Below are positions 1 to 64,000 of a stretch of DNA of 64,000 nucleotides, piece after piece. A program made the position numbers and the translations under genes. Positions within the stretch are counted from its first letter, which is position 1. Each line of letters begins with the position of its first letter. The DNA is from Alcaligenaceae bacterium (GTDB lineage: Bacteria; Pseudomonadota; Gammaproteobacteria; Burkholderiales; Burkholderiaceae_B), in assembly GCA_030538235.1 (NCBI GenBank), contig JAUNUJ010000008.1, positions 62,001 through 126,000 of the forward strand, in the 5' to 3' direction. The notes below the pieces were generated by a model. That model was given only the letters and a program-made list of their open reading frames with translations. It was not told the DNA's origin and made no database searches.

Positions 1-128
1 ACTTTGCCGAGACTGCGATGCTTTGCACCGCTTAAACCATACAATAAAAAACCTGTTGCCATAACAATCAATGAGATTGACCAAGGATTATTAATAGCCC
101 GGACCAATAGGGTCAATAAAAACTCCAT
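1..128 (-). CDS. N-terminus of a membrane protein, cut by window edge (possibly TssM-like)
   Basis: About 42 codons are visible from an ATG at 126-128 to the left edge, beginning MEFLLTLLVRAINNPW. A hydrophobic stretch at residues 14-31 is followed by a basic segment (KHRSLGK), so the N-terminus probably inserts in the inner membrane. The Shine-Dalgarno is weak (AGAGAG). It is the last visible gene downstream of hcp-tssE-hcp on the same strand, so a T6SS role is likely from context. TssM starts with a similar short lead and membrane segment, but the visible part is too short to decide; a small unrelated membrane protein is equally possible. Confidence 0.45.
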   Translation of the reverse strand, partial: MEFLLTLLVRAINNPWSISLIVMATGFLLYGLSGAKHRSLGK

Positions 129-297
129 AACATCTCTCTAAAAATGGTACTTTCGAGTCTTTAACGGACTAAACACATCCGCATGTTGCCGATAGCTATA
201 CGCAACAATGACTGCCAATCCGTCGCCTTGATACTCTTCACTACTGTCATCGTGCTAGAGTCGGATCGATTATGAACTTAGTTGACAACTCATGGAT

Positions 298-329
298 AGA
301 GGGCATAGCTATACAACCACGCCCCTCTC
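298..329 (-). terminator. Weak hairpin downstream of hcp copy 1
   Basis: AGAGGGGC and GCCCTCT can pair with one bulged G around a 16-nt loop just after the hcp stop. There is no real U-tract, so it is more likely an mRNA-stabilising or partial stop than a strong terminator. Confidence 0.3.
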
Positions 330-348
330 AGTAAACTTTTAAATGCGA

Positions 349-834
349 TTAAGCCGTGGCTTTATTTTGCTTAATATCGTAGCCAACCACTGACTCAGCG
401 CCACGACCACCCTGAGCACTTTGCTCCCAGTATTGCTGCTTGACTTTAGCCGCTTGGAAGGCATATGACACCATCATAGCGTCCCCCTCTTGAGCGCCGG
501 TATATTGTACCGAGGTAACCAACACATCTTCCAAAGTAATACGTGAATACTCAATTTGCTCGCCACCGGCTTTGCAAACGGATAACTCCACCTTGCTTAA
601 ATGCTTGCCGGTAGCGCAATGCCTCAACACAGCAGGGGCTGCGCGATCAATGCGGGCACGCACATATAAATCATTAAAACTGGCTTTACCAGTACCACCA
701 CCGCCACCGGTTGACATAGAACCGGGTTGTGTCGCGCCCCAGGAAAACGATTGAATGTCAGTCCAATCCTTGTGAGTAGCGTCTTTGGACTCGCCATTTA
801 CGCTCTCGATTCTCATATACATATCTACGGCCAT
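349..834 (-). CDS. hcp: Hcp family T6SS tube protein (copy 1)
   Basis: 161 aa. Hcp forms the stacked hexameric inner tube of the type VI secretion system and is itself exported. The typical pattern is present: MAVDMYMRIESVNGESKD start, SFSWGATQPGSMSTGGGGG, a central THLSKVEL-like segment and YSRITLEDVLVTSVQYTG. I start it at the ATG at 834 because GGAGG sits six bases upstream; an ATG at 846 would add MEAS and lacks a site. It is about 85% identical by eye to the copy at 1655-2140. It lies downstream of tssE after a 172-bp gap that carries a GTCAT direct repeat. Function is well supported; which copy is the structural one is not known. Confidence 0.93.
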   Translation of the reverse strand: MAVDMYMRIESVNGESKDATHKDWTDIQSFSWGATQPGSMSTGGGGGTGKASFNDLYVRARIDRAAPAVLRHCATGKHLSKVELSVCKAGGEQIEYSRITLEDVLVTSVQYTGAQEGDAMMVSYAFQAAKVKQQYWEQSAQGGRGAESVVGYDIKQNKATA

Positions 835-950
835 TGAAGCCTCCAATAATAGCTAATAAAGCCTAAATCCATGTATTGATTGAGCAAAACCCACAAAACA
901 TAGACAAAGCGCTGATCGGGATAAAATTTAATCGACTATCTTAGCAAGCA

Positions 951-975
951 AAAATGACATTCTAATGACGGATTG
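951..975. promoter_or_regulatory. GTCAT-N6-GTCAT direct repeat upstream of hcp copy 1
   Basis: On the hcp coding strand the site reads GTCAT, six bases, GTCATTT, giving an 11-bp period (one helical turn), about 120 bp before the hcp start. The same arrangement occurs upstream of hcp copy 2 at 2324-2350. It looks like a tandem site for a response-regulator-type dimer. The protein that binds is unknown. Confidence 0.4.
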
Positions 976-1006
976 ATTGCAATACAGGGCACTTATATCA
1001 GCAAGC

Positions 1007-1558
1007 TTAAGCCTCTGCTTGCTTAATATCCATATGACCACTCTCCAGATCCAAACTGGTGCGCAGCAAAAACTCGCGTGGATAGGGGTTACACCACATC
1101 ATGCCTTTAATAATTAACGTAAGGACATTATGATGCTCAAGATAATTACTTTCGTTAATAAACTTAACGGTTAAACTATCGGCAATCAGACGTGGTTCAA
1201 AACTAACAATACTGTCGCGAATGGTGTTCTGTAAACTAATATGATCAATTTCTGACATGCGTCGACCGGCTAAAGGTGAAACGCCGAAATTAATTGAGGA
1301 TTTTTTAACCTCATCCAAGCCATCTAAATCCACAATCGATTCAAGATTGACGGTATTTAACAACCAAGCCAAATCTCTTAAAATAGCAGCCCGCAACACC
1401 TCGTAATCAACGTGCACGACATCACGGACCTCCTGCGTTTTAGTAGGGGCATGATCCGTTAATCGATCAAATAGAGCCGGCTGCAAACGGTCTTTGGCGG
1501 CTTGATGTTGACGGCGCTCTTGAGCGGTTTTTTTTCTCTCTTGGTACTCAATAACCAT
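1007..1558 (-). CDS. tssE: TssE, T6SS baseplate subunit (gp25-like)
   Basis: 183 aa. TssE is the gp25-like wedge subunit of the cytoplasmic T6SS baseplate that starts sheath assembly. The N-terminal third is charged; it is followed by LFDRLTDHAP and RDLAWLLNT typical of the family, then the INFGVSPLAGR region and a C-terminal strand segment (SLTVKFI). Length is in the normal range. The start at 1558 has no clear Shine-Dalgarno and lies just after a strong hairpin that follows hcp copy 2, so it is probably made at much lower level than Hcp. Its position between two hcp genes is unusual; tssE normally follows a single hcp and precedes tssF. Confidence 0.85.
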   Translation of the reverse strand: MVIEYQERKKTAQERRQHQAAKDRLQPALFDRLTDHAPTKTQEVRDVVHVDYEVLRAAILRDLAWLLNTVNLESIVDLDGLDEVKKSSINFGVSPLAGRRMSEIDHISLQNTIRDSIVSFEPRLIADSLTVKFINESNYLEHHNVLTLIIKGMMWCNPYPREFLLRTSLDLESGHMDIKQAEA

Positions 1559-1589
1559 GACTTGAACACACCATTAAATTAAACAACAA

Positions 1590-1620
1590 TGGCGCCAAGA
1601 TAATTTCTATCTCGGCGCCA
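1590..1620 (-). terminator. Hairpin between hcp copy 2 and tssE (attenuator-like)
   Basis: TGGCGCC(A)AGATA pairs with TATCT(C)GGCGCCA around a 5-nt loop, one mismatch only. The downstream strand is T-rich (ATTGTTGTTT) but has no clean U-tract. It probably stops or trims part of the transcript after hcp, leaving Hcp in excess over TssE. Confidence 0.6.
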
Positions 1621-1654
1621 AAAGCTTTAAACTTTAACTAATAAATCGTTAAAA

Positions 1655-2140
1655 TTAAGCAATTGCTTTGTTTTGCTTGATATCGTAGCCAACAACTGAC
1701 TCAGCGCCTTTACCACCCTGATCAGTTTGCTCCCAGTACTGCTGCTTGATTTTAGCAGCTTGGAAAGCGTAGCTAACCATCATCGCGTCACCATCTTGGT
1801 CGCCAGTGTACTGAACAGAAGTAACTAATACGTCTTCTAAAGTAATGCGAGAGTATTCAACTTGCTCACCACCTGCTTTACATACAGCAACTTCAACTTT
1901 GCTTAAGTGCTTACCGGTTGCGCAATGCTTTAAAACAGCAGGTGCAGCACGGTCAATACGAGCAAATACGTGTAAATCGTTGAAGCTAGCTTTACCAGTA
2001 CCACCACCGCCACCGGTAGACATAGAACCAGGCTGAGTAGCACCCCAAGAGAAAGACTCGATATCAGTCCACTCTTTGTATTGAGAATCCTTAGATTCAC
2101 CGTTAGCGCCTTCGATTTTCATAAACATAGCAACAGCCAT
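1655..2140 (-). CDS. hcp: Hcp family T6SS tube protein (copy 2, promoter-proximal)
   Basis: 161 aa, same length as copy 1 and about 85% identical by eye, with differences clustered at residues 4-30 and near 80-135. Family motifs are intact, including the glycine run STGGGGGTGKASF. The start at 2140 is fixed by AAGGAG seven bases upstream; the reading frame extends to 2161 but that would bury the ribosome site. It is the first gene of the visible T6SS unit, has the stronger translation signal and is followed by a hairpin, all of which fit high expression of a tube subunit. Confidence 0.95.
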   Translation of the reverse strand: MAVAMFMKIEGANGESKDSQYKEWTDIESFSWGATQPGSMSTGGGGGTGKASFNDLHVFARIDRAAPAVLKHCATGKHLSKVEVAVCKAGGEQVEYSRITLEDVLVTSVQYTGDQDGDAMMVSYAFQAAKIKQQYWEQTDQGGKGAESVVGYDIKQNKAIA

Positions 2141-2323
2141 TTTATTCTCCTTAAGAATCAAGATAATTAAATTAAAAAACTAAAACAAGAAAGATACTGC
2201 TTGCGATACATCCGCTGTGAAACCATCTGCCTGCCTTAAAACCGCTTTTTAAGACCAACCAAGCAAACAAATAGAAACTTAGTCAAATTTCGATGCTAAA
2301 TTCATGTGAAATTCTAACGATCG

Positions 2324-2350
2324 TAAATGACGAATTGATGACTGATTTAT
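2324..2350. promoter_or_regulatory. GTCAT-N6-GTCAT direct repeat upstream of hcp copy 2
   Basis: On the hcp strand: ATCaGTCAT, six bases, GTCATTT, matching the site before hcp copy 1 (951-975). A further GTCAT lies 22 bp from it at 2360, keeping the 11-bp phase. About 185 bp before the hcp start. Confidence 0.45.
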
Positions 2351-2462
2351 GTCAAAATCATGACTTTTGTAATATTTCAATTAACAATGACTATTAAGCC
2401 TATAAATAAAGGCTATGAGTAAAATCATAGTCAATAAACACGACAAATTAATGACATTTATT

Positions 2463-2510
2463 AAAAAAAAAGCCGTATGAACAGTTCTTGAAAAAACTGC
2501 TACATACGGC
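2463..2510 (-). terminator. Rho-independent terminator of the ddh operon
   Basis: On the minus strand GCCGTATG...CATACGGC (2503-2510 with 2472-2479) encloses a second pairing CAGTT/GAACTG and is followed by nine T residues. It sits 46 bp after the ddh stop. Confidence 0.9.
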
Positions 2511-2555
2511 CTTAACTTTCTTGAATAACGAGAAGTTTTTTTAAATTATCGACAA

Positions 2556-3542
2556 TTAAAGCATTTCTTTACGTAATTGCTCAGGCGACTTAATTGACAA
2601 TAATCCCGGCGCCACATCAAATACAGTTTTGGCTCCATATACACCCTGTTGATTCATACGGTATGCCGCTCGCGCATAGGCAACTAGGACACTGGAAGTG
2701 AAGCCCGGATTATCGCCGAGCTGTAAACCATATTCAATCACTTGATTATGCTCAGCGCGCGTGTTGCCGCTTCGAATCACAAAACCCCCATGGGGCATAT
2801 TGCGATGTTCACGTTGGAGTGTTGCTTCATCAATAAAATGAACCGTGGTGTCATACTCATCAAAGTAGTTCGGCATGGTTTTGATGCTCTGTTCAACTTG
2901 AGCTGCGTCAGCACCTTGGTCCAGCACCACATAGCACTCTCGTGTGTGCTTTTGTCGCGTATCTAGGGTCGGCCGAGCACCCGAGCGAACCTCTGTCATG
3001 GCTTGTTCCGATGGGATAGTGTACTGCACCCCGGCTTTAACGCCCTCGACACGACGAACAGCATCAGAGTGCCCCTGACTTAAGCCCTTACCCCAAAAGG
3101 TGTAGGTTTCACCATCGGGCAATACCGCCTCAGCATACAAACGGTTAAGCGAAAATAGACCCGGGTCCCAACCAACACTGATTAAAGCAGTTTTTTTTGC
3201 TGGCGCAGCTGCCGCATCGACCGTCGCATAAAACTCAGGGATTTTTGCATGGGTATCAAAACTATCCACGGTATTAAATAGCGCAGCATATTCGGGGGTT
3301 TGCTTTGGCAAATCATCTTTTGAGCCGCCGCAAAGAATTAAGACATCAATTTTGTCTTGAAAAGTCGGCAAATCAGCCATGGCAAAAACCGCGGTTTGCT
3401 CATCAACGGTCACCAACTGATCAGGAGCGCGACGAGTAAACACGCCTACTAAGCTCATATCAGGATTATGCCTAATCGCCGTTTCTACACCACGGCCAAG
3501 ATTACCGTAACCGACAATACCGATTCGAATTGATTGAGTCAC
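2556..3542 (-). CDS. ddh: meso-diaminopimelate D-dehydrogenase
   Basis: 328 aa. It interconverts meso-2,6-diaminopimelate and L-2-amino-6-oxopimelate with NADP(H) and ammonia, a one-step bypass in lysine/peptidoglycan precursor synthesis. The NAD(P)-binding motif GIVGYGNLGRG is at residues 8-18; the family-typical CGGSKDDLPKQ, SVGWDPGLFSLNR and FWGKGLSQGHSDAVRR segments follow, and the C-terminal NPGFTSSVLVAYARAA is present. Length equals the family norm. It is the last gene of a three-gene operon with an M20 hydrolase (50-bp gap) and a BASS transporter, so it may work on an imported compound and in the deaminating direction instead of, or besides, lysine synthesis. Confidence 0.9.
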   Translation of the reverse strand: MTQSIRIGIVGYGNLGRGVETAIRHNPDMSLVGVFTRRAPDQLVTVDEQTAVFAMADLPTFQDKIDVLILCGGSKDDLPKQTPEYAALFNTVDSFDTHAKIPEFYATVDAAAAPAKKTALISVGWDPGLFSLNRLYAEAVLPDGETYTFWGKGLSQGHSDAVRRVEGVKAGVQYTIPSEQAMTEVRSGARPTLDTRQKHTRECYVVLDQGADAAQVEQSIKTMPNYFDEYDTTVHFIDEATLQREHRNMPHGGFVIRSGNTRAEHNQVIEYGLQLGDNPGFTSSVLVAYARAAYRMNQQGVYGAKTVFDVAPGLLSIKSPEQLRKEML

Positions 3543-3592
3543 CAGTTAACTCCAAAATTACTTAATTAAAAAAATTATAACTACAGTGAGAC

Positions 3593-4750
3593 TTATTTAA
3601 TCGCCAGATATTGCTTGGCAATGGCGACAAAAGCCGCTGCCGCAGTCGCTAAAATCTCATCATTGAAATTGTACATTTCATTGTGTAGATAAGGCACATC
3701 CTCACCAACCCCAACAAATAAAAAGCAGCCGGGCACTTGCTCCAGATAAAAGGCAAAATCCTCCGCCCCCATGGTAGGCATATAATCCAATTTAAGCACA
3801 TCATATTCAGGCAAATGAGTGTTTAAAGCCTTAAGCACTTCCTCTACCTGCTGCGGCGGATTAACCAGTGGCGGCATGTAATTAATATGCGCCAAGTGAT
3901 ACGCGGCCCCAAACGCCTCACAATTCGCCTTGACTAAGGCCTCGATGCGCCCCGACAATTGTTCGCGCGTCTCGGCTGAGTCGCTACGAATATTGATCGT
4001 GAGCTTTGCTGTCTCTGGAATCACATTGGAAGCGGTTCCTGCATGAAAGGTACTAACCGTAATCACTCCATGCTTCAGAGGAGACTTGCCCCGCCCCACC
4101 AAGCCCTGTGTTTGTTGAACTATATTCGCGCCGATGTAAATAGGGTCTATGGCTAAATGTGGCATCGCCGAATGACCGGCCTTGCCATAAATAGTTAACT
4201 CATAGCTGTCATTACCCCCCATCGCGCTATTGGGTCTTAACAAAATTTGTTTTGCCGGATAACCGGGCCGATTATGGTAGCCAAAAATCGCCTCAACCCG
4301 AGGATTGTCCAAAACGCCCTCTTTAACCATCAAATCAGCGCCATTTCCCCCCTCTTCGGCCGGCTGAAAAATCAACTTGATGGTACCTTTAAAAGAGTCC
4401 CGATGTTTAGCAAAATAACGCGCAGCCAATAATAAGGTCGCGGTATGCCCATCATGACCGCAAGCATGCATTTTGCCCTCATGCTTTGAGGCATACGGCA
4501 AGCCGGTTTTTTCAGCAATCGGCAACGCATCCATATCGGCTCTAAAGGCAATACAGGGACCTTCTTGACTGCCTCTTAGCAGCGCAACAACCCCGGTTTT
4601 TGCAATGCCACTTTGCACCTCATAACCCAACCGCTCAAGTTCAACCTGAACAATAGCGGCCGTGCGATGCTCTTCATAACGCAACTCCGGGTGCGCATGT
4701 AGATCTTGGCGAATAGTAATCGCTTGTTGAATTTCCTCTTGACTAAACAT
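3593..4750 (-). CDS. M20 family amidohydrolase (aminoacylase/hippuricase-like)
   Basis: 385 aa. M20D metallo-amidohydrolases remove an acyl group from N-acyl amino acids. The two-metal site is visible: Asp72 in FRADMDALP, HACGHDGH at 95-102, the catalytic pair in QPAEEGG around 132-133, GYHNRPG near 158, and a C-terminal PTMGAEDFAFYLEQVPG with a metal ligand Glu. The lid domain lies in between. It sits 19 bp downstream of the BASS transporter and 50 bp before ddh. Hippurate hydrolase, N-acyl-L-amino acid hydrolase and N-acetyl-diaminopimelate deacetylase are all in this family; the adjacent ddh makes an acylated diaminopimelate or related dicarboxylic amino acid worth considering. Confidence 0.85.
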   Translation of the reverse strand: MFSQEEIQQAITIRQDLHAHPELRYEEHRTAAIVQVELERLGYEVQSGIAKTGVVALLRGSQEGPCIAFRADMDALPIAEKTGLPYASKHEGKMHACGHDGHTATLLLAARYFAKHRDSFKGTIKLIFQPAEEGGNGADLMVKEGVLDNPRVEAIFGYHNRPGYPAKQILLRPNSAMGGNDSYELTIYGKAGHSAMPHLAIDPIYIGANIVQQTQGLVGRGKSPLKHGVITVSTFHAGTASNVIPETAKLTINIRSDSAETREQLSGRIEALVKANCEAFGAAYHLAHINYMPPLVNPPQQVEEVLKALNTHLPEYDVLKLDYMPTMGAEDFAFYLEQVPGCFLFVGVGEDVPYLHNEMYNFNDEILATAAAAFVAIAKQYLAIK

Positions 4751-4769
4751 CTAGACTCCTAAACAGAGC

Positions 4770-5714
4770 TTAAAGCAAAAAATCTTTATTTTTATCCGAT
4801 TTGCCCGCCCAATATGTGGCTAGTATAGGGCCGGAAATATTGTGCCAGAAGCTGAAGATAGCACTCGGTACGGCAGTGACCGGACTGGCGGCAAAGTGCA
4901 TACCGGCTAAAGCCACCCCTAAACCTGAATTCTGCATACCGACCTCAATAGCAACTGCTTTTTGATCCGCAAAGTTCAATTTGAATAAGCGCGCACCCAA
5001 AAAACCAATGAGATAACCTAGACCATTGTGCAACACCACCACCGCAAATATCAGTAAACCGGACTCAATAATGCGGTCTTTAGAAGCGCCCACAACAAAA
5101 GCCACAATCAAAACAATGCCGATAACTGAAACTAAGGGCATGACCTCACCATATGACTCGGCCCTTTTGCCCAACACAGAGCGCACCACTAAGCCTAAAA
5201 TCACCGGTACTAAAACGATTTGTAAAATACTCTTGAACATGGCGCCAGCATTAATATCTAACCATTGACTGGCTAATAAAAAGAAAATAGCTGGAGTCAA
5301 AATCGGTGCCAAGATGGTAGACACTGCGGTACAACTAACCGATAAGGCCGTATTACCACGAGCCAGATAGGTCATCACATTTGACGCCGTACCACCGGGA
5401 CAACAACCAACCAAGATCACGCCAATAGCGATCTCGGTCGGTAGTTTAAACAGAACCGCTAGCCCATAAGCCAATAAAGGCATGATGGTAAATTGTGCCA
5501 CCGTGCCAATCAAGACCGATTTAGGTTGTTTAAGTACCCCTTTAAAATCGTCCACAGTCATGGTTACTCCCATCCCGAACATGATGATCCCTAAAATCAA
5601 GGCAATATGGGGTCCCACAAAACTAAATAATGTCGGGTTGATAAAAGCAATCCCGCCAAAAGCCAAGACCCAGAGAGCGAAAGTCTTTTGCACAAAACGA
5701 CTAAAAGAAAACAT
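4770..5714 (-). CDS. Bile acid:sodium symporter (BASS/SBF) family transporter
   Basis: 314 aa, about nine to ten hydrophobic segments. BASS proteins carry organic anions such as bile acids, pantoate or pyruvate with sodium across the inner membrane. The family signature [25 protein letters not shown] is split here over residues 101-126, and the crossover [14 protein letters not shown] region is near residue 258. It is first in the operon with the M20 hydrolase and ddh and is divergent from the AEC permease at 5891. The substrate is not given by the sequence; uptake of the compound used by the two downstream enzymes is an inference. Confidence 0.88.
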
Positions 5715-5890
5715 GATTGTTTTTCCTCAAAAAAATTCAGACCTTAAGTATATAACACAAACAATTTCTTACCTTTTAAACAAGCCTAGTAAAAAGCGCT
5801 CTTTGCCTGATAGAATGTCGTGACAAACGAAAATCGGCTTTCCTGCTTTTTTTCTTTTCTCTTCCACCTCTCTTTTCTTTGGTTGTTGTC

Positions 5891-6847
5891 ATGACTGGAT
5901 CGTTTTTTGATGCGGTGCTATTTTCCTTGGGTGTGACTTTCCCAAGTATTTTGCTGCTCTGTTTAGGTTGGTATTTACGTCGCTCTGAGCAGGTCGACCT
6001 GAAGTTTTGTGATCAGGCCGCAAAAATTGTGTTTAATTACTCCCTACCCGCCTTATTATTCTTTAGTATTTATGGCAGTAGCACGAGCTTTTTCGATAAT
6101 ATCAAAGTCGTTATGGCTGGTACGGTGTGCATTATGATGCTCTTTATTGGCGCTGAACTGATTGCACGCAAAAAAATCAAGGACCCTCGCGATCAAGGCG
6201 TCTTTGTACAGGGCGTGTTCAGAGCCAATATGATGATTATGGGACTGGCTTTTGTCAGTAGTGCTTACGGTACAGACGGTCTGGCGATTGGGGCTATATT
6301 CGGGGGCTTTTTGACTCTGTTATTAAATGTCCTAGCGGTGATTACGCTAAGCAAAGCCTCAGGAACCGGTAAATTCAATCCACTGGCTATGGCGCGACAG
6401 ATCATCACTAACCCCTTAATTATTGCTATTATTGCTGCGCTCATTTTCAAATCTATCAACCTGCCGGTATCACCTCTTATTGCTGAGGCAGGTCGCTATG
6501 TCGCTGCGTTGGCCTTACCCTTGGCCTTGATCTGCGCCGGTGCCACCTTAGATTTTAAACGCATCTTTAACACCTCTGATATTTCATTATGGGCTAGTAT
6601 CGGCCGTCTAATCGTCGCTCCCATTGTGGCGATAATCGTTGGGTTGGCCTTTGGTTTAGACAGTATGACCATGGGCGTGATGTTATTGATGACCGCCTCT
6701 CCGGCAGCTGCCGCGAGCTATGTTATGGCCAAAGCGATGGGCGCTAATGACGTGGCGGCCGCCAATATTATCGGTCTGACCACGGTAGGAGCTATGCCGA
6801 CCATTGCCATTAGCCTAACCGCCTTGCGCTATTTTGGTCTGGTCTAA
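5891..6847 (+). CDS. AEC family permease (auxin efflux carrier-like)
   Basis: 318 aa from the ATG at 5891; a TTG at 5879 in frame would add four residues, and neither has a good Shine-Dalgarno. About ten hydrophobic segments with the family features: an N-terminal LCLGWYLRRSEQ, the half-repeat FNYSLPALLF with its conserved proline, and a C-terminal TASPAAAASYVMAKAMGAN. AEC permeases export or import small carboxylates such as malate or malonate. It is a single gene, divergent from the BASS operon, and converges on ttrBCA. The substrate is unknown. Confidence 0.85.
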   Translation: MTGSFFDAVLFSLGVTFPSILLLCLGWYLRRSEQVDLKFCDQAAKIVFNYSLPALLFFSIYGSSTSFFDNIKVVMAGTVCIMMLFIGAELIARKKIKDPRDQGVFVQGVFRANMMIMGLAFVSSAYGTDGLAIGAIFGGFLTLLLNVLAVITLSKASGTGKFNPLAMARQIITNPLIIAIIAALIFKSINLPVSPLIAEAGRYVAALALPLALICAGATLDFKRIFNTSDISLWASIGRLIVAPIVAIIVGLAFGLDSMTMGVMLLMTASPAAAASYVMAKAMGANDVAAANIIGLTTVGAMPTIAISLTALRYFGLV

Positions 6848-6933
6848 TTTGTCGTTAGGATTAGCTGCCACTTGTCAGGGTGATTCAGCTTTCTTGCAAA
6901 CTGGTGGCTTTGCATACCCTATCAGCTAGGGAA

Positions 6934-7060
6934 ATAAAAAACCGGTCAACTCATAAGAATTGACCGGTATAAAGAACGGCAAACCCTATAGGGGGAGCCA
7001 TCGGGTTCGCCGACTCAAGGGAATAATGAATGCGAGGGCCCTTGAGCGATCCCCCTCCCC
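6934..7060 (-). ncRNA. Candidate structured small RNA downstream of ttrA
   Basis: About 125 nt on the minus strand between the ttrA stop and a Rho-independent terminator. Visible pairings: CTCAAGGG (7046-7039) with CCCTTGAG (7021-7014); CGGCGAACCC (7012-7003) with GGGTTTGCCG (6986-6977), ten pairs with one G-U; and 5' GGGGGA (7055-7050) with TCCCCC (6996-6991), which lies inside the loop of the previous stem, so the two form an H-type pseudoknot. A competing small hairpin TCGG/CCGA is also possible. A promoter-like sequence stands just upstream (7065-7093). The C-rich loop resembles loops by which small RNAs bind ribosome sites. It may instead be the 3' UTR of ttrBCA. I recognise no known RNA family. 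Confidence 0.5.
6941..6968 (-). terminator. Terminator of ttrBCA / RNA candidate
   Basis: Perfect nine-pair stem ACCGGTCAA/TTGACCGGT with a 10-nt loop, followed on the minus strand by TTTTTTATTT. Strong intrinsic terminator. Confidence 0.9.
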
Positions 7061-7064
7061 TTCT

Positions 7065-7093
7065 ATTCTACATTTAGATCGCTATGCCTTCAA
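7065..7093 (-). promoter_or_regulatory. Promoter-like sequence inside the 3' end of ttrA
   Basis: TTGAAG and TAGAAT are separated by exactly 17 bp on the minus strand, 4/6 and 5/6 matches to the sigma-70 hexamers. Start of transcription would fall near 7058, immediately before the G-rich 5' arm of the structured RNA. Confidence 0.4.
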
Positions 7094-10000
7094 GTTTGGC
7101 AGGAAGTCCGTTACGAACAACTGCTCCGGACACACTATCAACCCAAAAGTTTTCATGATTTCTAGTCGGATCAGTCAAACCCATTTCGTTAATATTGACA
7201 CCGGCCCGAATAAATGGAGCATCCGGCCATTTATGGTCACCGATTTGGTGCGTCCGCCCGCCTAACTCCGTGTGACCGAAACCATGCTCAATTCCTATCG
7301 TGCCGCGCTTAACGCCCGGGTACACAATGACTGTGCCCTCAACCGAACCGCCCGGAGTCGAGACTTTCGCCTGCTGACCGCTGCTCAAACCAAAACGACT
7401 CGCATCGTCTGGGTGAATAATCATCGGATTATCCGGCTTTAAAATGGTCAGAGACGTGCCGATGGTATAAGGACTCAATAACTGCGACTTGAAACTGACT
7501 AGCAACAATGGCCATTCTTCCTCGGTGTAAATCTCACGCATCGGCGTACCATCTGAGAAATGAGGCTCACGGAACTGTGCTGTACCCCAGTTAAACTCAC
7601 CGTTTAAATAGTTTCTGGAACTACCCACGTTTTCATTCCAAATCCATAGAACATTTTTAAAGCGATGCTTTTGCCACTCGGGATTCTGTTTATCCTGCGC
7701 CTCATCAGCGTTCTCAAAACGACCACCTCGACTATAGAGATAAGCAGTTTTGCGCCATTCTTCAGGCTTCAGTCTAGACTCCAAATCCGCTCGCATCCGC
7801 TCAACACCGGAGAACTCAAGATCCTCATCAGTCGCATCGGCGACCGGAGTACCGGTGTAGGCGATATTTGCGCCGCCGCGGAAGTACCAGTCTTCAGCCG
7901 TCTCTAAAGGCACTGGATTACCGTCAGCATCTTTTAATCCCTCTGGACCGAAGCCCGGCAAACCCATATACTTTGCTAGCTCGATATGAAAGCTCTCTAC
8001 AGCAATCGGTTGACCATTGGGTGTCTTGGCAGCCGCTGCCTCAACAACCGGCCAACGTGCAGCCATGGCTTTCGTCGGCACCCCATTCCACGGCGAGACC
8101 CAACCCCAGCTTTCGTATAACAAGCTATCCGGCACAATGTAGTCAGCGTAGCAGTTACTTTCATTGATAAACGGGTCAATCGAGACGATTAAAGGGATTT
8201 TCTTCGGATCCATGAGCTGATCTTCGAACTTTTTCTTTAAACCAGCGATACCGTACACCGGATTACACATCCATAAAATCAAAGCATCTAATTTATATGG
8301 ATTATCGATGGCGATTGATGCTAACCACTCGGTTCCTAAACCGGGAGCATTCGGGTACCACTGAGTCGAGGCCGGATAAGGACTCTCACCCGCTTCTTTG
8401 CGGCGCTTAAACTCGCTGGTACGCTCATAAGGCACGTTACGACCCAAAGGGATACCACGAGGTTGAACCTTGCCTTCAAAATCAAGCAGATTGTAGCGAG
8501 GACCGGCTGCAGCATCTCTGAAACCACCACCGCCCATCACAAAACCGCCCTTGGTATTCAAGTTACCAATCAAGGTATTTAACGTTACTACGCCAAAGGC
8601 ATTATAGAAGCCGTTACCCGACATCATGCCGCCGTGGGCCACAATACTGGCCTTGGTGCCATGCGACGTAAACTCTTCAGCCAAGCCTTCAATCACAGCC
8701 ACCGGGATACCGCAGTACTTAGAAGCTTCCTCAATGGTTTGACGCATCGCTGACTCTTTTAAGAGCTGCAAAGCAGTTTTAACTTGTATGTCTTTGCCAT
8801 TAACTAATAAGCCTTCAGGCGCTTCCAATTGAGCCGGGCTCATTAAATTAATCGCTGATTCGAACTCATTGTTCTCATTTAATACAATATAGGGGTCATC
8901 ATCACCGTAACGCTTATCCTCTTCGAGCTCGACGCCGATATCAGAGCCGCGCAGATACTTACCAAAACGAGGATGCGATTTATCCTGAATAACCAGCCAA
9001 GATGCGCTACAGTAAGAAGGAAAGCCTTTGGATTCCGCGTATTCAGGATTAGCACAAGATAAATACGTCTTATTATGGCGATCATTTTCAAAAATCCAGC
9101 GCATCATTGCCATTAATAGAGCGCTATCAGTACCGGGTACAATCGGTACCCAGTTCGAACGGTCACCGGCGGCACGGCTATCGGCATTACTCAAGACCGG
9201 ATCAACAATCACATAATCCACTTCGCCATCTGTACGTGCTTTGGCAATTAACTCACCGGTACGACGGAAGGGGTTACCGGTAGCACCGGGGGCGGTACCG
9301 ATAAAAATGATGAACTCTGTATTGTCCATATCAGGTTTAGCATGCGGCATCGCACGATGGTCGCCGAAGACAGCACCGGAACCGGAACGCCATGAACCAC
9401 CACACCACGAGCCGTGACGAACAAAGTTTTGAGTGCCAAAAGACTGATTCCAGAAGCGACGAATCAATGCTTCACGACCATCGTTAACCGAGGTTATGAT
9501 GCCGACCTTGTTAGCTATCGGACCGAACTCCGGTGACTCTGCCTTAATCGGGGTCGTCAAGTCGCGCAACTCTTTGAAGCCCTTAACATGGCCTTCACCA
9601 AATAAATCTCCGCCATCAGCTACTTCACGAATCAACTGCTCAAAAGAAATCGGCTCCCATTGACCCGAATTACGTGGACCGACGCGCTTTAGAGGTTGTA
9701 AGACACGGAACGGTGAGTTGTGATGCTCTTTGACCGCGTTACCGCGGCCACATAAGGTGGCGCGATTGGTCTGCCCTAAGTCCTGGTGTTGAGAGGTCGC
9801 GATAAAACTATCCTTGACCGAGGTCTCATAAGGAATGTGATTGGCCGCCGCTAAGGGGTGATACGGATTACCGCCAACCCGTAATACTTGACCTGTTTCC
9901 TTGTCAACACGTACGCGCACACCACATATAGTTGTACAGCCTAGACAAGTGGTGTAACTCACTTGCTGCTTAGGGTTTAAGGTAATTTCACCGGTTTCTT

Positions 10001-10166
10001 TGTTAACACGATACTCAGGCTCGTATGAAAAACCATTTAATTTATCTTCTTTGGGATCTTTTTTGCTAAGTACACTTTGACCCATACGGCTAAGAGTCTG
10101 TGAGAAACCTAGCGCTCCGGCCGCTAAGCCACCGGCAGCAATCAATTCTCTACGCTTTAATTTCAT
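7074..10166 (-). CDS. ttrA: Tetrathionate reductase-like molybdopterin subunit A
   Basis: 1030 aa, close to TtrA size. The catalytic subunit of a periplasmic Mo-bis-MGD reductase for anaerobic respiration on tetrathionate or a related oxyanion. Residues 1-24 hold a Tat-type signal with twin Arg at 5-6 (KRRELIAAGG). Cys74, Cys77, Cys81 and Cys139 fit the N-terminal [4Fe-4S] site. The HGSWCGGSW segment supplies a likely Cys ligand to molybdenum. The C-terminal domain binds the cofactor (LVSFKSQLLSPYTIG). AGGAG precedes the ATG. Last gene of ttrB-ttrC-ttrA, the same order as in Salmonella. Arsenate or selenate reductases of the same branch are the main alternative. Confidence 0.8.
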   Translation of the reverse strand: MKLKRRELIAAGGLAAGALGFSQTLSRMGQSVLSKKDPKEDKLNGFSYEPEYRVNKETGEITLNPKQQVSYTTCLGCTTICGVRVRVDKETGQVLRVGGNPYHPLAAANHIPYETSVKDSFIATSQHQDLGQTNRATLCGRGNAVKEHHNSPFRVLQPLKRVGPRNSGQWEPISFEQLIREVADGGDLFGEGHVKGFKELRDLTTPIKAESPEFGPIANKVGIITSVNDGREALIRRFWNQSFGTQNFVRHGSWCGGSWRSGSGAVFGDHRAMPHAKPDMDNTEFIIFIGTAPGATGNPFRRTGELIAKARTDGEVDYVIVDPVLSNADSRAAGDRSNWVPIVPGTDSALLMAMMRWIFENDRHNKTYLSCANPEYAESKGFPSYCSASWLVIQDKSHPRFGKYLRGSDIGVELEEDKRYGDDDPYIVLNENNEFESAINLMSPAQLEAPEGLLVNGKDIQVKTALQLLKESAMRQTIEEASKYCGIPVAVIEGLAEEFTSHGTKASIVAHGGMMSGNGFYNAFGVVTLNTLIGNLNTKGGFVMGGGGFRDAAAGPRYNLLDFEGKVQPRGIPLGRNVPYERTSEFKRRKEAGESPYPASTQWYPNAPGLGTEWLASIAIDNPYKLDALILWMCNPVYGIAGLKKKFEDQLMDPKKIPLIVSIDPFINESNCYADYIVPDSLLYESWGWVSPWNGVPTKAMAARWPVVEAAAAKTPNGQPIAVESFHIELAKYMGLPGFGPEGLKDADGNPVPLETAEDWYFRGGANIAYTGTPVADATDEDLEFSGVERMRADLESRLKPEEWRKTAYLYSRGGRFENADEAQDKQNPEWQKHRFKNVLWIWNENVGSSRNYLNGEFNWGTAQFREPHFSDGTPMREIYTEEEWPLLLVSFKSQLLSPYTIGTSLTILKPDNPMIIHPDDASRFGLSSGQQAKVSTPGGSVEGTVIVYPGVKRGTIGIEHGFGHTELGGRTHQIGDHKWPDAPFIRAGVNINEMGLTDPTRNHENFWVDSVSGAVVRNGLPAKLEGIAI

Positions 10167-10182
10167 TTTAATAACTCCTAGA

Positions 10183-11271
10183 TTAATTCTCTTCTAATTC
10201 AAGCTGTCTTAAAGGCACCAGGGAAGTAATCACTATGTAGACAAAGACACATAAGCCCAAAGTACCGACAATACCCAATAAACCGTCCGGGCCCCAAGGT
10301 AAGGTGTAGCTATAAGAGCCTGCACCGGTCTTTGGAATTTCCTGACCACCCATAAATACGGTCCAACGGAACATCCAAACAGTAATCACAGTAAGTAGAC
10401 CGAGTAACAGACCATTGCCGGGGAAGCGCCAAGCTAATAACAAGGTCGCAAAGATAATAGTCACCCCAACGATTGTGAATAACTGCCATTGCTTAATAAA
10501 GGTTAATAAATTCATGGCTTGGGCAATTTTCGGACTCAGACCGCTAAAACCTAGTAACAACCAAATACCGCCAACCACCACAATGGCTAATTGAGTCCAA
10601 AAAATAACTTTTACTAAAGGGGTGGTAACGGTACGATTACTACGATTCTCAGTAAAGAAGTTAAGAATTAAGGCCGCCCCTGCCGCACCCGCCATGGCAG
10701 TCAAGGCAAACTGAATCGGTACAGCAAAGTTATTCCACATTGGACGCGCTTTAATCACGGCCACTTCCATACCGGTATAAATCATCACTAGAACCGCACC
10801 GATAAAGGCTAAGCCAGCGGTAAATTTAATTAAGCCATGCTTTGGTTGTGAGCGCAGCGCTAGCAAACCGGCAATTTTCGAATAACGATGATTAGTTGCT
10901 GCTGACTCTTTTAATAAAGGCTGCAAGGCTAAAAAGCCGTAAATCAACATCCAGACCACAAAGAACACTAAGAAAATAGAACCCCAAGACATCCAAGACG
11001 TCGCCTGGAAATGCAGATAGAAGTTCAAAAAACGTCCCGGTTGATGCAAGTCAGCCAATAGCGCCACCGGCGCAATCAAACCACAGGTCAACATAAGAAT
11101 GAGTGCGTAATTTGAGGGCACCTTCCACTCGGTTTTTTTAAAGACTACGCCCGGTAAAGATAATAAGAATGAGCAATAACAAATTCCGATTAAGAAGAAA
11201 TACTGCACTGCCCATGGCAACCAACCCACCTTGTGGGTGATGTTTAAGGTTTCAATAATTTGTGCTTCCAT
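10183..11271 (-). CDS. ttrC: NrfD-type membrane subunit of the reductase
   Basis: 362 aa with about nine hydrophobic segments. NrfD/TtrC proteins anchor the complex in the inner membrane and take electrons from quinol for the iron-sulfur subunit. Seen: WLPWAVQYFFLIG near residues 18-30, LLADLHQPGRFLNFYLHFQATSWMSWG around 72-98, which is typical of NrfD, and a hydrophobic remainder. GAGGAAAG precedes the ATG at 11271. It lies 17 bp after ttrB and 16 bp before ttrA, so the three are co-transcribed and probably co-assembled. Confidence 0.85.
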   Translation of the reverse strand: MEAQIIETLNITHKVGWLPWAVQYFFLIGICYCSFLLSLPGVVFKKTEWKVPSNYALILMLTCGLIAPVALLADLHQPGRFLNFYLHFQATSWMSWGSIFLVFFVVWMLIYGFLALQPLLKESAATNHRYSKIAGLLALRSQPKHGLIKFTAGLAFIGAVLVMIYTGMEVAVIKARPMWNNFAVPIQFALTAMAGAAGAALILNFFTENRSNRTVTTPLVKVIFWTQLAIVVVGGIWLLLGFSGLSPKIAQAMNLLTFIKQWQLFTIVGVTIIFATLLLAWRFPGNGLLLGLLTVITVWMFRWTVFMGGQEIPKTGAGSYSYTLPWGPDGLLGIVGTLGLCVFVYIVITSLVPLRQLELEEN

Positions 11272-11288
11272 GATTCTTTCCTCAATTC

Positions 11289-12062
11289 CTATGCCTTAGC
11301 CGTTTCGCCACGATTGCGAGGCTTCCATAAGGTGCTGTCACCTTCGATCTTGTCTGTGAATCGATCGTCTAAACCGATGTAATAAACACGTGGTTCGGTT
11401 TTCATCTCAGGTTTAAGCACTTTAAGCTCACCTTTGTGCGCTTCCATGCGTTGACGAATTTCACTATTCGGATCATTTAAATCACCGAAAATACGCGCGC
11501 CGCCCACACACGTCTCAACGCAACCCGGTAATAAGCCGGCATCAACACGGTGTAAGCAGAAAGTGCATTTATCTGCTTTGTGAGTCACCGGATTAATAAA
11601 ACGCGCATCATAAGGACAGGCTTGTACGCAGTAAGCACAGGCGACGCAGCGATCGCTATCGACCACGACGATGCCGTCTTTACGCTTAAAGGTAGCACCC
11701 ACCGGACACACTGGCACGCAGGGCGGGTTATCACAGTGATTACATAAGCGAGGTAAAACATAGGCGCCGGCTTGTTGTTCAGCTGGATTGTCCGACATTT
11801 TCACGCTATACGAAGAAACGATAGTTCTAAAATTACCCTCGGGCACGGCATTTTCTTGGATACAGGTCATGGTACAGGCCTGACAACCAATGCATCGACG
11901 CACGTCGATTAACATGGCCCAGTATTTGCTCGCATCGTCGGGGGTGGAGGCTTTAGCCATCATCGGCATTGCAACTGCACCGGCCGTCACGACAGGGATA
12001 CCTTTTAAGAAGCTTCGGCGCGTCTTTTGGACTTGCTCTTGGCAATTGATGTGAGTGTTCAT
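11289..12062 (-). CDS. ttrB: Iron-sulfur electron-transfer subunit B
   Basis: 257 aa. It passes electrons from the membrane subunit to TtrA through four [4Fe-4S] clusters. Residues 14-20 carry a Tat motif, RRSFLKG, followed by a hydrophobic stretch ending MAKA, so it is exported. Four cysteine sets are visible: CIGCQACTMTC, CNHCDNPPCVPVC, CVACAYCVQAC and CTFC...CVETC. It is the first gene of the operon; its upstream region holds an FNR-like box and a 16-bp palindrome. Other DmsB/NrfC-like subunits look alike, so the specific name rests on operon order and on the TtrSR-like regulators nearby. Confidence 0.85.
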   Translation of the reverse strand: MNTHINCQEQVQKTRRSFLKGIPVVTAGAVAMPMMAKASTPDDASKYWAMLIDVRRCIGCQACTMTCIQENAVPEGNFRTIVSSYSVKMSDNPAEQQAGAYVLPRLCNHCDNPPCVPVCPVGATFKRKDGIVVVDSDRCVACAYCVQACPYDARFINPVTHKADKCTFCLHRVDAGLLPGCVETCVGGARIFGDLNDPNSEIRQRMEAHKGELKVLKPEMKTEPRVYYIGLDDRFTDKIEGDSTLWKPRNRGETAKA

Positions 12063-12138
12063 TGTTAACTCCTTTTATCTATGTAACCATTCTAGAGTTA
12101 GGGTTATCACTTGCCTATTAGAACTTTTTGCCGCTCAA

Positions 12139-12154
12139 TAGATGAAATCATCTA
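12139..12154. promoter_or_regulatory. 16-bp palindrome upstream of ttrB (candidate TtrR operator)
   Basis: TAGATGA-AA-TCATCTA, a perfect 7-bp inverted repeat, lies 77-92 bp before the ttrB start. Its place between the FNR-like box and the gene fits an activator or response-regulator site. Binding by the TtrR-like protein encoded at 20906 is an inference. Confidence 0.4.
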
Positions 12155-12189
12155 GTTTCGTGGGTTTTTACGTACAATCCTGCTTAGAC

Positions 12190-12203
12190 TTGACCTAGAT
12201 CAA
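12190..12203. promoter_or_regulatory. FNR/ANR-type anaerobox
   Basis: TTGACCTAGATCAA matches the FNR consensus TTGAT-N4-ATCAA at nine of ten positions. It is centred about 134 bp from ttrB and 122 bp from the FAD oxidase gene, so it could serve either direction. FNR control of ttrBCA is known in Salmonella. Confidence 0.65.
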
Positions 12204-12318
12204 TTACTATAAAATGGCAAAATACCAGCTATTAACCATAAAAAAACGCTGTATTCTGTACTTGCGCTTTTAACTGGGTAAAATGATTTTCATTACCCTA
12301 TTGAATAAGGACTCATCG

Positions 12319-13689
12319 ATGGCACCACAAGAACAATTTCTTCAAGCAACTGCTGAGCTTCAACAAATCCAGGACGAAAGCTTATATACGCAGTATTTAA
12401 AGGACTTTACCGATGTCAAACCGGGCAAACCTTTAGCTGTCTTTCGTCCCAAGAGCACCGAACAAATCGCCGCCATTATGCGCGCTTGTACTGAGTACGG
12501 TATCAAAGCAGTGGTTCAGGGCGGTCTCACCGGTTTAGCTGGGGGTGCAACGGTCAAAGACGGCGAAGTCATCATCAATCTGGGCCAAATGAATCAACTT
12601 GTTGAGTTTGATGAGATCGGTGGTACGGTCTGTGTAGAGGCCGGTATGGTACTGGAAGAATTATGTCAATTAGTCGAAGCTAAGGACTGGTATTTTCCAT
12701 TGGATTTAGGGGCTCGGGGCAGCTGTCGCATTGGTGGCAATGTCAGTACTAACGCCGGCGGCAATCGCGTCTTGCGCTATGGCACCACGCGCGATTTAGT
12801 GATGGGCATTGAGGTAGTTCTACCTGACGGCACAGTAGTCAATATGCTCCGTCGTTTAATCAAGAACAATACCGGTTTAGACTTAAAGCATATTTTTATC
12901 GGTACTGAGGGACGCTTTGGGATTATTACCCGAGTTATGTTACGACTCTTCCCCAAACCACAGCGTCGCTATTCGGCTCTATTAGCGATGAATAGTTTTA
13001 GCCAGATCACGGACTTATTGAAATCCGCTCGCTCCACCCTAGCTCAGCTATCCAGTTTTGAAGTCATGTGGAAGAACTACATTAGCGTTGCAGCTGAAGT
13101 CACTGATAGTGACATACCATTTGGCGGCGACTATGAGCATTATGTTCTGATTGAGATTGAAGGCGCTGATGATGAGCAACTCGAAGCCAATTTCCAGCGC
13201 TTTTTGGAAAATGCCATTGAACAAGGATTAGCCGACGACGCCATTATTCCGCAAAACATAGCACAGGCCCAAGCCCTGTGGGTCTTGCGCGATGCCGCCG
13301 CAGAATCCATGCGAGCACGCGCGCCCTACTTGGCTTTTGACATCGGCATTCCGCTCAAGGATATGCCCAGTTTTATTGAAGAAGCGGAAGCGGCGATTGC
13401 CGAAGCATATCCGAGCATTGAGTGCCAGCTATTTGGTCATCTAGGCGATGGTAATTTACACTTGACCACCGCCAGAATGCGCGAAGAAGATTATATTCCG
13501 GTCGAAGAGCTGGTTTACAAAATTGTCGAAAAATACAAAGGCAGTATTACCGCCGAGCACGGTATCGGGGTGATTAAGAAACCTTTCTTACACCACAGTC
13601 GCACTGAGGAAGAACTGCACTTGATGGAGCAAATCCGTCAATTACTAAACCCGAACAATACCCTCAATAATGACCGTGTTATTGATTAA
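12319..13689 (+). CDS. FAD-linked 2-hydroxyacid oxidase (GlcD/D-lactate dehydrogenase family)
   Basis: 456 aa. The family oxidises D-lactate, glycolate or D-2-hydroxyglutarate and passes electrons to quinone or another acceptor. The PP-loop FAD domain shows VVQGGLTGLAGGATV and GGNVSTNAGGNRVLRYG; the cap domain ends with FGHLGDGNLHL, and EHGIGVIKK near the C-terminus is typical. I start at 12319, where AAGGA stands seven bases upstream; an ATG at 12283 would add twelve residues. It diverges from ttrBCA over an FNR-like box, so it could feed electrons to anaerobic respiration. The true substrate cannot be read from the sequence. Confidence 0.85.
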   Translation: MAPQEQFLQATAELQQIQDESLYTQYLKDFTDVKPGKPLAVFRPKSTEQIAAIMRACTEYGIKAVVQGGLTGLAGGATVKDGEVIINLGQMNQLVEFDEIGGTVCVEAGMVLEELCQLVEAKDWYFPLDLGARGSCRIGGNVSTNAGGNRVLRYGTTRDLVMGIEVVLPDGTVVNMLRRLIKNNTGLDLKHIFIGTEGRFGIITRVMLRLFPKPQRRYSALLAMNSFSQITDLLKSARSTLAQLSSFEVMWKNYISVAAEVTDSDIPFGGDYEHYVLIEIEGADDEQLEANFQRFLENAIEQGLADDAIIPQNIAQAQALWVLRDAAAESMRARAPYLAFDIGIPLKDMPSFIEEAEAAIAEAYPSIECQLFGHLGDGNLHLTTARMREEDYIPVEELVYKIVEKYKGSITAEHGIGVIKKPFLHHSRTEEELHLMEQIRQLLNPNNTLNNDRVID

Positions 13690-13715
13690 ATCATTTAAAT
13701 TCTAAGGATCTGTTT

Positions 13716-14090
13716 ATGTTAGTTAACGCATTAAGAAATGGCCTGGGTTGCATCGTTGCAACGGTTGACCAGCTGACGCGTCCGGCCAAGATGGAGCGCT
13801 CCCCTGACGCTCAAGCCGAGGTCAATACTCGTACCGCTAAAATGACGCTCTATCAATTCCACGGTTGCCCATTTTGCATTAAAGTACGTCGCACCATGCA
13901 CAAACTCAATTTGCCGATTCAGACCCGCGATGTCAACAAGGATGCCGCGGCCGAGCAGGAGTTAATCAGCGGTGGCGGCAAGCGCACAGTACCTTGTCTG
14001 CGCATTGAACATGAGGATGGCACGGTGCAATGGATGTATGAGTCAAGCGACATCATTAACTACTTAGAAAGTAATTTTGCTCATATTTAA
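13716..14090 (+). CDS. Glutaredoxin-like protein
   Basis: 124 aa. A glutathione-dependent thiol-disulfide oxidoreductase fold with the dithiol site CPFC at 51-54, the cis-proline in RTVPCLRIE and a C-terminal YESSDIINYLES that fits glutathione binding. About 40 extra N-terminal residues (hydrophobic GLGCIVATVDQL, then charged) precede the thioredoxin fold, as in a group of proteobacterial glutaredoxins with a short membrane-proximal lead. It lies 26 bp after the FAD oxidase on the same strand and is probably co-transcribed. Confidence 0.85.
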   Translation: MLVNALRNGLGCIVATVDQLTRPAKMERSPDAQAEVNTRTAKMTLYQFHGCPFCIKVRRTMHKLNLPIQTRDVNKDAAAEQELISGGGKRTVPCLRIEHEDGTVQWMYESSDIINYLESNFAHI

Positions 14091-14134
14091 GCTGATGTCA
14101 AAAAGCACAGCCCGCTACCAGGTGGAGATCTCAG

Positions 14135-14947
14135 ATGATTAAACGTCTAGCCCTGTTGGGTTATGGCGCCATTGCGAAGGACGTCCTTAAGGCGCTTGAA
14201 CCCTTGCTACGTGAGCAACAGATCGAGGTTCTAGTCCTCAAGCGATCATTTTTGACAGATGCCGAACAACGTGAATTACCCGACTTTGTCAAGGTGGTCG
14301 CGCGACCGGAGCAATTATGGGAATTTAAGGCAGACCTGATTATCGAAGCGGCTGGTCAGGAGGCAGTGGCACAGTATGTGCCTGCCTGTCTAAGTTCCGG
14401 TGCCGATGTTTTGATTACCTCAATTGGTGCGCTGGCAAATCAGGATTTGTACGCCGAATTACTCAAGGTCGCCGATCAATTCAAAACCCGTATCTTATTG
14501 CCGGCGGGGGCGGTGGCCGGACTGGACTATCTACAATCGATCCGCGATGCGGATTATATTCAAGTGACTTATGAGTCTCGCAAACCGGTGACTGCCTGGC
14601 TACCCGAACTAGAGGCGCTAGCTATCGTTCCCGAAAACCTCAAAGACAGTATGATTCTCTTTGAGGGTTCCGCTGCGGAAGCCGCGACGCGCTATCCGCA
14701 AAACCTCAATGTCGCAGCGACCTTAGCCTTAGCCGGTATCGGTATGGAAAACACTCGCGTCGTCGTAATTATTGACCCGACATTAACGCAGAACCAACAC
14801 CATATCTTGGTCAACAGTGAATATGGCGAAATGCGTCTGCAACTAAGCAATACGCCGTCACCCAACAACCCTAAATCCTCCTGGGTGGTGGCTCAAAGTG
14901 TGGCTAGTGTCATTAAAAAAGAATTCACTAACCTCAAAATCTCCTAA
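14135..14947 (+). CDS. nadX: Aspartate dehydrogenase
   Basis: 270 aa. NadX-type L-aspartate dehydrogenase converts aspartate to iminoaspartate/oxaloacetate with NAD(P), serving NAD synthesis or aspartate catabolism. The dinucleotide motif is at the N-terminus (LALLGYGAIAKDVLKAL); IIEAAGQEAV, LLPAGAVAGLDYLQSIR and the NLNVAATLALAGIG segment are family hallmarks. Third in the run after the FAD oxidase and glutaredoxin, 44 bp from the latter with GGTGGAGA before the ATG. A terminator follows at 14973. nadA and nadB are not in the window, so its pathway role is open. Confidence 0.85.
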   Translation: MIKRLALLGYGAIAKDVLKALEPLLREQQIEVLVLKRSFLTDAEQRELPDFVKVVARPEQLWEFKADLIIEAAGQEAVAQYVPACLSSGADVLITSIGALANQDLYAELLKVADQFKTRILLPAGAVAGLDYLQSIRDADYIQVTYESRKPVTAWLPELEALAIVPENLKDSMILFEGSAAEAATRYPQNLNVAATLALAGIGMENTRVVVIIDPTLTQNQHHILVNSEYGEMRLQLSNTPSPNNPKSSWVVAQSVASVIKKEFTNLKIS

Positions 14948-14972
14948 GAAGCTTCGAGCTGTGATTGCCAAC

Positions 14973-15004
14973 AACCGGTTTAATTACATTTAAACCGGTT
15001 TTTT
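14973..15004 (+). terminator. Terminator after nadX
   Basis: AACCGGTTTA/TAAACCGGTT stem with an 8-nt loop followed by TTTTTT-C; clear intrinsic terminator. Confidence 0.92.
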
Positions 15005-15012
15005 CTTACTCA

Positions 15013-15066
15013 AAACCCTTATATCTTGTTGTTTTTACTTAAGCTTTTGTTAAAACACAAGGGTTT
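15013..15066. repeat. Spaced inverted repeat upstream of putA
   Basis: AAACCCTT (15013-15020) and AAGGGTTT (15059-15066) are perfect inverted arms 38 bp apart in the putA promoter region. It may be a regulator site or a leader stem; the role is unknown. Confidence 0.35.
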
Positions 15067-15122
15067 ATCCTAATTTCACAGCATGACTAATCCATCATAT
15101 AAACAACCATGGAATACAAAAG

Positions 15123-15150
15123 GTTGCACCTCTTAAACAAAAGTTGCAAC
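15123..15150. promoter_or_regulatory. PutA operator-like GTTGCA sites
   Basis: GTTGCA at 15123-15128 and GTTGCAAC at 15143-15150, twenty bases apart and 20-47 bp before the putA start. GTTGCA is the core bound by the PutA ribbon-helix-helix domain in Escherichia coli. This supports autorepression of putA here. Confidence 0.7.
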
Positions 15151-15169
15151 CCGCTCATGGAGAAAGTCA

Positions 15170-18100
15170 ATGTCATCAACAACACTAGGGGTCAAGGTCG
15201 ATCCCATTATGAGGGACCGGATTCGAACAGCGGCCGAGCGCATCGGTCGAACACAACACTGGTTTATCAAGCAGTCGATTTACTCCATGCTGGAAGAAAT
15301 CGAGGCCGGCCGTCTACCGGCATCTTTACAGCATGCCTTATTAGCTGAAGCCACTAGCCTTGTAGACTTGGAAGAAGCCGGCCTGTGCCCTATGACGGAT
15401 GAAAAGGTTCAACCTTTTCTGGAATTCGCCCAAAATATCGCCGTTCAATCAGTTCTTCGCTCAGCAATCACCAGTGCCTATCGTCGCTCAGAGGCTGAGT
15501 GCATGCCGATGCTTTTAGAACTGGCTGAGGCGAGCGAACATCAAGAAGCGATTAAGAGCACCGCTCGCAAACTAGTTGAAACCATACGAAATAAGCGCCT
15601 TGGCAGTGGTGTTGACGGATTAATTCATGAATATTCCCTTTCAAGCCAGGAAGGCGTGGCTTTAATGTGCTTAGCCGAAGCCCTACTTAGAATTCCCGAT
15701 AAGGAAAGTCGTGACGCCTTGATTCGGGACAAAATTAGCAAGGGTGACTGGCAATCCCATCTGAGCTCCGGCTCATTATTTGTTAACGCAGCCACCTGGG
15801 GCCTGATGGTCACCGGTAAATTGGTCTCAACAAATAGTGAAAAAGGCATGTCCTCCGCACTATCTCGGCTGATTAGCAAAGGCGGTGAGCCTTTAATTCG
15901 TCAGGCAGTGGATCGGGCCATGCGCTTGATGGGTGAGCATTTCGTCTGTGGTGAAACCATTGCCAAGGCTCTTGCCAATAGCCGCAAATGGGTTAATAAA
16001 GGCTTTAACTACTCCTACGATATGCTGGGTGAAGCCGCCATGACCGATGCCGATGCACAAAAGTACTATGACGCTTATGAACAGGCCATTCACGCCATCG
16101 GCAAAAACGCCGCCGGACTGGGCATTTACGAAGGGCCAGGCATCTCCATTAAACTCTCCGCCCTACATGCCCGTTACTCCCGCGCTCAGTATGACCGGGT
16201 GATGAGCGAGCTCTATCCGCGCCTGCTCACACTATGCCAACTGGCTCATCAATATGATATAGGCATTAATATCGATGCTGAAGAAGCCGATCGCCTCGAG
16301 TTATCGCTGGACTTATTAGAGCGCCTCTGCCATGAACCGAGCCTCAGCGCTTGGAATGGCATCGGTTTTGTAATTCAAGCCTATCAGAAACGTGCACCCT
16401 TCGTGATTGATTATGTGAGCGATCTGGCTCGTCGTACCAAGCGTCGCCTGATGATTCGTTTGGTCAAAGGGGCCTACTGGGACAGCGAAGTAAAGCGCGC
16501 ACAAACAGATGGTCTCGAAGGCTATCCGGTTTACACTCGCAAAGTGCATACGGATGTTTGCTATTTAGCCTGTGCTCGTAAATTACTGAACGAACCGGAG
16601 TATATCTTCCCCCAGTTTGCAACGCATAACGCGCAGACCGTGGCCGCCATTTATCATATGGCCGGCAGCAACTTCTATCAGGGCCAATACGAATTTCAAT
16701 GCTTGCACGGCATGGGTGAGCCCCTCTATGAAGAAGTAGTGGGTAAAGTCGCAGACCACAAACTCAATCGACCTTGCCGTATTTATGCGCCGGTCGGCTC
16801 ACATGAGACCTTACTAGCCTACTTGGTCCGTCGCTTATTGGAAAATGGTGCTAATTCCTCCTTTGTCAATCAAATCGCCAATAAAAACACGCCGATTGAC
16901 GAATTAATCGCCGACCCAGTAAGCCAATGTCGCGCCATCGAGCCTCTAGGTTCACCGCACCCAATGATTCCTGAGCCTCGTCTCCTGTACCGTCATCAAG
17001 GTGAGAGTCGACTTAACTCCCAAGGTCTGGATTTATCCAATGAGCATCGCTTAGCCTCACTTTCAGCCGGTTTACTGGCCAGTGCGACCAAGCAGCAACT
17101 GGCCCTACCAGCAACCTTGGGATTGGGAACGGATATTGCACAATGGCCAAGAGCAGCGACGGAGCGTTTAATCGATATTATCAATCCTGCCGATCATCGC
17201 GATATTGTTGGTCAAGCCCTTTTCAGCAAGACCGAAGAAGTAACCCTTGCACTCGAACGCGCCGAGCAAGCACAAACGATTTGGGCGGTCACCCCAGCTT
17301 GCGAACGAGCCGATAGCTTAATCAAAGCGGCCGACTTATTAGAAGCACGTGGTTCGGAACTAATAAATTTAGCAGTTAGGGAAGCCGGCAAAAGTTACCC
17401 TAACGCAGTGGCCGAACTACGTGAAGCGGTGGATTTTTTACGCTACTACGCCTACCAAGTAGCAGACGAATTTCAGATCGATACGCATCCCCCTTTGGGC
17501 CCGGTCGTCTGCATCAGTCCGTGGAACTTTCCGTTGGCCATTTTCTTGGGACAAATCGCTGCAGCACTGGCGGCAGGCAATGTGGTCCTAGCCAAACCGG
17601 CTGAACAAACACCGCTGATCGCTCATGCTGCGGTCCAAGCCTTGCATGAGGGAGGTATTCCACAGGATGCTCTCCAGCTACTACCGGGCGCAGGTGATGT
17701 CGGCGCTACTTTAGTAGCCGACAAACGTGTTCAAGGCGTGCTCTTTACCGGCTCAACTGAGGTGGCCAAGGTCATTGCCGAAACTCTCTCACAGCGATTA
17801 AATGCGGCCGGTCAACCGATCCCCTTAATCGCCGAAACCGGTGGTCTCAACGCCATGGTGGTGGACTCTTCGGCTTTAGCCGAACAAGTCACAGCCGATG
17901 TGATTAATTCCGCCTTTGATTCGGCCGGTCAGCGCTGCTCAGCATTACGCATTTTATGTGTGCAGGAAGATGTGGCTGATAAACTCATCACCATGCTGCG
18001 TGGCGCCATGCACGAATTATGCCTAGGTAATCCCGATCGCTTGCGCACGGATGTGGGACCAGTGATTGATGCCGAGGCACAGCAAAATATCAGCGACTAC

Positions 18101-19144
18101 ATAGAAGAAATGCGGAGCAAAAGCTTTAAGATTGAACAATTAAGCAAAACAGCAACTAGCAATCTCGGCACCTTTATTCCTCCAACCATCATTGAAGTAA
18201 ATAAAGTCGCCGATGTGACGCGCGAAGTATTTGGTCCCGTGCTGCATATATTGCGTTATCAACGAGAGAATTTAAATGACGTGATTGATGAAATCAATGC
18301 TCATGGTTACGGTCTGACATTTGGTATCCACTCTCGCATTGATGAAAACATCGATAAATTAAGTGAGCAAATTAACGCCGGCAATATCTACGTGAACCGC
18401 AATATCGTCGGTGCGGTGGTCGGCGTTCAACCCTTTGGTGGTCAGGGTCTCTCAGGCACCGGCCCTAAAGCAGGTGGCCCTTTGTACGCTTTACGTTTAG
18501 TTCAAAACAGCCCGCCGCCAACTTTTGAGAGCAATGAGCAGGCCTTGCAACAATCACCAGCTCTGACAGCCATCAATCACTTCAAGACTTGGATCAGAGC
18601 ACAAGGTCAAGCGGAAGAAACCCAAAGAATTAACGAACTATTGGCTGCGCACATGCTTGGCATCGACAGGGATTTACCCGGCCCAACCGGCGAGCGTAAT
18701 ACGTATCGTTTATTAGCCAGAGGCCATGTCTTATGCCTGCCGAGCACAGAGCTTGGGGCTAAGGTTCAACTGGCCAGCTGTCTGGCAAGTGGTAACAAAG
18801 CCATTTTCTTAAGCGAAGAACAAGCCTTTATTAAACCACTGCTGGCACAACTACCTGAGGAATTAAAGACTCATTTTGAGTTAAAAAAGTCGTTGGACGC
18901 CCTACTCAATGATGAACAGTTTATACTGGGCGCCGCTCTTTTCGAAGGCGACAGCGATCAGTTAAAGCCTTTAGCTCAACGTTTAGCGCTCTATGCAGCT
19001 GCTATTATTCAACCACAAGCCTTGAGTTGTGAGGCGCTACAAGAGGGACAAAATTATCGCTTAGAAAGACTCTGTGTGGAGCGTTCAATTAGCGTTAACA
19101 CATCAGCTGCGGGGGGTAATGCAACTTTAATGGCCATGATTTAG
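15170..19144 (+). CDS. putA: Trifunctional PutA: repressor, proline dehydrogenase, P5C dehydrogenase
   Basis: 1324 aa. It oxidises proline to glutamate in two steps (FAD-dependent proline dehydrogenase, NAD-dependent pyrroline-5-carboxylate dehydrogenase) and represses put genes when proline is absent. Residues 1-48 are a ribbon-helix-helix domain ([29 protein letters not shown]). The proline dehydrogenase barrel spans about 220-560 ([22 protein letters not shown]). The aldehyde dehydrogenase domain follows from about 640 with [23 protein letters not shown] and catalytic Cys923 in [13 protein letters not shown]-terminal domain after about 1130 completes a type C PutA. GGAG lies seven bases before the ATG. 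Confidence 0.97.
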
Positions 19145-19262
19145 AGCTCGCTGTTCCGACCTCGGATATAGGCCCCGACGTCATCGATCAGGACCGATTT
19201 TTCTTGAACTAGTTTAAGCATCAGTCAATGAGCAACAGATAGTTTTTTAAATTTTTTATCAA

Positions 19263-19297
19263 ATAGCTTTTGAAAGCCACCCGTTTTCAAAAGCTAT
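19263..19297 (+). promoter_or_regulatory. 13-bp leader hairpin before putP
   Basis: ATAGCTTTTGAAA and TTTCAAAAGCTAT form a perfect 13-pair stem with a 9-nt loop, 27 bp upstream of the putP ATG. No U-tract follows. The next bases, CCTTCC, can pair with the AAAGGAG ribosome site, so the leader might control translation, but this is inference. Confidence 0.5.
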
Positions 19298-19323
19298 CCT
19301 TCCAAAACTCAAAGGAGATTGAT

Positions 19324-20844
19324 ATGCAAGGTGCTGTCAGCACATCGATTATCATCGTTTTCGCGATTTATATTATCGGGATGATGGTTATCGGTTATTT
19401 AGGTTACCGTTCTACCAAGGACTTATCCGACTTTATTTTAGGCGGTCGTAGTCTTGGTCCTTTTGTTGTCGCTTTGGCGGCAGGTGCCTCGGACATGAGT
19501 GGTTGGCTCTTAATGGGTCTACCCGGCGAGGTTTTCTCAGTAGGCATTTCCGCTTCATGGATCGCCATCGGCTTGACCATTGGTGCCTACATTAACTGGT
19601 TATTAGTGGCCGCACGCCTTCGTGCTTATACCGAGCTCGCCGGTAACGCACTCACCCTGTCTGACTTCTTTGCCAATCGCTTTGAAGATCGCACAAACTT
19701 ACTTCGTATTGTCTCAGCCATCATTATTTTGATTTTCTTCACGCTGTATTGTGCTTCAGGTGTCGTCGCTTCAGCCCGTCTATTTGAAAGCATGTTCGGT
19801 TGGAATTATCACACCGCCATGTGGTTAGGCGCATTTTTTACTATTGCCTATGTCTTTATCGGTGGTTTCCTAGCCGTCAGTTGGACCGATGCGGTGCAAG
19901 CATCCATGATGTTTACCGCCTTAATCTTGACCCCGATTATTGTACTTAACCATGTTGGCGGTTATGAGGCTGCTGCGGCAACTAGCCTACAATTTAATCC
20001 ACAAAGCTTAAGTATGGTGTCTGGTTTAACCACTGTCGGCATTATTTCCTCACTGGCTTGGGGTTTAGGCTACTTTGGTCAACCGCATATTCTGGCGCGT
20101 TTTATGGCAGCTGATTCAGTAAAAACTATCCCCAAGGCTCGTCGTATCAGTATCACTTGGATGATTCTTTGCTTAGCCGGTGCCGTTGCCGTGGGCTTCT
20201 TCGGTATTGCCTACTTCACACCGGTAGAGAACATAACGGATCCCGAAGCCATAGCAGCCGCCGGTCGCGTGTTGGAGAATCCGGAGCGTGTCTTTATTGA
20301 GTTCTCCGTGCTCCTATTCCACCCACTGATTGCCGGTTTATTATTAGCTGCAATTTTAGCAGCGATTATGAGTACTTTATCAGCGCAATTACTGGTTTGT
20401 TCAAGCTCACTGACCCAAGACTTATATAAACCCTTCTTGCGTCCCGGCGCTAGCCAGAGAGAGTTAGTCTGGTTTGGCCGCTTCATGGTGTTAGTTGTTG
20501 CTTTGGTGGCGATTTTCCTAGCCAGAGACCCTAGCAGCAAGGTACTCAGCATGGTGAGCTATGCTTGGGCGGGTTTTGGTGCGGCCTTTGGTCCACTGAT
20601 CATCTTATCTGTGTTTTGGCGTCGTACGACCGCTAAAGGTGCGCTAGCCGGCATGATTGTCGGTGCGGCCACGGTCTTATTGTGGAAGAACTACGCTAAC
20701 AGTGATTTATATGAAATCGTACCCGGTTTTATTTTATGTATGGTAGTCACTATTGTGGTCAGCCTAGTGGATAATAAACCATCACAATCCATGCTGAATA
20801 CCTTTGATCAGGTAGACAATGTCATGAATGATTTGCGCAAATAA
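19324..20844 (+). CDS. putP: Sodium/proline symporter
   Basis: 506 aa, about 13 hydrophobic segments of the SSS (LeuT-fold) family. It imports proline with sodium, feeding PutA just upstream. Seen: the N-terminal ILGGRSLGPFVVALAAGASDMSGWLLMGLPG with its sodium and substrate residues, LLVAARLRAYTE, and GLGYFGQPHILARFMA in the middle. The ATG at 19324 is chosen because AAAGGAG stands six bases before it; the frame runs upstream to 19270 through the leader hairpin. A bidirectional terminator follows. Confidence 0.95.
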   Translation: MQGAVSTSIIIVFAIYIIGMMVIGYLGYRSTKDLSDFILGGRSLGPFVVALAAGASDMSGWLLMGLPGEVFSVGISASWIAIGLTIGAYINWLLVAARLRAYTELAGNALTLSDFFANRFEDRTNLLRIVSAIIILIFFTLYCASGVVASARLFESMFGWNYHTAMWLGAFFTIAYVFIGGFLAVSWTDAVQASMMFTALILTPIIVLNHVGGYEAAAATSLQFNPQSLSMVSGLTTVGIISSLAWGLGYFGQPHILARFMAADSVKTIPKARRISITWMILCLAGAVAVGFFGIAYFTPVENITDPEAIAAAGRVLENPERVFIEFSVLLFHPLIAGLLLAAILAAIMSTLSAQLLVCSSSLTQDLYKPFLRPGASQRELVWFGRFMVLVVALVAIFLARDPSSKVLSMVSYAWAGFGAAFGPLIILSVFWRRTTAKGALAGMIVGAATVLLWKNYANSDLYEIVPGFILCMVVTIVVSLVDNKPSQSMLNTFDQVDNVMNDLRK

Positions 20845-20870
20845 ACCCTTAGTTTATTTTAAGCAATAAG

Positions 20871-20907
20871 AAAACTCGCTATCTACACAATGGATAGCGA
20901 GTTTTTT
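20871..20907. terminator. Bidirectional terminator between putP and ttrR
   Basis: AAAACTCGCTATC...GATAGCGAGTTTTTT; the A and T flanks give U-tracts on both strands. The minus-strand side overlaps the ttrR stop codon. Confidence 0.92.
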
Positions 20908-21538
20908 AATCCAGACTATGGGGATCAGCTTTGAGCATCAGGTGAGCCAACTCGGCAGCACTACTGATCTCGGCCTTTTCCATAATGTTTTGGCGATGGA
21001 TATGGACGGTTTTCTCACTGATCTGCAGTTGTTGAGCAATCAGTTTATTGGATTGACCCCGAGCTAATAAATTGGCCACTTCAGACTCTCTGGGCGAAAG
21101 ACGTTCGAGAATTTCTTTAGCCTCCTGCTGGCGCAGCAGATTTTCTCTTGCTTGTTGAGCAAAGCGCACCGCCGCCGCCACCTCATCTAATAAGGTCTGA
21201 TCTTTGAAGGGTTTACTGAGAAAACCATAAGCTCCGAGTTTCATGGCTTGCACTGCCATTTCGATATCACCATGACCGGTCAGGAAAATAATCGGTGTAC
21301 TCCAACCCAAGTCATTTAACTTTAACTGCAATTCCATGCCGCTCATCATCGGCATACGGATATCCAACAAGATACAACCCGCTTCTTCCTGAGGAATAGG
21401 ATAGGCATCAAGAAACTCGGCAGCCGAGGCAAAGGCCTCGACTCGCCACTCTAAATCTTCTAATAAAAACACTAATGAGCGACGAAAAGCATCGTCGTCA
21501 TCAATAACAAAGACCAAATTAATATCAACGGCTTCCAT
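20906..21538 (-). CDS. ttrR: Two-component response regulator, FixJ/TtrR type
   Basis: 210 aa. An N-terminal receiver domain has the acidic pocket VIDDDDAF (12-19), the phospho-acceptor Asp59 in LLDIRMP and Lys in LSKPF. The C-terminal LuxR-type helix-turn-helix (LSPRESEVANLLARGQSNKLIAQQLQ... KTVHIHRQNIMEK) binds DNA. The gene follows the TtrS-like kinase by 53 bp on the same strand, so the two form a pair. TtrR activates ttrBCA in Salmonella; here the reductase operon is about 9 kb away. A FixJ or TodT-like regulator for the linked DASS transporter is an alternative. Confidence 0.8.
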   Translation of the reverse strand: MEAVDINLVFVIDDDDAFRRSLVFLLEDLEWRVEAFASAAEFLDAYPIPQEEAGCILLDIRMPMMSGMELQLKLNDLGWSTPIIFLTGHGDIEMAVQAMKLGAYGFLSKPFKDQTLLDEVAAAVRFAQQARENLLRQQEAKEILERLSPRESEVANLLARGQSNKLIAQQLQISEKTVHIHRQNIMEKAEISSAAELAHLMLKADPHSLD

Positions 21539-21591
21539 GAGCGCCTTAAATGTGAAAAGAGGTTTATCTAGCTCTTAAGGTTAGATTGTAA

Positions 21592-23442
21592 CTACTGAGC
21601 GGGCAAACTCAGCGTAAAAGTTGCACCGCTTAAGGCTTTTAATGAGCTCTCGCTAGGTAACACATCAACCTCCAATTTGCCTCCATGAGCTTCGGCAATG
21701 GTTCGGCAGACGGACAACCCTAATCCCAAGCCCTCTTTTTTGCTGGTATAAAAGGTTTCGAACAAATTTTCATACGCTTCTTCAGAAAGGCCCGGACCAC
21801 TATCTTGCACGCTAATATGCACCTGCTGTTCAGAATGCCACAAGACCATATGAATGATTTGCATCTTCACCTCAGCTTCTAGCATCGCATCATAGCCATT
21901 TTTTAATAAATTGATTAGGGCCTGCTGAATCTGCACCGGGTCAACGGTAAGAATTTTACTGGCGCCTAAAAAATCAAAAACCAAAATCGAGGGAGGCATT
22001 GACAGCATACCGCTAATTAATTGCACTGCCTCTTCACAAACCTCCTTGATATTGACTGGTTCCAATCGCATCGGTCGCTTGCGAGCAAATGCCCTGACCC
22101 CCTGAATAATACTGGAGGCTCGTTCAGTTTGTTCTGTAATCTCGGCAGTAGCCATGCGCAAATCATCCTCGTTTAAACGCTGACTGTCAAGGCGTCGTAA
22201 CACGCTTCTGGAGTAATTACCAATAGTCGCTAAAGGCTGATTCAGTTCATGAGCCAAGGTGCCCGACATTTCCCCCAAAATCACCAACTTCGCTTGGTGA
22301 TTAGCTTGCTCTTGGACTTCATTAATACGGTCCTGTAAGGCTTTTTGTTGTGCCAATGCATGCTCTAGAGCCGCCGTCCGCTTGCTGACTAAATAACGCA
22401 CTCGTGCCGTATAAAGACCACCAATGGCGACTAAAAACAGGGCCCCAGCCAAGACCCACCAATAGCGTTTAAAATAATCGACCAACAAGGGGCCTTTAGG
22501 ACTAAAAACACCAAGCTCCAACTCTCTGAACAACTCATTTAGTGCCTTGGTATTAGACAAAACTGACCAATACATCTCGCCACTACCACTATCAGATGGC
22601 GGCAACTGCAGTAAACTCTGCATAATATCGCGGGTCTCAACAAGACGGTCGTTCTCGATCCCGGCAAAAACCCAACCGGGATAAAGTCGGGTGGTCACAT
22701 GACAGGGAAAATTTGGATTTCCGGTGGCTTCAATAACACTAAAATGCTGCTCCCAGTTGGGCACCGATTCCAACACACAAGCACGAAGCACCCCGGTATC
22801 AGCCTCGCCGCTTGCTACTGCCTTGAGGACATTGCTCATAGGAAAGTCGACTTGCTTAAGCTGCATTTCCACTTCAGGTTCAATGTTACGAGCTCTTAAT
22901 TCTCGCCACATCACCCGATAACCCCCAAAGGCCTCCCTACTGACAATAGCCATGCTACGGCCGGGTAAGTCTTCAAAAGTCACAATCTCGTGATTATCCT
23001 TGCGCTTAATCAACGTCGATCCTAGGCTTAAGGACGACAGCTTATCGGCAGCGTAGACCTGAGACAGCATATGATTGATGCCATACTCATAATGCAACAA
23101 GGAATACAGACCCGGGTTGCTGATCAGATAGTCGACTGCTTTAGTCCGCACCATCTCGACAATCTCATCATGTACTGCGGGGATAAATTCAAAATCATAT
23201 TGGGGCAAATTATCAGTTAACCACTGTATCGTAGCTTGCCACTCTTCCATCGTACGATCAGCGCCTAAGTAACTGAGTGCAGCGATTCTGATCGGCTCTG
23301 CTCTGGCTTGGTTGATTTTGTTTATAGACGGCGCAGGCTCGGTCCTCTGCTCAGACGCCAGACTGTGACTCTGGGCGGATAAAGCACCCGCCCAGACTGT
23401 CATTAAAATGAATAATATTGCTCTAACAAAGCACTTTACCAA
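21592..23442 (-). CDS. ttrS: Sensor histidine kinase with PhnD-like periplasmic domain, TtrS-like
   Basis: 616 aa from a proposed TTG start at 23442, where GGAAGG stands eight bases upstream; the frame also allows GTG 23460 and TTG 23463. A signal segment (ILFILMTVWAGALSAQS) leads to a phosphonate-binding-like sensor domain containing YLISNPGLYS, AFGGYRVMW and FPCHVTTRLYPGWVFAGI, which match Salmonella TtrS motifs. A membrane helix near residue 330 and a coiled coil precede the H-box (GEMSGTLAHELNQPLATIG) and ATPase domain (LKNGYDAM, GLGLSVCRTIAEAHGG). The start overlaps the transporter stop by 7 bp, implying coupled translation. Confidence 0.8.
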   Translation of the reverse strand: MVKCFVRAILFILMTVWAGALSAQSHSLASEQRTEPAPSINKINQARAEPIRIAALSYLGADRTMEEWQATIQWLTDNLPQYDFEFIPAVHDEIVEMVRTKAVDYLISNPGLYSLLHYEYGINHMLSQVYAADKLSSLSLGSTLIKRKDNHEIVTFEDLPGRSMAIVSREAFGGYRVMWRELRARNIEPEVEMQLKQVDFPMSNVLKAVASGEADTGVLRACVLESVPNWEQHFSVIEATGNPNFPCHVTTRLYPGWVFAGIENDRLVETRDIMQSLLQLPPSDSGSGEMYWSVLSNTKALNELFRELELGVFSPKGPLLVDYFKRYWWVLAGALFLVAIGGLYTARVRYLVSKRTAALEHALAQQKALQDRINEVQEQANHQAKLVILGEMSGTLAHELNQPLATIGNYSRSVLRRLDSQRLNEDDLRMATAEITEQTERASSIIQGVRAFARKRPMRLEPVNIKEVCEEAVQLISGMLSMPPSILVFDFLGASKILTVDPVQIQQALINLLKNGYDAMLEAEVKMQIIHMVLWHSEQQVHISVQDSGPGLSEEAYENLFETFYTSKKEGLGLGLSVCRTIAEAHGGKLEVDVLPSESSLKALSGATFTLSLPAQ

Positions 23443-24893
23443 TAGCCCAACACCTTCCACCAAATAGCACCGACCGAGAGGAAGATAATCAGGTTAACGA
23501 CACTCATCACAAAACCGGCCTTCCACCACTCACCCAGCGTAGTATACCCTGAGCCAAAGATCACCGGCGAGGTGCCGGTTGCATAGTGAGTTAAGGTCAT
23601 CATAATACTGGATGCCGCTGCCATCATCAACGCATAAAGCATGGGTGGCGCACCCAAAGCCACGCCGGCGGTATAGAAAGCAGCAAACATGGCAGTAATA
23701 TGCGCGGTTGTACTGGCAAACATATAGTGAGCATAGAGGTAAGCCAACAGCAGTAAACCACTGGAAACTAACCAGTTCAAACCGAGTCCGCCGATACTGC
23801 TTTCAAGCGCACCCGAGAACCAAGCGATCAAGCCTAATTTATTCAAGAAAGTCGCCATCATCACCAAAGCCGCAAACCAGGTAACCGTATCCCAAGCGTT
23901 ACGCTCAGTAACCACATCTTCCCAGCTCAAGACGCCGGAAATCAGTAACAAGGATAAACCAATAAATGCGGTCGTGGTGGCATTAACCGCCACTGCCGGA
24001 CCAAAAATCATAGCCGGAATACCTGCCCAAAGTAATAATAAAATGGCAAAAATTCCGCACATAATGTATTCACCGCGCGTCATCGGCCCCTTTTCCTTGA
24101 GTCGCTCAAAAGCAAATTCCGCCGAATTGGGTGTGGCTTTAATTTCCGGTGGGTACATCATATAAATTACCAATGGCATTATCGCCATAGCGACCAGACC
24201 CGGCAACAACATGGCCAGAGCCCAAGTGCCCCAAGTCAAATGAATATCCATATTAGTTGCTTCAGCGACCAAATTAACCACTAAGGGATTAGGTGCAGTC
24301 GCTGTCACAAACATCGCCGAAGAAATCGGGTTGCAATGATAATTCACTAAGGCCAGAAACTTACCCATACGACCCTCAGTTCCTTTTTCAGGATCTGAAT
24401 CATAGGTATTGGCAATAGAGCGCACTAAGGGGTGAATAATACCACCGCCACGCGCCGTATTACTCGGTGTTACCGGGGCCAGAATCAGTTCTGTGATAGC
24501 AAGACTATAAGCGATACCAATGGTTTTTCTACCCCAGAGCGCAATAAAATAGTAACCGGCGCGCTCTCCCAGTCCGGTTTTAATAATGCCTCTAGAAATC
24601 ATGATAGAGACACCAATTAACCAGATAAGCGGATTTGCAAAACCACTGAGCGCATCACTAATCGCTGCAGAGGGTTTATCCGCAGTTACCCCGGTGACCG
24701 CCACTAAGGTGATAGCCAGTATAGACAGCGCACCAATCGGCATAACTTTACCGATAATTGCGGAGATCACTCCGACAAACATACCGAGCAGAGTCCACGC
24801 CTGTGGCGATACGCCTTCAGGTAGGGGAATAACATAAATAATAATTAAAGCTAAGGCAATAGAGATAACCGCAGGAATAGGTCTGAAGCCCAT
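23436..24893 (-). CDS. DASS/SLC13 family anion transporter (CitT-like)
   Basis: 485 aa with about twelve hydrophobic segments. DASS proteins move di- and tricarboxylates or sulfate with sodium or by exchange. The family SNT motif is visible in VTPSNTARGGGIIHPL, with the second-half TTAHITAMFAAFYTAGVALG and HYATGTSPVIFGSGY segments; the loop NYHCNPISSAMFVTATAPNPLV is typical of CitT/2-oxoglutarate-malate translocators. It is first in an operon with the TtrS-like kinase and the regulator, overlapping the kinase start. That linkage suggests the kinase may sense the transported anion. The substrate is unknown. Confidence 0.85.
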   Translation of the reverse strand: MGFRPIPAVISIALALIIIYVIPLPEGVSPQAWTLLGMFVGVISAIIGKVMPIGALSILAITLVAVTGVTADKPSAAISDALSGFANPLIWLIGVSIMISRGIIKTGLGERAGYYFIALWGRKTIGIAYSLAITELILAPVTPSNTARGGGIIHPLVRSIANTYDSDPEKGTEGRMGKFLALVNYHCNPISSAMFVTATAPNPLVVNLVAEATNMDIHLTWGTWALAMLLPGLVAMAIMPLVIYMMYPPEIKATPNSAEFAFERLKEKGPMTRGEYIMCGIFAILLLLWAGIPAMIFGPAVAVNATTTAFIGLSLLLISGVLSWEDVVTERNAWDTVTWFAALVMMATFLNKLGLIAWFSGALESSIGGLGLNWLVSSGLLLLAYLYAHYMFASTTAHITAMFAAFYTAGVALGAPPMLYALMMAAASSIMMTLTHYATGTSPVIFGSGYTTLGEWWKAGFVMSVVNLIIFLSVGAIWWKVLGYW

Positions 24894-24996
24894 GAGAGCA
24901 CCTGTGCAAAAGATTAGAGATGATAATTTGTAAGGGTTAACACCTAATTATAAATCTAATATTTTAACTTTTCATAAATTTAATCAATTATTAAGA

Positions 24997-25617
24997 CTAA
25001 ATAATCGGCTCTACTTCTTTCCACTCACCGGGTTGCAAATCGCCCAAAGACCAGTTTCCTACTTGTATTCTAATCAGACGTAAAGTCGGCAACCCTACCG
25101 CTGCGGTCATACGGCGTACTTGTCTGTTTTTACCCTCGATAATACAGAGCTCAAGCCACGAAGTAGGTATATTAGCTCGATATCGAATCGGTGGATTACG
25201 CAACCAAAGATCAGGCGCCTCAATTTGCTTGACCTCAGCCGGTAACGTCTTACCGTCATTTAAAAGCACACCCTCGCGCAATTGTTGCAACTGTGCCGCA
25301 CTCACCTCACCCTCAACTTGAGCCCAGTATTTTTTTACGGTCTTATATTTAGGTTCGGCAATGCGTGCCTGCAAGGTACCGCTATTGGTCAATAGCAATA
25401 AGCCTTCACTATTTCGATCCAAACGTCCTGCGGCATAGACATTGCTCACAGGAATAAAATCCTTTAACGTCACCCGCTCTGCTTCATCCGTAAACTGGGT
25501 CAAAACATCGTAGGGTTTATTAAAAAGGATTAAACGTGGTTCTTGGGTTGCTCTTTTTTCTATACCGACGCTACTGGCGCGATGTGTAGCACGTCTTGCG
25601 CGATAAGATGGCTTCAT
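24997..25617 (-). CDS. rluE: 23S rRNA pseudouridine synthase RluE-like
   Basis: 206 aa. RsuA/RluB family pseudouridine synthase; RluE modifies U2457 of 23S rRNA in Escherichia coli. Motif II with the catalytic Asp is [30 protein letters not shown] and [25 protein letters not shown] follow. There is no N-terminal S4 domain, as expected for RluE; the lead is basic ([11 protein letters not shown]). Its ATG overlaps the stop of the iclR gene (TAATG), so the two are translated together despite unrelated roles. Confidence 0.88.
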
Positions 25618-26417
25618 TACAACTGCTCCAACTCTCTTGCTAAAACCTTAAGCGGCTCAGCCACTCCGGCAATCAGCTCTTCTAGACTGATACGGGATGA
25701 AGGCACACTGGCATTGAGCGCATAGTAGCCATTTTTAGCGGCATCACTACGGACTGCGATAGCAATGGCAGTAATGTCGTGCGAGAATTCACCCTCCGAA
25801 TAGCAAAAGCCATGCTGTTGATAAAAATCTGCCTGCTCATCCAAGGTGCTTTTATGCGCTTTAAAATGCTCCGCCAACGGACCGCTCAAGCTGAACTCTT
25901 CGAGCCTGCGTCGTTGCTGTGAATTCAAGGCACTGTAATAAGCGCGACCAATGGCCGTATCAACCAAAGGGACGGTTGAACCTACGGTGAGTTGCACCGC
26001 CAATCGTGCCGGCGAACGTATACTTTCTAAATAAAGCATCTCGCCGGAATCCTCAACCGCGAGACTGACCGACACCTCATACTTTTCAGCAAAAGCCATC
26101 ATCAACGGCTTACCGTCACGAATCAAGTGATCGGTCTCCGGGGCAATATCCGCCATCTCTCTAAAGCGAATATCCGTCACATACAAACCGCTGCTCGGAT
26201 GCTTACGGAGAAAACGCAACTTAATGAGTGTATGAAGTACGCGACTAACAGTGGCTTTAGGCAATTGGGTCATCTCGCTAATTTGCTGATGCGTCATACC
26301 GCGTGGATAAAAGCGCAGAGCATAAAGCACAGTCAATCCGCGAGCCAATGAGGTAATAAATTGACGGTCTTTTTCCTGCTCACTGCGCACTATTATGCTT
26401 AATAAATCATTTAACAC
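25617..26417 (-). CDS. IclR family transcriptional regulator
   Basis: 266 aa. The N-terminal winged helix-turn-helix ([45 protein letters not shown], here cited in part) is at residues 19-70 and the effector-binding domain covers about 95-260 ([43 protein letters not shown]). It diverges from gcdH, with a 15-bp palindrome between, and so probably controls the glutarate genes in response to a small acid. The start at 26417 has little ribosome-site support; an internal start near residue 12 is possible. Confidence 0.88.
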
Positions 26418-26478
26418 TTTACAAGCCTATTCAAAAGTAGTAAATTTAAACCAGTTGTTCCGCATAGTATATCATTAA

Positions 26479-26493
26479 TTTCGCTTAGCGAAA
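26479..26493. promoter_or_regulatory. Palindrome TTTCGC-TTA-GCGAAA, candidate IclR-type operator
   Basis: A perfect 6-bp inverted repeat with a 3-bp spacer lies 62 bp before iclR and 53 bp before gcdH. Its length and TTCGC/GCGAA arms resemble operators of IclR-family regulators such as PcaR/PobR types. Confidence 0.55.
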
Positions 26494-26545
26494 CTATTTA
26501 ATTAGTAGTAAACAGCATTCACATGCATGTAGAGGAGTAATTCAA

Positions 26546-27727
26546 ATGTCACGACCACCATTCAACTGGGAAGACCCTTTTTTATTAAATGACCAGCTCA
26601 CCGAAGAAGAGCGCATGGTGGCAGAAAGCTCAGAGACTTTCTGTCAAGAAGTATTAATGCCAGGCATCTTAGAAGCGAATCGCAACGAAAACTTTGATCC
26701 TGAGCTTATGAAGCGCATGGGTGAATTAGGTTTACTGGGCGCCACCATTGATGGTTATGGCTGCGCTGGTATGTCTCATGTTTCTTACGGTTTAATTGCT
26801 CGCGCCGTTGAGCGTGTTGACTCAGGTTACCGTTCAGCTATGAGCGTGCAATCCAGCTTAGTAATGCACCCTATCTGGGCTTACGGTACCGAAGACCAAA
26901 AAAACAAATTCCTTCCTAAACTGGCTACCGGTGAATTAATCGGTTGTTTTGGCTTAACTGAGCCTGACGCCGGTTCTGACCCGGGTTCTATGAAAACTCG
27001 CGCTCGCAAAGTTGAGGGTGGTTATTCCCTAACCGGCAATAAAATGTGGATTACCAATAGCCCGATCGCTGATGTCTTTGTCGTCTGGGCAAAAGACGAC
27101 GAAGGTGAGATTCGCGGTTTCGTCCTCGAAAAAGGCATGAAGGGTCTATCGGCTCCGGCAATTGAGGGTAAATTCTCTTTACGTGCCTCTATCACCGGTG
27201 AAATCGTGATGGATGAAGTCTTTGTACCTGAAGAAAATGCCTTCCCTGATATCCGTGGCCTTAAAGGTCCTTTTGGCTGCTTGAACAAAGCTCGTTACGG
27301 TATTGCTTGGGGTGCTATGGGTGCCGCGGAATTCTGCTGGCATGCTGCCCGTCAGTACAGCTTAGATCGCATTCAATTCGACCGCCCTCTTGCCGCTACG
27401 CAATTATTCCAGTTAAAACTGGCCAATATGCAAACCGAAATTAGCTTAGGCTTACAAGCGGCGCTACGCGTTGGTCGCTTAATGGACGAAAACCGAGCTG
27501 CCCCTGAGATGATCTCGATTATCAAGCGCAACAACTGCGGTAAGGCACTAGATATCGCTCGTATTGCTCGCGATATGCATGGTGGTAACGGTATTTCCGA
27601 TGAGTTCCATGTGATTCGTCACGTGATGAACCTCGAAGCGGTTAACACCTATGAGGGCACTCATGATGTACACGCGCTGATTCTTGGTCGCGCTCAGACC
27701 GGCATTCAGGCCTTTGCTGCTCGTTAA
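26546..27727 (+). CDS. gcdH: Glutaryl-CoA dehydrogenase
   Basis: 393 aa. FAD enzyme that oxidises and decarboxylates glutaryl-CoA to crotonyl-CoA in lysine and glutarate degradation. Seen: [18 protein letters not shown] start typical of [58 protein letters not shown], and the catalytic Glu370 in [17 protein letters not shown]. The [12 protein letters not shown] and [10 protein letters not shown] motifs are also present. GAGGAG stands eight bases before the ATG. It is followed by a CaiB/BaiF CoA-transferase, which would make its substrate, and is divergent from an IclR regulator. Confidence 0.95.
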
Positions 27728-27751
27728 TTAAGCACAGCAAAGCTTATACAG

Positions 27752-27778
27752 CCTACGCTTTTCATGTAAAAGCGTAGG
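27752..27778 (+). terminator. Hairpin between gcdH and the CoA-transferase gene
   Basis: CCTACGCTTTT/AAAAGCGTAGG, eleven pairs with a 5-nt loop, followed by TCTCTTG. The weak U-tract suggests partial termination or RNA stabilisation inside the operon. Confidence 0.6.
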
Positions 27779-27830
27779 TCTCTTGAGTTCTTGTGGTTTT
27801 ATCTCCTTTCCTTTATTTAAAGAGTAAATT

Positions 27831-29012
27831 ATGACGACGACTGCGCTAGCAGGTATCAAAGTTTTAGACCTATCTCGTGTACTGGCAGCTCCGGGTTGCA
27901 CTCAAATCCTAGCTGACTTGGGAGCACAAGTCCTAAAGATTGAACGCCCCGGCCAGGGTGATGAAACTCGCCAATGGACTCCGCCTACTTTTGCCGATGG
28001 TACCTCTGCTTATTTTGCGACGGTCAATCGCAATAAGAAATCCATCACCATTGATATGAGTCGCCCTGAAGGTCAGGAGATTATTCGCCGTCTTGCTAAA
28101 GAGGCGGATGTATTGGTTGAAAACTTTAAAGTCGGTGGTCTAAAGAAATACGGTCTGGATTATGAGTCACTCAAAGAAATTAATCCGCGCCTAGTGTACG
28201 CTTCGCTCACCGGTTTTGGTCAAACCGGACCGGATGCTGCCAAGCCGGGTTATGACTATATTATTCAGGCTCTCTCTGGTCTTATGAGTATTACCGGCCC
28301 TAGCGACGGTATGCCACACAAAGTCGGTGTTGCCGTGGTCGATTTATTTACCGGTTTACAGCTGACCATTGGTATTCAGGCCGCATTGCGCGCACGAGAA
28401 CAAAGCGGTCGCGGTCAACAGGTGGATGTGTCTCTACTCGATAGCGCTCTAGCCATGACTGCCAATATCGGTCAAAACTACCTAGCAAATGGCAAAACAC
28501 CACAACGTCTCGGCAATGCTCACCAAAGCATCGTGCCTTATCAAGTCTTTGAAGTCGCCAATCAGCAACATATGGTCCTAGCTTGTGGCAATGACAAGCA
28601 ATTTGCTACGGTTTGTCGGGTTATGGAGGAGGCGTGGGATCAAGATAGTCGCTTCGCAACGAATCCCTTACGAGTGCAGCATCGTGAAGAATTAATCCCC
28701 CTGATGCAAGAGGTCTTTTTAAGTAAATCACGCGATCAATGGATTGATATCTTTGAAAGCGCCGGCGTTCCTTGTGGTGCAATTAACACCATTAACGAAG
28801 CCTTGAATTTACCGCAGGCAGTCGCACGCGAGATGACAGTAAGCTTTGAGGATAGCCCGGTACGCGTCTTAGGCAATCCAATTAAGCTGTCAGATACGCC
28901 TGTCCAATACCAGAGTCCACCGCCGACATTAGGACAACACACCGAGGAAGTGTTGAGTGAGTTTTTCGACCACGAGCAACTGACTAAGTGGAAAAAAGAC
29001 GGCATCATCTAA
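27831..29012 (+). CDS. CaiB/BaiF family CoA-transferase (probable glutarate CoA-transferase)
   Basis: 393 aa. Class III CoA-transferase that moves CoA from a donor such as succinyl-CoA to a carboxylic acid. Seen: VLDLSRVLAAPGCTQILADLGAQVLKIERPGQGD in parts, YFATVNRNKKSITIDM, the catalytic Asp in KPGYDYIIQALSGLMSITG (family position near 170), and GRGQQVDVSLLDSALAM. Its place 103 bp after gcdH parallels gcdH-CoA-transferase pairs where it activates glutarate to glutaryl-CoA. The substrate is inferred from this neighbour only. Confidence 0.85.
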   Translation: MTTTALAGIKVLDLSRVLAAPGCTQILADLGAQVLKIERPGQGDETRQWTPPTFADGTSAYFATVNRNKKSITIDMSRPEGQEIIRRLAKEADVLVENFKVGGLKKYGLDYESLKEINPRLVYASLTGFGQTGPDAAKPGYDYIIQALSGLMSITGPSDGMPHKVGVAVVDLFTGLQLTIGIQAALRAREQSGRGQQVDVSLLDSALAMTANIGQNYLANGKTPQRLGNAHQSIVPYQVFEVANQQHMVLACGNDKQFATVCRVMEEAWDQDSRFATNPLRVQHREELIPLMQEVFLSKSRDQWIDIFESAGVPCGAINTINEALNLPQAVAREMTVSFEDSPVRVLGNPIKLSDTPVQYQSPPPTLGQHTEEVLSEFFDHEQLTKWKKDGII

Positions 29013-29027
29013 CGTGAACCGGCCACT

Positions 29028-29059
29028 CCCCCTTTCTTTATTAAATACAACAAAGGGGG
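29028..29059 (+). terminator. Terminator after the CoA-transferase gene
   Basis: CCCCCTTT/AAAGGGGG with a 16-nt AT-rich loop, then CAGTTTT. Plausible intrinsic terminator with a short U-tract. Confidence 0.65.
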
Positions 29060-29183
29060 CAGTTTTAAAATAACTCAACAGTTCAAAACTACCAGATTCC
29101 TCTTAAACAGTTTTCGACTGTCACAATCAAGCAATAATCTTTAATTAGACTGCATTTTTCACCAATTTAAAATGTGGCTCATT

Positions 29184-30152
29184 ATGCTTAAAAAAACCTT
29201 ATTGCTCGCCGGGCTCAGTCTTTCTTTAGTCAACATCACTCATGCTAAAGATCTTGTGCTCTATACATCTCAACCGGTTAACGATGCACAAATGACGGTC
29301 GAAGCTTTTGAAAAAGCAAATCCCGGTGTAAAAATCGAATGGATCCGTGACGGAACCACAAAGTTAATGACAAAATTCCGTGCGGAATTAACCGCCGGCG
29401 TGGTCAATCCTGACTTGCTTTTAATTGCTGACAGTGTCACTTTGGAACAATTAAAAAAAGAAGACTTACTGGCCTCTTATGATTCTCCCGAGAAAGCTAA
29501 CTATGACCCAAGTCTTTATGATCAAGAAGGCTATTACTACGGTACCAAACTAATCACGACAGGTATCGCCTATCACTCAGAAGCACCTCATAAGCCATCT
29601 TCTTGGTACGATTTGTTGAAACTTGAGTATAAGGACTTAGCTGCAATGCCCAGCCCGCTTTATTCCGGTGCGGCACTAATTCACCTATCCGCATTGACTA
29701 CTAATGATAAATTCGGATGGCAGTACTATAAGGATATGAAAACTAACGGCATGGCGCCACAACAGGGCAATGGTAGTGTCCTGACTGCGATTGCTTCAGG
29801 TGCCAAGCCTTACGGTATTTTGGTGGACTACTTGGCCATTCGTGAAAAAGCCAAAGGCGCCCCGGTTGAGTTTGTTTTTCCGACTGAGGGTGTGAGCTTA
29901 GTCACTGAGCCTATTGCCATTTTAAAGAACGCTAAGAATCAAGAGTTAGCTCGTAAATTCGTGGATTTCGTGCTTTCTGAAGCGGGTCAGCAACTGGTGG
30001 TTGAGCAGGGCTACCTACCGGCGCGCAATGGTGTTAAATCTCCCAAGGGCTTTCCTCCTCGCGAGCAAATAAAACTATTACCATTTGATGCCGCTAAGTC
30101 TCTGGAAAATGCCGAAACGGATAAGGAACAATTCGCTGAAATCTTTAACTAG
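29184..30152 (+). CDS. ABC transporter periplasmic binding protein (Fe3+/aminoethylphosphonate type)
   Basis: 322 aa from ATG 29184; ATG 29172 is an alternative and neither has a strong ribosome site. A signal peptide (MLKKTLLLAGLSLSLVNITHA) ends at the AKD cleavage region. The mature protein begins DLVLYTSQPVNDAQMTVEAFEK, typical of family 1 binding proteins related to ferric-iron FbpA and 2-aminoethylphosphonate PhnS, with GYLPARNGV near the C-terminus. It heads a three-gene operon with a fused permease and an ATPase. No Fur box is evident upstream, and I cannot choose between iron and organophosphonate or other anions. Confidence 0.8.
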   Translation: MLKKTLLLAGLSLSLVNITHAKDLVLYTSQPVNDAQMTVEAFEKANPGVKIEWIRDGTTKLMTKFRAELTAGVVNPDLLLIADSVTLEQLKKEDLLASYDSPEKANYDPSLYDQEGYYYGTKLITTGIAYHSEAPHKPSSWYDLLKLEYKDLAAMPSPLYSGAALIHLSALTTNDKFGWQYYKDMKTNGMAPQQGNGSVLTAIASGAKPYGILVDYLAIREKAKGAPVEFVFPTEGVSLVTEPIAILKNAKNQELARKFVDFVLSEAGQQLVVEQGYLPARNGVKSPKGFPPREQIKLLPFDAAKSLENAETDKEQFAEIFN

Positions 30153-31836
30153 AGCATCTGCGTCTGCATTACCTCGATCCTTAGTGTTAGGGCTGCTGAT
30201 GATATTTATTATCATCAGTGCCCTACCCACCTTGCGTTTATTAAGCCAAGCCCTAAACGATGTGAGTGCCGGCGAAGCTTCCTCCCTCTATAAAATTCTT
30301 GGCCAACGCAGCACTTGGCTCGCCCTATGGCACAGCCTCTATACCTCCTTTATGGCGATGTTGCTGTCTTTAGTTCTCGGCGTCGCTCTAGCCTTCGTTA
30401 TCAGCTTAACGGATATACGCGCCAAAAGCCTCTGGGTATTTTTATTCATGCTGCCCATGATGATTCCACCACAGGTCATGGCCTTAAGTTGGTTGCAATT
30501 AATGGGCCCAAACAGCGTGCTGTTAAAAAGCATCGGCATGGCACCGCCTTTGGGCAGCAAGCAACCGCTCTACTCCGCTTGGGGTATTATTTTATTGATG
30601 GGCATACAACATGCTCCGCTCGTTTTTTTGACCCTCAGAGCTAATCTGCTCAATATTCCCAAAGAGCTGATTGAGGCAGCGCGACTTGGTGGTGCCACGC
30701 AATATCGAGTGGTGCGCGATATGATTTTGCCCTTGTGCAAAAACGGCCTATGGGCTGCAGCGGCGATTGCCTTTTTATCGGGTTTAGGTAATTTCGGTAT
30801 TCCGGCCATGCTCGGCATCCCGACCTCATACTATGTACTGCCTACCTTGATTTATCAGAAAATGGCGGACTTCGGAACCAGCATGATTAATGAAGTTTCT
30901 GTCCTGTCTCTGCTGATTGCTATCTTCGCTGTTTTTGTGGTGTGGATTCAGCATTATTTTCAAAAACGCATGGCTTTGACGGGCTTGCCCGGTCGTCCAC
31001 TGGCTTTTACCCTAGGAGTTTGGCGTCTACCTTGTGAATTGCTGATTGCTGTGCTCTTAACGGGTATTTTGGTGGTGCCTTTATTTGCTTTGGTGACCAG
31101 TTCCCTCGTGCCTGCGCAAGGCGTGGCCTTAACGTGGAGCAATATGACACTGCAAAGCTATGAGCAAATGACTATGTCGCAAAGCATCACTTGGCGCGCC
31201 TTTAAAAACAGCTTTATGCTCGCCGGCGGTGCAGCCCTGATTATCGTCTTAATAGCCCTGCCGGTGGTCTATTGGTTTAACCGTGAAAATAATCGTTTAA
31301 GTAATCTCACTAAATTGCTAATCGATATACCCTATGCCTTGCCAGGCGTGGTTTTGTCCATTGCCTGTATTCTTTTATTTGCCAAGCCATTACCGATCAT
31401 TGAAGTGAGTCTTTACGGCACCTTGTGGATTATCTTATTTGCCTATATCTCACGCTTTTTTACTGTGGGTTTTAAGCCAATGATGAGCAGTATGATGCAA
31501 CTGGATATGTCGCTAGAGGAAGCGGCACAGCTCTGTGGTGCCGGTTCGTTCCGCCGTTTACGCGATATTATTATCCCCCTACTGGCACCGGCTTTGTTTG
31601 CGGGAATGATTCTCGTCTTTCTGATTGCCTTTAATGAATTAACGGTCTCTGCCCTCTTGTGGAGTGCCGGCAAGGAAACCATCGGGGTGTTAATCTTTAA
31701 TTTACAGGAAAGTGGCGAAATGGTGACCGCCGCAGCCGCCGCGGTCGCAGTGGTCGCCCTAGTCGCTCTGCTGATGCTATGTTTAAGCCTCTTGGCTAAA
31801 CACTTACCGCGAGGTGTTATACCATGGCAAAACTAG
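30109..31836 (+). CDS. ABC transporter permease, two fused membrane domains
   Basis: 575 aa from ATG 30109, overlapping the binding-protein gene by 44 bp; ATG 30088 and TTG 30085 are further upstream options. Two homologous halves each hold about six hydrophobic segments and an EAA loop: ELIEAARLGGATQYRVVRDMILPL in the first and SLEEAAQLCGAGSFRRLRDIIIPLL in the second. This fused layout is usual for FbpB/PhnV-like iron and phosphonate systems. It overlaps the ATPase gene by 13 bp, so all three are one operon. Confidence 0.85.
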   Translation: MPKRIRNNSLKSLTRASASALPRSLVLGLLMIFIIISALPTLRLLSQALNDVSAGEASSLYKILGQRSTWLALWHSLYTSFMAMLLSLVLGVALAFVISLTDIRAKSLWVFLFMLPMMIPPQVMALSWLQLMGPNSVLLKSIGMAPPLGSKQPLYSAWGIILLMGIQHAPLVFLTLRANLLNIPKELIEAARLGGATQYRVVRDMILPLCKNGLWAAAAIAFLSGLGNFGIPAMLGIPTSYYVLPTLIYQKMADFGTSMINEVSVLSLLIAIFAVFVVWIQHYFQKRMALTGLPGRPLAFTLGVWRLPCELLIAVLLTGILVVPLFALVTSSLVPAQGVALTWSNMTLQSYEQMTMSQSITWRAFKNSFMLAGGAALIIVLIALPVVYWFNRENNRLSNLTKLLIDIPYALPGVVLSIACILLFAKPLPIIEVSLYGTLWIILFAYISRFFTVGFKPMMSSMMQLDMSLEEAAQLCGAGSFRRLRDIIIPLLAPALFAGMILVFLIAFNELTVSALLWSAGKETIGVLIFNLQESGEMVTAAAAAVAVVALVALLMLCLSLLAKHLPRGVIPWQN

Positions 31837-32933
31837 TCCTCGACAATATCAGCAAATACTACCATGACACCCCCATTGTCCGTGAGTTGAGCCTCAGCAT
31901 TGAGCCAGGCGATTTTATTGCGCTATTGGGTCCTAGCGGCTGCGGCAAAACCACAGTGCTACGCTGCATTGCCGGCTTTGAGCATCTGAATACCGGGCGT
32001 ATTTTATTAGGTGATAAGACGCTTTCTGCACCGGATCGTCACATTGCCCCCGAACAACGTCAGATGAGCATGGTTTTTCAATCCTATGCGCTATGGCCTC
32101 ATATGACTGTAGCGGATAACGTAGGTTATTCATTAAAGCTTAAAGGGGTTAGGGGCAGTGCCTATAAGAAGCAGATTAATGAGGCCTTGGACGCGGTTAA
32201 TATGCAGCATTTGTTGCACCGTATGCCCTCAGAACTGAGTGGCGGGCAACGTCAGCGTGTGGCTTTAGCGCGCTGCTTGGTTTCTGCGCCGCAAGTGATT
32301 TTATTGGATGAGCCACTTGCCAATTTGGACCGTCATTTGCGCAGTGCCATGGAAGAAATTTTTCGTGAATTTCATCGTAAGAGTGGCACCACCTTTGTTT
32401 ATGTGACCCACGATCAGCATGAAGCCATGGCCATGGCGAACCGCATCGCCGTTATGAACCAAGGACAAATCATTCAATGTGACACGCCGGAGGCCTTGTA
32501 CCAATACCCCGAAACGGAATGGGCCGCGCGCTTCATCGGCCAAGGCGCTATTGTGTACACGAGGATCGATACTACTCCTCGTGTTGGCGCAGAGCGTGTG
32601 TTGCATGGCAAAGAATTGATGCGGGCTTTACGTCACTGTGCCGATGGGTATGAGGGCGGAGCGACGAGTCATCAGGCCATCTTGATACGTCCACAGCATG
32701 TCCGTCCTATTAGTGATGGCGGTGATAGTGATGGTGGCACCGGCAGCCTTGCTCGGGTTGGCTCGGGATTACAAGCGACTATTGCTAAGCGATTATTTAA
32801 GGGCGAGCACTATCACTATCAGGCGACACTGACTGACGGCCAGCAGTTGGATTTTTTCAGTGAACAGTCACTGGAGATAGGTAAGCGTCTAGTGCTTGAG
32901 GTGCAAAAAGGGCTGTTATTGAAAGGTAAGTAA
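31824..32933 (+). CDS. ABC transporter ATPase (FbpC/PotA-like)
   Basis: 369 aa. Walker A LLGPSGCGKTT (residues 34-44), Q-loop MVFQSYALWPHMTV, signature LSGGQRQRVALARCL, Walker B VILLDEPLANLD and the His switch YVTHDQHEA are all intact. A C-terminal TOBE-like domain (HQAILIRPQHVRP, then LARVG...TIAKRLFKGEHYHYQATL) fits the iron/polyamine/phosphonate subfamily. It powers the permease encoded just upstream. Residues 255-300 contain a glycine/aspartate-rich loop (SDGGDSDGGTGS) longer than usual. Confidence 0.9.
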   Translation: MAKLVLDNISKYYHDTPIVRELSLSIEPGDFIALLGPSGCGKTTVLRCIAGFEHLNTGRILLGDKTLSAPDRHIAPEQRQMSMVFQSYALWPHMTVADNVGYSLKLKGVRGSAYKKQINEALDAVNMQHLLHRMPSELSGGQRQRVALARCLVSAPQVILLDEPLANLDRHLRSAMEEIFREFHRKSGTTFVYVTHDQHEAMAMANRIAVMNQGQIIQCDTPEALYQYPETEWAARFIGQGAIVYTRIDTTPRVGAERVLHGKELMRALRHCADGYEGGATSHQAILIRPQHVRPISDGGDSDGGTGSLARVGSGLQATIAKRLFKGEHYHYQATLTDGQQLDFFSEQSLEIGKRLVLEVQKGLLLKGK

Positions 32934-32955
32934 TTTTAGCTTAAAGGCTTGGTGC

Positions 32956-32988
32956 TGGATAATTTCACATCGCAGCGAGTATTATCCA
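32956..32988 (+). terminator. Hairpin after the ABC operon
   Basis: TGGATAAT/ATTATCCA with a 17-nt loop, 22 bp after the ATPase stop; U-tract poor (TCATCTTGTTTG). Confidence 0.4.
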
Positions 32989-33150
32989 TCATCTTGTTTG
33001 TGAGCATCTAATCTCTGGACCTTCAACGGAGCAACGAGTAGTTTCTTAGACCTCTACGACGATAACACGATTCCGAATACCCGCCGCCTCATCATCAACG
33101 GTAACAACGGCTGATATGTCGTAACAATATAGACATCATTAAGCATTTGG

Positions 33151-33171
33151 GCTAAGCTAAACTTAGCTTTC
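33151..33171. repeat. Short palindrome upstream of the DUF2789 gene
   Basis: AAGCTAA-AC-TTAGCTT is a 16-bp inverted repeat about 25 bp before the start codon. It could be an operator or a leader stem. Nothing else is evident in 32990-33150. Confidence 0.3.
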
Positions 33172-33189
33172 TAAGTTAAGGAGACTACC

Positions 33190-33444
33190 ATGAATGACGC
33201 TACACCACGTATGACTAATCTATTTTTACAGCTGGGCCTCGAAGAAAGTGAGGAGAAAATCGCTGAATTTATCGGACAAAATCAACTAGCAGCCGATGTA
33301 CATATAGTTGACGCACCTTTTTGGAGTGAGTCACAACGCCAATTTATCGAAGAAAAACTAGCTAGTGATGGCGCTTGGAGCACGGTTATAGACCAGCTTA
33401 ATGAGTCACTGCACGAAGATGCCGTAAAGCAACAAAATAACTAA
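33190..33444 (+). CDS. DUF2789 family small protein
   Basis: 84 aa, acidic, no signal or membrane segment. MTNLFLQLGLEESEEKIAEFIGQNQ and APFWSESQRQFIEEKLASDGAWSTVIDQLNESLH are the conserved features of DUF2789, a family of unknown function found mostly in gammaproteobacteria and some betaproteobacteria. AAGGAG lies seven bases before the ATG, so it is well translated. It is a single gene convergent on the ribosomal operon with a shared terminator. Confidence 0.8.
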   Translation: MNDATPRMTNLFLQLGLEESEEKIAEFIGQNQLAADVHIVDAPFWSESQRQFIEEKLASDGAWSTVIDQLNESLHEDAVKQQNN

Positions 33445-33478
33445 ACACTTAATCTGCTAACCACTCATCTTAAAACAG

Positions 33479-33513
33479 AAAAACCCAAACTACCATCAGA
33501 TAGTTTGGGTTTT
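33479..33513. terminator. Bidirectional terminator, DUF2789 gene and ribosomal operon
   Basis: AAACCCAAACTA/TAGTTTGGGTTT with an 8-nt loop, flanked by A and T runs that give U-tracts on both strands. It ends the S10-type operon after rpsQ. Confidence 0.9.
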
Positions 33514-33563
33514 ATACTGTATAAATCACAGTGTCAAATCAACTTAATTCATACTTGCGATAA

Positions 33564-33839
33564 TTAAATAACGCGAGCTGCCTCAATTAATTTAACAGCG
33601 GTCCATGACTTATCTTTAGAGATAGGACGACCTTCTGCGATTTCAACCGTATCACCTTCGTTGTACTGGTTGGTTTCGTCGTGCGCTTTATAATTTTTAG
33701 AGCGGTTAACGATTTTACCGTAAAGTGGGTGTTTAACACGGCGCTCAACACGAACAACAATGGTTTTATCCATTTTGTTGCTAACCACTTTACCAATCAG
33801 GGTACGTTGGCGTTTCTCTGTAGTCTGAGTTTCGCTCAT
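33564..33839 (-). CDS. rpsQ: 30S ribosomal protein S17
   Basis: 91 aa. Binds 16S rRNA early in 30S assembly. [33 protein letters not shown] is the S17 hallmark, cited in overlapping part, with the [18 protein letters not shown] ending. One base separates it from rpmC. It is the last gene of this operon; rplN, which normally follows directly, is not here, and a terminator lies 50 bp downstream. Confidence 0.98.
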
Positions 33840-33840
33840 A

Positions 33841-34032
33841 TTAGTTACCTGCCTTTTCGGTTAAGATAGTGCGTACACGTGCAATATCGCGACGTACTTT
33901 TGTCAACTGACTACTATCAGCCAATTGCTGAGTAGCGTGTTGCATACGCAAGTTAAATTGTGCCTTTAACAAAGACTCGAGCTCTTTATGAAGCTCGGTC
34001 ACGTCTTTTTCACGTAATTCAGATGCTTTCAT
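33841..34032 (-). CDS. rpmC: 50S ribosomal protein L29
   Basis: 63 aa. Sits near the peptide exit tunnel. [20 protein letters not shown] and [28 protein letters not shown] (in part) are typical. Eight bases... a short gap from rplP and one base to rpsQ, within the ribosomal operon. Confidence 0.97.
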
Positions 34033-34041
34033 AAAAACCTC

Positions 34042-34455
34042 TTAAACAATTTGACGTGTAACGAAGGTGGTAGAAATAGGCAACTTAGCAGCTGCTAAGC
34101 GGAATGCCTCACGTGCTAATTCTTCGCTTACACCATCCATCTCATATAAAACTTTACCCGGTTGGATTTCAGCAACCCAGAACTCAGGGTTACCTTTACC
34201 GCTACCCATACGAACTTCAGCAGGTTTCTGCGAAATTGGCTTGTCCGGGAAAATACGAATCCATACGCGACCGCCACGTTTAATGTGACGAGTCATCGCA
34301 CGACGAGCCGCCTCAATCTGACGAGCAGTTAAACGGCCGCGACCAGTTGCTTTTAAGCCGAAATCACCGAAGTTAACCTGTGTACCACGAGTGGCTAAAC
34401 CGGTGTTACGACCTTTTTGCTCTTTACGATACTTTCTGCGAGCTGGTGATAACAT
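34042..34455 (-). CDS. rplP: 50S ribosomal protein L16
   Basis: 137 aa. Binds 23S rRNA close to the A-site t[22 protein letters not shown] start, [21 protein letters not shown] and [18 protein letters not shown] are diagnostic. Full length. Two bases separate it from rpsC. Confidence 0.98.
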
Positions 34456-34457
34456 AA

Positions 34458-35237
34458 TTACTCTCCTTTAGCCTCAGCTGCCGCATCATTCTGCTGACCT
34501 GCAGGACGGCGACGGCGACGACGAGTCTCAGGACGATCACCACGAGGGCGACGACGTGAGCGACGATCATCTTCAGCAGGTGCTGCTAACTCTGGTGGCA
34601 ATTCGCCGTTAGGCAATAAATCACCACGATAAACCCATACTTTGATACCGATAATACCGTAGGTAGTTTCAGCTTCAGAAGTTGCGTAGTCGATGATAGC
34701 GCGTAACGTGTGTAAAGGTACACGACCTTCGCGATACCACTCGGTACGAGCAATCTCGATACCATTTAGACGACCTGATGATGCGATACGGATACCCTTG
34801 GCACCAGCACGCATTGCGTTAGAAATCGCACGCTTCATGGCGCGACGGAACATAATACGCTTTTCTAATTGCTGAGCAATAGAATCAGCGATTAGTTGTG
34901 CATCAATTTCAGGTTTGCGAATTTCTTCAATACCTACGTGAACAGGCACACTCATTAATCTTTGTAGATCAGCGTTTAACTGAGCGATATCATCACCGCC
35001 CTTGCCGATTACAACACCTGGACGTGCCGTGTGAATCGTGATACGCGCAGTTTTAGCAGGGCGCTCGATCACAACACGACCAACTGAAGCATTTTTTAGT
35101 TTACGCTTCAAGTATTCACGTACTTTTACGTCTTCGTGTAATAAAGTACCGAAATCCTTATCGTCGGCATACCAACGAGAATTCCAGTTACGAGTTACAG
35201 CGAGACGGAACCCGGTAGGGTGTACTTTCTGACCCAT
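34458..35237 (-). CDS. rpsC: 30S ribosomal protein S3
   Basis: 259 aa. Forms part of the mRNA entry channel. [24 protein letters not shown] start, KH domain with [13 protein letters not shown], and the [20 protein letters not shown] end of the core. A tail of about 45 residues rich in arginine ([18 protein letters not shown]) follows, a feature common in Burkholderiales and absent from Escherichia coli S3. Confidence 0.98.
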
Positions 35238-35246
35238 TGTGACTCC

Positions 35247-35576
35247 TTAAACGCCGACTTTAACCACAATGTGGCAAGTCTGCTTCTCGATACGGTTACC
35301 ACGGCCTTTGGCGCGTGCTCTAAAACGCTTCATTGACTGAGCTTTATCAACGTAAATAGTTTTTACGAATAACTCATCAATATCAGCACCGTCATTGTGC
35401 TCAGCGTTAGCGATAGCTGACTCTAGAGCTTTTTTGATGATGCCGGCGGCTTTTTTCGGTGTGAACGTCAAAATATTCAACGCTTGCTCAACTGATTTAC
35501 CACGGATTAAGTCCGCTACAAGACGAGTCTTTTGCGCTGAGATATGTGCGTTACGAACAATAGCTGTTGTTTCCAT
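35247..35576 (-). CDS. rplV: 50S ribosomal protein L22
   Basis: 109 aa. Lines the exit tunnel; its loop is a macrolide-resistance site. [27 protein letters not shown] and the [17 protein letters not shown] hairpin are diagnostic. I use the ATG at 35576, six bases after an AGAGG that overlaps the rpsS stop; a GTG at 35579 also lies in frame. Confidence 0.97.
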
Positions 35577-35579
35577 CAC

Positions 35580-35855
35580 TTACCTCTTAGACTTTTTATC
35601 CGCTGCATGACCTTTGTAGGTACGTGTCTGCGCGAATTCACCTAGTTTGTGACCGACCATGTTCTCGTTAATATAAACAGGTACGTGTTGACGACCGTTG
35701 TGAACAGCAATCGTTAGACCGATGAAATCGGGTAGGATTGTTGAACGACGAGACCAAGTTTTGATCGGCTTCTTATCCTTGCCTTCAGTAGCTGCCTCGA
35801 TTTTCTTCATCAAGGAGGCTTCTACGTAAGGGCCTTTTTTAATTGAACGTGACAT
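35580..35855 (-). CDS. rpsS: 30S ribosomal protein S19
   Basis: 91 aa. Head protein of the 30S subunit that contacts S13. [47 protein letters not shown] (in part) and [22 protein letters not shown] are diagnostic. Its stop codon lies four bases before the rplV ATG, so the two are likely coupled. Confidence 0.98.
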
Positions 35856-35868
35856 AATTTATTGCCCC

Positions 35869-36696
35869 TTATTTACGCTTACGACGTGAGACGATCATGT
35901 TGTCAGTACGCTTGTTACGACGGGTTCTATAACCCTTAGTTGGCGTACCCCATGGGCTCACAGGCTCACGACCTTCACCGGTCTTACCTTCACCACCACC
36001 ATGCGGGTGATCGATCGGGTTCATCGCCACACCGCGAACGGTAGGACGAACACCGCGCCAACGCATGGCACCGGCTTTACCGTAACTCTGAAGGCTGTGC
36101 TCGCTGTTGCCTACCTCACCGATAGTAGCGCGGCAATCAATATGCACACGACGTACTTCACCGGAGCGCAGACGAATCTGAGCGTATGTACCCTCACGAG
36201 CCATCAATACTGCAGATGAACCGGCTGAACGAGCAATTTGACCGCCTTTACCAGGTAACATCTCGATGTTGTGAATATGTGAACCAACTGGGATATTACG
36301 GATTGGCATGGCATTACCGATGCGGATAGGCACCTCAATACCGGACTCAATCTGTGCACCAACAGCTAACTTCTTAGGAGCAAGAATATAACGACGCTCA
36401 CCATCAGCATAAACTACTAAAGCAATATGCGCTGTACGGTTTGGATCGTACTCTAGACGCTCAACTTTTGCAGGTACACCATCTTTGTTACGACGGAAGT
36501 CAATAACACGATAATGAGCTTTATGGCCACCCCCACGGTGACGAACCGTGATACGACCATGGTGGTTACGACCCGAGCCACGCTTTTGTGACTCTAATAA
36601 AGGAGCATATGGAGCGCCTTTATGTAGTTCAGGATTAACCACCTTTACCATGCCGCGACGGGCTGGTGACATAGGTTTAACTTTTACTAATGCCAT
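35869..36696 (-). CDS. rplB: 50S ribosomal protein L2
   Basis: 275 aa. Needed for subunit joining and peptidyl transferase. [32 protein letters not shown] (in part), the [22 protein letters not shown] segment and the conserved [19 protein letters not shown] loop with its key His are present. Full length and in the usual place between rplW and rpsS. Confidence 0.98.
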
Positions 36697-36697
36697 C

Positions 36698-37003
36698 TTA
36701 GTTCACCTCCGAAAAGTCAAGTTCCTGACCTTTTTTGAGTGATACATAAGCGATACGGACGTTTTTACGACGACCGACTGAACGACCGCTACGCTTTACT
36801 TTACCTTTACGGTTTAACACTGATACTGAATCAACTTCGACTTCGAACAGTAGCTCAACCGCTGCTTTAATCTCCGGCTTAGTTGCGTCAGGAGCAACAC
36901 GCAAAGCAATCTGCGGTTGATCCGCGGACGTTTCAGCGATAAAAGTTGCTTTCTCAGTAATTACCGGAGCCAGAATGACTTGCATCAAACGTTCTGCTTT
37001 CAT
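36698..37003 (-). CDS. rplW: 50S ribosomal protein L23
   Basis: 101 aa. Docking site for trigger factor and SRP at the exit tunnel. [15 protein letters not shown] start region and the [26 protein letters not shown] (in part) hairpin are typical. ATGA overlap with the rplD stop implies translational coupling. Confidence 0.97.
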
Positions 37004-37623
37004 CCTAAGATCTCCTCTAGTTGGGCAATTGCAGCTTTAGTGATCAACACATTCTTGTAATGAATTAAAGAAAGTGGATCGGCGTAGCTTGTTTCAACAA
37101 CAGCAACACCAGGCAGATTGCGAGTAGCTAAATATGTGTTTTCATCTAATTCATCAGTGATCACTAAAACTGAATCTAGCATGCCCATAGCTTTTAGCTT
37201 GCTGGCAGCCATTTTTGTTTTTGGTGCGTCAAAAGTGAATGAATCAACAACAGCAATACGCTCTTCACGAGCTAATTGTGACAAGATAGAACGAATACCG
37301 GCACGGTACATCTTCTTGTTAACCTTTTGGGTAAAATTCTCGTCCGGCTTGTTAGGGAAGGTACGACCACCCCCACGCCATAACGGAGAACCCGCAGCAC
37401 CGGCACGAGCACGGCCAGTACCCTTTTGGCGCCAAGGCTTACGAGTGCTGTATTTAACTTCTGAACGATCTTTTTGAGCACGGTTACCACTGCGTGCGTT
37501 AGCTTGATAAGCTACGACAACCTGGTGAACCAACGCTTCATTGAAATCACGACCGAAAATGGTCTCTGGTGCGCTAACAGTACCGTCAGCAGCGCCTTGT
37601 GCATTTAGGAGCTTTAATTCCAT
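37000..37623 (-). CDS. rplD: 50S ribosomal protein L4
   Basis: 207 aa. Tunnel protein and, in Escherichia coli, autoregulator of the S10 operon. [40 protein letters not shown] and [15 protein letters not shown] are diagnostic. Start overlaps the rplC stop (TAATG), end overlaps rplW by four bases. Confidence 0.98.
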
Positions 37624-38312
37624 TATTTGGCTCCTTTAACAGTCATTTTAATTGCAGGACGCACTACAACGTTGCCGTTTTTATGGCCAGGCACAGCGCC
37701 TTTTACCATAAGAAGACCACGCTCTACATCAACACGGACGATGTCCAAGTTTTGTACAGTGCGAGTAACATCACCCATATGACCGGCCATGCGCTTACCT
37801 GGGAAAACGCGACCCGGGTCTTGGGCCATACCGGTTGAACCCGGCGCACGGTGAGAAATTGAGTTACCGTGAGAAGCACGCTGTGCGCTGAAGTTGTGAC
37901 GTTTAATAACACCAGCATAGCCTTTACCGATGGTTGTACCCTGTACATCCACCTTTTGGCCAGCTTCGAATATGCTTTCAACGAGAATTTCAGCACCTGC
38001 TTCAAACTCAGCAGCGACTGCCGGGTCTAAGCGGAACTCTTTAAGGATAGTACCGGCTTCAGTACCGGCTTTAGCGTAGTGACCTGCTTGAGGCTTAGTC
38101 ACACGGCTAGCACGACGCTGACCATATGCGACCTGAACAGCAGCATAGCCATCCGTCTCAACGGACTTAACTTGAGTCACGCGGTTGCCTGACACGTCCA
38201 GCACAGTCACTGGAATCGATTCACCTTCGTCGGTGAATACACGCATCATGCCAACCTTACGACCGACTAGTCCTAACCGATGAGCGGCAGGCGTTGTTGT
38301 CGAATTTGACAT
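37623..38312 (-). CDS. rplC: 50S ribosomal protein L3
   Basis: 229 aa. Early 50S assembly protein near the peptidyl transferase centre. [28 protein letters not shown] (in part), the [28 protein letters not shown] loop and [21 protein letters not shown] are typical. Start at 38312 is chosen for GGAG seven bases upstream; the frame runs to 38354 without a site. It is the first gene of the operon; rpsJ, normally just upstream, is absent. Confidence 0.97.
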
Positions 38313-38677
38313 TTTATTACTCCATTCCCCACTACGATTGGTGGGGGCTAACATTTATTATGAGGGGTAAATATCTTGCTTTTAAGTAATCAAAACCGTA
38401 CCGTACAAAATACAAAGCCACCTATGGATAACAAAACCATAGAAAACCATGCAATACCGGGAATCGGCTAAGCGAAAACCTAGAGAACTCGCAATATATT
38501 TGAACTAGCTAAAAGGTGTCGTGATTAGTTTGTTGCGATTATTGAGATTACTGATTTTTCTTGATAAACGCATCTAAACACCCGAACGCTCCAGAAAGGA
38601 TGCCTTTTTAGCAGCTAGCCCATAACTATATCATAAAAGACTAAACACACCAAGGGCTTAAAGCATTTTTGTTGTTT
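38313..38677. other. Intergenic leader region of the rplC operon
   Basis: 365 bp without a gene; no S10 reading frame is present on either strand. It must hold the promoter and leader of the ribosomal operon. A small stem CTATGG/CCATAG at 38422-38442 is visible. I find no clear sigma-70 hexamer pair and no L4-leader structure I can name. Confidence 0.65.
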
Positions 38678-40054
38678 TTATTCGATGTCGCTATCAAGAC
38701 TTGGGGGCAACTCGGTTTTTAACTCTAACTCTCGGATCTCCGGCATCTCTTTGGCAGCCTTTGCACTAAGGCGATTAAAGCGCTCCAACTTCATCGTGAC
38801 ACCCTGCTGACCGGCAAAGGAGCGAGCCATTTGATTGAATTGTCGGGTCGAGGTATCTAAGGTCTGCCCCAATTTAATCATATGCTGTGCGACTAACGCC
38901 GCCTGATTATAAATCGCCATTGCCTCATCCCCTAGCGCTAAAGCTTGTTGATGACTATCACTTCGCATCCACAAATAAGCCACTGTTTTTAATAAAGGCA
39001 ATAAGGTGGTCGGTGAGCTGAGAATCACGTTCTTACTATAGGCGTAGCTATAAAGCTGTTCGTCGGTCTTTAATGCCTCAATAAACGCAGACTCGATAGG
39101 CATAAAGAGCAACACAAAGCCCGGACTGTTTAAGCCGGGTAACTGACTATAGTCTTTAGCGCTCAGATCATCAATGTGGTGACGCACCGCCCGCACATGA
39201 CGCTGCAAGTGCTCTTTTGCCAAAGCCTCGTTATCAGCTGCTGCAACCGCTGCCTGATAATCGACTAAGGACACTTTGCTGTCAACAATAATCTCTTTGT
39301 CATCAGGTAGATACAGTAGCAAATCTGGCAACATGCGCTGCCCGGCCTCATTTTTAAAAGCCACCTGAGTTTTATAATGTCGGTCCTTCTCTAAACCAGC
39401 CTGCTGCAAAGCCAATTCCAATTGTAATTCACCCCAATTACCCAAGGCTTTTTTATCACCTTTGAGGGCGCGCGTTAACGCCTCGGCCTCATCACCAATC
39501 CGCAAGCCGGCACTCAATAGCTGCTTAATTTGTTCGGAAATAACGCTGTGGCCTTGCAATGATTGACCATGCAAATCATTGATACGCTGTTGGAAAAAAT
39601 CCAAACGCTCGCGAAAAGGCTTGAGTACTTGCTCAAGAGACCCCTGATTACGCTCCACCAACAATCGCCCTTTTTCGTCGAGAAAGCGATTAGATAAGAG
39701 CTCAAAGTTGCGACTTAACTCCTGGAGCTGTTGCTCAGTCTGCTGCTCTTGTTGCTCTTTGTATTGCTGCTGCAAATTAAGCTGAGTCGAGAGAGCAACA
39801 AGCTGCTTATCCAAATGATCTTTTTCATTGTCAAGTAACTTTAGCTCAGACTCCACGTCTTTCAACTCCGTTTGCAAGCGCGCGTTCTCATCCTGTTGAT
39901 CAAATAGACGCCACTCGGCCAGACGCCTATCTGAACGCGCCCGTAACAGCAGAAAATACATTAAGAAGAACACCAACAGGGTCGGCACCAAGCCCAGACT
40001 CAGGAGCTGATAAGCCGACCACTGAGAAATTGCAGCATCAAACCATTGCATCAT
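38678..40054 (-). CDS. rmuC: DNA recombination protein RmuC
   Basis: 458 aa. RmuC limits inversions at short inverted repeats; predicted nuclease fold. An N-terminal membrane helix (LLSLGLVPTLLVFFLMYFLLL) is followed by a coiled coil of about 150 residues rich in Gln and Glu, then the conserved domain GNWGELQLELALQQAGLEKDRHY, LLLYLPDDKEIIVDSKVSL and GFVLLFMPIESAFIEAL. Two ATGs stand in tandem at the start. It is on the same strand as the SulP gene, 8 bp from its stop, so probably co-transcribed with it. Confidence 0.93.
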   Translation of the reverse strand: MMQWFDAAISQWSAYQLLSLGLVPTLLVFFLMYFLLLRARSDRRLAEWRLFDQQDENARLQTELKDVESELKLLDNEKDHLDKQLVALSTQLNLQQQYKEQQEQQTEQQLQELSRNFELLSNRFLDEKGRLLVERNQGSLEQVLKPFRERLDFFQQRINDLHGQSLQGHSVISEQIKQLLSAGLRIGDEAEALTRALKGDKKALGNWGELQLELALQQAGLEKDRHYKTQVAFKNEAGQRMLPDLLLYLPDDKEIIVDSKVSLVDYQAAVAAADNEALAKEHLQRHVRAVRHHIDDLSAKDYSQLPGLNSPGFVLLFMPIESAFIEALKTDEQLYSYAYSKNVILSSPTTLLPLLKTVAYLWMRSDSHQQALALGDEAMAIYNQAALVAQHMIKLGQTLDTSTRQFNQMARSFAGQQGVTMKLERFNRLSAKAAKEMPEIRELELKTELPPSLDSDIE

Positions 40055-40062
40055 AATGTGTT

Positions 40063-41835
40063 TTAGCCTTTAGACGACGCTGCAGCGCCGAGCGTGGACT
40101 GCACCGCCTCATCTGCGACAGCCTGCTCTTTGTCTTGCTCTGCTGCTTGCTTGTGTAGCCAAGCTATCACCGCCTGCTGAACCTCTGCCTCCGCATCAAA
40201 GACACGTCCATCGCCTAATTCACGCAACCATTCGGTGCGCCACAAAATATTCTTAGGCTGAGCTCGAAGGCCATAAACAAAAATTGGCACGTCTCGCTCT
40301 TGGTACTCATGCAGCATTTCCTTCAAGGCCGTCACCCCCGACGAATCCACATAAACAATGCCTGAAAAGTCCAATACCAGGGCTTTTTTCGCCATGGGAT
40401 TCAACAATTTCTGAGTCAGATTAACCGAACCGAAAAAAACCGAACCCACGAGACGATAACAATTAACACCCTCTTGCCCCGACACCTCAGGCAATGTTTG
40501 TTTCTCAGCCACCGTTAACGCTGAAACGCGATAAATAAAAGTAAAACACGCGAGCACAATACCGACTTGAACTGCCACCGTCAGACTCACCATCACGGTT
40601 AAGAAGAACACCGATAACAAGGTAGCCGCATAGGTCAAACGATAGGAACGGATACGCGCAAACTCACGCCATGCACCCATATTCCACGCAACTGACATCA
40701 AAATAGCCGATAAGGCAGCCAAAGGAATATATTGCGCCAAAGGCGCCGCGACCAACACCACGATAAGCAAAGCCACCGCATGAGTCATACCTGCCACCGG
40801 GCTGGTAGCACCGTTTTTAATGTTTGTCACCGTACGGGCAATGGTTCCGGTCGCCGGCATACCACCAAAAAACGGCACCACCATATTGGCAAAACCTTGA
40901 GCCAAAAGCTCTTGGTTCGGGTCATGCTTATCCTTAATCATATTGTCAGCCACACGAGCACACAATAAGGATTCAATCGCCCCCAACACGGCGAGCGTAA
41001 TCGCCGGCATCAACAACTCACTCATCAGACCCAAGCTAAAACCCGGCACAGTTATAGCGGGCAGGCTTTGTGGGATGCCGCCAAAGCGACTACCAATCGT
41101 TTCAACCTGCAGCTCCAAACCCTGAACCATCAAAACCCCAACGACTAGTGCCACGATTGAACCGGGAATATGGGCAAAGATACGCAGAAGCTTAGGGATG
41201 AAATTATCGATTTGCTTATTGCGCAAGAACTTTCCACTAGCTAACAGACCGCGCTGCCACAAAACCACAATGGTTAAACAAACCAACGCCACAAAGAAAG
41301 CCTGAAAATTCATCTCAGGCAGCGCTTCCCAAAGCGCCTGCATCATGGGGAAGAAATCCGCCGGCACATCTTGTAAGGGCAGGCCCAGAAAATCCTTAAT
41401 TTGAGAAACCCCGATCAGCACGGCAATGCCGTTAGTGAAGCCAATAATTACAGCAACCGGAATAAACTCAACCAAGCCTCCGAGCCGCAAAAAACCCATT
41501 AACCACAAAAGCACACCCGACATCAGGGTCGCCAATAACAGCCCCTCCACCCCGAACTGCTGCACAATGCCATAAACAATCACAATAAAAGCACCGGCCG
41601 GACCGCCCACCTGCACCCTCGAACCGCTAAACATTGAAATCAGCAGGCCACCGATAATTGCTGTAAACAATCCCGCCTCAGGTTTTAAACCGGACGCAAT
41701 GGCAAAGGCCATGGCCAATGGTAACGCAACCACACTTACCGTCAGTCCTGCCCCTATGTCCTGTAAAAAGCGTTCAGTAGAATAACCTCGCTTCAGCTCA
41801 TAGATTTTAGGATTAAAACGCATGGTAAACTTCAT
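40063..41835 (-). CDS. SulP family anion transporter with STAS domain
   Basis: 590 aa. SulP proteins carry sulfate, bicarbonate or dicarboxylates. The membrane domain has about twelve segments with GLTVSVVALPLAMAFAIASG, GGPAGAFIVIVYGIV and GGMPATGTIARTVTNIKNGATSPVAGMTHA (in part). The STAS domain spans about 440-560 (VYVDSSGVTALKEML). An Ala/Gln/Glu-rich tail follows. ATG 41835 is used; ATG 41823 is also in frame. The long leader has a terminator-like hairpin. The substrate is unknown; bicarbonate and sulfate are both plausible. Confidence 0.9.
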   Translation of the reverse strand: MKFTMRFNPKIYELKRGYSTERFLQDIGAGLTVSVVALPLAMAFAIASGLKPEAGLFTAIIGGLLISMFSGSRVQVGGPAGAFIVIVYGIVQQFGVEGLLLATLMSGVLLWLMGFLRLGGLVEFIPVAVIIGFTNGIAVLIGVSQIKDFLGLPLQDVPADFFPMMQALWEALPEMNFQAFFVALVCLTIVVLWQRGLLASGKFLRNKQIDNFIPKLLRIFAHIPGSIVALVVGVLMVQGLELQVETIGSRFGGIPQSLPAITVPGFSLGLMSELLMPAITLAVLGAIESLLCARVADNMIKDKHDPNQELLAQGFANMVVPFFGGMPATGTIARTVTNIKNGATSPVAGMTHAVALLIVVLVAAPLAQYIPLAALSAILMSVAWNMGAWREFARIRSYRLTYAATLLSVFFLTVMVSLTVAVQVGIVLACFTFIYRVSALTVAEKQTLPEVSGQEGVNCYRLVGSVFFGSVNLTQKLLNPMAKKALVLDFSGIVYVDSSGVTALKEMLHEYQERDVPIFVYGLRAQPKNILWRTEWLRELGDGRVFDAEAEVQQAVIAWLHKQAAEQDKEQAVADEAVQSTLGAAASSKG

Positions 41836-41944
41836 CGGACTCTCTAACTAGATGACTCAAGAACAAAACAGGCCGCACTGACGACGACCCACCGGATTAA
41901 CACAATAACGCTTATCACTGTCACTTATAGTAAACGGTAAACGC

Positions 41945-41974
41945 AAAAAAACGCGCCTTAGCAAAGCTAACGCC
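41945..41974 (-). terminator. Terminator-like hairpin in the SulP leader
   Basis: GCGTTAGC-TTT-GCTAA(GG)CGC on the minus strand, five pairs then three after a 2-nt bulge, followed by TTTTTTT. Moderate stem with a strong U-tract. Confidence 0.5.
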
Positions 41975-42125
41975 GTCACTCAAGCAAAACTGCAGTCAAT
42001 ATGCTCGGGTTTTAATCTGTATGAATTCGAATAATTCAAAAATTACACTGGCCATATAGACAGTTTATCGCTTATATAATTACTTTAAGATTTATTTAAC
42101 ATTTAAGCAATACCTAATCTACTCT

Positions 42126-42131
42126 ATTATA
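42126..42131 (-). promoter_or_regulatory. TATAAT box upstream of the SulP leader
   Basis: Perfect TATAAT on the minus strand about 290 bp before the SulP start. No good -35 hexamer is found 16-18 bp upstream, so the promoter call is tentative. Confidence 0.3.
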
Positions 42132-42160
42132 GTACAGCAGACGCGTTAAGCTGATATATC

Positions 42161-42191
42161 AAAAAAGGCAGGCCCCCTAGGAGTCTGCCTT
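42161..42191 (-). terminator. Terminator after the PepSY gene pair
   Basis: AAGGCAGACTCC-TA-GGGGGCCTGCCTT on the minus strand, the outer seven pairs perfect, then TTTTTT. It lies directly after the decayed PepSY copy. Confidence 0.88.
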
Positions 42192-42211
42192 AACTTAAAT
42201 CTAATGTATGC

Positions 42212-42400
42212 TTAAACTAAACAATCATCTCTTTTGAACTTGAGAATACGAGCAATATTTGCATCAACACTTAGCAAATACTCGCGACCACTTCAAACCG
42301 TCTTGTGCATGTAGTGCTAGCTCTTTAATCCTTATCTTTGAGCTCTACTTTCTTGAACCGTCTATGGGTCTCTCGCTCAGCGATAACGATCACTCGCTAA
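42212..42400 (-). pseudogene. Decayed second PepSY-domain gene
   Basis: Between the intact PepSY gene and its terminator, the minus strand gives PepSY-like pieces in different frames: IVIAERETHRRFKKVELKDKD followed by a stop (about 42390-42328), HAQDG in a second frame, and GREYLLSVDANIARILKFKRDD (in part) in a third ending at 42212. They match, in order, the helix, first strand and last strand of a PepSY domain, as in the neighbour's VRVDANSGKILISRIDDD. At least two frameshifts or stops and no start remain. Confidence 0.6.
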
Positions 42401-42437
42401 AACGTTAACACAACGTATCCATCTCTACTCTGATCTT

Positions 42438-42767
42438 TTAATCGTCATCATCGTCGTCGTCATCACGATCATCGTCGTCGATTCGGCTAATTAAAATTTT
42501 ACCGCTATTTGCATCAACCCTAACTTCATGCTTTGTACGTTTACCCTGCACCTCAATATCATAATAAGGACGACCATCATCGAATTCCAAATCCAAATCA
42601 ATCACCTCACCAATCACTTTTGCCTTTGCGATATCTGCCGCTTGAGCCGGACTAATTTTGACGCTGCGCTTTGACTCCCACTTATCATCATCGGCTAGAG
42701 CAGTAAATGCGGTCACACTCATAGCTGCTGTTAAGAGGGTTATTATGGCATTTTTAGCAATTTTCAT
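42438..42767 (-). CDS. PepSY domain periplasmic protein
   Basis: 109 aa. A signal peptide (MKIAKNAIITLLTAAMSVTAFTALA) precedes a single PepSY domain: ISPAQAADIAKAKVIGEVIDLDLEFDDGRPYYDIEVQ (in part) and EVRVDANSGKILISRI. The C-terminus is a run of aspartates broken by one Arg, which could bind divalent metals. PepSY proteins are often peptidase inhibitors or accessory to two-component systems; the role here is unknown. AGGAG precedes the ATG. A decayed copy of the same gene lies directly downstream, and a heavy-metal regulator and pump follow on the other side. Confidence 0.88.
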   Translation of the reverse strand: MKIAKNAIITLLTAAMSVTAFTALADDDKWESKRSVKISPAQAADIAKAKVIGEVIDLDLEFDDGRPYYDIEVQGKRTKHEVRVDANSGKILISRIDDDDRDDDDDDDD

Positions 42768-42904
42768 AGTTATCTCCTATACAAACTAAATCGCTGAAAA
42801 CTGAGCAGCAATGCTGTTCATTAATTTTATTATAGGAACAGTTTATCTTTTAAAATCCATCATTTAGCAAGTAAATGTTAGTAAAAACCCTAGCGCATAA
42901 CGAC

Positions 42905-43306
42905 TTAGATATAGACCCGCTCCAACTCGTGCAAAATACCGCAATCTTTAGCTACTCTGGCCTCGCCGCATTGGCTTCTTATATGACTTAACTCCTCTGC
43001 CAAAGCGCGCAACTCCTTAATTCGACTTTTGACATCCACTAAATGACGATCAATTAGTGAATTAACCGAGGCACAACTGGCATTAGGCTCAACCCGAGCT
43101 ACTAGCAATAGGCGAATTTCCTCTTGAGACATCTCCAAGGCGCGACAACGACGGATAAATATCAATCGCTCTAAATGTTTGCTCTGATACTCTCGATAAT
43201 TGTTTTGCAAATTTCGTGGCGCCTCCGGCAGCAACCCCTCACGCTCATAGTATCGAATCGTTTCAACCGGACAATCTGCTAACTTCGATAATTCACCAAT
43301 TCTCAC
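42905..43306 (-). CDS. MerR family heavy-metal regulator (CadR/PbrR-like)
   Basis: 133 aa. MerR-type activators twist the DNA of promoters with a long spacer when metal is bound. The winged helix (MRIGELSKLADCPVETIRYYEREGLLPEA in part) is at residues 1-30, followed by a dimer helix. Candidate metal ligands are Cys77 in ASCASVNSLIDRH and the Cys pair in the C-terminal tail (SQCGEARVAKDC), the layout of Cd/Pb-responsive members. It diverges from the metal ATPase with a perfect-form MerR operator between. Zn response is less likely but possible. Confidence 0.9.
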   Translation of the reverse strand: MRIGELSKLADCPVETIRYYEREGLLPEAPRNLQNNYREYQSKHLERLIFIRRCRALEMSQEEIRLLLVARVEPNASCASVNSLIDRHLVDVKSRIKELRALAEELSHIRSQCGEARVAKDCGILHELERVYI

Positions 43307-43325
43307 TGACTTCTCCTGATAAGAC

Positions 43326-43356
43326 TTGACCCTATAGTTACTACAGGGTGTTTAAT
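43326..43356 (+). promoter_or_regulatory. MerR-type promoter of the metal ATPase gene
   Basis: TTGACC and TTTAAT are 19 bp apart, longer than normal as in MerR-controlled promoters. The spacer holds the dyad ACCCTATAGT-T-ACTACAGGGT at 43329-43349, symmetric except for one pair. Transcription would start near 43363. Confidence 0.85.
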
Positions 43357-43398
43357 CATTATTATAAAGAAAAGAAAATTAGTTTGGATGATCGAATC

Positions 43399-45645
43399 AT
43401 GAGCTGTCAAAGTAAAAAACCTCAGAACCCGAATAGCGAGCAGTTTGAACAAAACAAAGCTTCCACTTGCTGCAGTTGCAGTAGTGACGGTGCGGACGCA
43501 ACTGTTTTAGCTACCGTTACGCCGCTCAAGGCCGAACGGGTCAAGGACGGCAATATTCGTACGCCCATTCGAATTATGCAAATGGATTGCCCAACCGAAG
43601 AAGGCATGATTCGTCGACTTTTCAATGGTATGCCTGAGGTTAAGCAGCTAGACTTTAACTTGATACAGCGTGTCCTTACCGTCACTCATACCCCCGGCTC
43701 GTTGGAACAAATTCTCAAAGGCATTCGCAGTTTGGGCTTCGAACCAGAAGTCCCTGAGGATGGTGCCACGATTGGTAAATTAGAAATTAAACATCGTCCT
43801 TGGTGGCCACTCATCATTGCGGCATTAATTGCCGTGGTCGCCGAAATCAGTCATTTCGCCGGGTGGCCAAGTGTCTTGACAGCCGGTTTAGCCATTGTCG
43901 CGATTGCTATTGGAGGCCTACATACCTACAAAAAGGGTTGGATTTCCTTACGTACCGGCAATTTAAATATCAATGCCTTAATGAGTATTGCCGTGACCGG
44001 CGCCCTACTCATTGGCGAATGGCCTGAGGCCGCCATGGTGATGGTTTTATTCAGTCTGGCGGAAGTGATCGAAGGACGTTCGCTAGATCGAGCGCGCCAA
44101 GCAATTAGCGGCCTAATGGAGCTCGCCCCCGACCATGCCATGGTCTTGCAAGACAACGGCAACTGGCAAGACATAGCCGCACGTGATGTGGCTCTTGGTC
44201 AGATTGTACGTATTGGCCCGGGCCAACAAATCCCTTTAGACGGGGTGATTATTAGCGGCTTTTCTAGCGTTAACCAAGCGCCGATTACCGGTGAAAGTCT
44301 GCCACTGGATAAAGGCATCGACGACTCCGTTTATGCAGGCACCATCAACCTCAATGGTTCTTTTGACTATAAAGTAACTGCCACCTCGGAAAATACCACC
44401 TTGGCGCGCATCATTCACCGTGTTGAAGAAGCTCAAAATGCCAAAGCACCGACACAGCGCTTTATCGATCGTTTTGCCGCCGTTTATACTCCTTCGGTCT
44501 TGGCGCTGGCTTTTGCGCTTGCTGTGTTACCACCTCTACTATTTGGTGGCGAATGGCTCTCTTGGATTTATAAAGCTCTAGTTATGTTGGTGATTGCTTG
44601 CCCTTGTGCCTTGGTGATTTCAACCCCGGTTTCTATTGTCAGCGCCCTCGCAACTGCGGCCCGCAACGGCATATTAATAAAAGGCGGTGTGTATCTGGAA
44701 AATAGTCGCTTATTGACTCATCTAACGTTTGACAAAACCGGCACCATCACTCAGGGCAAACCGAGTTTAAGTGAACGCATCGTTTTTGATGAAAACCGTG
44801 AACAAGACATCCTACGCATCGCGGCAAACATCGCCGCCCGCTCCGACCACCCGATTTCAAAAGCGTTAGTCGAAGCGTCTGAAATCAAAGCAGAGCTTAA
44901 TGCTGTGGAGAGTTTTGAAGCCCTTCCCGGACGCGGCACCAAAGCCCTTATTAATGGTAAAAACTATTATCTCGGCAGTCACCGCCTAATTCACGAACTC
45001 GGCATCTGTAGCGAAGCGTTGGAAACCCGGCTCGCAACCTTTGAACAACAAGGCAAAAACACCACCTTGCTGTGCAGCGAAGAAGAAGTTCTCGCCCTTT
45101 TTGTGATGGCTGATATGGTTAAAGAAAGTAGTCGCCTAGCGTTAGAAGAGCTCCATCAGATGGGCATCAAAACCATGATGCTAAGCGGCGATAACCAGCT
45201 AGCGGTAAACCATATTGCCAATGAAGTCGGTATTCATGAGGCCCATGGCGAGCTATTGCCCGAAGATAAACTACAAACCATCCATGAACTCTCTGAAAAA
45301 GGCATGGTTGGCATGGTTGGTGACGGCATTAACGACGCGCCATCACTCGCCCGTGCTGATATCGGTTTTGCCATGGGGGTGATTGGCTCAGACGCCGCCC
45401 TTGAAACCGCTGATATTGCCTTGATGGATGATGATCTAAGAAAAATTCCCACCTTAATTCGTCTATCTCATGCGACCCACCGTATTTTAATTCAGAACAT
45501 CACCTTTGCTCTCGGCATTAAACTGGTTTTCTTCGCCCTGACTCTGAGCGGTATGGGCACGATGTGGATGGCGGTGTTTGCCGATATGGGGGCGAGTTTG
45601 ATAGTGGTACTGAATGGCTTGCGTTTATTACGTAGCTCCATTTAA
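43399..45645 (+). CDS. zntA: Heavy-metal P1B-type ATPase (Zn/Cd/Pb efflux)
   Basis: 748 aa from ATG 43399; the upstream in-frame ATG at 43348 lies before the predicted transcription start. Exports divalent soft metals. A Cys-rich lead (STCCSCSS) and one ferredoxin-like metal domain with MDCPTEEGMI, which has one Cys where GMDCXXC domains have two, precede the core. Core motifs: CPC in IACPCALVISTP, TGES in PITGESLPLDKG, DKTGT in LTFDKTGTITQG, HP in SDHPISKALVEA, and MVGDGINDAPSLA. Eight membrane helices fit the length. Regulated by the divergent MerR-type gene. Confidence 0.93.
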   Translation: MSCQSKKPQNPNSEQFEQNKASTCCSCSSDGADATVLATVTPLKAERVKDGNIRTPIRIMQMDCPTEEGMIRRLFNGMPEVKQLDFNLIQRVLTVTHTPGSLEQILKGIRSLGFEPEVPEDGATIGKLEIKHRPWWPLIIAALIAVVAEISHFAGWPSVLTAGLAIVAIAIGGLHTYKKGWISLRTGNLNINALMSIAVTGALLIGEWPEAAMVMVLFSLAEVIEGRSLDRARQAISGLMELAPDHAMVLQDNGNWQDIAARDVALGQIVRIGPGQQIPLDGVIISGFSSVNQAPITGESLPLDKGIDDSVYAGTINLNGSFDYKVTATSENTTLARIIHRVEEAQNAKAPTQRFIDRFAAVYTPSVLALAFALAVLPPLLFGGEWLSWIYKALVMLVIACPCALVISTPVSIVSALATAARNGILIKGGVYLENSRLLTHLTFDKTGTITQGKPSLSERIVFDENREQDILRIAANIAARSDHPISKALVEASEIKAELNAVESFEALPGRGTKALINGKNYYLGSHRLIHELGICSEALETRLATFEQQGKNTTLLCSEEEVLALFVMADMVKESSRLALEELHQMGIKTMMLSGDNQLAVNHIANEVGIHEAHGELLPEDKLQTIHELSEKGMVGMVGDGINDAPSLARADIGFAMGVIGSDAALETADIALMDDDLRKIPTLIRLSHATHRILIQNITFALGIKLVFFALTLSGMGTMWMAVFADMGASLIVVLNGLRLLRSSI

Positions 45646-45747
45646 GATATTGTAATGACAGGCTTGATGCTTGAGGAGCGACAAAAGACCGCTACTTCCA
45701 CTTAAAACACATCGCACAATTGACGCCGTTCGCCATTCGACAAATTT

Positions 45748-46674
45748 ATGAACAACAAAAGCACTATTCAACATAATAAATCTTATCGCCAACTAGGTTT
45801 TGTTTATGCCATGCTTGGTGCCATTTTGTTCTCATCAAAATCTATCGTCATTAAATTTATCTACCAATATGACGTTGATGTGGCAACCACTTTAGGCTTC
45901 AGATTGCTACTAGCCATGCCTTTCTTCGCGGCTGTGGCCCTATCGCAGATGATTAAAGTACATCGTGGCGAACTAGCTCCTGTGTCTTTAAAAAACGCAC
46001 TCAAACTGATTGTGCTCGGATTTTTAGGTTATTACCTCGCCAGTCTACTCGACTTTGCCAGTCTAAAATATATTAGTGTGAGCCTGGAACGACTCATCCT
46101 GCTGATGACCCCAAGCTTTGTTTTGCTGTTTTCCATGTTGTTTTTAAAAAAGAACGTCTCGCGGCGTCAACTCATCTCCTTAGTCATTTCGTATGCCGGG
46201 GTTTTATTGGTTTTTGTGCAGGATTTCTCTGTCGGTGGCAGTGACATCGTGCTTGGCAGTCTACTGGTGCTTGGCTCCGCTCTTAGCTATTCTTGCTATG
46301 TTATCGGTGCCGGTGAATTGCTACGAGAGATTGGTTCCACACGCTTTGTCGCCTATGCCATGCTGGTTTCCACTTTCTTTGTTTTGAGTCAATTGCTCTT
46401 CCTGCATGGTGGTGATTGGATCATACAACCCCTACCGGTTTATGGCTGGTCCTTATTTCATGCGGTGGTCAATACATTTATCCCGACTTTTATGCTGATG
46501 TGGTCGGTAGAACGCATTGGCGCCCCAATGAGTACTCAGTTGGGACTGATTGGACCAATCTCCTTATTGTTTTTAGCTTGGATATTTCTTGATGATCCGG
46601 TCACTCTGATGGATTGGATAGGCACAATAATTGTATTATCCAGCCTGTATATGTTGGGTCGCGCCAAAGGCTAA
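45748..46674 (+). CDS. EamA/DMT family transporter
   Basis: 308 aa with about ten hydrophobic segments in two EamA repeats (GFVYAMLGAILFSSKSIVIKFIYQ in part; YSCYVIGAGELL and STQLGLIGPISLLFLAWIFLDDPV in the second). Exports or imports small metabolites such as amino acids or nucleobase derivatives; substrate unknown. No clear ribosome site before the ATG at 45748. It stands alone between the metal ATPase and psiE. Confidence 0.85.
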   Translation: MNNKSTIQHNKSYRQLGFVYAMLGAILFSSKSIVIKFIYQYDVDVATTLGFRLLLAMPFFAAVALSQMIKVHRGELAPVSLKNALKLIVLGFLGYYLASLLDFASLKYISVSLERLILLMTPSFVLLFSMLFLKKNVSRRQLISLVISYAGVLLVFVQDFSVGGSDIVLGSLLVLGSALSYSCYVIGAGELLREIGSTRFVAYAMLVSTFFVLSQLLFLHGGDWIIQPLPVYGWSLFHAVVNTFIPTFMLMWSVERIGAPMSTQLGLIGPISLLFLAWIFLDDPVTLMDWIGTIIVLSSLYMLGRAKG

Positions 46675-46760
46675 AATACACCAACACGCTCGAACTTGTT
46701 ATATACTCAAAATCTACAAATTGAGGAAACACTCAAGAGCACTGGACGGAGAGGATTAAA

Positions 46761-47285
46761 GTGAGCACCGAACCAATAAAAAATGACCCTACATTCAGCG
46801 ATAAAGCCTCAGAAAAAGCCATACAATTGCGGGATCAGATGCACTCACGAGTCGAATCTGTCGGTAATTTATTAGTCGAAGCCTTTCATTACCTAGCCCT
46901 GTTTGTGATTGGTGCGATCACGGTTTATGCAGGCACCTTAACAGCCATCGATATACTGGCTCAAAAACAGATCTCTGTTGACGATATCTTGCTCCTCTTT
47001 ATCTATTTGGAGCTTGGTGCGATGGTCGGTATCTACTTTAAAACCAACCATATGCCGGTGCGCTTCTTGATTTATGTGGCCATTACAGCATTAACCCGCA
47101 TGATGATTTCAGATATTTCTCATCACAATGATCCTAATATGGGCGTGGTCTATATTTCTGCAGCAATCTTGTTGCTGGCTCTTGCCGTATTGGTCGTGCG
47201 TTTCGGTTCTGCGCGCTATCCCTCAATACGCAATAATTCCAAGGCAGTCCGAGTCAATGACGAGCTTCATGAAGGCGTCGAATAA
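46761..47285 (+). CDS. psiE: PsiE family membrane protein
   Basis: 174 aa with a GTG start, seven bases after GGAGAGGA. Four hydrophobic segments (LFVIGAITVYAGTLTAIDILA; ILLLFIYLELGAMVGIYF; VRFLIYVAITALTRMMISDI; ISAAILLLALAVLVVRFG, each cited in part) and the TNHMPVRFLIYVAITALTR signature identify the phosphate-starvation-inducible PsiE family, whose function is not known. Both ends are charged and cytoplasmic. Confidence 0.82.
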   Translation: MSTEPIKNDPTFSDKASEKAIQLRDQMHSRVESVGNLLVEAFHYLALFVIGAITVYAGTLTAIDILAQKQISVDDILLLFIYLELGAMVGIYFKTNHMPVRFLIYVAITALTRMMISDISHHNDPNMGVVYISAAILLLALAVLVVRFGSARYPSIRNNSKAVRVNDELHEGVE

Positions 47286-47352
47286 GGGCGTAATTAATCT
47301 ATCAGCATCGTCCGTTTTATCATCTCTAAAACAAACTCACCGACGATAATCT

Positions 47353-47386
47353 AAGGGCTTCCCTGTATTTATTGAGGAAGCCCTTT
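47353..47386 (+). terminator. Terminator after psiE
   Basis: AAGGGCTTCC/GGAAGCCCTT with a 13-nt loop followed by TATAAT; ten perfect pairs, short U-tract. Confidence 0.75.
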
Positions 47387-47417
47387 ATAATGCAGCCATG
47401 ATCTCTCTAATTTGATA

Positions 47418-48971
47418 ATGAGCAGCGTTAAAGACACCATGTTAAATGCGACCCCTCAAGAGGATACGATCCTCTTTTTAAAACGTCTTGCCCCCACGAT
47501 TATCGAGACACATATCTCGATGGTTTTTCTCGATGATAATTACGCCTATAAACTTAAAAAAGCGCTGACCTTGCCCTTTGTCGATTTCAGTCAAACTGAG
47601 CAACGTCTTGCCTGCTGTCACGATGAACTCAGGTTAAATCGTCGCACCGCTCCGGATCTCTATCTGGAGGTGATGCCAATTTATCGCCACTCAAATGGTC
47701 AACTAAGCTTTGATGACGACGGTCAGAGCGAGGTAATTGATGCCGTACTCAAGATGCGACGCTTTGATAGCGACACTTTGTTTAGTAAATTGGCACAAAA
47801 AGACCAACTTAACAGTGAGATGATGACACAGCTGGCTCACGCTATTGCCGATTTTCATGAGCAGGCAGAGATTTCCCCCGACTATCAGGGAGCCAAACGC
47901 ATTCGCGATATCATTGAGCTCAACAAACTATCTGAACCATTGGTCAACAAGGCCCTAGGACATCAGCGGATGACTGTGCTCAATCTGCTGTTATTAAAAG
48001 ATATCGGATATCACGCTGCTTTATTAAATAGTCGCGCAGCCAATGGCAAAGTTCGCCACTGTCACGGCGATCTGCATTTGAACAACATTTGCCTCTGGCA
48101 ACAGACAGCAACCCTTTTTGACTGTCTTGAATTTAATGAATCCATGGCCACTACTGATGTGCTCTATGATTTGGCCTTTGTTTTAATGGATTTATGGCAT
48201 TATAAACAACACGACCACGCCAACTGGTTGATGAATCGTTATATGGACCAAATTAATGAAGCGGATGCTTTGGTCTTATTGCCGCTATTTATGAGTCTGC
48301 GCGCCTCAATTCGAGCCATGGTGATTGCCATTCAGGCCAACAATAGTGACAACAAGACTGAAACAAAGCACTGTCAACAACAGGCCGAGCAATTTCTTGA
48401 TTTAGCCTTTGACCTACTGCAAAGACCCAAAAGCCAGCTGCTGGCCATTGGTGGTTTAAGCGGTAGTGGCAAATCCACCTTGGCCCGAGCGTTGGCACCC
48501 TATTTCGGTGCAGCCCCCGGTGCCCGTGTTTTATCCAGCGATCGTATTCGCAAAAAACTCTTCGGCGTTGCCCTAGAAGACAGGTTACCACCGGAAAGCT
48601 ATACCGAAGCCAGCTCAAACCTAGTCTATCGCACACAGCGAGAATTGAGTTTGGCGATTTTACAGAACGGCCATAGCGTTATTGCCGATGCTGTTTTTGC
48701 AAAAGATTTAGAGCGTGAAGCCATTGAACTTTGCGCACAGCAAGCCAATGTACCCTTTAATGGCCTTTGGCTTGAAGCCCCGCCAAAGGAATTGATGAAT
48801 AGAGTCGAAGCCAGAAAAAATGACCCCTCCGATGCCACTGTTTCAGTGGTTAAAAAACAGTTAAAAATAGCCCCCGGAGAAATTCATTGGCCACGGCTTA
48901 ATAGTGCTCAAGCTCTTGATGAGCTGTTACCTCAGGCATTAACACTTCTTAAGGGCAAATGGCCCTGGTAA
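47418..48971 (+). CDS. Fused aminoglycoside-phosphotransferase-like and P-loop kinase protein
   Basis: 517 aa. The N-terminal half is a phosphotransferase fold: the ATP lysine region in NYAYKLKKALTLPFVDFS, and the catalytic loop HGDLHLNNICLW with LFDCLEFNE. The C-terminal half is a P-loop kinase with Walker A GGLSGSGKSTLARAL (Lys352) and ADAVFAKDLEREA as in gluconate-kinase-like proteins. This two-domain family is common in proteobacteria and uncharacterised; the usual label 'aminoglycoside phosphotransferase' should not be read as antibiotic resistance. ATG 47418 or 47439 could be used. Its 3' end abuts the hydrolase gene. Confidence 0.85.
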   Translation: MSSVKDTMLNATPQEDTILFLKRLAPTIIETHISMVFLDDNYAYKLKKALTLPFVDFSQTEQRLACCHDELRLNRRTAPDLYLEVMPIYRHSNGQLSFDDDGQSEVIDAVLKMRRFDSDTLFSKLAQKDQLNSEMMTQLAHAIADFHEQAEISPDYQGAKRIRDIIELNKLSEPLVNKALGHQRMTVLNLLLLKDIGYHAALLNSRAANGKVRHCHGDLHLNNICLWQQTATLFDCLEFNESMATTDVLYDLAFVLMDLWHYKQHDHANWLMNRYMDQINEADALVLLPLFMSLRASIRAMVIAIQANNSDNKTETKHCQQQAEQFLDLAFDLLQRPKSQLLAIGGLSGSGKSTLARALAPYFGAAPGARVLSSDRIRKKLFGVALEDRLPPESYTEASSNLVYRTQRELSLAILQNGHSVIADAVFAKDLEREAIELCAQQANVPFNGLWLEAPPKELMNRVEARKNDPSDATVSVVKKQLKIAPGEIHWPRLNSAQALDELLPQALTLLKGKWPW

Positions 48972-49003
48972 AAATAACCACTCAATGGATTAAAGAAGAC
49001 AAT

Positions 49004-49558
49004 ATGAACAAGGCATTTATTTTAATTGACTACTCGGTGGATTTCATTGCCGATGACGGCGCACTAACAACCGGTAAACCGGGGCAAGCGCTAGAGCAAG
49101 ATATCTTAAAATACGCTAAAGAGTTTGTAGATAGTGGCGATTATTTTGTTATTGCGATGGACGATCACTTCGAAGGCGATAAATACCACCCCGAAACCAA
49201 GCTCTTTCCACCGCATAACCTGCATGACAGCGCCGGACAACAGCTCTATGGCTCAACCCAAGACTACTATCAACAAGTCAAAGATCGAGACAATGTTTAT
49301 TTTTACTATAAAACCCGCTACTCGGCTTTTGCCGGCACTACCCTCGATCAGAAACTAAGAGAACGCAGTATCAAGGATATCTATCTGGCCGGTGTTTGTA
49401 CCGATATTTGTATTATTCATACAGCGGTTGATGCCTATAACCTCGGTTATAACATTCACGTACCTGAATCTTGTGTGGCCAGCTTCAATCAGATCGGTCA
49501 CGAATGGGCTCTAGGACACTTTGAATCCAGTCTCGGCGCCAATGTTATTCGCAAGTAA
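49004..49558 (+). CDS. Cysteine hydrolase, isochorismatase family
   Basis: 184 aa. The triad is visible: Asp in FILIDYSVDFI (near 9), Lys in YYKTRYSAFAGT, Cys in GVCTDICIIHTAVDAYNLGY. Family members hydrolyse nicotinamide, isochorismate or carbamoyl compounds; the HFEGDKYHPETKLFPPHN segment resembles nicotinamidase-like proteins that bind a metal. ATG 49004 is preceded by AAAGAAG; the frame extends upstream into the kinase gene. It lies 32 bp after that gene and is probably co-transcribed. Confidence 0.85.
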   Translation: MNKAFILIDYSVDFIADDGALTTGKPGQALEQDILKYAKEFVDSGDYFVIAMDDHFEGDKYHPETKLFPPHNLHDSAGQQLYGSTQDYYQQVKDRDNVYFYYKTRYSAFAGTTLDQKLRERSIKDIYLAGVCTDICIIHTAVDAYNLGYNIHVPESCVASFNQIGHEWALGHFESSLGANVIRK

Positions 49559-49573
49559 TTGTACGAATTAAGA

Positions 49574-49600
49574 TAGCAGAGCGATCAATCTGCTCTGCTA
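49574..49600. terminator. Hairpin between the cysteine hydrolase and usp genes
   Basis: TAGCAGAGC/GCTCTGCTA, nine perfect pairs with a 9-nt loop between convergent genes. U-tracts are poor on both sides. Confidence 0.6.
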
Positions 49601-49624
49601 GTTGAATAGGCTAATAGTTTACTA

Positions 49625-50074
49625 CTAGTCTTTTTGAGGAATAATGGTCACAGGACAAATACCGGCCTGAATCACACCATAACTTACCCCACCAAGTACA
49701 GCGCGGATTGGTCCCAGACCACGCGATCCCATAACGACCATCTCAATCGGACTATCAGTATCCTGACTTTCAGTAACACGATTTACAATACACTGCTTAG
49801 GATCACCCACTAACATCTCAAGGGTATAAGAAATCTGACTGGCATCAAGAATTGCCTTGCCCTCGGCCACAGACTCTTCAAACAATAACTCTTGATACTC
49901 TCTTACATCTGCTTGGGAAAACATGCGCTTCGAGTGGACAGTCTGGAAACTAGGCTGCGCATTGACTGCAACAATTTCTGCTTTCTCACTGCCGGAAACC
50001 ATTTTGATAGCCCAGTGCAATGCTTCGATTGAGTTCTTGGAACCATCAAGAGCCACTAAAACCTTGTTTAACAT
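49625..50074 (-). CDS. Universal stress protein UspA family
   Basis: 149 aa. Single Usp domain: MLNKVLVALDGSKNSIEALHWAI with the Asp that contacts nucleotide, and MGSRGLGPIRAVLGGVSYGVI, which carries the G-2X-G-9X-G(S/T) ATP motif, ending CPVTIIP. ATP-binding type by motif. GAGGTGAG lies before the ATG. Same strand as the catalase gene upstream, 109 bp away, and likely part of the same stress setting. Confidence 0.92.
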   Translation of the reverse strand: MLNKVLVALDGSKNSIEALHWAIKMVSGSEKAEIVAVNAQPSFQTVHSKRMFSQADVREYQELLFEESVAEGKAILDASQISYTLEMLVGDPKQCIVNRVTESQDTDSPIEMVVMGSRGLGPIRAVLGGVSYGVIQAGICPVTIIPQKD

Positions 50075-50183
50075 ATTCTCACCTCATTTGTATAAAAGTA
50101 TTTGTTGATTGTCGCACCATGCAAAAGTAGGCACTTAAGCCAATTATACACGGTGAGACAATCAACTCAGAGGTTTTTAAGGC

Positions 50184-51659
50184 TTATTTAAGAGCACTTG
50201 GTGACTTTTTATAAGCCTCCTCAATGCGTTGACCGATTTCTTGATCAACATTTTTCCAATAGTCAAATACGCGCTCAAGTACCGGACTACGTACACCTTG
50301 AATCGCGCCGACGATGGTCTCTACAAAGGTAGCACGTTGCTGATCATCAAAGACTTCGCGCACTAAAGTGCCGGCTTGACCATAGTCATCGTCCTCAGGG
50401 TATAAAGAATAGGCTTGACGCACTAACTCACCATCAGACTCCCAACCGTCTTCAACCGGACCGGTCTGGTCGGCATAAGGACGACCGGCGGTATCACTTA
50501 AGTAGGTCGGCTGATTACCACTATGTTGGTACGCCATATTGCCGTCAAACATATAGTTATTAGTCGGCACTTTAGGCTGATTTACCGGCAATTGATGGAA
50601 GTTGGTACCGATCCGATGACGATGCGCATCAGCATAGGCAAATACGCGACCTAAGAGCATCTTGTCCGGAGACAAACCGATACCGGGAACCAAGTTCGCC
50701 GGCGAGAAGGCTGCTTGCTCAATTTGCGCAAAGAAATTCTCAGGATTGCGATTTAAGGTCATACGACCCACCGGAATTAAAGGATAGTCTTTACGTGACC
50801 AAGTCTTGGTTAAATCAAAAGGATTAAAACGGTAATTCCGAGCCTCTTCATAGGGCATGATTTGTACCGATAAAATCCAAGACGGATAATCGCCACGCTC
50901 GATTGATTCAAATAAATCACGACGATGTGAATCAGCATCCTTACCGCTCATTTCGGTCGCTTGGTCATTAGAGTAGTTTTCTTCACCCTGACATGTATGG
51001 AAGTGGTACTTAACCCAGAAACGCTCGCCCTCGGCATTAACCCACATATAAGTATGTGAGCCATAACCATTCATATTGCGCCAGCTCTTAGGCAAACCGC
51101 GACGACCCATCAAATACGTGACTTGGTGAGCGGTTTCAGGATGCGTAGTCCAGAAGTCCCATTGCATATGGTTATCACGTAAACCGGAATCCGGTAAACG
51201 TTTTTGGCTACGGATGAAGTGTGGGAATTTCATCGGATCACGCACGAAGAAAACTGGCGTATTATTACCAACTAAATCGTAGTTACCTTCCGTGGTATAG
51301 AATTTTAAAGAAAAACCGCGGACATCGCGCCACGTATCGGGACTACCCTGCTCACCAGCTACGGTAGAAAAGCGTGCAAGCATCTCGGTTTGAACACCCT
51401 GCTGAAATAATGCTGCCTTAGTGTAGGCACTGACATCGTGGGTTGTTTCAAATACCCCAAAGGCACCTGAACCCTTGGCATGGGGTTGTCGTTCAACGAT
51501 TTTTTCACGGTTGAAATGCGCCAATGTATCGACCAAATGGTGATCGTGCAAGACGATAGGACCGTTTGAGCCAACGGTTAAAGAATTGCGGTCACTGACG
51601 GCCGGCGAACCGTTCAGATGGGTCGCATGACCTAATTTTTTATCAGACTGATCAGACAT
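50184..51659 (-). CDS. katA: Monofunctional heme catalase
   Basis: 491 aa, small-subunit (clade 3) size. Breaks down hydrogen peroxide. Active-site His in [13 protein letters not shown] (near residue 61), the distal Asn in [15 protein letters not shown] region, and the proximal heme Tyr in [20 protein letters not shown] lies six bases before the ATG. The upstream 190 bp hold only loose ATAG/TTAT spacing reminiscent of an OxyR site, not enough to call. No signal peptide, so cytoplasmic. Confidence 0.97.
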
Positions 51660-51848
51660 AACTAACTCCTTAATTTATTTTTAAGGTTAAACGGATAGAT
51701 CATGTATTGCTGAATGACCTACCCGTTTATAGTACAAGTTGAAAACCGATTAAGCCAATTTTAATTATTACTTATAACGATAAATAAATACTATCAATAA
51801 AAACTACCAATACCCTAAGACTATATTTAATATGGGCTTTATAAGCCA

Positions 51849-53036
51849 TTAAGCCTCACGGATTTCAGCGATCAATTCGTCTAACCACTGCAGGCACAAG
51901 TCTAACTCTTCCTTGCTGATATTTAAGGCCGGCATAAAGCGGAGCAAGTTATTGCGTGGTGCGTTAAGCAGGAGACCTTCGGGGGCTCTTTTACGTGCAG
52001 CTTCAACAATCGCTGGCGCCTCATCACGATCCAAAATAAGAGCTCGCAATAGCCCCTCGCCTCGCTCACCTCTGAAACCCCACTTCTCGGAGAGTTTAAG
52101 CAGACCATCTGAGAGTTGCTTGCTGCGCTCGCCAACCGTCTCCATAAAACCATCGGCAGCCAAGGTATCAAAAACTGCCACACCAACAGCAGTCATCAGA
52201 GGATTGCCGTTGTACGTACCACCCTGATCGCCATGCTCAAACACGGACACCGATTCTTTTGCCAATAAGGCGGATAAAGGCACGCCGCCGCCAATACCCT
52301 TGCCGAGGGTCATGATATCCGGCTCAATATCAAAGAGTTGATAGGCAAACATACTGCCGCATCGACCCATACCGGTTTGTACTTCATCGACAATCAAAAG
52401 AATACCCTCGTCATCACATAAACGACGTAACTGCTGCATAAACTCTTTGGTCGCAGGAATCACACCGCCTTCGCCCTGCACCGGCTCCAACATAACAGCA
52501 ACCGTGTCCTCATCAATCAAGGCTTTAACTGAATCAATATTGTTGTATTCGGCTTTTGGGAAACCGTCTACTTGTGGGGCAAACATCTTGTCCCAACCGG
52601 CTTTGCCCGACAAAGACATGGTCGCTAATGTGCGACCGTGGAAAGCATGACCGAAGCTGATAATTTTAAAGGCGCCTTTACGGTGCTTAGTACCCCACTT
52701 ACGAGCTAATTTAATGGCGCCTTCATTGGCCTCGGCACCGCTATTAGCAAAAAACACCCGATCAAAACAAGAGGCACCGGTTAAGCGTTTGGCCAAGTCA
52801 ATCATCGGTTGATTATAGAAAGCCGGTGATGGATTAATTAGTAAGTTGCTCTGAGTGTTTAGTGCATTAATAATAGGCTGTGGATTATGGCCTAAACAGT
52901 TAACTGCCCAACCCTGTAACATATCCAAGTAACGCTTGCCCTGGTGATCTTCTAACCAAGAGCCCTCACCCTTTGTAAAAATCAAATCCGGACGTGTGGT
53001 GATGTCCATTAAAAATTCGGTGTCCGATAAACTCAT
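51849..53036 (-). CDS. argD: Acetylornithine aminotransferase
   Basis: 395 aa. Class III PLP aminotransferase; forms N-acetylornithine in arginine synthesis and can act on succinyl-diaminopimelate. YLDMLQGWAVNCLGH, FFANSGAEANEGAIKLARKWG, LIVDEVQTGMGRCGSMFAYQ and the PLP lysine in MTLGKGIGGGVPLSALLA are diagnostic. The ribosome site is weak. It stands alone on the minus strand upstream of katA. Ornithine or other omega-transaminases are less likely given the length and motif match. Confidence 0.92.
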   Translation of the reverse strand: MSLSDTEFLMDITTRPDLIFTKGEGSWLEDHQGKRYLDMLQGWAVNCLGHNPQPIINALNTQSNLLINPSPAFYNQPMIDLAKRLTGASCFDRVFFANSGAEANEGAIKLARKWGTKHRKGAFKIISFGHAFHGRTLATMSLSGKAGWDKMFAPQVDGFPKAEYNNIDSVKALIDEDTVAVMLEPVQGEGGVIPATKEFMQQLRRLCDDEGILLIVDEVQTGMGRCGSMFAYQLFDIEPDIMTLGKGIGGGVPLSALLAKESVSVFEHGDQGGTYNGNPLMTAVGVAVFDTLAADGFMETVGERSKQLSDGLLKLSEKWGFRGERGEGLLRALILDRDEAPAIVEAARKRAPEGLLLNAPRNNLLRFMPALNISKEELDLCLQWLDELIAEIREA

Positions 53037-53281
53037 AGAAAAACCTAAATCCTTGACTAAAATTTAATAAAGTGAATTGCTGACGATGCTTTATTATGCC
53101 TCTTATAAATGGCTAATTTGTGGTTTTTACGCCTTTTTTGCAAGAGAAAAGACCAAAACTCTTGCGATATGTCTTACTCTAAGTATGGCTTTTAACTATA
53201 GCGACCTAGTTTCAAGGTAAAATCTTTGATTGTTTGAATAGCTTATGCTTATTTTGATTGATATAAATAGGGAGGCCTATC

Positions 53282-53749
53282 ATGTATGACGTCTTAGTTT
53301 ATGTATATGAAAATTATTTCACGCCTGCCACCTGCCCTAAGCCGGAAGACTTAGCAATGCATTTAGCTGCTGCCGGCTTTGAACATGATGATATCCATGA
53401 TGCGATGAGTTGGCTACATCGCTTAGCAATAAATACTGAAAGCCTCAAAGAAGAAGAGCAGCTCTCAATCTCTGAGAGCGCTACGCGTGTTTATGGCTCT
53501 TATGAGCAGTATAAATTAGGTATTGACGGCATCAGCTTCTTGTACTTTATGGAAGGCTCCGGTGCTTTGACGCCATCGATGCGCGAAGCCATCGTAAGCT
53601 GCGCTCTAGATGCGCCACAAGATACCTTGGACCTAACTGAATTCAAGATCATCGCGCTCATGGTCATGTGGAGCCAAGAGCTTGAAATTCACCATGCACT
53701 ACTAGATGAATTCCTGTTGCATAGTGACGAGGAACAAACTATACACTAA
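53282..53749 (+). CDS. smg: Smg family protein (DUF494)
   Basis: 155 aa, acidic, soluble. MYDVLVYVYENYF at the start and LDLTEFKIIALMVMWSQELEIHHALLDEFLL (in part) at the end are the family marks. Smg occurs in beta- and gammaproteobacteria next to dprA or topoisomerase genes; its function is not established. GGGAGG lies seven bases before the ATG. Here topB is on the same strand 3.1 kb downstream, with a membrane-protein gene inserted in reverse between them. Confidence 0.92.
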   Translation: MYDVLVYVYENYFTPATCPKPEDLAMHLAAAGFEHDDIHDAMSWLHRLAINTESLKEEEQLSISESATRVYGSYEQYKLGIDGISFLYFMEGSGALTPSMREAIVSCALDAPQDTLDLTEFKIIALMVMWSQELEIHHALLDEFLLHSDEEQTIH

Positions 53750-53769
53750 GCCTTAGGTTGGTACTATCT

Positions 53770-53805
53770 AGGCCTCGCCCGGGTATTTTCTGGCGAGGCC
53801 TTTTT
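53770..53805 (+). terminator. Terminator after smg
   Basis: AGGCCTCGCC/GGCGAGGCCT, ten pairs with an 11-nt loop, then TTTTT. Strong intrinsic terminator. Confidence 0.92.
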
Positions 53806-53852
53806 GTGTCAAGAATGCCGAACTAACTCGACTCTCATGCATTAGCTAATAA

Positions 53853-56558
53853 CTATCGTGACTGGCCGATGATTCTTCTATCGATATTCACTAAGGCCTT
53901 AAGCATCACTTGACCTCGGTCGACTACAATCTCAGCAAATTTTGCTTTTTCAAAATCGAGCGCCGCCTCTTCGCTAAAAAAGTACTCGGTACTAAACCGT
54001 GGACTTGCTCGACGAGATGACGATGAGTCCTTGACCAGATAAGGCAGATACACCACCTCCTGATTATTGTCTAACGACTTGGCTTGGTCGGCTTCATGAA
54101 AGGCCAGAACACGCTCAGCTACGCCATCAATCACCTGCAACTCGACGAGGAAACGTACACTGTCCTCGCCTAACAATGACGCTTTTAAGCTATCAGGTAT
54201 GATTACTTCACTCCCGACAGAATCAAACGCTTGCCCAGAAGAACCTTGGTGTTCCGAATTAGCGGCAAATAGTCCCTCCAATTCGACTTGAACTAAATCA
54301 TTGACCTCATAATTAATGATCATATAATCGCCTTGCATCAAAGAGCGGGGATCCACCGGCACCAACCTAAGCAGCACAGGCTGACCACTGCTCAGAATAC
54401 GTTCATTACTTTGCACTTGCCATTGCGCAAGCAAAATAGGTAACAACACAGCTCCTGCCAAAATCATCATGAAACTACTGCGACGACTTGGGATAATACG
54501 GCTTTTAATAGGCTCTTGTGCAAGGTGTGGATTTGATACCGACGAATCAGTAGACGGTTCCTGCTCATCATTCAAGAGCCACCTAACGGAAAATAAAGAC
54601 AGCACAAGAAAAAGACCACCGGAAAGCAGTAACAAATAAACCTTTTGGTTAAGTGGCAAAAACAGGCTGAAATAAAATTGACTTAAACTCGCCAGTCCCA
54701 AAACAGCGGCTAAATAATAAAGAGCCCGACTTCTCACGTAATAAGCCAAGATCATCAGCGTAAATGGTATCAGCACTTCAAGACGAGCAAACCACAGCCA
54801 AGCAACTAAAAGTCCCATCAGAATAGCGACGACAGTGCTGGCCACGCCCTTGTTTTTGACCAACTGTAGCAAAGCCCATAGAGGAAGCAAGGTAGCCACA
54901 ATAGTCACAATCCAAGAGAGAGAATAAGTGACGAATAATAAACTAAAGGATAGCTCATTAACGCTTAAGAAAATCTGCATAGGCATCAGAAATGCTAACA
55001 ACACGTCTTTGAAGACGAAATCGCCATCAGCGCCTAGATACATGCTCATATAAAAACCATAGGAATCAGTCACGACCTTGATTCCCCACAGCACAAAGGC
55101 AGTAATCAGAGCTAAGTGAACTTCTTTAGATCGTCTGAAAAACCACCAAATCAAGGCAATAAATATTAACGGAAATAAGAACCTCTCTTGACCAAAGTGG
55201 GACAGATACGGCAAATTTCGTATGCCACCTAAAAAGATAAAGAAACCAAGGCTACTGATAAAACGAATCCAGGATTCACTGCGTCTACGATATATAAGCA
55301 CACTCAGCAATAGACCTAAGATTGTCAGTATCTGAACAGCTAATGGGATCTCAGCGGATGATGTGTTACTCCATATCGAACCGTAATGAAGGTAGATATT
55401 TTCAATATTAAACAAAACAACGATCTGGTAGAGCACCAAAAAGGCATAGGAAATAAAAGCAGCCCTACTGTAGTACAGACCGATAAACGCTATCAGCAAT
55501 AAAAAGACAATCCCAAAATCTTTGAGTGGAGAATCAAGATACACCCCTATGCTAGAGAGCAAAAATGACATATAGAAAAAAGTGGCCACTAAAATTATAC
55601 TTAGTGATAAAAACACACTGATAGAGACCGGCAAGACTTTATGTATGACCGATTCGGTGGTAGTGTCTGTTTTAGAGAAAGTATCTAAACGCCAAAGCTG
55701 TAAGGCAAGCAGGGTGGCCACAAGCCAAACCACGCCAAGCAGCGCTAAAGTCAGCACAAACTCTGACATCCATTGATTGCTCTTCATGGATGTTTCAAGC
55801 AAATACGCACTAACCGAGGAAGCAAACACCATAACAGCCAACACTTTAAGTCGTAAGGGCGCTCTAGTCACATGGTTATATACTGTCAGCAATCCGGACG
55901 CTACAAATAGATGTAAGGCAAAAGCCCCCACAAAGACTTCAGCACGAGCAAGCGAGAAAATAACAATGGCACAAATCAAAATGCTGGTACTCAATACTGC
56001 CCATAGCGGATCTTGTCTAGCACGCTTTTGCTCCAAAACGACAAACAGCACGGCATTTAGAAAAGCCAGAAAATAAGTTGCCAAGACCGGCGAGATCAGT
56101 AACTGATTATTCATCAAGAATAAAGCGGCGGCTGTATTTGCAACCACTGCAGCCAAGGCGGAAATAAAGATATTTGGTGAAAAAACTAGCCAAGGTAGTA
56201 TCAATAAGAACCACAAAGCAAAGAGCTGCCAAGTATCTGCACCGCTTTGATAAATCTGACCGACTAGAGCGAGTAGCGCACCTGATACCACCGCCCCCAG
56301 AAAAGCCAATCCTTGGTACCACCAAAAAGCAGCAGGCGATGTCCGTACGCTACCCTCAGACAAACGCAAACGCATCGATAATAAAATAGCGCCTACTAGC
56401 AATAAAATAGCCTGCACCGAGATAAGCTTAGAATTAGGGCTGATGCTCTGCCAGTTCGCTGCAACCCAAGTGACAACACCACTCGACAGTAAGACTAAAG
56501 ACAAAACGGCACTCAACAGTGCCAGAAACTGCTTTGGATGAAGACTCAGAAGACTCAT
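53853..56558 (-). CDS. DUF2157 / DUF4401 / GDYXXLXY fusion membrane protein
   Basis: 901 aa from ATG 56558 (GGGAG 11 bases upstream); ATG 56600 would add 14 residues. More than twenty hydrophobic segments in two blocks: an N-terminal DUF2157-like part (VVTWVAANWQSIS, ALLALVGQIYQSGADTWQLF) and a central part like DUF4401. From about residue 715 one membrane helix leads to a periplasmic GDYXXLXY domain with PVDPRSLMQGDYMIINYEV and YFFSEEAALDFEKAKFAEIVVDRGQ (in part). In many bacteria these are two or three adjacent genes. Function unknown. It lies on the opposite strand between smg and topB and looks inserted there. Confidence 0.8.
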   Translation of the reverse strand: MSLLSLHPKQFLALLSAVLSLVLLSSGVVTWVAANWQSISPNSKLISVQAILLLVGAILLSMRLRLSEGSVRTSPAAFWWYQGLAFLGAVVSGALLALVGQIYQSGADTWQLFALWFLLILPWLVFSPNIFISALAAVVANTAAALFLMNNQLLISPVLATYFLAFLNAVLFVVLEQKRARQDPLWAVLSTSILICAIVIFSLARAEVFVGAFALHLFVASGLLTVYNHVTRAPLRLKVLAVMVFASSVSAYLLETSMKSNQWMSEFVLTLALLGVVWLVATLLALQLWRLDTFSKTDTTTESVIHKVLPVSISVFLSLSIILVATFFYMSFLLSSIGVYLDSPLKDFGIVFLLLIAFIGLYYSRAAFISYAFLVLYQIVVLFNIENIYLHYGSIWSNTSSAEIPLAVQILTILGLLLSVLIYRRRSESWIRFISSLGFFIFLGGIRNLPYLSHFGQERFLFPLIFIALIWWFFRRSKEVHLALITAFVLWGIKVVTDSYGFYMSMYLGADGDFVFKDVLLAFLMPMQIFLSVNELSFSLLFVTYSLSWIVTIVATLLPLWALLQLVKNKGVASTVVAILMGLLVAWLWFARLEVLIPFTLMILAYYVRSRALYYLAAVLGLASLSQFYFSLFLPLNQKVYLLLLSGGLFLVLSLFSVRWLLNDEQEPSTDSSVSNPHLAQEPIKSRIIPSRRSSFMMILAGAVLLPILLAQWQVQSNERILSSGQPVLLRLVPVDPRSLMQGDYMIINYEVNDLVQVELEGLFAANSEHQGSSGQAFDSVGSEVIIPDSLKASLLGEDSVRFLVELQVIDGVAERVLAFHEADQAKSLDNNQEVVYLPYLVKDSSSSRRASPRFSTEYFFSEEAALDFEKAKFAEIVVDRGQVMLKALVNIDRRIIGQSR

Positions 56559-56644
56559 GTACTGATTTACTCCCGTCAACGACGATTTAATTTCTACCAT
56601 TGTAGGCCTTTAAAACCACCATTTAAACTATTAGAAGGATAAAA

Positions 56645-56683
56645 ATGTCCACCCCGCTATATATGAAAGGAACGCCGGATTAG
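56645..56683 (+). pseudogene. 12-codon reading frame resembling the start of a monothiol glutaredoxin
   Basis: GAAGGA stands five bases before an ATG that encodes MSTPLYMKGTPD and stops. LYMKGTPD is the strongly conserved strand-1 motif of GrxD-type monothiol glutaredoxins, normally followed by xPxCGFS, which is missing. It is best read as a remnant left by deletion of a grxD gene, or as a chance match; a small hairpin TAACC/GGTTA follows. Confidence 0.35.
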
Positions 56684-56755
56684 CATAACCGCTAAAGGTT
56701 AATTTTGAGCTTATATGGCATTGACAATTCAACGTGATATCTATCCTTTTAGTTT

Positions 56756-56771
56756 GCTTTGGAGCCAAAGC
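56756..56771. repeat. 16-bp palindrome upstream of topB
   Basis: GCTTTGG-AG-CCAAAGC, a perfect 7-bp inverted repeat about 90 bp before the topB start, with no U-tract. Possible operator; no candidate regulator is seen. Confidence 0.35.
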
Positions 56772-56861
56772 ACTTGCCAAAGCCTTAATTACATGTAAAA
56801 CTGCACTGGATTATCAAATCGCAATTTTCTTTATTTAATCTTGGTCCTTTAAACTAGTTCT

Positions 56862-59492
56862 ATGTCAAAAACTCTTATTATTGCGGAAAAACCCTCTGTT
56901 GCTCTAGATATTTCTCGCGCTTTGGGCGGATTTTCGCGCCATGGCGACTATTTTGAAAGCGATGATTACGTCCTCTCATCGAGCGTCGGTCATCTATTAA
57001 CCTTGATTAATCCTGACGATGTTGTGCGCGGCAAGTGGTCATTTAATAATCTGCCGGCCATCCCAAAAAATAGCTTCGAACTTAAACCAATTGACAAACG
57101 AAGTGAAACTCGACTTAAGATGCTGCTTAAATTAATTAAGCGCAAGGATGTCGATCGTATTATTAACGCCTGTGACGCGGGCCGTGAGGGTGAGCTAATC
57201 TTCCGCTATATCATGCAATTTGCCAAGAGCAATAAGCCGATACTGCGCCTCTGGCTTCAATCCATGACCAAGCAAGCTATTGTCGATGCTTTTGATAATA
57301 TGCGCGACGATGAGAGCATGAAGGGTCTAGAAGCCGCCGCGCGTTCGCGTGCTGAAGCTGACTGGCTTATCGGTATTAACGGCACCCGTGCGATGACTGC
57401 TTTTAATAGCAAGGACGGTGGTTTCTTCAAAACCCCTATCGGTCGTGTACAAACGCCGACCCTAGCCATTGTTTTTGAACGTGAAGAGAGTATTCGCCAG
57501 TTTATCAGTCGTGATTACTGGGAAGTCTACGGTGAATTCGTTGCGGCCGAAGGAATTTACGAGGGTCGTTGGTTTGATCCCGAGTTCAAAAAAGACCCCG
57601 AAGATGCAGAGAAAAGAGATTCCCGCCTCTGGTCTGAAATTGCCGCTCAGACCGTGGTTACCGCCTGCAAAGGCAAAGCAGGTATTGTCTCTGAAGAATC
57701 CAAACCTTCCAGACAAATGTCTCCTGCTTTATTTGATCTAACATCCCTCCAACGTGAGGCTAACTCCAAGTTCGGTTTTACCGCTAAAACAACATTAGCG
57801 CTTGCCCAAGCCCTCTATGAGCGCCACAAAGTCCTGACCTACCCCCGTACTGACTCACGCTTCTTACCTGAGGATTACGTACAAAACGCTAAAGACACCT
57901 TGCGTCTTCTCAGTGAAAGCGCCTCAAATGCCAATCAGGGCCATCAAGTACATGCCGCGAAAATCATTAAGGAACAATGGGTTAAAACCAATAAGCGCAT
58001 TTTTGATAATGCCAAGGTTAGTGATCACTTTGCCATTATCCCGACGCTTCAAATGCCTAAGGAATTAAGCGAGGCTGAGTATAAGATCTATGATTTAGTC
58101 GTCAAACGTTTTATGGCGGTCTTTTTCCCGGCGGCTGAGTACCGCATCACCACGCGCATTACCAAAGTTGAAGCCCACCACTTTAAAACTGAAGGTAAAG
58201 TCTTGGTTAAACCGGGTTGGTTAGAGATTTATGGTCGCGAAGCACAAGGCAGCGAAGGCAACTTGGTGCCGGTAACTGAAGGTGAAAAGGTTAACGCTGA
58301 AAACATTCGTCTTGAAGCCTTAGTCACTCGACCACCGGCACGCTACACAGAGGCTACTTTATTAAGTGCCATGGAGGGTGCTGGTCGATTAGTCGACGAT
58401 GATGAGTTACGCGAAGCCATGTCTGAACGCGGTCTAGGCACACCCGCCACGCGCGCATCCATTATAGAGGGACTCTTAAACGAGCAATATCTACGTCGTG
58501 AAGGTCGTGAGCTCGTGCCGACGGCAAAAGCCCGTCAATTAATGACCTTATTATCAGGCCTCAATGTCAAAGAGCTAACGTCACCCGAACTTACCGGCGA
58601 ATGGGAATATAAGCTAAAGCAAATTGAAGCCAATCAGCTGGATTCCCAATCCTTTATGAAGGACATCGCCCTTAGCACGCAGACTATGGTCAGTCGTGCC
58701 AAAGAGTATGAATACGATACCATTCCCGGCGACTACGTCACTCTTAAAACGCCTTGCCCTGTTTGCGGCAATGTGGTCAAAGAGAATTACCGCCGTTATG
58801 CCTGTACGAATTGCGAATTCTCTATAACTAAACACCCGGGTGGCCGCACTTTTGAGCCGGATGAAGTTGAAACACTGCTGTCAGACCATGAATTAGGCCC
58901 ATTAAGCGGTTTTATTAGTAAAATGGGACGCCCCTTTAGCGCTATCATTCGCCTAAGCGGTGACGAGAAGAAGTTGGAATTCGATTTTGGTCAGGGTAGA
59001 GATGAAGAAGAAGAAAATCTTGATTTCACGACCCTAGTTGCGGTTGGCGATTGTCCTAAATGTTCAACGAAAGTCTATGACACGGGCATGAGCTATGTAT
59101 GTCAAGCAGCCACCGGCAAAGACAAAAACTGTGACTTCCGTTCAGGCAAAGTGATTTTGCAGCAAGAAATCACGCATGAACAAATGCAAAAACTGCTCAC
59201 TGAGAAAAAGACCGATTTACTCGAAAACTTCGTTTCCAACCGTAATAACCGCAAGTTTAAAGCCTTCTTAGTACTAGATGCCGCCGGCAAAGTCGGTTTT
59301 GAATTCGAACAAAGAGCCCCGTCCAAAAAGACCGCTAAAAAGACGGCAGCAAAGAAAGTAGCGGCTAAAAAAACCACGGCCAAGAAGACGACTGCTAAAA
59401 AAACCAGCGCTAAAAAGACCACAGCCAAAAAACTGCAACTAAAAAAACTGCTGCAAAAAAAGCAGTCGCTAAAAAGAGCAGTGGCTAATTAA
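56862..59492 (+). CDS. topB: DNA topoisomerase III (TopB), tail frame-shifted
   Basis: 876 aa. Type IA topoisomerase that relaxes or decatenates DNA. The toprim domain has IIAEKPSVALDISRALGG and NACDAGREGELIFRY; the catalytic Tyr327 is in LTYPRTDSRFLP; the gate domain shows PPARYTEATLLSAMEGAG and RGLGTPATRASIIEGL. Two zinc-ribbon-like regions follow (CPVCGN..CTNCEF; CPKCSTK..C). The tail repeats AAKKTTAKK, like histone H1, until 59426; after AAAAAA at 59427-59432 it changes to LQLKKLLQKKQSLKRAVAN. One extra A would restore TATKKTAAKKAVAKKSSG with a stop at 59488, so a one-base deletion or sequencing error is likely. Confidence 0.93.
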   Translation: MSKTLIIAEKPSVALDISRALGGFSRHGDYFESDDYVLSSSVGHLLTLINPDDVVRGKWSFNNLPAIPKNSFELKPIDKRSETRLKMLLKLIKRKDVDRIINACDAGREGELIFRYIMQFAKSNKPILRLWLQSMTKQAIVDAFDNMRDDESMKGLEAAARSRAEADWLIGINGTRAMTAFNSKDGGFFKTPIGRVQTPTLAIVFEREESIRQFISRDYWEVYGEFVAAEGIYEGRWFDPEFKKDPEDAEKRDSRLWSEIAAQTVVTACKGKAGIVSEESKPSRQMSPALFDLTSLQREANSKFGFTAKTTLALAQALYERHKVLTYPRTDSRFLPEDYVQNAKDTLRLLSESASNANQGHQVHAAKIIKEQWVKTNKRIFDNAKVSDHFAIIPTLQMPKELSEAEYKIYDLVVKRFMAVFFPAAEYRITTRITKVEAHHFKTEGKVLVKPGWLEIYGREAQGSEGNLVPVTEGEKVNAENIRLEALVTRPPARYTEATLLSAMEGAGRLVDDDELREAMSERGLGTPATRASIIEGLLNEQYLRREGRELVPTAKARQLMTLLSGLNVKELTSPELTGEWEYKLKQIEANQLDSQSFMKDIALSTQTMVSRAKEYEYDTIPGDYVTLKTPCPVCGNVVKENYRRYACTNCEFSITKHPGGRTFEPDEVETLLSDHELGPLSGFISKMGRPFSAIIRLSGDEKKLEFDFGQGRDEEEENLDFTTLVAVGDCPKCSTKVYDTGMSYVCQAATGKDKNCDFRSGKVILQQEITHEQMQKLLTEKKTDLLENFVSNRNNRKFKAFLVLDAAGKVGFEFEQRAPSKKTAKKTAAKKVAAKKTTAKKTTAKKTSAKKTTAKKLQLKKLLQKKQSLKRAVAN

Positions 59493-59505
59493 GACCACGT
59501 TAACT

Positions 59506-60867
59506 ATGAAAGAACTAATTCACAAATACAATATTCCGGGTCCCCGCTATACCAGTTATCCCACCGTTCCTTATTGGGATAACAATAGCTTTACACCTGA
59601 AACCTATTTAGAAACGCTTAAACGCAGCTTTAAAGAGTCTAATGCTAAACAAGGTATTAGTCTGTATATTCACCTGCCATTTTGCGAGAGTCTCTGTACC
59701 TTCTGTGCCTGTCATAAGCGCATTACTAAAAAGCATTCAGTTGAAGCCCCGTACATTGACGCAGTGATTAAAGAGTGGAATTTATACCTCGAATTACTCG
59801 AAGAAAAACCCCTTATCAGTGAAATTCACTTAGGCGGCGGGACTCCAACGTTCTTTGCCATGGAGCAATTAGAGCGTCTTTTGAATCATTTGTTCGAGAC
59901 CTCTGATATCGCTGAAAATCATACCTTCAGCTTTGAAGGACACCCAAATAATACCCGTCTTGAACACCTTGAAGGTTTATACAAACTTGGTTTCCGTCGT
60001 TGTAGTTTTGGAGTGCAGGATTATGATGATCGCGTACAAATCGCCATTAATCGTATTCAACCCTATGAAAACGTTTTAAATGTCACCGAAGCGGCACGTA
60101 AAATCGGCTACACCAGCGTTAGTCATGACTTGGTGTTTGGCCTACCGTTCCAGACTTGGAAAGGCATGGAACGCACTATACGTCGAACCTTAGAGCTTAA
60201 ACCTGATCGCTTAGCCTTTTATTCCTACGCTCATGTACCCTGGATCAAAGGCGTTGGACAGCGCGGTTTTGATGAAAATGACTTACCCTCAGGTGAGGAA
60301 AAACGTACGCTTTATGAAAATGGCAAGGAACTCCTAGAGGAGCTTGGTTATGTTGAGGTTGGTATGGACCACTTCTCCCTGCCTAGCGACAGCCTTTATC
60401 AATCCATGATCGACAAAACCATTCATCGCAATTTTATGGGTTATAGTTCCTCCTCGACTCAAGTCATGATCGGCTTAGGTATGTCCTCTATCAGTGATAC
60501 CTGGTATGGTTTTGCACAAAATGAGAGAGAATTAGAGGCGTATTATGATCGTCTAGAGCAAAATGAAATTCCCCTAATGCGCGGTCATGTATTGAACACA
60601 GAGGATCTCATTATCCGCCGACATATTTTAAACTTAATGTGTTTATTAGAAACTTCTTGGGAAAACCCCGAAGAGCAATTCAGCGAATTACCGGATACGC
60701 TTGAGCGACTCAAAGAAATGGAGCATGACGGCTTATTAGAGATTAGTGATAGCGGTCTAAAAATCACCGAAAAAGGTCGTATTTTTGCCCGTAATATTTG
60801 CATGACCTTTGATCTCAGAATGTTGAGAGACAAACCCGAAACACGTATTTTTTCAATGACAGTTTAA
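59506..60867 (+). CDS. hemN: Oxygen-independent coproporphyrinogen III oxidase
   Basis: 453 aa. Radical SAM enzyme that decarboxylates coproporphyrinogen III to protoporphyrinogen IX without oxygen. The cluster ligands are in FCESLCTFCACHK (Cys60, Cys64, Cys67, with Cys69 as in HemN), preceded by the SAM-site YIHLPF. EIHLGGGTPTFF, RCSFGVQDYDDRVQ and HDLVFGLPFQTW follow, and the C-terminal HemN domain (NFMGYSSSSTQVMIGLGMSSIS in part) completes a true HemN and not a HemW. Thirteen bases after topB and eight before the likely start region of the methyltransferase. Heme supply without air fits the ttr operon. Confidence 0.93.
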   Translation: MKELIHKYNIPGPRYTSYPTVPYWDNNSFTPETYLETLKRSFKESNAKQGISLYIHLPFCESLCTFCACHKRITKKHSVEAPYIDAVIKEWNLYLELLEEKPLISEIHLGGGTPTFFAMEQLERLLNHLFETSDIAENHTFSFEGHPNNTRLEHLEGLYKLGFRRCSFGVQDYDDRVQIAINRIQPYENVLNVTEAARKIGYTSVSHDLVFGLPFQTWKGMERTIRRTLELKPDRLAFYSYAHVPWIKGVGQRGFDENDLPSGEEKRTLYENGKELLEELGYVEVGMDHFSLPSDSLYQSMIDKTIHRNFMGYSSSSTQVMIGLGMSSISDTWYGFAQNERELEAYYDRLEQNEIPLMRGHVLNTEDLIIRRHILNLMCLLETSWENPEEQFSELPDTLERLKEMEHDGLLEISDSGLKITEKGRIFARNICMTFDLRMLRDKPETRIFSMTV

Positions 60868-60884
60868 ACAGTGAATTGTGGTCG

Positions 60885-61709
60885 ATGAGTTTAATTCCGG
60901 AAATTAAAGAACAACAATCGGTAGAGCTTCTGAAAGCCCTACATATTTTAACGCGCGACGGCAAAATCAATCAGGACAGCCGTCGCAAGTTAAAGCAGGT
61001 TTACCACCTCTACAACTTCATTGAACCCCTAATGCATAAGGTTCTAGAAGAACAAAAGCAATTACTCTTAGTGGATCACGGTGCCGGTAAATCCTATCTG
61101 GGCTTTATTCTTTATGACCTACTGTTAAAGAACTATCCCGAAGCCCATGTTTACGGGATTGAATTTAGAGAACAACTGGTTAAAAGCTCCGAAGACTTGG
61201 CTAAAAAACTCGGCTTTTCTGATGGCATGAGCTTTAAGGCGATGAGCGTTGAAGAAGCGATGAGCTCAAGTGATATTCCGCCTCGGGTTGATATCACGAC
61301 TGCCTTACATGCCTGTGATACGGCGACCGACGATGCCATTCGCTTCGCTCTAGAACGTCAATCTAAATACATCGTCCTGGTTCCTTGCTGTCAGGCAGAA
61401 GTCGCTGCGCATATGCGTCAAAACAAAAACGCCGCTTTGCGCCAAAGCAGTTTAAGCGAAATCTGGCGCCACCCTATTCATACCCGTGAATTTGGCAGTC
61501 ATATCACCAATGTCTTACGTTGTCTGCAGTTAGAAGCGCGGGGCTATCAAGTGACGGTAACTGAACTGGTAGGCTGGGAACATTCGATGAAAAATGAGTT
61601 AATCATTGCTCGCAAAGTGGCTAATTTCAAAAAAAGCGCTCGAGAACGTCAATTGGACATCATGAAAGAGTTCGGTCTTGAGGGCATGACAGAGCGTTTT
61701 GCTTATTAG
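60885..61709 (+). CDS. SAM-dependent methyltransferase, substrate unknown
   Basis: 274 aa from ATG 60885; TTG 60876 is in frame. A Rossmann methyltransferase: motif I in LLLVDHGAGKSYLGFILYDLL, with DHGAGKS in place of the usual DxGxGxG, and ITTALHACDTATDDAI and VLVPCCQAEVA as later motifs. Two helices precede the fold (LKQVYHLYNFIEPLMHKVLEEQ). The VPCCQ segment with HACDTATDDAI is typical of the Methyltransf_32 group, often RNA-related. It follows hemN by 17 bp, so both are co-transcribed, but no link to heme is evident. Confidence 0.8.
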   Translation: MSLIPEIKEQQSVELLKALHILTRDGKINQDSRRKLKQVYHLYNFIEPLMHKVLEEQKQLLLVDHGAGKSYLGFILYDLLLKNYPEAHVYGIEFREQLVKSSEDLAKKLGFSDGMSFKAMSVEEAMSSSDIPPRVDITTALHACDTATDDAIRFALERQSKYIVLVPCCQAEVAAHMRQNKNAALRQSSLSEIWRHPIHTREFGSHITNVLRCLQLEARGYQVTVTELVGWEHSMKNELIIARKVANFKKSARERQLDIMKEFGLEGMTERFAY

Positions 61710-61807
61710 TTACTTTCATAAAGCCCTAAAAGCTATCCTAAGAAACTCTTAAATACAGACTCACTCTGTTAAAATCGATTTTTAAGCTCACTAAAGGATG
61801 CAGTCAT

Positions 61808-62167
61808 ATGTCAGCAATTGAACGTAAACACAGCGGCCCATTAATGTCTAAAATCGTGATCAATAACGGCACTGTTTATTTATCCGGAGTGGTGCCTGCG
61901 CCGGAAGCCGAAGGCAAAGACATCGCGACTCAATGCCAAAATGTTCTGGAACAAATTGAGGCCCTCTTAAGCGAAGCCGGTACTGACAAAAGCCGTTTAC
62001 TGACAGCACAAATCTGGCTTACTGATATCGAACATGATTTTTCCACCATGAATGGTGCTTGGGAAGCTTGGCTTGATCCTAATGGCATCCCTACCCGAGC
62101 CACTGTCGAAGCAAAATTAGCACGCCCTACGATTAATATTGAAATCCAAGTAACAGCCGCACTGTAA
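61808..62167 (+). CDS. ridA: RidA family reactive-intermediate deaminase
   Basis: 119 aa. RidA proteins hydrolyse enamine/imine intermediates from PLP enzymes. GTVYLSGVVP, QIEALLSEAGTDKSRLLTAQIWLTDI (in part), NGAWEAWLDPNGIPTRATVEAKLARP are family marks; the Arg in PTRATVE (near 97) is the carboxylate-binding residue of active members. AAAGGAT lies nine bases before the ATG at 61808. Subfamily cannot be fixed; several Rid subfamilies lack shown activity. Confidence 0.9.
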   Translation: MSAIERKHSGPLMSKIVINNGTVYLSGVVPAPEAEGKDIATQCQNVLEQIEALLSEAGTDKSRLLTAQIWLTDIEHDFSTMNGAWEAWLDPNGIPTRATVEAKLARPTINIEIQVTAAL

Positions 62168-62207
62168 AGGCATTAGCTTAAGTTTAAATATACTATTCAA
62201 TAAACAT

Positions 62208-62238
62208 CGACTCCTGACCATTGCCATGGCACGAGTCG
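62208..62238 (+). terminator. Weak hairpin after ridA
   Basis: CGACTC/GAGTCG around a 19-nt loop followed by CTTTGTTTT; modest terminator candidate. Confidence 0.35.
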
Positions 62239-62339
62239 CTTTGTTTTGCATAAGCTCCTTGTTACAGCGGTTTTTCGTTTTAGTGGTGAAAAATTCCTGA
62301 TTTAATTCATCACGTCTATTATTTTATGGAGACTACAGG

Positions 62340-63821
62340 ATGAGCAAAGCTCATGAACATCAGCTATCTCATCCTGACATCGATCCTGCTCGTCAGCGAA
62401 TTTTACTGGTGATACTCAGTGCGATTTTTATGACTTTACTAAGCATCAGCATCGTCAATGTCGCCTTACCTTCTATACAGAGCAGTCTACAAACCACCTT
62501 TGCCGATTTGCAGTGGATTCTCTCTGGCTACGCCTTGAGTTTCGGTGTGTTCTTGGTGGGTGCCGGTCGTGCCGGCGATTTATTCGGGCGTGGTGCTTTA
62601 TTTATCTTTGGGGCTATATTATTTACGGTTGCCTCTATTGCTGCCGGTTTTGCGCCGGATCCACTCTGGTTAAACGTCGCTCGTGTTTTTCAAGGTATTG
62701 GTTCCGGTTTTCTGAACCCCCAAGGCGTAGGCATGATTCAGCAGTATTTTCACGGCAAAGAGCGGGGTCGAGCCTTTGGTTTGTTTGGGACAGCCGTTGG
62801 TTTATCAGTAGCGATCGGTCCTGTGTTAGGCGGTCTGATGATTAAAGTTTTCGGTCCGGAACTGGGGTGGCGTCTGACCTTTCTTATCAATGTACCGGCC
62901 GGTATACTGACCATTGTGCTGGCCTGGCTTTGGTTTCCCAGACCGTTATTGTTATTGGATAAATTCAAGAAACCGGGCTGGTTTAGCTCCCTTGATCCCG
63001 TCGGTGCATCACTCCTAGGTCTGGCCGTTTTAGCAATTTTATTTCCTTTTGTTGAATCCTATCGTTCAGCCCTATTATGGTTATTAATACCGTTAGGGTT
63101 ATTTTTAATCTGGCTCTTTGTGCGCTGGGAGCGATACTATGAGAAAAAAGGCCTCAGCCCCATGGTGAATCTTGGCGTTTTTTCCATACCCAGTTTTCGC
63201 AACGGCAGCATCGTCATGAGTCTATTTTTTCTGGGCATGTCGAGTGTTTGGGTGCTTGTTCCCATCTACTTACAACAAGGTTTGGGTTTTAGCGCATTTG
63301 CCGCAGGTTCTATCGGCATACCAGCAGCTTTATTATCCAGCTGGGCCTCCAACCGCGCGGGCAACGCCGTAGGTACCTATGGGATACGTGTCGTGATTTT
63401 CGGTATCACGCTCACCCTACTAGGGGTTTTACTCTGTATTTTGACGATTTACCTAAATACTCACTATGGCGTCAGCATCTGGTGGCTTGCAATAGGTCTT
63501 AGCCTCTTTGGTATGGGCCAGGGCATCACAATTAGCCCTAACCAAACACTGACCCTAAGCGAGGTGCCTTTAAACTATGCAGGCAGCTCAGGCGCTGTTG
63601 TACAAACCGGTCAGCGAATTGGTACATCCATCGGCATCGCTGTTATTACTGCCCTAGTGTTCACATTGCAACCACTTTATTCATGGATGACGGCAATGGT
63701 CGCCGGCTATCTCGGGGTTTTTATCATCATCAGCCTGTCCTTGCTACTCTCTTTAAAAGACTGGAAAAGAATTCGTCACACGGTTGAAGCCGTTGAACAA
63801 ATACCACCTAGTAGTCTTTAA
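62340..63821 (+). CDS. MFS transporter, DHA2 (EmrB/QacA) family
   Basis: 493 aa with about fourteen hydrophobic segments. Drug:H+ antiporter-2 exporters expel lipophilic or cationic compounds. SIVNVALPSIQSSLQTTFADLQWILSGYALSFG (in part) is the DHA2 start; GRAGDLFGRGALFIFG is motif A, RVFQGIGSGFLNPQG motif B, and LFGTAVGLSVAIGPVLGG motif C of antiporters. GGAG lies ten bases before the ATG. No HlyD-like partner or TetR regulator is adjacent, so the substrate is open. Confidence 0.88.
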   Translation: MSKAHEHQLSHPDIDPARQRILLVILSAIFMTLLSISIVNVALPSIQSSLQTTFADLQWILSGYALSFGVFLVGAGRAGDLFGRGALFIFGAILFTVASIAAGFAPDPLWLNVARVFQGIGSGFLNPQGVGMIQQYFHGKERGRAFGLFGTAVGLSVAIGPVLGGLMIKVFGPELGWRLTFLINVPAGILTIVLAWLWFPRPLLLLDKFKKPGWFSSLDPVGASLLGLAVLAILFPFVESYRSALLWLLIPLGLFLIWLFVRWERYYEKKGLSPMVNLGVFSIPSFRNGSIVMSLFFLGMSSVWVLVPIYLQQGLGFSAFAAGSIGIPAALLSSWASNRAGNAVGTYGIRVVIFGITLTLLGVLLCILTIYLNTHYGVSIWWLAIGLSLFGMGQGITISPNQTLTLSEVPLNYAGSSGAVVQTGQRIGTSIGIAVITALVFTLQPLYSWMTAMVAGYLGVFIIISLSLLLSLKDWKRIRHTVEAVEQIPPSSL

Positions 63822-63905
63822 TCATTTAGACGTCAATCGATATTTGGCGAATGCTTTTACAGGGACCCCGAATCAAAATAATCTTAGGATCTGATAACTA
63901 TGCAC

Positions 63906-64000
63906 TCAGATAAACTGACCATCGTCACGATCAGCAAAGACAATTTTATCCTTTTGATTTTCCAGATAAAGAATTGAACGATGTTGTGGCATCCCATCAA
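63906..64000 (-). CDS. C-terminal end of an unidentified gene, cut by window edge
   Basis: An open frame runs from the right edge to a TGA at 63906-63908 and encodes 30 residues, including PQHRSILYLENQKDKIVFAD and ending RDDGQFI. The composition and codon use look coding, and the adjacent MFS gene converges on it. I do not recognise the family from this fragment. Confidence 0.45.
   Translation of the reverse strand, partial: DGMPQHRSILYLENQKDKIVFADRDDGQFI

Follow-up and report, generated by a model that had tools for sequence, protein, structure and literature searches.

A structured RNA behind the ttrBCA-like operon of Oligella, proposed to act as a small RNA and retained at loci where the operon genes are missing

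A structured RNA was found at the 3' end of a ttrBCA-like operon in a 64,000-nucleotide stretch of Alcaligenaceae DNA (the window), and in three related genomes the same RNA directly follows the operon's promoter, with the ttr genes missing from the locus. From this genome comparison we consider it likely, with a probability of about two in three, that the RNA is a trans-acting, probably Hfq-dependent small RNA (sRNA) of an anaerobic or tetrathionate regulon, which would be a ttr 3'-end product or a stand-alone gene depending on the genome.

The operon and the fold of the RNA in the window

The three operon genes scored best against the NCBIfam models for TtrA, TtrC and TtrB, in each case under the curated cut-off (Table 1), and the ttrB-like protein also passed the DsrO model (226.4 bits, cut-off 200), so that tetrathionate is given here as the likely substrate. 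The TtrA of named Oligella records was 91% identical to that of the window, from which the genus was taken to be Oligella. The genome of the window also carries a second ttrA-like gene (G000:C9:327696-330809; 44% identical); no copy of the RNA was seen behind it by eye, and the covariance model described below gave no second strong match in this genome. Elsewhere in the window, on the minus strand, a TssB-like gene lies between two similar Hcp-like genes (349-846, 1007-1558 and 1655-2161; by eye), and the three may belong to a type VI secretion cluster.

Table 1. Features of the RNA, its host operon and the neighbouring genes in the window.
Feature	Position	Strand	Remarks
Small RNA, ~125-130 nt	6934..7064	minus	probable 5' end near 7064-7056; 3' end at the terminator U-run
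5' G-tract AGGGGGA	7050..7056	minus	pseudoknot strand; alternative partner is the P1 loop (CCCUC)
Hairpin P1, 8 bp	7014..7046	minus	strands 7046-7039 and 7021-7014
P1 C-rich loop CCCUCGCA	7038-7031	minus	likeliest seed (predicted)
Stem P2, 10 bp	6977..7012	minus	CGGCGAACCC 7012-7003 with GGGTTTGCCG 6986-6977, one G-U
P2 loop UCCCCC	6996-6991	minus	pseudoknot partner of the G-tract
Pseudoknot, 6-7 bp	7055-7050 with 6996-6991	minus	GGGGGA with TCCCCC; one extra A-U possible
Intrinsic terminator, 12-bp stem and U-run	6935..6968	minus	stem 6968-6941; terminator scan
Promoter-like pair TTGAAG / TAGAAT	7065..7093	minus	7093-7088 / 7070-7065, 17-bp spacing; unconserved, probably chance
ttrA-like molybdopterin reductase	7074..10166	minus	host gene of the 3'UTR; NCBIfam TtrA best, 1101.7 bits, cut-off 1750
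ttrC-like (NrfD family)	10183..11271	minus	NCBIfam TtrC best, 184.8 bits, cut-off 314
ttrB-like Fe-S protein	11289..12062	minus	NCBIfam TtrB best, 337.2 bits, cut-off 416
Operon promoter	12089..12203	minus	FNR-type box, palindrome, TAGAAT; same module directly ahead of the sRNA in G166-G168
FNR-type box TTGATCTAGGTCAA	12203-12190	minus	one deviation
Palindrome AGATGATTTCATCTA	12153-12139	minus	kept in 7 of 7 ttr/sRNA promoters compared
TAGAAT	12094-12089	minus	operon promoter
glcD-like FAD oxidase	12283..13689	plus	divergent flank, locus marker; model score below cut-off
Auxin-efflux-carrier-type permease	5879..6847	plus	convergent flank, locus marker; Mem_trans over cut-off, NCBIfam below
Regulator	20906-21538		best models FixJ, then TtrR (under cut-off)
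Sensor kinase	21592-23463		TtrS best model (under cut-off)

The RNA is positioned as a 3'UTR-derived sRNA should be, between the ttrA stop codon and the operon's terminator and on the same strand, and this was likewise the case in O. ureolytica and O. urethralis. Behind the stop codon follow, in this order, a G-rich tract, P1, P2 and the terminator. The 8-bp hairpin, the 10-bp stem, the GGGGGA/TCCCCC pairing and the terminator that had been described in an earlier note on this DNA were all present. A competing hairpin, TCGG/CCGA, also described there, was present in the window but unformed in the three genomes without the operon at the locus (G166, G167 and G168; alignment, by eye). A small protein encoded within the RNA was dismissed: the frame from the ATG at 7001-6999 has 16 codons, and the ATG is missing in G166-G168 (alignment, by eye).

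The 143-nt stretch, terminator included, folded at -58 kcal/mol, compared with -41.2 ± 3.8 kcal/mol for shuffled sequences (z -4.4; 0 of 200 as good). Because the terminator adds to this score, relatives were needed, and five of them folded singly gave z values of -3.6, +0.3, -2.9, -1.9 and -5.0, the value of +0.3 belonging to G168, where the folded stretch had the terminator cut off. In the pseudoknot-free minimum for the window (-54.9 kcal/mol) the 5' G-tract paired with the P1 loop and the P1 3' strand, whereas P1, P2 and the terminator alone reached -47.9 kcal/mol.

Homologues and compensatory changes

The earlier note had recognised no known family, and the search of the window against Rfam (15) agreed, with 0 matches at the gathering threshold. 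The best match below it was nse_sRNA (22.3 bits, threshold 75); this and the sub-threshold matches to sR40 and MicF were judged to be chance. By blastn, 21 of 268 family genomes had a match: the genome itself, G166-G168, which gave the only other strong matches (78-80% identical), and 17 with short matches (E 0.007-0.05) that were taken as chance. O. ureolytica (L028) and O. urethralis (L030) likewise had homologues downstream of ttrA; in the genomes assigned to these species, G169 and G170 respectively, the sequences around the RNA were the same as in the named records (by eye). The RNA is not a mobile repeat, being single-copy in its own genome (blastn; five other matches at E 0.56 or worse), and plasmids and phages gave no match.

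A covariance model (R1) built from six sequences (the window, G166, G167, G168, L028 and L030) matched six of the eight genus genomes at 82-133 bits, the window at 6942-7063 (G000:C8:68942-69063; 125.9 bits). No RNA was found with R1 in the outgroup, G164, or in G165, whose contig starts within ttrB at the locus (by eye), which makes the missing RNA there uninformative. Outside the genus R1 gave no convincing match among the 268 family genomes, under stricter filters that lose weak matches; the candidates in G014 (26.5 bits, E 0.002; phage-like genes by eye, P1 unaligned) and G089 (21.8 bits, E 0.02) were no more than expected by chance over 268 genomes. Four weak matches within the genus (17-21 bits), two on the opposite strand of the same locus (G167, G000) and two elsewhere (G166:C211, G000:C9), were taken as chance terminators.

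A second, ttr-free copy was observed in O. ureolytica (L042 1501-1612, minus strand; G169:C79:41516-41627; 41.3 bits). It lies near a nuoN-like gene and resembles the G166 form most (both by eye). A shorter terminator, AGCCUU...AAGGCU with a U-run, is possible there by eye and was not listed by the terminator scan; neither an FNR box nor the palindrome of the operon promoter was found at the L042 locus.

The earlier note had staked its structure on compensatory base changes in homologous loci, and these were present. With the structure of the window as the reference, towards which the percentages are biased, 92.2% of 206 cells paired in a six-sequence alignment and 95.2% of 187 cells in a five-sequence alignment. 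The latter comprised the window, G166, G168, G167 and L042, both ttr-linked reference copies being left out; with four sequences in common the two alignments are not independent, and together they sample six sequences and one extra copy from a single genus. In the six-sequence alignment 8 of 35 pairs had changed on both sides, compared with 1-4 in slid controls and 4.1 ± 1.5 in shuffles (5 of 500 reached 8); in the five-sequence alignment it was 8 of 38 pairs, compared with 0-2 in slid controls, and 0 of 500 shuffles reached this number. Further pair types did not rise above the shuffles, 495 of 500 of which reached the count in the six-sequence and 185 of 500 in the five-sequence alignment.

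The pairs changed on both sides were found in P1 (3 of 8), in P2 (2 of 10) and in the terminator stem (two); the pseudoknot had one compensatory change (G-C to A-U in L042, five-sequence alignment), its other pairs being mostly invariant. The CCCU of the P1 loop was invariant across the six aligned sequences. P2 was broken in the ttr-linked copy of O. ureolytica and unaligned in O. urethralis; in the latter both a CTAGCAG/CTGCTAG stem at a shifted position (by eye) and a shifted leader pairing are possible. Shuffled leaders paired equally well with the P2 loop in a share of 0.01-0.09 for five sequences, and for the ttr-linked copy of O. ureolytica this share was 0.77 (the row of the window excluded); for the P1 loop it was 0.004-0.15 in five of seven sequences and 0.56-0.84 in two. 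The terminator scan found the terminator in the window and L028 and missed it in L030, whose stem loop is longer. The compensatory changes support the P1 and P2 stems, and since P2 is disrupted in one ttr-linked reference copy and possibly shifted in the other, the pseudoknot is regarded as no more than plausible.

Loci without the operon and their promoter

Whereas in the window the permease and glcD flanks enclose ttrBCA, in G166, G167 and G168 the permease, the sRNA and glcD share a contig, and the stretch between them contains no ttr-like ORF. The contig of G167 carries the permease at 2184-3134 (plus), the RNA at 3147-3266 (minus) and the glcD-like gene at 3527-4885 (plus); the arrangement in G166 is the same, its contig stopping within glcD, and in G168 an additional gene sits between the permease and the RNA. 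This gene (L009 3-1298) has an HATPase_c_4 domain, and repeated CGCGGTAATC-like units were observed past its end, at ~1300-1430. A ttrA more than 90% identical was present in three of the eight genomes; G166 and G168 gave no ttrA match at E <= 1e-20, and G167 only a 44%-identical relative, such as G000 carries too. The three assemblies are 84-93% complete, and the absence of ttr therefore refers to the locus, ttr genes elsewhere being possible. That three separate assemblies have the same arrangement speaks against an assembly artefact. A putative remnant of the ttrB leader in G167 was not significant (286 of 2000 shuffles).

The ttr-linked RNA of O. ureolytica was observed clustered with ttrBCA and a ttrR-like gene at a site apart from the glcD locus (L028 278-6096); a dienelactone-hydrolase-like gene follows the cluster (gene names by eye).

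The module ahead of ttrB and that ahead of the stand-alone RNA were compared in seven promoters, four before ttrB (the window, G165, O. ureolytica and O. urethralis) and three before the RNA (G166-G168). All seven shared one geometry, with 50-51 bp from the FNR-type box to the palindrome AGATGRTTTCATCTA and 109-110 bp from the box to TAGAAT. The box was perfect in six of them, the single deviation being in the window, and the three stand-alone promoters all had a perfect TTGAT-N4-ATCAA; exact FNR boxes are rare, with 0.15 expected per 64 kb and 0 in the window. In O. ureolytica the box accompanies ttrB at a distance from glcD and is missing at the glcD locus; because the box travels with ttrB and not with glcD, it belongs to the ttr/sRNA promoter. 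The conserved 5' end of the RNA, GCGGAGAGGGGG, starts 14 nt past the first base of TAGAAT in G166 and G168, where TAGAAT would place the transcription start at this conserved end, and 31 nt past it in G167. In the stand-alone promoters the box, as a candidate site, lies ~115 bp ahead of the presumed start, which is farther than usual for an FNR box.

An FNR-type protein (CxxCx5C) was found in at least seven of the eight genomes, G166-G168 included, among 18 of the 41 matches listed; G165 was the exception. The Salmonella ttrB promoter requires FNR according to an excerpt of PMC5408782, with which the box found here is consistent. ttrS was present in five of the eight genomes, among them the ttr-less G166, and was not found in G164, G167 and G168; its absence from G167 and G168 weakens the case for control by TtrR there. 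The palindrome AGATGATTTCATCTA, kept in G167 and G168, is a candidate operator of TtrR or of another regulator; the same excerpt states the TtrR operator of Shewanella to be unresolved (PMC5408782).

The earlier note had instead placed a private promoter within the end of ttrA, which would make the RNA of the window an independent sRNA gene. The TTGAAG/TAGAAT pair does exist with its 17-bp spacing and has 9 of 12 matches, the TAGAAT being separated from the G-rich 5' end by 4 nt. Promoter-like sites, however, occurred at chance density (5 in 2.5 kb, compared with 3.1 ± 1.7 in shuffles), and neither O. ureolytica nor O. urethralis had a pair of this type at the same spot downstream of ttrA, leaving one of the three ttr-linked copies with it; the sole promoter-like match in L030 falls within the RNA. 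We regard such a promoter as quite unlikely: the promoter conserved in these comparisons is that of ttrB, ~5 kb upstream of the RNA.

The RNA was more conserved than neutral sites. Across 15 genome pairs it was 57-90% identical, compared with 32-48% at four-fold degenerate sites of the two flank genes; among G166-G168 the values were 71-90% and 35-40%. The RNA of these genomes could be a neutral remnant, left when ttrBCA was recently deleted, in favour of which count the promoter and 3' end standing together without the genes and the absence of the RNA from the glcD and permease contigs of O. ureolytica itself. Such a leftover is highly improbable given that G166 and G168 agreed at 107/119 positions (90%) of the RNA but at 61/152 (40%) of the four-fold sites, and G166 and G167 at 71% and 38%, and given the compensatory changes in the RNA. 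The sequence just downstream had also diverged, with 17/47 bases identical for G166/G168, 24/47 for G166/G167 and 12/47 for G168/G167; upstream of the RNA G166 and G168 agreed at 176/241.

The same values bear on the view that the element works in cis only, as an elaborate 3'UTR or terminator that terminates the ttrBCA transcript or keeps it from decay and has no target of its own. Stable 3' structures shield mRNAs from 3' exonucleases, and an intrinsic terminator does lie directly behind ttrA. With no ttr gene preceding it in G166-G168 the RNA has nevertheless kept its identity well above that of four-fold sites, and the invariant columns include bases of the C-rich loop, so that a purely cis-acting element seems unlikely. 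Its retention under the same promoter without the operon genes makes an autonomous regulatory function of the RNA probable. The independent small RNA, perhaps anaerobic, that had been proposed at the outset finds good comparative support in its presence without ttrBCA in three genomes, the FNR-type box ahead of it and the compensatory changes.

In a three-protein tree (with partial proteins for G166-G168 and no permease for G164 and G165) the clade of G167, G169, G166 and G168 had a support of 100, uniting the three ttr-less genomes with O. ureolytica. G170 (O. urethralis) fell outside all others with a support of 76; single-gene trees of glcD and the permease left its position unresolved (supports 42-46). 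With the tree rooted in this way, a single loss of ttrBCA from the glcD locus would be more parsimonious than several gains at the same position, and the O. ureolytica cluster would then have been relocated or re-acquired; we tentatively infer loss rather than gain from a tree with a distant outgroup and modest supports. In either order of events the RNA does not depend on the operon.

Proposed action and related systems

In the window, O. ureolytica and O. urethralis, transcription of ttrBCA would yield the RNA as the 3' tail of the mRNA, from which an endonuclease most likely cuts it free close to the ttrA stop codon. In G166-G168, where no ttr gene is present at the locus and the operon promoter lies directly before the RNA, it would be transcribed as a stand-alone gene. 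Hfq would bind the U-run of the terminator, which is a typical Hfq site; it is encoded in seven of the eight genomes, G165 being the exception. C-rich-loop sRNAs elsewhere pair with G-rich translation starts, and the P1 loop probably pairs with other mRNAs, likeliest at such starts, while the 5' G-tract would mask either the C-run of the P2 loop, in the pseudoknot, or the P1 loop.

The 8-base complement of the P1 loop, searched as one exact pattern 2-14 bases before ATG in the eight genomes, occurred 32 times compared with 30 for the reversed control, so that no target can be named; pairing of the C-rich loop with ribosome sites, as the earlier note had suggested, is possible. Duplex energies with the ttrB, ttrC and ttrA starts ranged from -2.3 to -12.9 kcal/mol and the glcD start gave the best value, -15.1 kcal/mol (no shuffle control). 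A more specific scenario, in which ttrBCA was deleted between the promoter and the 3'UTR sRNA, the signal now ends in the RNA, and the G-tract toggles between masking two C-rich seed loops, is offered tentatively and is less probable than not.

A regulatory RNA that binds a protein or small ligand, by titration or in a riboswitch-like manner and without base-pairing, would suit the compact pseudoknotted fold, the two mutually exclusive partners of the G-tract and the null result of the target search. No Rfam family matched at threshold, however, and a riboswitch stands before or within the gene that it controls, while here no same-strand gene lies downstream of the RNA ahead of the terminator, beyond which comes a convergent gene. 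The RNA-only unit of G166-G168, which has no preceding gene on its transcript, also disfavours the ligand-sensing 3' element that had been considered earlier. We regard protein or ligand binding as very unlikely, and the base-pairing sRNA as the preferred reading. Conservation above the neutral level together with a conserved structure, as expected of a 3'UTR-derived sRNA, was found here, P2 failing in one copy.

The nearest functional analogue is NarS of Salmonella, which excerpts of PMC9438474 and PMC8139620 describe as a 63-nt anaerobic sRNA from the narK 3'UTR under FNR and NarL, bound by Hfq, processed by RNase E and shown by experiment to repress nirC. Unlike NarS as described there, the Oligella RNA is known from sequence and also exists without its operon; the two were set apart by description, and no Rfam family matches the Oligella RNA. 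For MalH/MicX, at the 3' end of the mal operon, one bacterium processes the sRNA out of a 3'UTR and another transcribes an sRNA from a dedicated promoter (excerpt of PMC9438474). This pair is the nearest evolutionary analogue, with both sRNA forms in the same place; in Oligella, by contrast, the stand-alone form uses the operon's promoter with the genes absent, and the two forms are clear homologues.

By its description in an excerpt of PMC8139620, FnrS of E. coli is a stand-alone sRNA under FNR, as the RNAs of G166-G168 appear to be. OppZ of Vibrio cholerae (excerpt of PMC9438474) is an sRNA from an operon 3'UTR like the Oligella RNA. OppZ, as excerpted, acts on its own operon, whereas the duplexes of the Oligella RNA with the ttr starts were no stronger than that with glcD. 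We know of no link between FnrS and the 3' end of a respiratory operon. Neither a ttr-linked sRNA nor an Oligella sRNA was found among the matches listed in a literature search of titles and abstract beginnings.

The Oligella RNA represents a new family of the 3'UTR-sRNA kind, absent from Rfam 15, and its distinctive point is that it is kept downstream of the operon's promoter at loci that lack the genes. Many sRNAs derive from mRNA 3' ends, and how one becomes independent is seldom visible; here, at one locus within one genus, a single RNA occurs both at the end of an operon and as a gene standing alone, with the same promoter. Its occurrence in both forms implies that the function of the RNA is separable from its host genes. 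Whether a 3'UTR sRNA works without its operon thereby becomes testable across sister species, and the RNA is a possible regulator of anaerobic metabolism in a little-studied genus.
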